From positions 1-26,497 of IMG/VR virus record IMGVR_UViG_3300010149_005752: DNA of 26,497 bases. The stretch is one strand, 5' to 3'. The position numbers and the translations under genes are program-made. Under the pieces are notes generated by a model. That model worked only from the letters and a program-made list of their open reading frames with translations, was not told where the DNA came from and did no database searches. This document shows positions 1-26,497 of this stretch, in pieces; the stretch's first letter is position 1, and each line of letters opens with the position of its first letter. The stretch is from a virus.

Positions 1-872
1 AGTGGAAAGATTCAAATATAGTTGAAGATCTGATTACTTATTTAGATAACGTCATTACATTTTTTGTTAAAGAAGCACCTGACGCTTTAAATAAAGCAAG
101 ATATTCAGCAATGAGAGAAAGAAGTTTGGGCTTAGGAGCTATGGGATTTCATTCTCTGTTGCAATCTAAGGATGTGCCGTTTGAATCCGTTATTGCTAAA
201 AGTATAAATACACATATTTTTAAAGAAATTAAAAACAGAGCTAAGCAGCAAACACAGAAATTAGCGCAATTAAAAGGCTCTTGCCCAGATGCTGGTGAAT
301 TAGAAATAAGAAACTCTCATTTATTAGCAATTGCGCCTAATGCAAATAGTTCAATTATAGGATGCACATCACCTTCAATCGAGCCCTGGAAGAGTAATGC
401 ATATACACACCGTACTAGAGTAGGATCTTACTTAGTGAAAAATCCTTACTTAGAAAAAGTTTTACAAAAATATTCTAAAGAGAAAAAAGAAAAAGAACAA
501 TGGTTAAAAGACCAGTGGAAGTCAATTATCTTAAACGAAGGTTCTGTTCAACATTTAGATTTCTTAACAGATTGGGAGAAAAAAGTTTTTAAAACAGCTT
601 TTGAGTTAGATCAACGTTGGATTATAGATCACGCTGGCGATAGACAAGAATTTATATGTCAAGGACAAAGCGTTAATCTTTTCTTTCCTGCAGGAACAAA
701 CAAATCTTATGTAAATAAAGTTCATATTAGAGCATGGGAAAAAAAATTAAAAGGTTTATATTATCTAAGAACAAACTCTGGCGCTGCTGCAGAAAAGGTT
801 TCACAAAAAGTAGAATCAAACAAACTAAAAGATTTTCAAGATGATGATGATTGCTTAAGTTGTCAAGGATAA
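1..872 (+). CDS. nrdA: Ribonucleoside-diphosphate reductase, large (alpha) subunit, class Ia; 5'-truncated by window edge
   Basis: This is the C-terminal part of the catalytic subunit that reduces ribonucleoside diphosphates to deoxyribonucleotides. The open frame enters the window with codons beginning at base 3 and has no start here, so the gene begins upstream; the ATG at 111 is internal. Family signatures seen are the segment ERSLGLGAMGFHSLL shortly after the edge, a later block reading APNANSSIIGCTSPSIEP (the barrel segment before the C-terminal domain), and a short acidic tail ending DCLSCQG, whose paired cysteines match the re-reducing cysteine pair at the C-terminus of class I enzymes. 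The gene is followed 36 bases later by the small subunit, as expected for an nrdAB pair. No intein or intron is visible in the part present. The identification is firm; the N-terminal ATP-cone region cannot be judged. Confidence 0.95.
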   Translation, partial: WKDSNIVEDLITYLDNVITFFVKEAPDALNKARYSAMRERSLGLGAMGFHSLLQSKDVPFESVIAKSINTHIFKEIKNRAKQQTQKLAQLKGSCPDAGELEIRNSHLLAIAPNANSSIIGCTSPSIEPWKSNAYTHRTRVGSYLVKNPYLEKVLQKYSKEKKEKEQWLKDQWKSIILNEGSVQHLDFLTDWEKKVFKTAFELDQRWIIDHAGDRQEFICQGQSVNLFFPAGTNKSYVNKVHIRAWEKKLKGLYYLRTNSGAAAEKVSQKVESNKLKDFQDDDDCLSCQG

Positions 873-908
873 TTATATTAAACAAACATATAACAAAGGT
901 TAAACAAA

Positions 909-1871
909 ATGTCATTACTAAAATACAATACAACATATAAGCCTTTTAAGTACAACTGGGCTATGGAAATTGCTGAGTCTCACGAGAAAATACATTGGGG
1001 TTCGTGGGAAGCTAAGTTAGCTGAAGATGTAAATCAATGGAAAGGCGGAAAAGTTAGTGAAGTAGAAAAGAATCATATAACTCAAATACTTAGATTATTT
1101 ACGCAAAGCGATGTACAAGTTGGAGGTAACTATTGTGATCTGTTTATTCCTAAATTTAAAAATAACGAAATTAGGAGTATGCTATTAAGCTTTGCAAATC
1201 GTGAAGGTACACATCAACGTAGTTACGCTCTTTTAAACGATACACTTGGTCTACCTGAAGAAGAATACAAAGCTTTCTTAGAATATGAACAAATGCGTGA
1301 TAAGATTGAATTCATGCAAAAAAACGACGTTTCAACTAAAAAAGGTCTAGGTCTTGCTCTTGCTCAATCTGCTTGTAATGAAGGAATGAGTTTATTTTCA
1401 GCATTTATTATGTTGCTAAATTATCAGAGATTTGGAAAGATGAAAGGAATGTGTGAAATTGTTGAATGGTCAATACGAGACGAAACAATGCATGTTCAAG
1501 GCATGACTCAGTTATTTAGAGAGTATGTAAAAGAAAATCCTAGAGTAGTTAATAATAAATTTAAAGCAGAAATATACCAGATGTATAGAGATGCAGTTGA
1601 TTTAGAAGATAAAGTTATTAATTTAGCGTATGAAATGGGAAGAATTGAGGGTTTAGAAAAAGAAGAAGTTAAGAAGTATATTAGATATCTTGCTGATAGA
1701 CGTTTAATTCAGCTTGGACTAAAACCTAACTTTGGAGTTAAGAATAATCCTTTAGACTGGCTAGACTGGATTATTAACGGAGATTCATTTAAAAATTTCT
1801 TTGAAGGAACAGTGACAGATTACAATGCTGATGGTATGAGTGGAGATAGTTGGGGTTGGGATAATTTATAA
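909..1871 (+). CDS. nrdB: Ribonucleoside-diphosphate reductase, small (beta) subunit, class Ia
   Basis: The protein (320 aa) houses the di-iron tyrosyl-radical cofactor that starts catalysis in the large subunit. All expected ligands are visible with family spacing: D68, E99 and H102 in REGTHQRSY, E158 in ACNEGM, and E192/H195 in RDETMH. The radical tyrosine is present as Y106, four residues after H102, so this is a radical-bearing Ia type rather than a tyrosine-less Ic type. Length is a little shorter than the roughly 375 aa of the E. coli protein, as is common in phages. An AAAGG ribosome site precedes the ATG. It forms an operon with the upstream large subunit. Function is well supported by both motif content and context. 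Confidence 0.97.
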   Translation: MSLLKYNTTYKPFKYNWAMEIAESHEKIHWGSWEAKLAEDVNQWKGGKVSEVEKNHITQILRLFTQSDVQVGGNYCDLFIPKFKNNEIRSMLLSFANREGTHQRSYALLNDTLGLPEEEYKAFLEYEQMRDKIEFMQKNDVSTKKGLGLALAQSACNEGMSLFSAFIMLLNYQRFGKMKGMCEIVEWSIRDETMHVQGMTQLFREYVKENPRVVNNKFKAEIYQMYRDAVDLEDKVINLAYEMGRIEGLEKEEVKKYIRYLADRRLIQLGLKPNFGVKNNPLDWLDWIINGDSFKNFFEGTVTDYNADGMSGDSWGWDNL

Positions 1872-1880
1872 AAATAATTT

Positions 1881-1908
1881 TATAAATGTTATAATAAAAT
1901 ACTATAAT
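1881..1908 (+). promoter_or_regulatory. Putative promoter upstream of the clpP-like gene (variant of the window's recurrent motif)
   Basis: TATAAA at 1881-1886 is followed after 16 bases by TATAAT at 1903-1908. This is a one-base variant of the TGTAAA-N16-TATAAT pattern found elsewhere in the window. It lies in the 67-base gap between nrdB and the protease gene. A second TATAAT at 1890 lacks a good upstream element at that spacing. Assignment is by pattern only, in very AT-rich sequence. Confidence 0.45.
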
Positions 1909-1938
1909 ATTAAAAAATAAGGAGATAATAATTTTATA

Positions 1939-2541
1939 ATGCATTACTATACTAATATTTCACCGCTAATTAAAGAAATTGAGTTAAAGCAGCAACCTGT
2001 AATAATTACTGTAAACGAATTTACTGAAGAGAGTGTTAAAAAATTTAATGAGCTTATGTGTCAAGCACAAAATAGCGGACAAAAGGTAATTCCAATTGAA
2101 ATTGATTCTTTCGGAGGACAAGTTTATTCTTTAATGGCGATGATTTCTGCTATTAAGACTTCTAAAGTTCCTGTTGCAACAATAGTACAAGGAAAAGCTA
2201 TGAGCTGTGGTGCAATATTGGCTTCGTTTGGCTCTGAAGGATTAAGATTTATGGATAAAGATTCAACAATGATGATTCATGACGTTTCTTCTTTTGCTTT
2301 TGGTAAAATTGAAGAATTAAAATCTGATGTAAGAGAAGCTGAAAGATTAAATGACAAAGTCTATAAAATGATGGCTAGAAATTGTGGAAAGTCTGATGAT
2401 TATTTTACAAAACTAATCCATGATAAAGGTCACTCTGATTGGTTTTTAGATGCTGAAGAAGCTAAAATTCATGGTATTATTGATCACGTAAGAGTTCCTG
2501 AAATGAAGATTGAAGTTGAAGTTAACATTACTGTTGAATAG
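1939..2541 (+). CDS. clpP: ClpP-family serine protease (ATP-dependent Clp protease proteolytic subunit-like)
   Basis: The 200 aa length matches ClpP. The crotonase-like fold signatures are present: IEIDSFGGQVYSLMAM corresponds to the oxyanion-loop region, QGKAMSCGA carries the nucleophile S89, MMIH carries H114, and DWFLDAEEAKIHGIIDHV carries D167 in the place of the third triad residue and matches the ClpP C-terminal signature. The complete Ser-His-Asp triad suggests an active peptidase. Phage ClpP-like proteins either act as prohead maturation proteases or work with a host Clp ATPase; no ATPase partner lies in this window and no capsid gene is adjacent, so the role is undecided. A strong GGAG site lies about 13 bases upstream of the ATG. 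Confidence 0.9.
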   Translation: MHYYTNISPLIKEIELKQQPVIITVNEFTEESVKKFNELMCQAQNSGQKVIPIEIDSFGGQVYSLMAMISAIKTSKVPVATIVQGKAMSCGAILASFGSEGLRFMDKDSTMMIHDVSSFAFGKIEELKSDVREAERLNDKVYKMMARNCGKSDDYFTKLIHDKGHSDWFLDAEEAKIHGIIDHVRVPEMKIEVEVNITVE

Positions 2542-2564
2542 TTAGTCTTAAAAAGGAACCTTTT

Positions 2565-2957
2565 ATGAAACAAAATTTAAATCTATCTTTATTAATTGAA
2601 AATTGGAAAAAGTTTTTAAATACACAAGTAACTGAAAGTATATCAGGTAAAGAAAAATTAAAAGTTGATTCTAATTTATTTAGTAAACAAAATGCTGAAG
2701 ATTTTATTAAATTATTTATTAAGTCAAGGGAATCTGGATTATTAGCTTTGTCTTTGTTAAATAAAACTTTAGATGACTATCAAGATCTTAAGATAAAGTC
2801 TCTTGATTCTAGAAAATACACGAAGTTAGCTGACGATGTTTTTAATGATCAAACTACTGTATTAACAGATGATCAAATAGACAATATATGCAATCAAATA
2901 TCTATTCTAATTAAAGAAGTAGAATTAAAATTAGGATTAAAAAATGGAACAATTTAG
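2565..2957 (+). CDS. Orphan phage protein with an ENWKKFL-type N-terminus
   Basis: This 130 aa protein has no recognisable domain. It is mostly helical by composition, with a lysine- and leucine-rich amphipathic N-terminus (LSLLIENWKKFLN) that resembles the leader of the minus-strand gene at 12325-13176. Such leaders recall head-targeting peptides of T4-like internal proteins, but this is only a resemblance. A good AAAAAGGAACC site precedes the ATG. Its last 14 bases overlap the start of the amidase gene, which implies translational coupling. A role as a cytoplasmic or virion accessory to the amidase cannot be excluded. Confidence 0.7.
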   Translation: MKQNLNLSLLIENWKKFLNTQVTESISGKEKLKVDSNLFSKQNAEDFIKLFIKSRESGLLALSLLNKTLDDYQDLKIKSLDSRKYTKLADDVFNDQTTVLTDDQIDNICNQISILIKEVELKLGLKNGTI

Positions 2958-3723
2958 TCATATAAATAAAAATAAAAATTATGTAAGACAAATACAAGAA
3001 GAAGTTGGAACTACTATTGATGGAGTTTATGGACCAGGAACACATAAAGCTGTTCGCAAGTATTATGGAAACGTTATATTTCATATGGGAAAAGTAGTAC
3101 CAATTGACTTTGACGTAGAAGTAGATATGTCTGCACCTTTATACGAGTTAGACGATGGAACTAAAAATTGGTACTTAAGAAAAAAAGATCCTGACTCTAT
3201 ATGTGTGCATTGGGGTGGTTTAAATAGTAGACATTGTTATAATGTATTTAATATGGCAAGAGGAAGACATGTATCTTCGCATTTCTTATTAGGTTACAAT
3301 CACAAAAAGCAAAAATTAGAAATATTACAATGTTTAGATACAGGATTAGTTGCATATCATGCAGGTAAGTTTAATAAATATTCTATAGGTATTGATATCT
3401 GTATGCATCCTGATACTAAATATTGGGAAAAAACACAAAACTGGTATCATGATGCTTCTTTACAAGTTTGTAAGATACCAGATTCTAGAGTTAAAGGTCG
3501 AAAAATTGTTATGATTGGAGATGAATTTGCTGAATTCTGTCAAGAATTTTTAAGATCTTTAAGAGAAGCTGTAAACTTACAAGACAAGCCTATTTGTAAA
3601 GATAATGAAGTATATTCTGTTAAAGATGCATCACAATTTAGTATTGTAGGACATCACAACATTTCAGCTAAGAAATGGGACGTTATTCCTTGGGCAGAAA
3701 AACTATATCATAATATTGACTAA
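2944..3723 (+). CDS. N-acetylmuramoyl-L-alanine amidase (Amidase_2/PGRP fold) with N-terminal peptidoglycan-binding-like segment
   Basis: This is a probable endolysin-type enzyme of 259 aa that cuts the bond between muramic acid and the stem peptide. Residues about 10-42 (VRQIQEEV, then DGVYGPGTHKAVRKYYG) match the repeat of PG_binding_1 domains. Residues about 85-255 match the zinc amidase fold: H89 in CVHWGG, the SSHFLLGYN strand, YHAG and IGID segments, then VGHHNI (H237 or H238) and D246 in KKWDVIP as the remaining zinc ligands. No signal peptide or membrane anchor is seen, so export would need a holin, not found in this window. The ATG overlaps the preceding gene by 14 bases. Its position inside a nucleotide-metabolism cluster is unusual for a lysis gene, so a virion-associated or recycling role is possible. 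Confidence 0.85.
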   Translation: MEQFSHINKNKNYVRQIQEEVGTTIDGVYGPGTHKAVRKYYGNVIFHMGKVVPIDFDVEVDMSAPLYELDDGTKNWYLRKKDPDSICVHWGGLNSRHCYNVFNMARGRHVSSHFLLGYNHKKQKLEILQCLDTGLVAYHAGKFNKYSIGIDICMHPDTKYWEKTQNWYHDASLQVCKIPDSRVKGRKIVMIGDEFAEFCQEFLRSLREAVNLQDKPICKDNEVYSVKDASQFSIVGHHNISAKKWDVIPWAEKLYHNID

Positions 3724-3734
3724 AAAGGATAAAA

Positions 3735-4448
3735 ATGAAAATAAAACTATATAATGACAGTATTGGTTTTGTTGAGCTAGTTCAATCAATGGGCGAGGAT
3801 ATAACTGTAGTAAATTCTGCGAGGGTTTCTTTTGGAGTTCATAAAGAATCATTAGATGACAAAGATAAAAAGTTAATTAACTATTTGATTAAACATAGAC
3901 ATACTTCTACTCTAGAACACAATATTGCAACTTTTAGAATTAAAGTTCCTTTATTTATTAGAAGTCAACATCATCGTCACAGGACATGGTCTTACAACGA
4001 GATTAGCAGAAGATATACAGATGTAAACTTAGAATTTTACGAGTCAGATCTTCTTAGAACACAACACAAATCAAATAGACAATCTTCGAATCATGAGTAC
4101 ATAAATCCTAAATTGTCAATGAGTACAGACTTTGCATCTACACCTAGAATTATAAAAGCTACTGAAGCTATAAAAGAGCATCACAAATTATCTCTAGAAA
4201 TATTTGATAAGCTTTTACAATCAGGAGTTTGTAGAGAACAAGCAAGAGGAATTTTGCCACAAAATTTATATACAGAATATTATGCTACAGCTAATTTAAA
4301 TAATATTTTAAAGTTTATAGATTTAAGAACACACGAAGGTGCTCAATGGGAAATTCAAAAGCTTGCTGAAGGTATGTTAAGTATTATTGAATCTTTATGG
4401 CCAGAGACTATTAAATGCTATACTAATATTAAAAATAGTGTAAAATAA
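3735..4448 (+). CDS. thyX: Flavin-dependent thymidylate synthase ThyX
   Basis: ThyX methylates dUMP to dTMP using FAD, NADPH and methylene-tetrahydrofolate. The diagnostic RHR-x7-S motif is intact: R81-H82-R83 then TWSYNEI and S91, followed by RRY. Upstream HTSTLEHNIATFRI and downstream REQARGILPQN and LRTHEGAQWEIQ also match the family. At 237 aa the length is normal. The ribosome site AAAAAGGATAAAA-ATG is strong. It sits 11 bases after the amidase gene. This copy is the canonical enzyme; a second divergent homologue lies at 7132-8100. Together with the dCMP deaminase, dUTPase-like and kinase genes it supports dTTP synthesis independent of the host ThyA. Confidence 0.97.
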   Translation: MKIKLYNDSIGFVELVQSMGEDITVVNSARVSFGVHKESLDDKDKKLINYLIKHRHTSTLEHNIATFRIKVPLFIRSQHHRHRTWSYNEISRRYTDVNLEFYESDLLRTQHKSNRQSSNHEYINPKLSMSTDFASTPRIIKATEAIKEHHKLSLEIFDKLLQSGVCREQARGILPQNLYTEYYATANLNNILKFIDLRTHEGAQWEIQKLAEGMLSIIESLWPETIKCYTNIKNSVK

Positions 4449-4466
4449 ATTAAAAAATAATACAAT
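4439..4466 (+). promoter_or_regulatory. Putative promoter, TGTAAA-N16-TACAAT
   Basis: TGTAAA at 4439-4444 overlaps the stop codon of thyX and is followed after exactly 16 bases by TACAAT at 4461-4466, with another TATAAT just downstream at 4471. The gap leads into the gene at 4507. The same hexamer pair and spacing occurs at 7067, 13203 and 17112, which is the reason for calling it. Confidence 0.5.
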
Positions 4467-4506
4467 ATAGTATAATATTTATTATTACAACATAAAAGGC
4501 GTAATA

Positions 4507-4866
4507 ATGAATAATATATTGTTAGAAAGACATAAAGATTTAGAAAATCTACTTTGTAGATGTAGAATTAAAATAGAAGATCGTGAAGATCCTACTGTTT
4601 TGGATATTATGACTGATATGAGAGCTTTAGCAGGTATTGTTACAGTAAGACAAACTAGACCAGTTAGTGAAGTAATTACTAATTCAGGTCACAGAATAAT
4701 TGAGCTTAATGTTTCTTATTTGCCTAAGTTTATTAAAGGTAAAAATAAAATAACAGTTGTAGGTAAAACTTTAAAATCAATAGAAGGAGTTGACATAATA
4801 AAGTTAATAGAACACGACAATGACATTATAAATCTTTCTTTAAAAAAATCACCAATTATCTTATAA
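4507..4866 (+). CDS. Small orphan protein, possibly ferredoxin-like alpha/beta fold
   Basis: This 119 aa protein is not assigned to any family with confidence. A central segment, DIMTDMRALAGIVTVRQTRPV, reads as helix followed by strand, and further strand-like stretches follow (IIELNVSYLP, ITVVGKTL), consistent with a small alpha/beta domain. An AAAAGGCG ribosome site lies before the ATG. It is the first gene after a putative promoter and is followed 9 bases later by another orphan, so the two are probably co-expressed and may work together. No signal peptide or membrane segment is visible. Confidence 0.7.
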   Translation: MNNILLERHKDLENLLCRCRIKIEDREDPTVLDIMTDMRALAGIVTVRQTRPVSEVITNSGHRIIELNVSYLPKFIKGKNKITVVGKTLKSIEGVDIIKLIEHDNDIINLSLKKSPIIL

Positions 4867-4875
4867 AGGAAACAT

Positions 4876-5121
4876 ATGAGAAAAAATAACGTATTACAAT
4901 ATTCATTAAATGATTCAACTATAGCTCATATAGCAAGATTACTTCAAGTTGCTATGTTAACAGGAACTGATATTATAGATCATATGCGAACTATAAGACT
5001 TGAAAGCGATGCAAGTAATAGTTTAGTTTTAGAAGGTGAATATAAATCTATTTTTGATGGATCACTAGATCAAATGTTACAAAATGCTAATCAAAAGTTA
5101 AGCGAAAGTGAAGATGAATAA
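4876..5121 (+). CDS. Small orphan protein
   Basis: The 81 aa product has no recognised domain. It appears helical (DSTIAHIARLLQVAMLTGTD, then DHMRTIRLE) with a short acidic tail. An AAAGGA ribosome site precedes the ATG by the usual distance. Its end overlaps the next gene's start by 8 bases, so it is translationally coupled to the dUTPase-like gene. Function cannot be stated. Confidence 0.7.
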   Translation: MRKNNVLQYSLNDSTIAHIARLLQVAMLTGTDIIDHMRTIRLESDASNSLVLEGEYKSIFDGSLDQMLQNANQKLSESEDE

Positions 5122-5491
5122 AGATAGTTTACAAGAAATTTTTAATTCAAGAGAATCTTTTATGACTCTTATTAAAGAAAAATATCCAGAATCATATCCT
5201 TCATGGCCTGTTGATTTATCAAACAAAGAATCACAAAAAGTTTGTAGAGAAACAGCGTTAAAAGGTGTTGAAGAAATGTTTGAAGCTTTAGGTCATTTAA
5301 AAAACTGGAAGCCTCATCGTGAAACTGATATTCCTGAAATTGATAGAAAGGAATTTCTTGAAGAAATAGTTGATTCTTTTAATTACTTCTTGTCTTTACT
5401 TGTTTTAATAGGCGTTGACAAAAAAGAGTTTTATGATGCTTTTAAAAGAAAAGATATAATTATAAGAGAAAGACTTAAAAACGGATATTAA
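5114..5491 (+). CDS. All-alpha NTP pyrophosphohydrolase, dimeric dUTPase/dCTPase-like (MazG superfamily)
   Basis: The likely reaction is dUTP (or dCTP) to the monophosphate plus pyrophosphate, which supplies dUMP for ThyX and keeps uracil out of DNA. Evidence is the two-helix metal-binding signature: an ExxE pair (E54, E57) in EEMFEALGHLKNWKPH, and ExxD (E84, D87) in FLEEIVDSFNYFLSLL, followed by GVDKKEFYDAFKRKD as in dimeric dUTPases. The WKPH after the first motif is typical of that group. The ATG at 5114 is preferred, giving 125 aa; a GTG at 5108 is an alternative. The start overlaps the preceding gene by 8 bases. Substrate preference between dUTP and dCTP cannot be read from sequence. Confidence 0.85.
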   Translation: MNKDSLQEIFNSRESFMTLIKEKYPESYPSWPVDLSNKESQKVCRETALKGVEEMFEALGHLKNWKPHRETDIPEIDRKEFLEEIVDSFNYFLSLLVLIGVDKKEFYDAFKRKDIIIRERLKNGY

Positions 5492-5494
5492 AAC

Positions 5495-6145
5495 ATGATT
5501 GAAATTGATAATCTATATTTTAAAAACAAGTATAGAGGTTCAATTTTAATTGATAAAATTTGGAACGACATTATTCAAAACAATATTATTTATTATTCAG
5601 GCTTTATGGAAAATTTTTGTTTGTTTTTTGATTTAGACGATGTTTATTATACTTTAGACATATTAGATAGTAAAAATCAAAAAGTAATTAAACAAAAAAC
5701 TGGAATTATATCTTCTAATAATCTAAGCTTTATTTGCTCTTTTATGTCTTTGAATATAGATTTAACTTTAAATAAAAAAGATAAATTTAAAAAGATTTGT
5801 AATAGTACTAGATTTTATTATAACAAGGACGGTAAAGATTTAGGGATTGTCGACTGTGTTTCTGAATATGATTTTAACATAAGTCATATATACGACTTGC
5901 AAAGTGAAATATTACCTAAACTTTCTAGAGAAATACAGTATTCTGTTTTAAAAAATATTATGTATGTAGACATAGAATTTGATTCAAAACTAACTTACTT
6001 GGCTGACTTTGAATATTATACACATAAATCAAAAATATTAAAACAAGATTTCATACAATTATTAGAAAGAGAAGTCAATAACAAAAAAGATAAAGAATTA
6101 ATAATAAATATTCACAATCAATTTAAGGAAAAAAATGAGCTTTGA
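5495..6145 (+). CDS. Orphan protein between two NTP-pyrophosphohydrolase genes
   Basis: This 216 aa protein has no motif I recognise. It is rich in lysine, isoleucine, asparagine and tyrosine, with strand-like stretches such as DVYYTLDIL and MYVDIEFDSKLTYLADFEYYT, and a helical C-terminus. The start follows the dUTPase-like stop by 3 bases, and the end overlaps the next gene by 11 bases, so it belongs to the same translation-coupled set. Its placement suggests a role related to nucleotide metabolism or simple co-expression; no function is proposed. Confidence 0.7.
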   Translation: MIEIDNLYFKNKYRGSILIDKIWNDIIQNNIIYYSGFMENFCLFFDLDDVYYTLDILDSKNQKVIKQKTGIISSNNLSFICSFMSLNIDLTLNKKDKFKKICNSTRFYYNKDGKDLGIVDCVSEYDFNISHIYDLQSEILPKLSREIQYSVLKNIMYVDIEFDSKLTYLADFEYYTHKSKILKQDFIQLLEREVNNKKDKELIINIHNQFKEKNEL

Positions 6146-7058
6146 AAAATTATTAGATAATCACAGAAAATTTACTGAAAAGTTTTATAATGTTAATCTT
6201 TTTGACTCCAAACAAAAAGAAGAAATGTTAAAAACATTATGTTTAGCATTACATCATGAAGTTTCAGAAATAGTAAAGTCAACTAATTTTAAAGTTTTTG
6301 ATAAAAAAGAATATACTGTTAATAAAAATGAAATTGTTTATAACGCTGTAGATGCTACAAGATATATTTATGCAATACTTGGATTATACAACATTGATGC
6401 AAAAGAATTTATGTATGCTTATGAAGAAAAAGATTTATATCTTGATGTAATACAAAACAAAAAAGAACACAAAAAAGATCAACCTGTAGCAATTATTGAT
6501 ATAGACGATATACTGTGTAACTTTAGAGAATACTTTAATAAATACTTGTATAAACAATATAGCATAGTTATAGATAAAAACAGCACATCATATTATTCTT
6601 CTAAAGAAGTAAAAGACTTCGGATTAAGTCCAGAAGGTGTATTTGAAAAGTTTATTCAAAAAAATGAGCTACTTAACATACCTGTAATTGAAAGCATGAA
6701 AAATTTTATATTAGAGTTAAAAGAACAAGGTTACTATATACAACTGCTTACTAGCAGACCTGAGTCTAATTTAAAATGTAAATATCAAACTTATTATTGG
6801 TTAGAAAAAAACGATGTCTATTATGATAATTTAGGTTTTGCTTTTGAAAAGTATATTTGGGTTTCAAAAAAAGATTACTATATGCTGGGTAATGTTAAGT
6901 TTGCTGTAGATGATAGTCCAAAACATTCTATGGAATATGCAACTCACGATGTAAAAGTTATCATGCCAGATCTTCCTTATAATAAAAATGCTAGACATGA
7001 TAATATTATAGTATTTGAAAAAGAAAATATTAATATTGATTTAATTAAAAATTTATAA
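6135..7058 (+). CDS. Fusion: MazG-like NTP pyrophosphohydrolase domain + HAD-superfamily 5'(3')-deoxyribonucleotidase-like domain
   Basis: Residues about 1-105 follow the all-alpha pyrophosphohydrolase pattern: HHEVSEIVKS supplies ExxE (E42, E45) and a later helix aligns with the dUTPase-like protein at 5114-5491 (AVDATRYIYAILGLYNIDAKEF beside IVDSFNYFLSLLVLIGVDKKEF, quoted in part). However, the Glu before the conserved D73 is replaced by N70. Residues about 117-300 are a HAD phosphatase: IDIDDIL holds D122 and D124 (motif I), LLTSRP is motif II, and AVDDSP is motif IV, closest in style to deoxynucleotide 5'-nucleotidases. The fusion could degrade dNTP to dNMP and then to nucleoside. AAGGAAAAAA precedes the ATG, which overlaps the upstream gene by 11 bases. 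Confidence 0.8.
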   Translation: MSFEKLLDNHRKFTEKFYNVNLFDSKQKEEMLKTLCLALHHEVSEIVKSTNFKVFDKKEYTVNKNEIVYNAVDATRYIYAILGLYNIDAKEFMYAYEEKDLYLDVIQNKKEHKKDQPVAIIDIDDILCNFREYFNKYLYKQYSIVIDKNSTSYYSSKEVKDFGLSPEGVFEKFIQKNELLNIPVIESMKNFILELKEQGYYIQLLTSRPESNLKCKYQTYYWLEKNDVYYDNLGFAFEKYIWVSKKDYYMLGNVKFAVDDSPKHSMEYATHDVKVIMPDLPYNKNARHDNIIVFEKENINIDLIKNL

Positions 7059-7066
7059 AATTAATG

Positions 7067-7094
7067 TGTAAATTTTAACTTAATAATGTATAAT
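7067..7094 (+). promoter_or_regulatory. Putative promoter, TGTAAA-N16-TATAAT
   Basis: TGTAAA at 7067-7072 and TATAAT at 7089-7094 are separated by 16 bases, within the 73-base gap before the divergent ThyX gene. It shares a longer GTGTAAATT stretch with the copy at 13202. A strong GGAGG ribosome site follows before the next ATG, consistent with a new transcription unit beginning here. Confidence 0.6.
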
Positions 7095-7131
7095 ATATTT
7101 GTTATAAACAATATAAAAAAATGGAGGCGAA

Positions 7132-8100
7132 ATGCCAATTAATAATAATTTAACTCCTATTAATCTTCCTATGGATTTAAAATTTAATCAAGAAGTTCGT
7201 ACTAATTTTATTAATAATTTAGAATCATTAAAAATTGATTTAATTGATGGTCCGACAAGAGAACAAGCACAAAAAATTGCATGGCATATGACAAAAGCAA
7301 CATGGGCTGATCAACCAACATCAACTAACTTTGAAGGTGCTGATCCTAAAGAAGCATCTATTAACTTGCAAGATGTTTTAAACTTTCGTGCTTTACCTAC
7401 TCCTATGGAATGTTTAGGCTTTACATTTAGAATTAGTGGTATTGACACACAAACTGTAACACATCTAATCAGACATCGTGCTGGATCTTTTGCAGCACAA
7501 TGTACAGGTGATCGTGATTTAAGATTTGATAATGCTTTAGTTCCAGAATCTATTGAAAATTCATCATATTACGATAGATTTAAAAAAATTGTAAGTGATG
7601 CAAAAAAATTATATGCAGACATGTCTGATAGTAAATGTATTTCAATGATGGATGCACGAGTTATTCTTCCAAAGTGTATGGAAACATTCTATATTGCGCG
7701 TTTTAATCTTAAAGATCTTATTGGTTTTATTAAACAACGTCAAGACGTACAAATTCAACCTGAAGTTGACAATATAATTGCGACAAGAATTGCAAAAATT
7801 GTTTGTACGCAAATTCCTGAAGTTGCAACTTGTCTTAACTTTGAAAAGCCTGATATGCATTATGTTCGTACTTTTAGAGTAAAACTTTCTGACGGAACGT
7901 ATACTTCTCGTGGAACAAACTTATATCAACCAGAACCTAAAAATGATTTATTTGAATATCATGAAAATGATTCTATATATCAATGTAGACGTGAAGAGTT
8001 AAATGGAGATATGCCTACAAATGAAGCTAAAAACTTTACTGTTATGTGGCATGATGATATCTCTTCTATTGATGCAATTAAAAAAACATTAAACTTTTAA
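7132..8100 (+). CDS. Divergent ThyX-family protein (second ThyX homologue, non-canonical active-site motif)
   Basis: This 322 aa protein aligns with the ThyX at 3735-4448 across the core: TPMECLGFTFRIS before the motif, IRHR (R114-H115-R116), then DARVILPKCMETFYIARFNLKDLIGFI and QIQPEV, which match the LP, NL and AQ-E segments of ThyX. The signature differs: after RHR the sequence is AGSFAAQ-C rather than TWSYNEI-S, so the NE pair and the motif's final serine (now C124) are lost, while S119 keeps the RHRxxS position. It is about 85 residues longer, with an N-terminal extension and a polar C-terminal tail. It may bind a different pyrimidine or a different carbon donor, or be inactive. GGAGG lies just before the ATG. 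A deoxyribosyltransferase-like gene follows 24 bases later. Confidence 0.8.
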   Translation: MPINNNLTPINLPMDLKFNQEVRTNFINNLESLKIDLIDGPTREQAQKIAWHMTKATWADQPTSTNFEGADPKEASINLQDVLNFRALPTPMECLGFTFRISGIDTQTVTHLIRHRAGSFAAQCTGDRDLRFDNALVPESIENSSYYDRFKKIVSDAKKLYADMSDSKCISMMDARVILPKCMETFYIARFNLKDLIGFIKQRQDVQIQPEVDNIIATRIAKIVCTQIPEVATCLNFEKPDMHYVRTFRVKLSDGTYTSRGTNLYQPEPKNDLFEYHENDSIYQCRREELNGDMPTNEAKNFTVMWHDDISSIDAIKKTLNF

Positions 8101-8124
8101 ATTTAAAAAGTAAGGTATAAAATT

Positions 8125-8571
8125 ATGAAAATTTATTTAGCAAGTGGTTGGTTTAATCCTGTTCAAGCAGAAGAGTTAACAAAGCTCGAAAGAATATTTG
8201 ATGAAAGAAGCGAATATTTTGACTTAGCTTCTCCAAGACGTATTTTTGTATGTCCTCCAGATGCTCCAAAGTCTGTACAAGATGAAACATTTTCAGGTAA
8301 TTTACATCATATTGAAACAGCAGACTTTTTATTAGTTAATACTCGTGACAAAGATATTGGAACTATTTGGGAAGCAGGATATGCTTATGCAATGAAAAGG
8401 CCTATTGTTTATTTTTGCGCAGGTTTACCAGAAGGTGCAAAATTTAATTTAATGCTCGCACGAAGTGGAATTAAAGTATGTACTTCATTTGATGAATTAG
8501 AAGAATACCTTGATAGAGCAATTCAATTAAACGAATTGCCTTTTGAGCCATACGATAAAGATATTGAATAA
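8125..8571 (+). CDS. Nucleoside 2-deoxyribosyltransferase-like protein
   Basis: The 148 aa product matches the nucleoside 2-deoxyribosyltransferase/deoxynucleotide N-hydrolase family, whose members exchange or hydrolyse the base of deoxynucleosides or their monophosphates. Seen are the N-terminal KIYLASGWF strand and substrate loop, TADFLLVN, and the signature DIGTIWEAGYAYAM followed by KRPIVYF. E83 stands six residues after D77, as the catalytic Glu does after a conserved Asp in the bacterial enzymes. The gene is directly downstream of the divergent ThyX, suggesting salvage or synthesis of a pyrimidine deoxynucleoside. Whether it transfers or only hydrolyses cannot be decided. The ribosome site AAGG lies 10 bases before the ATG. 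Confidence 0.85.
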   Translation: MKIYLASGWFNPVQAEELTKLERIFDERSEYFDLASPRRIFVCPPDAPKSVQDETFSGNLHHIETADFLLVNTRDKDIGTIWEAGYAYAMKRPIVYFCAGLPEGAKFNLMLARSGIKVCTSFDELEEYLDRAIQLNELPFEPYDKDIE

Positions 8572-8770
8572 AATTGAAAGAAAAGAATTTACTGAAAAGT
8601 ATAAAAACAAATTAATATCTTTTAATTTTATATTTGTAGAAAAGAAAAGTATTGCGATTGTTTTAGATGTAACTTATGACTATAACTTTGGATATACTTT
8701 TGTATTGTTTAGTGAAAATAAAAAGTTTAATGCTCCTATACTGCATATTGATTTTGAGGTTTTAAAATAA
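8564..8770 (+). CDS. Small orphan protein, TTG start
   Basis: The open frame encodes about 68 aa from a TTG at 8564, or 75 aa from a TTG at 8543; there is no ATG. The 8564 start is preferred because AAAGATA precedes it and the overlap with the upstream gene is only 8 bases. The product is strand-rich (LISFNFIFVEKKSIAIVLDVTYDY and so on, quoted in part) with no recognised family. It is followed after one base by another small orphan. Evidence is only the open frame, tight spacing and composition like its neighbours. Confidence 0.55.
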   Translation: MNKIERKEFTEKYKNKLISFNFIFVEKKSIAIVLDVTYDYNFGYTFVLFSENKKFNAPILHIDFEVLK

Positions 8771-8771
8771 A

Positions 8772-8963
8772 ATGAGTGGTAAAATTATTTTATCTGAAAC
8801 TGATTTGTTACAAGTTTATAATGAGTTATTTGTCGAAGAAGAAATATATCTAAAGCTTTCAGATATAGAAGAACTAATTCTTCATCAAGTAAAAGATAAA
8901 AATTCTATTACTATAAAAATAGAAAAGAAAGATTTTTTAGAAATTGTAAAGTCTTTTAAATAA
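8772..8963 (+). CDS. Small acidic orphan protein
   Basis: This 63 aa open frame starts with ATG one base after the previous stop; a GAGG about 12 bases upstream could serve as ribosome site. The product is rich in Glu, Leu and Ile (LLQVYNELFVEEEIYLKL) and appears helical at first, with a final strand-helix (SITIKIEKKDFLEIVKSF). No family is recognised. The fit in the packed gene order is the main support. Confidence 0.55.
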   Translation: MSGKIILSETDLLQVYNELFVEEEIYLKLSDIEELILHQVKDKNSITIKIEKKDFLEIVKSFK

Positions 8964-9001
8964 AATTTTTAGAAAATTTACTAAGTTAAAAAAGGATAAA
9001 A

Positions 9002-9988
9002 ATGAGAATAGCAATTACAGGTGAAAAAGGTTTTATTGCTAAAAATTTGGCAAATGAAATTACAAAGCAAGGACATGAATTTGTATCATTGGACGAATCA
9101 GAATTTGCTAATTCAACGATGACAAAAACAAAGTCAGGTGAAGTTTGTGTTTATAGCAATAGTGTTGAAAGTTGGTTTAACTTATTCAAAGCTACAAATT
9201 TAGACTGTATTGTCCATAATGCTGCAGTTGTTGGAACAGATGTTGTTGCTCTTAACTCAAAACATGCTATTAATACAAATGTTTTAGGTACTCAAAATAT
9301 TGTAGAAGCTGCTAATAAAAAAAATATATTAGTTGTTTATACTGGAACTACAGTAATTTATGATACAGTAAAATATCAAAATAAGTTTATATTAGAAGAT
9401 AGTAAAATATTTCCTAAAACTTTATATGCTATACAAAAATATGCAGGTGAAATGATTGTTAGGAGTTTAGCAAAGGAATGGTTAGTTATGAGACCTTTAT
9501 TTGCTTATGGCGGTGTAGGAGATATGAATTCTTTAATTGCTAAATCAATGTATGCAGCAAAAAACAATATCGAAAATATTGATATGTTTTTAGATCCTAA
9601 CAAAATAAAAGATTATATGCATGTAAATGATTTTTGTAATGCTATAATGACAGCAATATTGTCAAATGTTAGAAATAAAGATTTTAACGTTTCAGCAAAT
9701 AATCCTTATAAAACTTCTATGATTATTAAAAAAGTTTCTGATGAAATTAAGTTAAATCTAGAAAGTACTTTAAATTGGCACCCAGAGACAGATTATTTAG
9801 GCAATCATAGATTATCACCAGATAAATTTAGAGATCACTTTGATTGGAAACCACATGTTTCATTGGAGCAAGGAATAAAAATGTCTTGGGCTTCAATCTG
9901 CGATGACAATACAAATTATAATCCTCTTGTTTATTTAGAGCAAGCAAAAAAAGAGAATATTGACTTAAAAGATTTTTTTCCTAAATAA
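9002..9988 (+). CDS. NAD(P)-dependent epimerase/dehydratase, extended SDR family
   Basis: The 328 aa length fits extended short-chain dehydrogenases that act on nucleotide sugars. Residues 3-12 (IAITGEKGFI) are the GxxGxxG-type dinucleotide site, HNAAVVG follows at about 72, and TGTTVIYD is the strand with the catalytic Ser/Thr. The active-site YxxxK is present as Y142 and K146 in LYAIQKYAGE. RPLFAYG continues the pattern. It resembles UDP-glucose 4-epimerase or dTDP-sugar enzymes, but the substrate cannot be told. No other sugar-nucleotide gene lies in the window, so it probably feeds on host intermediates, for example for surface glycan change or glycosylation. The ribosome site AAAAAGGATAAAA-ATG is strong. 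It stands between small orphans and a probable mobile nuclease. Confidence 0.9.
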   Translation: MRIAITGEKGFIAKNLANEITKQGHEFVSLDESEFANSTMTKTKSGEVCVYSNSVESWFNLFKATNLDCIVHNAAVVGTDVVALNSKHAINTNVLGTQNIVEAANKKNILVVYTGTTVIYDTVKYQNKFILEDSKIFPKTLYAIQKYAGEMIVRSLAKEWLVMRPLFAYGGVGDMNSLIAKSMYAAKNNIENIDMFLDPNKIKDYMHVNDFCNAIMTAILSNVRNKDFNVSANNPYKTSMIIKKVSDEIKLNLESTLNWHPETDYLGNHRLSPDKFRDHFDWKPHVSLEQGIKMSWASICDDNTNYNPLVYLEQAKKENIDLKDFFPK

Positions 9989-10034
9989 TTTATTTTTTAC
10001 TCGATATACTTACCCTATAAAGGAGATATTTTAT

Positions 10035-10802
10035 ATGGGTAGGCCTAGTAATAAAGTTTCTAAAAAATGTTCTCATTGCAACGCAGACTATTTAGTTTCA
10101 CCTTCAAAATTTGAAACTTCTAAGTTTTGTTCTAGAAAGTGTATGAGAGAATCAAAAAGTGTATCTAAAGAATATGACTGTTTAAATTGTGGAAAAAAAT
10201 TTGTTTCTTATAAAAATAAGTCTTATTGCAGTAGATCATGTTATCTTACTAAAGTAACGAAAAAAAGAATTGATTTAAAGTGTGGTAATTGTGGAAAAGA
10301 ATATGTAAAACCAGAAGGTCAATTGACAAAGTTTTGTAGTAAAAAATGTGCTTTAATAGCTCAAAGTTCTGGATTACAAGAAATACCTTCAAATGGAAGA
10401 AAAGGTTTTAGAAGAGATTTAAACCCGAAATATTTTTTTAAATCTTCTTTAGAAGCAGACTACGCTAGATGGTGTGATTTCGTAGGAAAAGATTATATTT
10501 ATGAACACAAAACTTTTAATGTTGACTTTGGCAATAAAACAAAAGTTTATACTCCAGACTTTTATCATCCTGACGAAGACAGATATGTTGAAACAAAAGC
10601 TATAAGAAGAGATAGAAAATTTAATTCAAATCTTCTTGCTGCTGATATTTTAAAAACACAAGGATTAAACATTGAAGTTTTGTTAATGGATGAATTTTAT
10701 AGAAATATAAAACAAAGTGGTCATTATTGGTTAATAGACAATATTGAAAACAAAAACTATAACGGAACTAGACATTTAATCTACTTAAAAAAGAAAGTTT
10801 AA
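10035..10802 (+). CDS. Zinc-finger PD-(D/E)XK nuclease, probable free-standing homing endonuclease
   Basis: The 255 aa protein has three tandem zinc-binding units, each C-x2-C then C-x3-C: C12/C15/C32/C36, C49/C52/C65/C69 and C83/C86/C101/C105. Residues about 125-255 form a PD-(D/E)XK nuclease core: E140 in SSLEADYARW, then YTPDFY with D175, and VETKA with E186 and K188. The layout is that of DNA-binding fingers followed by a cutting domain, as in phage homing endonucleases and some repair nucleases. GGAG lies before the ATG, and a small orphan follows. Nothing flanking shows an interrupted gene, so it appears intergenic. A role in DNA processing other than homing is possible. Confidence 0.75.
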   Translation: MGRPSNKVSKKCSHCNADYLVSPSKFETSKFCSRKCMRESKSVSKEYDCLNCGKKFVSYKNKSYCSRSCYLTKVTKKRIDLKCGNCGKEYVKPEGQLTKFCSKKCALIAQSSGLQEIPSNGRKGFRRDLNPKYFFKSSLEADYARWCDFVGKDYIYEHKTFNVDFGNKTKVYTPDFYHPDEDRYVETKAIRRDRKFNSNLLAADILKTQGLNIEVLLMDEFYRNIKQSGHYWLIDNIENKNYNGTRHLIYLKKKV

Positions 10803-10805
10803 ATA

Positions 10806-10988
10806 ATGTATAAAGAAGGTGATTTAGTAAAAGTATATAAAGCAAGGATAAGTAGAAAATCTTTTAATTACGGTATTGTAATATCAAAAACACAAAAAGA
10901 ATTAAACAATAATAATACAACAGTATATTGTATTTTATCAAATAACAAAATTACATTTTCAATTTCTAGATATCTAAGTAAAGTATAA
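10806..10988 (+). CDS. Small orphan protein, possible SH3/KOW-like barrel
   Basis: This 60 aa open frame begins 3 bases after the nuclease gene. It opens with YKEGDLVKVYKA and continues with strands (GIVISKTQ, TTVYCILSN, KITFSIS), which suggests a small beta barrel of the SH3 or KOW kind. The ribosome site is weak. It has high lysine and asparagine content like the neighbouring small genes. No function is assigned. The 143 bases that follow it hold no gene or clear hairpin. Confidence 0.5.
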   Translation: MYKEGDLVKVYKARISRKSFNYGIVISKTQKELNNNNTTVYCILSNNKITFSISRYLSKV

Positions 10989-11131
10989 TAAAAAAATTCG
11001 TAGCAAGTCTTTATAACTTTAAATTTGAAACTATAAACTTCTTATTAATTGATATAAGTAATAATACAGCTAATTTTTAATAGAACGAAAAAAATCATCT
11101 ATTAATTTAAACATCAAGGATATTGTTTTAT

Positions 11132-12328
11132 ATGCAAAAAAGATATCATAATCAAAAAGGATTCATATCAGTAGTTATATTGTTTATGGCTGCAGTATTA
11201 GCTTTTATATCATATAATATAATAGATATAGGCACTACAAGCATTAAAGTAAACACTGAAAAGCAAACTTTAGATGCTTGTAGTGTTTTAGCAGGGCAAA
11301 TCTTAATAAAGACAAATAATATACAAGAAGCATGTAGTTCTCAAAACTTAAATCAATGCTCTGAGTTAACAGGTAATACTGATTCTAATATGTCTTGTAT
11401 TGACTTAGGTCTAGAATGTAATAACTTAGACGAATGCAAAAGAAAAATGCTCATAACTTCAGAATATAATCCCGGAAATTTAGAAGTTGCTAAATCAGTT
11501 GAAATACATGTTAATGAAGAAACTCACGAAGTCAATCTTGTTGATGCTGCAGTAATAATGCTTTTAGACTTTAGCGGTTCTATGCAAGGAAATAGAATAA
11601 ATCAATTAAAAGCCGCAGTAGCAGAGTTTATAAGTTCAAACTATAATTTAAATTACTCTGTTATTCTTTATAATAACAGCATTATATCATTATCAAATAT
11701 TGATAAAGGATTAAACCACGATCAAAACGTGCTGTCTATAGTTGAAAGTAACAGTGCAAGAGGAGGTACAAATTTTTTATTGCCTTTACAAGAAGCTTTA
11801 AGACAAATAAATAACACAAATCATGAAGCATACTACATAATGTTAATATCAGACGGTGCTCCAAATGAAGGACCTAATCCTTCTAGAAACTTTGTTACAA
11901 ACAATATCATGAATATTGACAATAGTTTTTGTTTAGTATCAACTAGACAAAATCCTTGTATCACAATTTTTACTTTAGGCGTTGACAATGCTGACTTAGG
12001 AACATTAAGAATGTTAAGTGGTAATACAATTAGTCAAGACCCAGTTAATTATTCTTATACAGCTAGTTCAAACCAAACTTCTGATGCGTTTAATGCAATT
12101 ATAGAAGAAATAATTTGTAGAGTAGGTCCTGTTAGATCTGAAGGTTTTCTTAAAGTTTTTAACGACTTAGAGATATTAGAAGAAAATATTGACTATATTT
12201 TTGATGTTCAAAATAAAATACTTAAGTTTTATGATTCAGAGCCGTTTAATATATGTACAGAGATGATAAATAATAGAAGCAATATTACTTTAAGGTGGGG
12301 AAATCCAGAACTATATGTTATACATTAA
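11132..12328 (+). CDS. Membrane-anchored TadG-like protein with von Willebrand factor A domain
   Basis: The 398 aa protein starts best at ATG 11132, with AAGGA 11 bases upstream; a TTG at 11123 is too near that site. Residues 1-10 are basic, and about 11-31 form a single hydrophobic segment, followed by DIGTTSIKVNTEKQTLDACSVLAG, which resembles the TadE/TadG pilus-assembly N-terminus (quoted in part). A Cys-rich stretch (about 68-102) suggests disulfides outside the cytoplasm. Residues about 138-330 are a vWA domain with an intact MIDAS: DFSGS (D146, S148, S150), GGTNF (T213) and SDGAPNEG (D241). A small strand-rich C-terminal domain follows. It may bind a surface or matrix ligand in the host envelope. 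The 3' end overlaps the convergent minus-strand gene by 4 bases. Confidence 0.75.
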   Translation: MQKRYHNQKGFISVVILFMAAVLAFISYNIIDIGTTSIKVNTEKQTLDACSVLAGQILIKTNNIQEACSSQNLNQCSELTGNTDSNMSCIDLGLECNNLDECKRKMLITSEYNPGNLEVAKSVEIHVNEETHEVNLVDAAVIMLLDFSGSMQGNRINQLKAAVAEFISSNYNLNYSVILYNNSIISLSNIDKGLNHDQNVLSIVESNSARGGTNFLLPLQEALRQINNTNHEAYYIMLISDGAPNEGPNPSRNFVTNNIMNIDNSFCLVSTRQNPCITIFTLGVDNADLGTLRMLSGNTISQDPVNYSYTASSNQTSDAFNAIIEEIICRVGPVRSEGFLKVFNDLEILEENIDYIFDVQNKILKFYDSEPFNICTEMINNRSNITLRWGNPELYVIH

Positions 12329-13176
12329 AAGTCTAAACAGACTAATATCTTATTTTCTAATTTATTAATTAATAATTGAATTTGATCATTAGATGGTTTG
12401 TAAGCATTAAAAAATATTCTTCGAAGTCTTTCTTTCTCGCTATTATCAATTGTTTTTGCGTTGTTTATTATGCTAAAATCTTTTGGACTGTCCATTTTAG
12501 AAATACAATACGCAAATATAGAAGCAGGAAAATCATTTTCTCCAACAGACTCTGTAAATTTTATTTCTGTAAAAAATTTATGTAAAGCTAAATGATTAAG
12601 AAAACCTTTCATTTCTTTATCGCTAAGCATGTTGTCTTCTTCATAACCATCTTTAACATTTTGTATTTCAATACTATAGTCATCGTAAGCACCTTCCCAT
12701 TGACACCAGCCTCTATGATATTCTCCAAGTATAGAGTTTTCACCGTATATTAAATGCTCAATATCATGAAGTAACCAATAAAAAGCATCACTATCTAAAT
12801 TTTCTCCTCCAAGGTTATCACCAATACTGCTAGCAATTATAATTGGCTCTTTGTTATCTGTAACTATTAGCTGTCTAGATAATTCTTTGTCACCTTTGCT
12901 TTTGAAAAAATTAATAAGTTTACTTTTGGTTTCTCTATCATTTGATATTACTTTACCAAAACCTAAATTTAATGTTGATACATCTTGCAGTATTTCTATT
13001 TCATTGCTTTCATTTAAAAATTTCTTAAGCAAGTTTGCTTGATTAAAGTTTAATGTAATAATAGTAGCAGGTTTTGTTTGTTTAACAAGATAACTGTACT
13101 TCCCTCTTTCAGACAATAAATTACTATTCCATTCAGTTAACAACTCTTTAAATTCTCTTCTGCTTAATTTGCTCAT
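12325..13176 (-). CDS. Orphan protein, the only minus-strand gene; HDIEH motif
   Basis: This 283 aa protein is not assigned to a family. Its N-terminus (SRREFKELLTEWNSNLLSE) is an amphipathic leader similar in style to the protein at 2565-2957. Residues 133-145 read YWLLHDIEHLIYG, giving H137 and H141, with H154 and several acidic residues nearby (WCQWEGAYDDYS), so a metal site is possible. An AAGGATT ribosome site lies just upstream of its ATG on the minus strand. It is divergent from the polymerase gene and convergent with the vWA gene, sharing overlapping stop codons, so it is transcribed on its own. Two small + strand open frames inside it are shadows. Confidence 0.75.
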   Translation of the reverse strand: MSKLSRREFKELLTEWNSNLLSERGKYSYLVKQTKPATIITLNFNQANLLKKFLNESNEIEILQDVSTLNLGFGKVISNDRETKSKLINFFKSKGDKELSRQLIVTDNKEPIIIASSIGDNLGGENLDSDAFYWLLHDIEHLIYGENSILGEYHRGWCQWEGAYDDYSIEIQNVKDGYEEDNMLSDKEMKGFLNHLALHKFFTEIKFTESVGENDFPASIFAYCISKMDSPKDFSIINNAKTIDNSEKERLRRIFFNAYKPSNDQIQLLINKLENKILVCLDF

Positions 13177-13202
13177 TTATAATCCTTAGTAATTTTTATA
13201 TG

Positions 13203-13230
13203 TGTAAATTAAATATTAATTAATTATAAT
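13203..13230 (+). promoter_or_regulatory. Putative promoter for the DNA polymerase III alpha gene, TGTAAA-N16-TATAAT
   Basis: TGTAAA at 13203-13208 and TATAAT at 13225-13230 are separated by 16 bases, in the 80-base divergent gap between the minus-strand gene and the polymerase. The identical upstream stretch TGTGTAAATT with the same spacing occurs before the divergent ThyX gene. AAAGG then follows 8 bases before the TTG start of the polymerase. Confidence 0.6.
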
Positions 13231-13256
13231 AAATAAAAACAAGAAAGGTATATAAT

Positions 13257-16181
13257 TTGTCTATTGAATTAATAACACCACCAAATAGATTTGTATCTCT
13301 TCATTCACACTCAACTTTTAGTACTTTTGATGGTCTAGGTTATCCAGCAGATCACATAAACTTTGTTCTTTCTGAATCTCAAGGTATGGATGCATGGGCT
13401 TTAACAGATCATGGAAACGGCAACGGTCTTGCTCATGCACATTCACATGCTGTTAAAATGCAAAAGAAAGGTCAAAAGTTTAGGCAAATCTACGGTGTTG
13501 AATTCTATTTTGTACCTTCTCTAGAACAATGGTCAAAAGAATACTCAGATCATCGTCAAGCTGTTAAAGATGCAAAAACAGCAGCAGCTGCCGAAAAGAA
13601 ATCAAAAGAAAAAGTCGATATCGATGCTGATGATGAAAGTGGTGGTCTTGTTGTTGAAGACGAAGATGAAACAAAAAAAATAGATATTCTTAAAGATGAA
13701 TGGAAACGACGCTATCACCTTGTAGTCACTGCGCGTAATAGAAAAGGTTTAAACAATTTATTTACTCTAGTTAAAAAGTCATATAAATACGGTTTCTATA
13801 GATATCCTCGTATTGATTTTAAAATGCTTAAAGAACATGGTGAAGGTCTACATGTATCAACAGCTTGTTTAGGAGGTATTTATAGTAATCGTATTCTTCG
13901 TGGTAATGCACATAATAAGTCACATGATGAAATACAAAAAGATTTATTAAACCTAACAGACAGATTTACAGACGCTGTAGGTATTGAAAACTTTAAATTA
14001 GAATTACAATTTAATAAACTAGAAAAGCAACATATTGTTAATAACTTTTTAATTGAACATCATAAGTTAACTGGTATTCCTTTGATTTCTACAGCTGATT
14101 CTCATTATCCTACTAATGATAAATGGCAAGCACGCGAGTTATACAAGAAACTTGGTTGGTTAGGCAAAAAAGACGGTATGACTCTTCCTGAGTTTGAAGA
14201 TTTAAAGTGTGAACTATATCCTAAGAATTCACAACAAATGTGGGATGAGTTCTTAGAATCTTATCCTTTATATGACTTCTATAAAGGTAATGAACAGCTA
14301 GTTAAAGAATCAATTGAAAGAACACACGATATTGTCTGGAATGATTTTGAAGATACTTGGATTGATACAAGCGCCAAATTACCAACAATATCAGTACCAG
14401 GAAAAACTCCATTTCAACATTTGGCAGAATTAGTAAAACATGCTTTAATAAAAGAAGGTTTACATAAAAGTAAAGAGTATGTTGATAGAGCAAAATATGA
14501 ATTATCAGACATTAAGTATTTAGGTCACGCTGCTTATTTTATTACAATGTATGAAATATTTAAAAGAGCTGAAACTAAAACTTTATTTGGTGCAGGAAGA
14601 GGTAGTGGTGCAGGATCTTTAGTAAACTATCTTTTAGGTATTACTCAAATAGATCCAATACCTTATAATTTACTTTGGAGTAGATTTTTAGGTAGACATA
14701 GAACTTCTTGGCCTGATATTGACACAGATGCAGGTGACAGAGATGAATTAATAAAGGCAGCAAGAGAATTATACGGTGACGATGCTGTAATTCCAGTATC
14801 AAACTTTAATACACTTAAACTTAAGTCGCTTGTAAAAGATATTGCTAAGTTTTATGATATTCCTTTTGATGAAGTTAACAAAGTAACAGGACCATTGCAA
14901 GATCAAGTTATGTCTTTAGCTATGGATAAAAATCAAGAAAAGTCTGTATTCGTTTTAAAACATGTAGATTGTATGAAATATTCTCCTGAGTACAATGAAT
15001 TTATGACAAAATATCCAGAAGTTGCAAAACATGTAGAAACTTTATTTATGCAAAATAGAGCTATTGGTCGACATGCTGGAGGTGTTATTATAGCTGACGC
15101 AGATAAGCTTGAACAATCAATGCCTATCGTTGGTGTGCGTGGTGAACTTCAAACTCCTTGGACAGAAGGTATGAACTTTCGTAATTTAGAAGATAATGGA
15201 TTTCTTAAGTTTGACTTTCTAGGATTAACTCTTCTTAAAGATGTTGAAAATTGTATTTATCGCATTCTTAAAAAACAAGGAAACATTAACCCGACATTTA
15301 CAGATGCAAGAGCATTTTTTGACAAGCATCTAAATTGTAGATTTCATAAACAAGAAGATATGGATGTTTGGAAACATGTTTATCACAATGGTAGATTTTG
15401 TGGAATATTTCAATTTACAAATCAAGGTGCAAGACAGTTTGCTTTAGACGCAAAACCAGATAATATCGAAGAACTTGCTGCACTTACTGCGATTTATAGA
15501 CCTGGACCTTTAAAAGCAAATGTTCATAAAAAATATGTTAAAGCTAAACATAATAAAGAATCTATAACTTATCCTCACCCTATCATTGAAAAGATATTAG
15601 GTCCTACATTTGGATTTATAACTTTTCAAGAACAGTTTATGTTATTAGCACAAGAGCTTGCTGGCTTTGATCCTGGTGAAGCTGATAAACTTAGAAAAAC
15701 TTTAGTTAAAAAATCTTTAGATACATTACATTCAAAAGGCTCTGAAAAAGCTATTGCTAGAGAAAAGTTTATTAAAGGATCTAAAGAGTTAAATGATATT
15801 CCTGAATCGATATCTTCTAAATTATGGGCAGAAATAGAATTCTTCAGTGTTTATGGTTTTAATAAAAGTTTACTATTTGATACACTAGTGGATACTTATG
15901 ATCATAAAGGAAACTTTTTAGCAACAAAGGAGATTCAAGATGTTATTCCAGGTGTTTATGTTAAGTCTAGAGATGAAGAAAGTAAAGAAGATATATTTAC
16001 ACAGGTTTTGTCAAACCACGATCATGGAGAAGTTCCGACATTTAAGATTACTCTTGAAGACGGGCAAAGTGTTGAATGTACAATGCATCATAAATTTAGA
16101 GTTGAAGACGGAAGGATGTTACCACTATGGTTCATAATACAAGAAGATCTTTCGATTGTGTGTGCGGAAAAAGTTATGTAA
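13257..16181 (+). CDS. dnaE: DNA polymerase III alpha subunit, N-terminal part, ending in split-intein N-half
   Basis: Residues 1-870 are a bacterial-type family C replicative polymerase. The PHP domain opens with SLHSHSTFSTFDG (H16, H18) and has ALTDHGN; a charged, low-complexity insert lies at about 100-145. The palm has GAGRGSGAGSL and PDIDTD (D487, D489 catalytic) with the third Asp in KFDFLGL (D653); GRHAGG and ITFQEQ match the fingers. The polymerase stops at VYGFNK (870), exactly inside the conserved YGFNKSHA block. Residues 871-974 are the N-half of an intein. The polymerase continues in the gene at 17163. The start is TTG with AAAGG 8 bases upstream. Activity would require protein trans-splicing. 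The endonuclease gene starts inside its last 55 bases in another frame. Confidence 0.95.
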   Translation: MSIELITPPNRFVSLHSHSTFSTFDGLGYPADHINFVLSESQGMDAWALTDHGNGNGLAHAHSHAVKMQKKGQKFRQIYGVEFYFVPSLEQWSKEYSDHRQAVKDAKTAAAAEKKSKEKVDIDADDESGGLVVEDEDETKKIDILKDEWKRRYHLVVTARNRKGLNNLFTLVKKSYKYGFYRYPRIDFKMLKEHGEGLHVSTACLGGIYSNRILRGNAHNKSHDEIQKDLLNLTDRFTDAVGIENFKLELQFNKLEKQHIVNNFLIEHHKLTGIPLISTADSHYPTNDKWQARELYKKLGWLGKKDGMTLPEFEDLKCELYPKNSQQMWDEFLESYPLYDFYKGNEQLVKESIERTHDIVWNDFEDTWIDTSAKLPTISVPGKTPFQHLAELVKHALIKEGLHKSKEYVDRAKYELSDIKYLGHAAYFITMYEIFKRAETKTLFGAGRGSGAGSLVNYLLGITQIDPIPYNLLWSRFLGRHRTSWPDIDTDAGDRDELIKAARELYGDDAVIPVSNFNTLKLKSLVKDIAKFYDIPFDEVNKVTGPLQDQVMSLAMDKNQEKSVFVLKHVDCMKYSPEYNEFMTKYPEVAKHVETLFMQNRAIGRHAGGVIIADADKLEQSMPIVGVRGELQTPWTEGMNFRNLEDNGFLKFDFLGLTLLKDVENCIYRILKKQGNINPTFTDARAFFDKHLNCRFHKQEDMDVWKHVYHNGRFCGIFQFTNQGARQFALDAKPDNIEELAALTAIYRPGPLKANVHKKYVKAKHNKESITYPHPIIEKILGPTFGFITFQEQFMLLAQELAGFDPGEADKLRKTLVKKSLDTLHSKGSEKAIAREKFIKGSKELNDIPESISSKLWAEIEFFSVYGFNKSLLFDTLVDTYDHKGNFLATKEIQDVIPGVYVKSRDEESKEDIFTQVLSNHDHGEVPTFKITLEDGQSVECTMHHKFRVEDGRMLPLWFIIQEDLSIVCAEKVM
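15867..16181 (+). other. Split intein, N-terminal half (Int-N), 104 residues
   Basis: The segment begins SLLFDTLVDT, matching intein block A with serine instead of the usual cysteine as residue 1. Block B is visible as ECTMHHKF, with T72 and H75 in the TxxH arrangement. The run LEDGQSVECTMHHKFRVEDG and the following RMLPL closely parallel the cyanobacterial Npu DnaE Int-N (LEDG, ATKDHKF, VDGQMLP). The final residues IVCAEKVM overlap the endonuclease start and may not be needed for folding. The family and insertion point are seen directly; splicing activity is inferred. Confidence 0.93.
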
Positions 16182-17116
16182 ATAAGTCTGGGTTACATAA
16201 TCACCAGAAAAAATGTAAAGTTTATTTATCGCAAGCAATAGAGGGTGTAGATTACGTAAAATGTAAAATATGTGGTTTTACGGGAAAAAGCATAACAGCT
16301 CATGTTAAAAGAAATCACTCTCTGTCTAAAGCTGAGTATGAAAAGAAATACGGCCCTACTGTATGTGATAGTACAAAAAGTACGTATTCAGAAACTGCAA
16401 AAATAAATGGTGACTGGATTAATAGAGCAAAAGAAAGAGGAGAAGATCTTACAGAATATTTTAATAGCCTTGGGAGTAAAATATCTAAAGGTATTATGAA
16501 ATCTGACTCTGCAAGAGAAGCAAGAAGACAAACACTTTCTAGACTAAATGCAACGAAGGAGTTTAGAGAAAGATCTTCAGAGACAGCTAAGAAAACATCT
16601 AGTAGAAAAGATATACAAGATAAAAGATCAGAACAACTGGCAAAGTGGCGTGAAAATAATCCAGAAGAGTTTTATGAAAAATGCACTTCAGTTATGCATA
16701 AGTCTTGGCAGTCTAAACCTGAAATGGATTTGTTCAATGTTGTAGATCAATTTTTTCCAGATACATTTAAGAAAAATCAAATTCTTAAAAGAACTGGTAA
16801 GTTTTTGTCTACTAAAACAAACATTAGACAAATTGATATTATGTCCCTAGAAAATAAAATTGTAATAGAATTTGACGGAATACATCATTTTAAAGACGTA
16901 TTTAAGAAAAAAGGTAATCTTAATGAAGTTAGCAAGAAAGATCAAGAATTAAACTGTGTATTAGTAGAAGAAGGATGGACTGTGATTAGGGTTTCTTGCG
17001 ACGAATATGATTATAGAGAAAGAGGAAAGTTTAATCAAGAGACATTAGACAAGATATTTGATATCGTAACTAATAAAAAAAGAGGATTATGGCTGTTTGG
17101 AAAGTCATACGTGTAA
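16127..17116 (+). CDS. Homing endonuclease with zinc fingers, NUMOD-like repeats and Vsr/EDxHD-like nuclease domain
   Basis: This 329 aa protein lies between the two polymerase halves. Residues 9-31 (CVCGKSY, then LHNHQKKC) and 44-64 (CKICGFTG, then HVKRNH) are zinc fingers. Residues about 85-185 carry repeats of short helix-forming DNA-binding motifs rich in Ser, Lys and Arg, as in NUMOD-type segments. Residues about 195-290 form a Vsr-like nuclease: E199 in SKPEMDLF, D237 in IRQIDIM, IEFDGIHHF (D250, H253/H254), and KKDQELN (D272) followed by GWTVIRV. This is the endonuclease type reported within split-intein 'fractured' genes. It presumably cuts intein-free alleles to spread the locus. GAAGG lies about 11 bases before the ATG; the first 55 bases overlap the Int-N frame. 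Confidence 0.88.
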   Translation: MVHNTRRSFDCVCGKSYVNKSGLHNHQKKCKVYLSQAIEGVDYVKCKICGFTGKSITAHVKRNHSLSKAEYEKKYGPTVCDSTKSTYSETAKINGDWINRAKERGEDLTEYFNSLGSKISKGIMKSDSAREARRQTLSRLNATKEFRERSSETAKKTSSRKDIQDKRSEQLAKWRENNPEEFYEKCTSVMHKSWQSKPEMDLFNVVDQFFPDTFKKNQILKRTGKFLSTKTNIRQIDIMSLENKIVIEFDGIHHFKDVFKKKGNLNEVSKKDQELNCVLVEEGWTVIRVSCDEYDYRERGKFNQETLDKIFDIVTNKKRGLWLFGKSYV

Positions 17117-17139
17117 AATTTTAAAAAATAATTTATAAT
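17112..17139 (+). promoter_or_regulatory. Putative promoter for the polymerase C-half, TGTAAA-N16-TATAAT
   Basis: TGTAAA at 17112-17117 overlaps the endonuclease stop codon and is followed after 16 bases by TATAAT at 17134-17139, 24 bases before the Int-C start codon. It repeats the spacing of the promoter before the N-half, so both halves may be switched on together although they are separate units. Confidence 0.6.
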
Positions 17140-17162
17140 ATAATAAAAAAGAAAGGGTTAAG

Positions 17163-17273
17163 ATGCCAAGAATTTCATCAATTGAGTTTACAGGAAAACA
17201 GCAAACATATGACTTAGAAGTTGCACATCATGATCACCAGTATTATTTAAGTAATGGTATTTTACAGTCTAAC
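17163..17273 (+). other. Split intein, C-terminal half (Int-C), 37 residues
   Basis: The segment contains GKQQTYDLEVAHHDHQYYL (block F) and NGILQSN (block G). It ends in the catalytic Asn37 and is followed by Ser+1 of the extein (TCC at 17274). The pattern parallels the Npu DnaE Int-C (GKQNVYDIGVERDHNF, then KNGFIASN). The residue before Asn is Ser rather than His, as in cyanobacterial DnaE. Its length is typical of natural split Int-C pieces. Confidence 0.93.
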
Positions 17274-18239
17274 TCCCATGCAATTTCTTATGCTATTGGA
17301 TCTTATTACGCAGCTTGGTTGCATACTCATCATGAAACTGAATGGTTAGCAGCTATATTACAATCTGAAAATGGAAATCCTAAAGGAATGTCAAAAGCTA
17401 TATCTGAAATAAAATCATTTGGATATGAAATTGCTGCTGTTGATGTTAATTATTCTGGAAAAGAATGGGAATATTCAGAAGAATTACAAGCTTTTGTTCC
17501 TCCATTAACTTCTTTAAAAGGTGTAGGAGATAAAGCTGTTGAAGAAGTTTTTGCTAATAGACCTTATAAAAACTTGAATAGTTTATTCTTTAATGAAGAA
17601 GGTAGTTGGAAACATTCAAAATTAAATAAAACAGCTTTCGTTTCATTATGTAAAATGGAGGCCTTTAAATCATTGGATGAAATGCAAAGTAAAAAACTGC
17701 TTAATCACAAGCAGCTCCATGATTTAATTGTTGACAATTATAGTACATTAAAAAAAGGTGTTTGGGGAATTACAAAGACTGCTTATAAAAGAGCAATGAA
17801 AAAAGAAGAGATTGTATTACCTATTGTTGATGTTTTAATTAATGAATATTGTGATAAAGAAGATTGGTCTAGATCTGTTAAAATTGGAAATTATTTTGAC
17901 TTATCAAATGATGCTTCTGAAGATTTATTGTTTCCTCCTGAGTTAATGGAAAAAATCAAAGAAAAAGAAATTGACTCTATATTTGAAATAGAAAGTGGTG
18001 AAAGAGGAATAGGATACTTTACAGTTACTGAAGTTATTAGGAAAACTACAAAAAATGGAAAGCCATTTATGAGATGGAAGTGTATTGATTGTGACAATAG
18101 AAGTGGATGGTTAAGAGTTTGGGGTAATTTAGATCAAGAAATAAAGTATACTACTTGGTTATCAGATGTTAAAAACGACGGTGGATGGGGAATGTCAACG
18201 ACTTCTGCAAAAGTAAAATTAATTAATGCTTTTGATTGA
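17163..18239 (+). CDS. dnaE: Split-intein C-half plus DNA polymerase III alpha subunit, C-terminal part
   Basis: Residues 1-37 are Int-C; residues 38-358 complete the polymerase begun at 13257. The extein opens SHAISYAIGSYYAAWLHTHH, the continuation of the YGFNK block, then LTSLKGVGDKAVEEV (helix-hairpin-helix) and an OB-fold segment, YFTVTEVIRKTTKNGKPFM, ending SGWLRVWG and a short tail. The joined extein would be about 1191 aa, close to bacterial DnaE. The region after the OB fold is short compared with cellular DnaE, so the tau-binding tail may be missing, as would suit a phage enzyme with its own partners. Translation begins at ATG 17163 with GAAAGGG 6 bases upstream. Confidence 0.94.
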   Translation: MPRISSIEFTGKQQTYDLEVAHHDHQYYLSNGILQSNSHAISYAIGSYYAAWLHTHHETEWLAAILQSENGNPKGMSKAISEIKSFGYEIAAVDVNYSGKEWEYSEELQAFVPPLTSLKGVGDKAVEEVFANRPYKNLNSLFFNEEGSWKHSKLNKTAFVSLCKMEAFKSLDEMQSKKLLNHKQLHDLIVDNYSTLKKGVWGITKTAYKRAMKKEEIVLPIVDVLINEYCDKEDWSRSVKIGNYFDLSNDASEDLLFPPELMEKIKEKEIDSIFEIESGERGIGYFTVTEVIRKTTKNGKPFMRWKCIDCDNRSGWLRVWGNLDQEIKYTTWLSDVKNDGGWGMSTTSAKVKLINAFD

Positions 18240-18260
18240 AATTTTAATTAAATTATTTTA

Positions 18261-18287
18261 TGTAAAATATAAATTTTAATTTATAAT
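18261..18287 (+). promoter_or_regulatory. Putative promoter, TGTAAA-N15-TATAAT
   Basis: TGTAAA at 18261-18266 and TATAAT at 18282-18287 lie in the 81-base gap before the kinase fusion gene. Spacing is 15 rather than 16 bases. The gap also holds AT-only inverted repeats that could pair, but these are common by chance in such sequence. Confidence 0.5.
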
Positions 18288-18320
18288 ATAAAGTATAAAT
18301 AAAAAGTAATAAGGAATTAA

Positions 18321-19208
18321 ATGAGATTTACGAATATACGCCTTGAAGGGCCTGATTGTAGTGGGAAAACTACATTGTTTAATAATATACATAAAGCAAC
18401 AAATTATAAGTACAACATTCAAGATAGAAGCTGCTTATCAATGTATGTATTTGCTTGCATGTACGATAGAGATCAAAGTTTTTGGTATAATAAGTTTTTA
18501 GAAGATTTAAAAAAATTAGATACGTTATACGTTTTGTTAATGCCGTCTAAAGAAGAATTAGTTAAAAGAATTAAAAAAAGAGGAGATAACATACAAGATG
18601 AAAATACAATAATAGATGTATGGAATTCCTTTAATAATGAAGTAGTTTTACCTTTTGGAAAAGATATACCTAACTTAATGATAATAAATCCAAAAGATAA
18701 AATGGAAAATGTTAAAAAAGTACTAGAAAGAATGGACTATTTAAATTCAGAAAAAGGTAGTAAGTTAATTAAAAATCTAGTTATAGAGATAAAGTCAAAT
18801 GAATTAACTGACGTTAGCTGTGTTTCCTATATAAACAAAGATGAACTAGAATATTCTGTAATGGACTTTAAAGAAGAATCTGAATACTATCAAATGATTA
18901 TGAATCATTTTCTTGAAAAGATATCAAAAGAGTTATTAGGTCTAAACGAATATAAAAAACCACAAGATGAACTTAGTAGAAGATTTATTTATACACATGA
19001 CAGCTGTATTTCTATGATACACATGTTATTTAGAGAAAACAAAATTGATTTTAATGTAACAATGAGATCTTCAAATGTTTTAAAAACTTTATGGGCTGAT
19101 TATGAATTTTTAAAAATTTTAGCTTTTGAATCTTCAAAAGAGTTAAAGTTTAAGCATGTGCCTATAAAAATGACATTAAACATAAGATCAGCACACTTAA
19201 TACCATAA
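18321..19208 (+). CDS. Fusion: P-loop deoxynucleotide kinase domain + thymidylate synthase/dCMP hydroxymethylase-like C-terminal module
   Basis: Residues 1-145 are a thymidylate-kinase-like P-loop domain: GPDCSGKTT (10-18), DRS at 35-37, and a lid-like KRIKKRGD. Residues about 215-295 align by position with the thymidylate synthase superfamily: C229 lies 20 residues before R249, and R249-S250-S251-N252 is followed 11 residues later by D260, the same spacing as C146, R166-S-C-D169 and N177 of E. coli ThyA; RSAHLIP near the end recalls the ThyA THLY site (H292). The Asp at the N177 position is the change found in T4 dCMP hydroxymethylase. The folate-binding N-terminal half of ThyA seems absent. 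AAGGA precedes the ATG. The kinase call is firm; the second module is inferred. Confidence 0.72.
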   Translation: MRFTNIRLEGPDCSGKTTLFNNIHKATNYKYNIQDRSCLSMYVFACMYDRDQSFWYNKFLEDLKKLDTLYVLLMPSKEELVKRIKKRGDNIQDENTIIDVWNSFNNEVVLPFGKDIPNLMIINPKDKMENVKKVLERMDYLNSEKGSKLIKNLVIEIKSNELTDVSCVSYINKDELEYSVMDFKEESEYYQMIMNHFLEKISKELLGLNEYKKPQDELSRRFIYTHDSCISMIHMLFRENKIDFNVTMRSSNVLKTLWADYEFLKILAFESSKELKFKHVPIKMTLNIRSAHLIP

Positions 19209-19217
19209 GGAATAGTA

Positions 19218-19769
19218 ATGAATCCATTTTTTAATATTTATATCGGGCCTATGTTTGGATCTAAAACGACAAGACTTTTAGGTGATATTGATAGACAAAA
19301 ACATAAAGGTAAAAACATACTGACTATCAAACCAGGAATAGATAAAAGATATGCAACTCAAGAAATAGTTTCTCACAGTGGAGGTAAGGTTAAAGCTCAT
19401 TGTATAGCAAACGTTCAAGATCTTCATAACTTAGTTGCTAAAGGTGAAATATATGATATTATAGCTGTAGATGAAGCTTTTATGATCGAAGAAATAGATG
19501 AAGCTTTAATTGAATATTATAAAAGTGGTATATCTATTATCGTATCATCTATACAAATGGATGCAGGTGAATATCCACTTCAAAATATTAAAAATATGTT
19601 ACCGTGGGGTACAAAGATTGAAGTTTGTCCTGCTGTTTGTACAAAATGCGATGATGATGCTTATTTTACAAAAGCATTATTTGATATACATAATGCTACT
19701 CAAGAAGAAAGAATAGGCGCTTACGATATGTACGAGCCAAGATGTATGAAACATTATTTTGAGGATTAA
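19218..19769 (+). CDS. tdk: Thymidine kinase, TK1 type
   Basis: This 183 aa enzyme phosphorylates thymidine (and deoxyuridine) to feed dTTP synthesis by salvage. The P-loop is GPMFGSKTT (10-18). VDEAF (D85, E86) is the Walker B site, where cellular TK1 has DEAQ. SIQMDAGEYP corresponds to the substrate region. A structural zinc site is present as C141 and C144 in CTKC and C176 and H179 in RCMKH. The length is typical. It lies 9 bases after the kinase fusion and 1 base before the dCMP deaminase, in one operon. The ribosome site is AAGGAATAGTA-ATG. Confidence 0.95.
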   Translation: MNPFFNIYIGPMFGSKTTRLLGDIDRQKHKGKNILTIKPGIDKRYATQEIVSHSGGKVKAHCIANVQDLHNLVAKGEIYDIIAVDEAFMIEEIDEALIEYYKSGISIIVSSIQMDAGEYPLQNIKNMLPWGTKIEVCPAVCTKCDDDAYFTKALFDIHNATQEERIGAYDMYEPRCMKHYFED

Positions 19770-19770
19770 A

Positions 19771-20181
19771 ATGAATAGACCTACTTGGGATCAGATATGG
19801 ATGAAAGTAGCAGAAACTATATCATTAAGAAGTCATCATCCTGAGTACAAAGTTGGAGCTGTTATAGTGTCTTCTGATAATACTCAAGTTTTGTCTTTAG
19901 GATATAATGGTAATGCTGCAGGAATGTCTAACGAACCAGATTCTATAAAGCCTGGAGAAAGTGGATTACTACATGCTGAAATAAATGCATTATTGAAATT
20001 GGACTATAATAATCCTAAAGACAAAGTTTTATATTTAACTTTAATGCCTTGTGAATATTGTGCAAAAGCTATAGTAAACAGTGGAATTAAAAAAGTAGTA
20101 TACAAAGACGAGTATAGATGTAAAAAAGGCGTTGAAATATTAAACGCACAAAATATATTAACATATCGATATGATAATTAA
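19771..20181 (+). CDS. Deoxycytidylate (dCMP) deaminase, zinc-dependent
   Basis: The enzyme converts dCMP to dUMP, the ThyX substrate. The zinc site is complete: H68-A-E70 in LLHAEINALL, and C94 and C97 in MPCEYCAKAI. SHHPEYKVGAVIV and GYNGNAAG fit the family. At 136 aa it is slightly short compared with T4 dCMP deaminase, and I do not see the extra zinc-finger insert. The ATG at 19771 follows GAGGATTAAA, so it is preferred over an upstream TTG at 19759. The 3' end runs up to the next orphan gene. A general cytidine deaminase is less likely because of the phage setting with ThyX and kinases. Confidence 0.93.
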   Translation: MNRPTWDQIWMKVAETISLRSHHPEYKVGAVIVSSDNTQVLSLGYNGNAAGMSNEPDSIKPGESGLLHAEINALLKLDYNNPKDKVLYLTLMPCEYCAKAIVNSGIKKVVYKDEYRCKKGVEILNAQNILTYRYDN

Positions 20182-20206
20182 TACTAAAATATCTATGGAG
20201 AAAAAA

Positions 20207-20590
20207 ATGCTTGATTCTAACTTTATAAAAAAAATGAACGAATCATATAACAAAAGACTTAATTACTTTTTAAATGAAAATGATATTATCAAAGATAAAC
20301 ATGGAAATAACTATGTTGAACTTGCAAGAGGATTAAAAGTAAGAAACAAAAAATCTGGTTTAAGATTTACAGTATTTGGTTATGAAAGAGAAGGCAATGA
20401 AGAATATATTCTTCTTTTAAAGCCTGACGTTGCTTTACCTGATTTGTATCAAAAAGCTTTTTTAAAAGATGAATTAGATAATAGAGACGATAAAGAAAAA
20501 ACAGTTGATAGAGAAATAAACATTAAAGATAGTGACATAATTAAAGTTAATATTAAAGATTTTGATAACGAATACGAAAGAAAAGGTTAG
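20207..20590 (+). CDS. Orphan protein
   Basis: This 127 aa product has no recognised domain. ATG 20207 is chosen because GGAG lies 7 bases upstream; ATGs at 20171 and 20195 overlap the deaminase end or lack a site. It begins with a helix (FIKKMNESYNKRLNYFLNE), then strands (KSGLRFTVFGYE, EYILLLKP), and ends with a charged tail rich in Asp, Lys and Glu. It is followed one base after its stop by the superoxide-dismutase-like gene, so the two are likely co-translated. Confidence 0.7.
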   Translation: MLDSNFIKKMNESYNKRLNYFLNENDIIKDKHGNNYVELARGLKVRNKKSGLRFTVFGYEREGNEEYILLLKPDVALPDLYQKAFLKDELDNRDDKEKTVDREINIKDSDIIKVNIKDFDNEYERKG

Positions 20591-20591
20591 A

Positions 20592-21308
20592 ATGAATATA
20601 GATAAAATAATTAATGAAGCTATTAAAGATTCTTTTAAAAAAGAAAAAGAAGAAAATTTAATCTTAAAACAAAGTAGCAATATTATTAAAGAAAGTTATG
20701 TTACTCAAGCTGGAAAGTTTGATCTTAAAACGGAATTATTATCAGAAAAAACTAAAAAAAGCCATCAAGCTTTATTAGAAGGCTATGTAAAAGAGTTAAA
20801 TGAAATATCAGCAAAGTTAGACTCAGCAGATACTTCTGAAGCAAATTTAAATAATTCAGAATTTAGATCATTAAAAATAGATGAAACTTATAATTTAAAT
20901 GCTGCTTTTTTGCACGGATTATATTTTCAAAATATATCTGATCTTAATAGTCAAGTATCTACAGATAGTTTGTCTTATATGAAACTTTCTAGAGATTTTG
21001 GTACATTTGACAAGTGGCAAGAAGATTTTATTGCTTGCTCGTTATCTGCAAGAAATGGATGGGCTGTAACTTTATATAGTACTCAATTAAAAAGATATGT
21101 TAATACTGTAATTGATTTGCATTCTCAAAATGTTATGATTGGTATGCAACCTTTAATTGTAATTGATTGTTGGGAGCATAGTTATTATAGAGACTATTTA
21201 AAAGATAGAAAGACTTATGTCTTCGCTATGATGAAAGAATTAAACTGGAACGTCATAGAAGAAAGATTTAAGCAAGCTGAAAAAATACACAAGATTTTAG
21301 GAGCTTAA
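20592..21308 (+). CDS. Iron/manganese superoxide dismutase family protein
   Basis: The 238 aa protein matches Fe/Mn superoxide dismutase, which converts superoxide to oxygen and hydrogen peroxide. All four metal ligands can be placed: H58 in the first helix (SEKTKKSHQALLEGYVKEL), H108 in AAFLHGLYF, and D192 and H196 in VIDCWEHSYYRDY, followed by the family's NWNVIEERF end. DFGTFDKWQEDF and NGWAVTLY are also typical. A leader of about 40 residues, which bacterial enzymes lack, precedes the fold. ATG 20592 follows AAAAGG. Neighbours are orphan, probably structural genes, so it may be packaged in or on the virion. Enzymatic activity is probable but not proven. Confidence 0.85.
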   Translation: MNIDKIINEAIKDSFKKEKEENLILKQSSNIIKESYVTQAGKFDLKTELLSEKTKKSHQALLEGYVKELNEISAKLDSADTSEANLNNSEFRSLKIDETYNLNAAFLHGLYFQNISDLNSQVSTDSLSYMKLSRDFGTFDKWQEDFIACSLSARNGWAVTLYSTQLKRYVNTVIDLHSQNVMIGMQPLIVIDCWEHSYYRDYLKDRKTYVFAMMKELNWNVIEERFKQAEKIHKILGA

Positions 21309-21309
21309 T

Positions 21310-22122
21310 ATGAAAAGTAATTTTAAAAACAATATAGAACTTTTATTTGAAAATAAAAAAAAGCCTAGCTTAAAAATTCTTTTAGAAGAAGACGAAGATA
21401 AAAAAAGCGACAAAGAAGAAAAAGAAGAAAAAGAAGAATCTAAAAGTGATGATCCTTTTGACTTTGCTCAAGAAGAAAAGACTGATGAAGAAACACCAGA
21501 AGAAATACCTTCAGAAGAAAATATTGAAAGTATTGATGATAAACAGATGTCTGATAAAGAACAAGAAGATTTAAAAACATCTATGTTTGTTCAAAGCTTA
21601 AATACAGAATTAGAAACTGCTGAAAAAGGTAAAGACCTAAGATATTCTAAACTAAATAGTATAGAAAAGAATAATCCTATTAGCGCTATTACAGATTCTA
21701 AAGAATATAAATTAAAAAATTTATTGTTTGAAAAAAGTAATGATGGAAAAAACATAGCAAAAAAAATAAATTCGTTTTTAGATGATCATCAAGATAAAAT
21801 ATCTAATTTAAAAAAAGCTAACAAGCAAGAGATAGAAGGATATGGTATTGAAATAAACGACTTATTAAATAAATCTGTAAAAGCAGTAAATGAATTTGAA
21901 AAAAAGATACATCCAGCTGATGTTATTTTAAATTTCTATGAAAAGAAAATAGTTGAGCTAGCTCCGTTAGAAGAGATAGATGATATGTTGGACGAGTTTA
22001 GAAAAGAATTTTGTAAGAGAGTAAAAAAAGAAACACAATATACAGATTATGAAAGACCTGAATTTTACGCAGGAAGTAATTCTAACTATAATAGTGGTGT
22101 AGTTGGACAAAAATCAGGTTAA
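21310..22122 (+). CDS. Highly charged orphan protein with acidic N-terminal region, possibly structural
   Basis: This 270 aa protein begins with a short basic/hydrophobic leader (NNIELLFENKK, then LKILLEED) and then a very acidic, Glu- and Lys-rich low-complexity stretch to about residue 95. The rest is helical with charged repeats (KKINSFLDDHQDKISNLKK, DMLDEFRKEFCKRVKK) and a Tyr/Asn/Ser/Gly tail. Composition is that expected of a scaffold, core or flexible virion protein, but there is no sequence match to name it. It starts one base after the dismutase gene stop, with GGAG upstream. Confidence 0.7.
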   Translation: MKSNFKNNIELLFENKKKPSLKILLEEDEDKKSDKEEKEEKEESKSDDPFDFAQEEKTDEETPEEIPSEENIESIDDKQMSDKEQEDLKTSMFVQSLNTELETAEKGKDLRYSKLNSIEKNNPISAITDSKEYKLKNLLFEKSNDGKNIAKKINSFLDDHQDKISNLKKANKQEIEGYGIEINDLLNKSVKAVNEFEKKIHPADVILNFYEKKIVELAPLEEIDDMLDEFRKEFCKRVKKETQYTDYERPEFYAGSNSNYNSGVVGQKSG

Positions 22123-22125
22123 CAG

Positions 22126-22416
22126 ATGAGTAAACAAAAATTTCAAGCAAAAAGAATATTAAACAATAAAACTGTTCATTTTGTTTTGCCAGGAGAAATA
22201 CATAGAAAGTTAAGAGCTAAATTGTTTCTTAAAGAATCTTCTATTCAAAACTTTTTTAAAGTAATATCAGAAAAGTTTTTAGAAGGAGATCCTCATATTC
22301 AATCAATTTTAGAAAAAAGCGTTTTAGAAATTAAAACAAATAAGATAAACAAACTAAAAGAAGTAAATGAGAAAGATTTATACGATGCAATTGAAAGCGA
22401 ATCTCCTTTTAAATAA
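22126..22416 (+). CDS. Small protein with ribbon-helix-helix-like segment
   Basis: The 96 aa product contains KTVHFVLPGEIHRKLRAKLF followed by ESSIQNFFKVISEKFLEGD, which reads as strand, helix, turn, helix in the order of Arc/MetJ-type DNA-binding proteins (LP-x-E-x-H leading the first helix). This would make it a small DNA-binding or regulatory protein. The identification rests on pattern only. It begins 3 bases after the preceding stop, and its tail overlaps the next gene by about 30-50 bases. Confidence 0.6.
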   Translation: MSKQKFQAKRILNNKTVHFVLPGEIHRKLRAKLFLKESSIQNFFKVISEKFLEGDPHIQSILEKSVLEIKTNKINKLKEVNEKDLYDAIESESPFK

Positions 22417-22717
22417 AATACAAAGTTTTATAGATAGAAAAATATCTGAAGTTATTGAAGAAAAAAACAAAGATATATATAAAAATTTAGAAAACTTTAG
22501 AGTAGATCAAATAATAAAAAATCAAAAAATTGATGACCTTAATAAAAAAATTTCTTTATACGAAAAAGAAAATAAAGCACTTTTAAACGATATATTAGTC
22601 ATATCAAATGTTTTAAAAGATGTATTTACTACTGTAGAGTTTTTAAGTATTTTGCTTGAAAATGATTTTGATCCTAATAAAAAAAAATCAACAAATAAAA
22701 AAAAGATAATTCATTAA
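22385..22717 (+). CDS. Coiled-coil orphan protein
   Basis: The product is about 110 aa from ATG 22385, or 116 aa from ATG 22367; AGAAAG before 22385 is slightly better, but the choice is open. It is almost entirely helical, with heptad-like spacing (DLNKKISLYEKENKALLNDI and a hydrophobic helix after it), and ends in a Lys/Asn-rich tail. It overlaps the end of the ribbon-helix-helix-like gene in a different frame. No family is recognised. Confidence 0.6.
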   Translation: MQLKANLLLNKIQSFIDRKISEVIEEKNKDIYKNLENFRVDQIIKNQKIDDLNKKISLYEKENKALLNDILVISNVLKDVFTTVEFLSILLENDFDPNKKKSTNKKKIIH

Positions 22718-22767
22718 ATAACTTAGTTTTTGTATAAAATAATTAAAAATAAAAGCTAAGGTGAAAA

Positions 22768-23133
22768 ATGAAAGAACAAGAACTTATAAACACAATATTG
22801 TTTAGCAATCAGATTAATGAAAAATTTGAAGTTGATGATTCAGGTAGACAATTTAGTAGTACAGCTATTTTTGATAGACCTTCAAAAGAAAAAGAAGATA
22901 TTTTTGAATTACCTATAACTAGCGCTGAAATTACTTCAAATCAACTTACTAAAGATCTAGTAAGCAAAGAAAAACTTTTAGACAAAAATTATCAACCGCA
23001 AAATATAAAAGAGTTAATTTCAGCAATTAATTCAATATTTAATAATATCGATATGACAAAAGATCAAATATCAGTTACTTGGAAAATAATTAAGAAAATA
23101 TCAGAAAAGGTTTCTAAGAATGAAGTTAACTAA
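22768..23133 (+). CDS. Orphan protein preceding the large structural-type gene
   Basis: This 121 aa protein begins with a helix (EQELINTILFSNQINEKFE), continues with a polar loop region, and closes with an amphipathic helix (NIKELISAINSIFNNI, then WKIIKKISEKVSK). It has no recognised domain. AAGG lies 8 bases before the ATG. The last 14 bases overlap the start of the following very large gene, suggesting coupled translation and perhaps a chaperone or partner role, which is unproven. Confidence 0.7.
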   Translation: MKEQELINTILFSNQINEKFEVDDSGRQFSSTAIFDRPSKEKEDIFELPITSAEITSNQLTKDLVSKEKLLDKNYQPQNIKELISAINSIFNNIDMTKDQISVTWKIIKKISEKVSKNEVN

Positions 23134-26100
23134 AATTAGAATAAAAAAGTTGCTAGAAAACAAGTCTAATGATTTTAAAAGAAAATATTACGCATTATCT
23201 ACTTTGTCTACTAATGACAGCATAGATACTTACGAAATATACGCAGAAGCATGTGTATATCTTGAAAATCTTATAAAAACAGAAGGTAAAATACCTGAAT
23301 ATAATGCTATTATTAATCTTTACAAAGAGTCTTTAATAAAAGAAAATAAATCAAAAAGAGTAATAGATAATAATGTTAAGTTTATCAATAGATATTGTGA
23401 CTTATCTTTTTCTAAAAAGCTCTCTTTATTTGAAAACATTGTAGAAGAAGAATTAGTTAGTGCAGGAAAGAATTATTTAAAAAAAGAAATAGATAACAAA
23501 CTTTTCTCTGTAATGATTGAATCTTTTAACACTAAAAAAAGTTTATTTTTAGAGTCAACTGACTTAAACAAAGATGAAAAATCAGGTAAATCATATTTAA
23601 AAGATCTTGCAAAAAAAGTAATAACAATTAAAAATATACCTTTTATAGAAAATACTCTAGGAATTTTTTTACCTAAAGGTTATTTTAAAACAGACGAAGA
23701 AATGCAAAAGCATCTAACAAAGGTAACTCATGCGATTCTTGCAAAATATGATTTAATAGTAAATAAAAGAGCTTCTAAAGAAGATTTAAAAAAATTACAT
23801 ATTATTTCTATTATTGATTATCATTTAAATATAGCACAAGAACCTTATTCTGATGAAGATATTAAAAAAATGTCAGATAGTTTTGGATTAAATGATTATA
23901 CTTTAAGTTCTGTTTACGGCGGATTAGTTAAAAAATCATCTAACGCTTTAAAATCTTTAAAAAGCGTTAGCCTGTCAAGAGGAAAAATAAACGATGACGT
24001 TAAGTCTGTTTTAAAAGCTGAAAGAAATAGGTTAGTTAATCTAATTACGTTTACAGAGTATAGTATAAATACTAACAATTTAAACATAAATGATTTATAC
24101 TTGCTTCTAAGCAGATGTATAAAAGAAGATACATATAAATATCCTTCTAAAAGACTAGGAAAATATCAAACAACAGATATTAAAGTAACTGATTTGGAAG
24201 AACCAGAAGAAACAGTAACTGGTGAAAAAATAAAACAAAAAACAGAATTAGTTCCAATTACAAAAGATATAGTTGATATTGATTTAAAGGGCGAAAAAGT
24301 AATAAGTCTTATTAAAAAAGATATGGATGCTTTGTATTCTGATAAGAGCTTTGATGTAAATGCAAAAGATGATTCATCTAGCGATAATCAACAACAGTAC
24401 TTAAAAGACTTAGAAGATTTTGAAAGAGCAAAGAGTAAAGAAGACAAAGAAGAAATGGAAAAGTATCCTGACTTTTTAGATGCTAAATCTGTAAAGCAAA
24501 AAGGTACAGATCCTAATTATTATCCAAAGCTAAAACCAGTATATAAACCTGAGATTCAAACAACTATGGATAGTGAAGGAAATGTAACTACTAAAAAGGT
24601 TCCTGCTAAAGATATTTGGGGTAATAGAATAATTGTTAAAATGATGCATGTTCATGACAAAGATGGAAATCCTATTGGAGAGTTTGAACTAGAAGATTCT
24701 GAAGATGTTGTTGATATTTCTGATTATTTTCTAAAAAATAAAAGCCAAAGAAAATCAGCTAGAAGAGAAGAATTAGAAAAATCAAAAATGTTAAGCATAT
24801 CATCAGATCCTTCTTTAAGTGCACCTACGCCAGAAGATTATTATAGAATATTGGCAAAAGGAAATAAAAAGCTAGGTAAATCAAAATCTTATCAAGAAAT
24901 AGCAGATTTATCTAGTGGAAGATGGAAAAATCATTCAGGCGCTAGACAAGATATTAATAAATACTTTGTTAGAAGCATGTTTTATTCTGCAAACAATAAG
25001 TTAAAATCATCTATATACAAAGATCTCTTAGTAAAATATATTTATTTATTAGAAAAAAAAGATCTTGTTGATGATAACTTTGTTAATTTAAATGATTTTA
25101 CAAGAGTTAAAGATTCAGATGAATCTAAACTGAGTTTGTTTGAAGATATAAATAACAATATCACAGAAGCTGATATTGAAGAATATCTTACTGGCGAGTT
25201 AGAAGAAAAAGCTTATAGCGATGACATGTCTGGTCTTAAATTTGAAATATTAGATGACTTAATATCAGAAAGTATTTCTGGTTTTAGAATTTTTGTAACA
25301 CATTTAATGAGAGACTTTTACGATAAAAATATTTGGAAAAAACTAGAATTAGACTTAACGTATGCAGTAAAAGAATATTTTAATAAAAACTTTCCTAACA
25401 ATAGAATTGCAGAAAACTTAGCAAAAGGAAGACAAGTTAGAGATATTTTCAAAGTAAAACATTCAGGACAGGCACTTTTTAATACTATAATTTATTGGGT
25501 TATGAGAAGCACTGCAATGAAAGGTGCTAAAGGCCAGATAGATCAGAAAAACTTAGCAAAAGAAGATGTAGAATTAAGAAAAAGTAAGTTTAGAGCTGAA
25601 TTTACAAAAGCTATTAGTAATCATAATAATTTTGTTGATTCATATAATAAAGCTAAAAATAAAAACTGGCCAAAATTAATTTTTAGTAATTTAGATATGG
25701 AAAATTTAGTAAAAGATATTTCATATGAAGATCCAAGTAATAGTATAATAGGAAAGTATTACGAAGAAGCTAGATATTTTGATAATGAAAAATTAAATAG
25801 ATTTAACTCTTGGTTAGGTGAACTTGAAAAAAAGAAAAAGCTATTCACATATGTTTCAGTTGCATTAATAACAAATTGGTATTATAAGAGTGGCTTTATA
25901 TTGTCTAAGATTCAAGGATCTAATGATAGTGCAAATAATAGTAATAGCATAAGATTTGTTTTAAAACACAAAGAAGACAATAGTATTCATCTTTTAGCAA
26001 AAAAAGAAGAGATGATGATAAAAGCAGCTGCTGAAGCTAGAGTCAAAGAATATGAAAAAACAGTAAAATCTGATTTGACTAAGTACGAAGAATATGCAAG

Positions 26101-26497
26101 TAACAAATACAAGAATCCAATGCCTAAACAAATAAGAGACAGATGGATTTCTGATAATTCTACAGAAGAAGCATTATATTACGATCCTACTAAGAAGAGA
26201 CTAGTTAAAGTAGAGATTAATATGCCTATAGAAACAGACGGAGAAGACAATCTTGAAAAATGCAGTATTTTCTTGCCTGATGCTGAAGATAGTATTGTAG
26301 TAAATACTGAGGATCTTGTTCCTTTAAAGATAGATTCAACTATGAAGAGAGAAATTGAAAAATCTTCTGGGTCTAACAAGTATAAGAATACAATGACAAA
26401 AGAAGAAAGAGACAGATGGATATCTAATATATCTACTGATGAAGCACTTTACTTTGACAAAGAATCTCAAAAGCTAGTTAAAGTAGAGATTGATATG
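23120..26497 (+). CDS. Very large orphan protein (at least 1126 residues), 3'-truncated by window edge; probable virion or structural protein
   Basis: An uninterrupted frame runs from ATG 23120 (AAGG 9 bases upstream) to the last base of the window, encoding 1126 residues with no stop. It starts MKLTKIRIKKLLENKSN and is rich in Lys, Ser, Asp and Leu. Helical stretches alternate with acidic linkers near residues 360-460. No enzymatic motif is visible. Near the end, the segment SNKYKNPMPKQIRDRWIS and about 25 residues after it recur 91 residues later as SNKYKNTMTKEERDRWIS, so a repeat array may continue beyond the window. A long repeat-bearing protein in a late-type gene block suggests a tail, fibre or internal virion protein, but this is inference. 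The small minus-strand frame within it is a shadow. Confidence 0.8.
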   Translation, partial: MKLTKIRIKKLLENKSNDFKRKYYALSTLSTNDSIDTYEIYAEACVYLENLIKTEGKIPEYNAIINLYKESLIKENKSKRVIDNNVKFINRYCDLSFSKKLSLFENIVEEELVSAGKNYLKKEIDNKLFSVMIESFNTKKSLFLESTDLNKDEKSGKSYLKDLAKKVITIKNIPFIENTLGIFLPKGYFKTDEEMQKHLTKVTHAILAKYDLIVNKRASKEDLKKLHIISIIDYHLNIAQEPYSDEDIKKMSDSFGLNDYTLSSVYGGLVKKSSNALKSLKSVSLSRGKINDDVKSVLKAERNRLVNLITFTEYSINTNNLNINDLYLLLSRCIKEDTYKYPSKRLGKYQTTDIKVTDLEEPEETVTGEKIKQKTELVPITKDIVDIDLKGEKVISLIKKDMDALYSDKSFDVNAKDDSSSDNQQQYLKDLEDFERAKSKEDKEEMEKYPDFLDAKSVKQKGTDPNYYPKLKPVYKPEIQTTMDSEGNVTTKKVPAKDIWGNRIIVKMMHVHDKDGNPIGEFELEDSEDVVDISDYFLKNKSQRKSARREELEKSKMLSISSDPSLSAPTPEDYYRILAKGNKKLGKSKSYQEIADLSSGRWKNHSGARQDINKYFVRSMFYSANNKLKSSIYKDLLVKYIYLLEKKDLVDDNFVNLNDFTRVKDSDESKLSLFEDINNNITEADIEEYLTGELEEKAYSDDMSGLKFEILDDLISESISGFRIFVTHLMRDFYDKNIWKKLELDLTYAVKEYFNKNFPNNRIAENLAKGRQVRDIFKVKHSGQALFNTIIYWVMRSTAMKGAKGQIDQKNLAKEDVELRKSKFRAEFTKAISNHNNFVDSYNKAKNKNWPKLIFSNLDMENLVKDISYEDPSNSIIGKYYEEARYFDNEKLNRFNSWLGELEKKKKLFTYVSVALITNWYYKSGFILSKIQGSNDSANNSNSIRFVLKHKEDNSIHLLAKKEEMMIKAAAEARVKEYEKTVKSDLTKYEEYASNKYKNPMPKQIRDRWISDNSTEEALYYDPTKKRLVKVEINMPIETDGEDNLEKCSIFLPDAEDSIVVNTEDLVPLKIDSTMKREIEKSSGSNKYKNTMTKEERDRWISNISTDEALYFDKESQKLVKVEIDM
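26102..26497 (+). repeat. In-frame repeat, two copies, 273-base (91-residue) period
   Basis: Copy 1 is at 26102-26224 and copy 2 at 26375-26497. Each encodes 41 residues of the pattern NKYKN-x-M-x-K, RDRWIS, ST-x-EALY, then KLVKVEI ending in Met. Residue identity is high while DNA has diverged, which points to selection on the protein rather than a recent duplication. The window ends exactly within or at the close of copy 2. Confidence 0.85.

Follow-up and report, generated by a model that had tools for sequence, protein, structure and literature searches.

Superoxide dismutase (SOD) genes of phages are usually taken as auxiliary metabolic genes of the infected cell. A gene of this fold lies in a viral DNA stretch of 26,497 nucleotides (IMG/VR record IMGVR_UViG_3300010149_005752, hereafter the window), and its product carries an N-terminal leader in front of the dismutase domain. 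This raises the question of whether the protein serves in the cytoplasm of the infected cell or travels in the virion, and whether its metal site is still used.

The SOD-fold gene and its predicted structure

The gene and its immediate surroundings are organized as follows.

20592 to 21308, + strand: SOD-fold gene, 238 aa (open reading frame with PF02777 and 1coj matches)
20581 to 20586, + strand: Shine-Dalgarno-like AAAAGG, 5 nt 5' of the SOD ATG (read from the sequence)
20171 to 20590, + strand: upstream conserved orphan gene (cluster 6), directly before the SOD gene in 28/41 loci
21310 to 22122, + strand: downstream acidic orphan gene (clusters 21, 9 loci, and 4, 31 loci)

The SOD gene is wedged almost gap-free between the two orphan genes, and its AAAAGG overlaps the end of the upstream one, whose stop codon occupies 20588 to 20590. 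The coordinates of the open reading frame agree with those of a preliminary description made from the letters of the sequence. The C-terminal Fe/Mn SOD domain (PF02777) is recognized in the window protein with an E-value of 6.6e-21 (74.7 bits for a cut-off of 20.9) and is matched in 41/41 aligned family members; the N-terminal hairpin domain PF00081 stays under the Pfam cut-off (19 vs 27 bits). The closest solved relative by sequence is the Fe-SOD of Aquifex (1coj; phmmer E-value 1.2e-31). Pentapeptide-repeat and UBR1 Pfam matches of the protein were under cut-off and were disregarded. Scanning the window for Rfam families and tRNAs gave no match.

An AlphaFold2 model of the window protein (mean pLDDT 88.5; 41 family members as input) superposes on 1coj with a Z-score of 25.9 and an rmsd of 1.5 Å over 202 aligned residues (35% identity). 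Homology to Fe/Mn SODs, as initially proposed, is thus borne out far beyond chance by the PF02777, phmmer and structural scores. The alpha-hairpin of the N-terminal part is present in the model (helices 52-78 and 90-114), aligned with 1coj from residue 35 on. The structural alignment starts at residue 35 of the model and residue 2 of 1coj, so that residues 1-34 are an addition and the remainder is a complete SOD. The leader, first put at about 40 residues, is therefore 34 residues long; it is modeled with lower confidence and has no counterpart in 1coj. The protein can be divided as follows.

20592 to 20693, + strand: N-terminal leader, residues 1-34, with a predicted helix at 3-27, then a linker, ending at E34; proposed capsid-targeting propeptide
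20685 to 20696, + strand: proposed prohead-protease site I32-K33-E34/S35 (family conservation and T4 gp21 motif)
20694 to 21305, + strand: mature SOD-fold domain, residues 35-238, superposing on 1coj residues 2-209

Distribution of the family

Scans of IMG/VR gave 51, 28, 55 and 80 loci (the last from 175 encoding stretches, in one pattern scan), and the family comprises at least 104 distinct sequences there, including that of the window. Many of the contigs are 100-320 kb long, the longest reaching 322 kb. Searching 50,697 phage records with tblastn yielded, as best matches, only SODs that lack the leader or are distant. The suggestion that such dismutases are rare in phages therefore holds for cultured phages but not for IMG/VR: the family is common yet uncultured, with no cultured representative in the collection searched. 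A single PF02777 match, corresponding to one SOD copy, was found in each of 20 related contigs. Cellular relatives of the window protein are 29-39% identical to it. A cellular origin was considered and rejected for two members binned into bacterial metagenome-assembled genomes (MAGs), L243 and L244; both show the gene order of the phage loci (DNA polymerase III, DHH phosphoesterase or dCMP deaminase, and the same orphans) and are phage contigs. The BFVD entry A0A6J5L953, a "superoxide dismutase" of 501 residues from an uncultured phage, matches in its SOD part only (TM to target 0.34) and is possibly a fusion.

The leader and its proposed cleavage site

The prohead protease gp21 of T4 cleaves after the motif L/I-x-E (PMC9026906) and trims N-terminal propeptides off the T4 internal proteins and the capsid protein gp23 (PMC9026906; PMC9958956). 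The short propeptides removed from the internal head proteins are capsid-targeting sequences, and gp23 loses 65 residues (PMC9026906; PMC9958956). In giant phages, cleavage likewise occurs after Glu (PMC5694885). As the motif is short, its presence alone is uninformative and only its conservation is informative.

In the phage SOD family the leaders vary in length (median 29 residues) and in sequence, yet end at one near-universal site with the consensus [LIVM]xE|[ASN][YLIF]. The Glu is found in 102/102 members having the alignment column, the following residue (P1') is A, S or N in 102/102, and P3 is L, I, V or M in 100/102; once the two MAG phage contigs are included and the divergent L079 is excluded, 104/105 members have the Glu. 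It is kept in all 14 members that have lost metal ligands (see below), and occupies that column in one of six cellular relatives. Outside the site the leader evolves fast: between the window and its nearest relative (L001), pN is 0.447 in the leader vs 0.105 in the core. In a control screen of conserved neighbor families, the enzyme families showed no conserved N-terminal site, and the SOD showed it in 41/41.

In both proteins modeled, the proposed cut also falls precisely where the SOD fold begins. In the window protein the fold begins at residue 35, and in the ligand-less protein of L043 it begins at residue 30, directly after the cleavage Glu E29. The L043 model retains the SOD fold (Z 25.6 to 1coj), its alignment having included ligand-bearing members, which favors such an outcome.

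Prohead protease and capsid protein in related genomes

No prohead protease or capsid gene was seen in the window, a fragment of 26.5 kb. The relatives were represented by 26 large SOD-carrying contigs, which, like IMG/VR contigs in general, may be fragments too. A gp21-type protease (PF03420) was found in 20/26, always over the Pfam cut-off, and these 20 contigs also encode a gp23-type capsid protein. In all 20 capsid proteins L[RK]E occurs some 60 residues from the N-terminus, immediately ahead of the mature domain, and the next residue is in most cases S, Q or A.

By eye, the capsid proteins and the SODs both have FTxxxLxxxIR-like starts. A common leader is unsupported, none of the 20 capsid N-termini reaching 4 bits against the SOD leader profile, in a weak test where several capsid sequences are cut at an internal Met. 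Other N-termini are weakly enriched at 10 bits (10/706 vs 4/3740 internal windows). These comparisons of the leader with capsid and other N-termini gave no sequence-level targeting code. Many orphans of SOD-carrying phages have N-terminal helices resembling MK-[IL]-T-E-x-x-[LI]-R-x-[IL]-I-R-E (L243:8410-8703, L243:12070-12330, L009:483-794, L022:2620-3399 and others), possibly a common targeting tag.

Gene neighborhood and other features of the window

Across loci a conserved order is found, in which dCMP deaminase is followed by an orphan, the SOD gene, an acidic orphan and further orphans, and the conserved neighbors of the SOD gene include dCMP deaminase, thymidine kinase, DNA polymerase III and orphans. 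The neighboring orphans have no PHROG match at an E-value of 0.001. The preliminary description had placed the gene next to structural-type genes, but its neighbors are nucleotide-metabolism genes and these orphans. A position beside head or tail genes can also be rejected for the relatives, where the capsid gene lies about 53-81 kb from the SOD gene on the same strand (which for G006 and G017 requires the contig ends to be joined) and the sheath and gp25-type baseplate genes are elsewhere too. The internal-protein genes of T4 are likewise scattered, and distance from the head genes is therefore no argument against a head protein.

In four orphan families of the SOD cassette, L/I-x-E sites occur at residues 13-18 and are conserved in part. 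Such sites were noticed in clusters 4, 17, 23 and 24, the last two corresponding to window positions 22768-23133 and 23120-26497. Cluster 4, which in most other loci takes the place of the gene at 21310-22122, often carries [LIVMF]xE motifs at residues 16 and 65. To judge from these motifs, several proteins of the head core that undergo processing may be encoded in the cassette.

Some other features of the window deserve mention. DNA polymerase III alpha is split in two (13257-16181, 16127-17116 and 17163-18239), with apparent split intein halves: the N-terminal part ends in a Hint-like stretch, the C-terminal part starts with ...HDHQYYLSNGILQSN before the polymerase resumes, and an endonuclease-like open reading frame with a weak DUF559 match separates the halves. 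From its sequence, the locus looks like a fractured-gene, split-intein arrangement. Two ThyX (Thy1) paralogs are present (3735-4448 and 7132-8100; E-values 2.4e-46 and 1.3e-17), the second longer and diverged. The product of the gene at 11123-12328 combines a von Willebrand A domain with a membrane segment at its N-terminus; it resembles TadE/TadG-type pilus proteins and is unusual for a phage.

The metal site and its losses

The residues of the metal site are encoded at the following positions.

20763 to 20765, + strand: metal ligand H58, His in 90/91 ligand-keeping members (one gap) and lost in 12/14 ligand-lost members
20913 to 20915, + strand: metal ligand H108, in 91/91 ligand-keeping members
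21120 to 21122, + strand: H177, conserved His likely beside the metal, in 89/91 ligand-keeping members, 1/14 ligand-lost members and 6/6 cellular relatives
21165 to 21167, + strand: metal ligand D192, in 91/91 ligand-keeping members
21177 to 21179, + strand: metal ligand H196, in 91/91 ligand-keeping and 0/14 ligand-lost members

The four ligands first proposed are all present and align with the conserved ligands of the cellular relatives; H177 we take to be the outer-sphere His of the Aquifex/archaeal type. The family spacing ascribed to them needs a qualification: the distance between H58 and the gateway Tyr is shorter by one residue than in classical SODs, an arrangement also found in the cellular SODs L246-L248. 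In an ungapped alignment with 1coj, H58 is one residue off and could be taken for a misassigned ligand. This can be dismissed, given the spacing shared with L246-L248, the classical spacing restored within the family by a one-residue insertion in L049, and the usual loss of H58 along with the other ligands.

All four ligands are found in 90/105 members, the window included, and one more has a gap at H58; these 91 retain the ligands and H177 with hardly an exception, and superoxide dismutation is plausible to judge from the residues kept. The other 14 lack two or more metal-site residues, and for them the fold claim alone stands. Their replacements vary by lineage (H58 to N, R, Q or L; H196 to R, G, N, T, E or S). 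On the best tree, ligand loss requires four changes, of which supported branches force at least two, all within one clade of 52 rows; a single ligand-lost clade is not rejected by the AU test (p 0.228), and repeated rather than single loss appears likely from these sequences.

The ligand-lost genes do not look like dying genes. Their dN/dS values (0.012 for L055/L058 and 0.021 for L054/L055, the two pairs for which it was calculable) indicate purifying selection and compare with 0.018-0.079 in ligand-keeping pairs; the remaining ligand-lost pairs show saturation at synonymous sites and a pN of 0.07-0.24. Since these 14 sequences keep the scaffold and the cleavage site, SOD activity cannot be the sole selected function. 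Many invariant positions of the family are phage-specific rather than SOD-typical (S73, S89, R92, E98, D117, R134 and D135). In addition, position 195, the Glu of the dimer-bridging W-E-H motif, is Gln in 37/104 members, which suggests a changed dimer interface.

Proposed function and alternative readings

We consider it probable that the gene codes for a head-internal SOD-fold protein of large T4-like marine phages, targeted by its leader, cleaved after E34 and injected, with a metal site that is active in most lineages. The precursor, carrying a 34-residue capsid-targeting propeptide, would be recruited to the prohead core as in T4, and the site suggests that the phage's own gp21-type prohead protease would cut after E34. 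The mature fold (residues 35-238) would then stay inside the head alongside the DNA and, like the internal proteins of T4, reach the host cell together with the genome. For most lineages, that of the window among them, the kept metal site implies that Fe or Mn is probably bound and that superoxide removal is possible; the enzyme may protect DNA or early infection against superoxide. In the minority lineages the metal site would have decayed, probably more than once, and the protein would persist in a structural or host-interacting role.

What supports a virion protein is the combination, in the same genomes, of a near-universal L/I-x-E site, a gp21-type protease and a matching site in the capsid protein. 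The preliminary description had offered two options, and the anatomy of the leader favors the one of a virion protein reusing the fold; shielding of the infected cell, as a sole role, is contradicted by the 14 ligand-lost members. We advance more tentatively, as a guess about timing and purpose, that the SOD is loaded into the head by its leader and injected with the DNA to exert an antioxidant or counter-defense activity in the first minutes of infection, some lineages having moved to a metal-free new role. A search of the literature returned nothing specific on phage-encoded SODs in virions and no proteomic evidence for a protein of the window type in any virion.

An alternative that shares the packaging step and differs on activity is that the SOD fold is purely structural in the head, for example in the core or associated with DNA, its metal site being a relic or structural and without any dismutase role. 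The persistence of fold and scaffold in 14 members lacking at least two metal-site residues would fit, as would the many phage-specific invariant positions. However, 91 members keep the four ligands and H177 together almost perfectly, which is unlike a relic, and the losses are confined to one clade of 52 rows. We regard this alternative as rather unlikely, and the confidence given to it overlaps with that given to a packaged, mostly active protein because packaging is common to both.

It is more doubtful still that the protein is an ordinary auxiliary metabolic SOD, acting against oxidative stress in the cytoplasm of the infected cell with the leader as a helical extension serving, for instance, oligomerization. 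Retention of the ligands and H177 in about 85% of members, the close structural match to 1coj (Z 25.9), the nucleotide-metabolism neighbors, which are expressed in the cell, and the leaderless SODs of the jumbo phages PA5oct and Vibrio phage 2.275.O in metabolic neighborhoods would all be consistent with it. Nevertheless, it leaves unexplained why a fast-evolving leader contains a near-universal L/I-x-E|A/S site and why this site fits the start of the fold exactly, and members devoid of the metal site persist under purifying selection with no second SOD. Finally, a leader acting as an export signal or cut by a host protease, with the SOD working in the periplasm or outside the phage, recalls the apparent N-terminal export signals of the cellular fold relatives L246, L247 and L249 but is highly improbable, the aligned phage leaders being charged and helical with no evident hydrophobic core and ending in a site that matches that of the phage's own capsid protein.

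A packaged, leader-targeted SOD would have several implications. Read from its anatomy, the protein would be an enzyme fold packaged in the virion, with a targeting leader that a protease can remove, in a widespread group of large ocean phages, and part of what is inventoried as phage metabolic genes would then be virion cargo. The logic of the leader, a helix followed by a near-universal L/I-x-E site, would provide a sequence test for other injected proteins of uncultured T4-like phages. The losses of the metal site represent a natural experiment separating a packaging or structural role from catalysis.

Comparison with known systems

The Fe-SOD of Aquifex pyrophilus (1coj; PF00081/PF02777 family) shares with the window protein the whole mature fold, the four ligands and the Aquifex/archaeal-type His at position 177. 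It differs from the window protein, which has a cleavable-looking 34-residue leader, a sub-cut-off N-terminal hairpin and phage-specific invariant positions, and 14 relatives of which lack ligands.

Among viruses, Pseudomonas phage PA5oct (gp223) and Vibrio phage 2.275.O also harbor Fe/Mn SOD homologs in large genomes. These proteins are about 26-28% identical over half the length, but are leaderless, 182-189 aa long and located in a different gene context. The record of PA5oct gp223 bears an "ESI-MS/MS" note, but as those of several metabolic enzymes do too, the note need not mean a location in the virion. Megavirus chilensis likewise represents a large virus with a superoxide dismutase, in this case of the Cu,Zn fold and in a eukaryotic virus. 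We know of no prohead-protease processing of the T4 kind for the SODs of Megavirus or other giant viruses. SOD is named in a review among the proteins packaged in giant-virus particles (PMC9405923).

The internal proteins of T4 (IPI, IPII, IPIII and Alt) provide the closest parallel for the leader. They differ from the SOD family in that the cargo here is an enzyme fold of cellular ancestry whose packaging is predicted from sequence, and in that the leader is usually longer (median 29 residues, compared with 10-20 in T4), no sequence similarity between it and a known targeting sequence having been found. Common to both is a short N-terminal propeptide, a proposed one in the SODs, that ends in L/I-x-E. 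As in T4, genomes of SOD-carrying relatives also code for a gp21-type protease, and their gp23-type capsid protein bears a site of the same kind.
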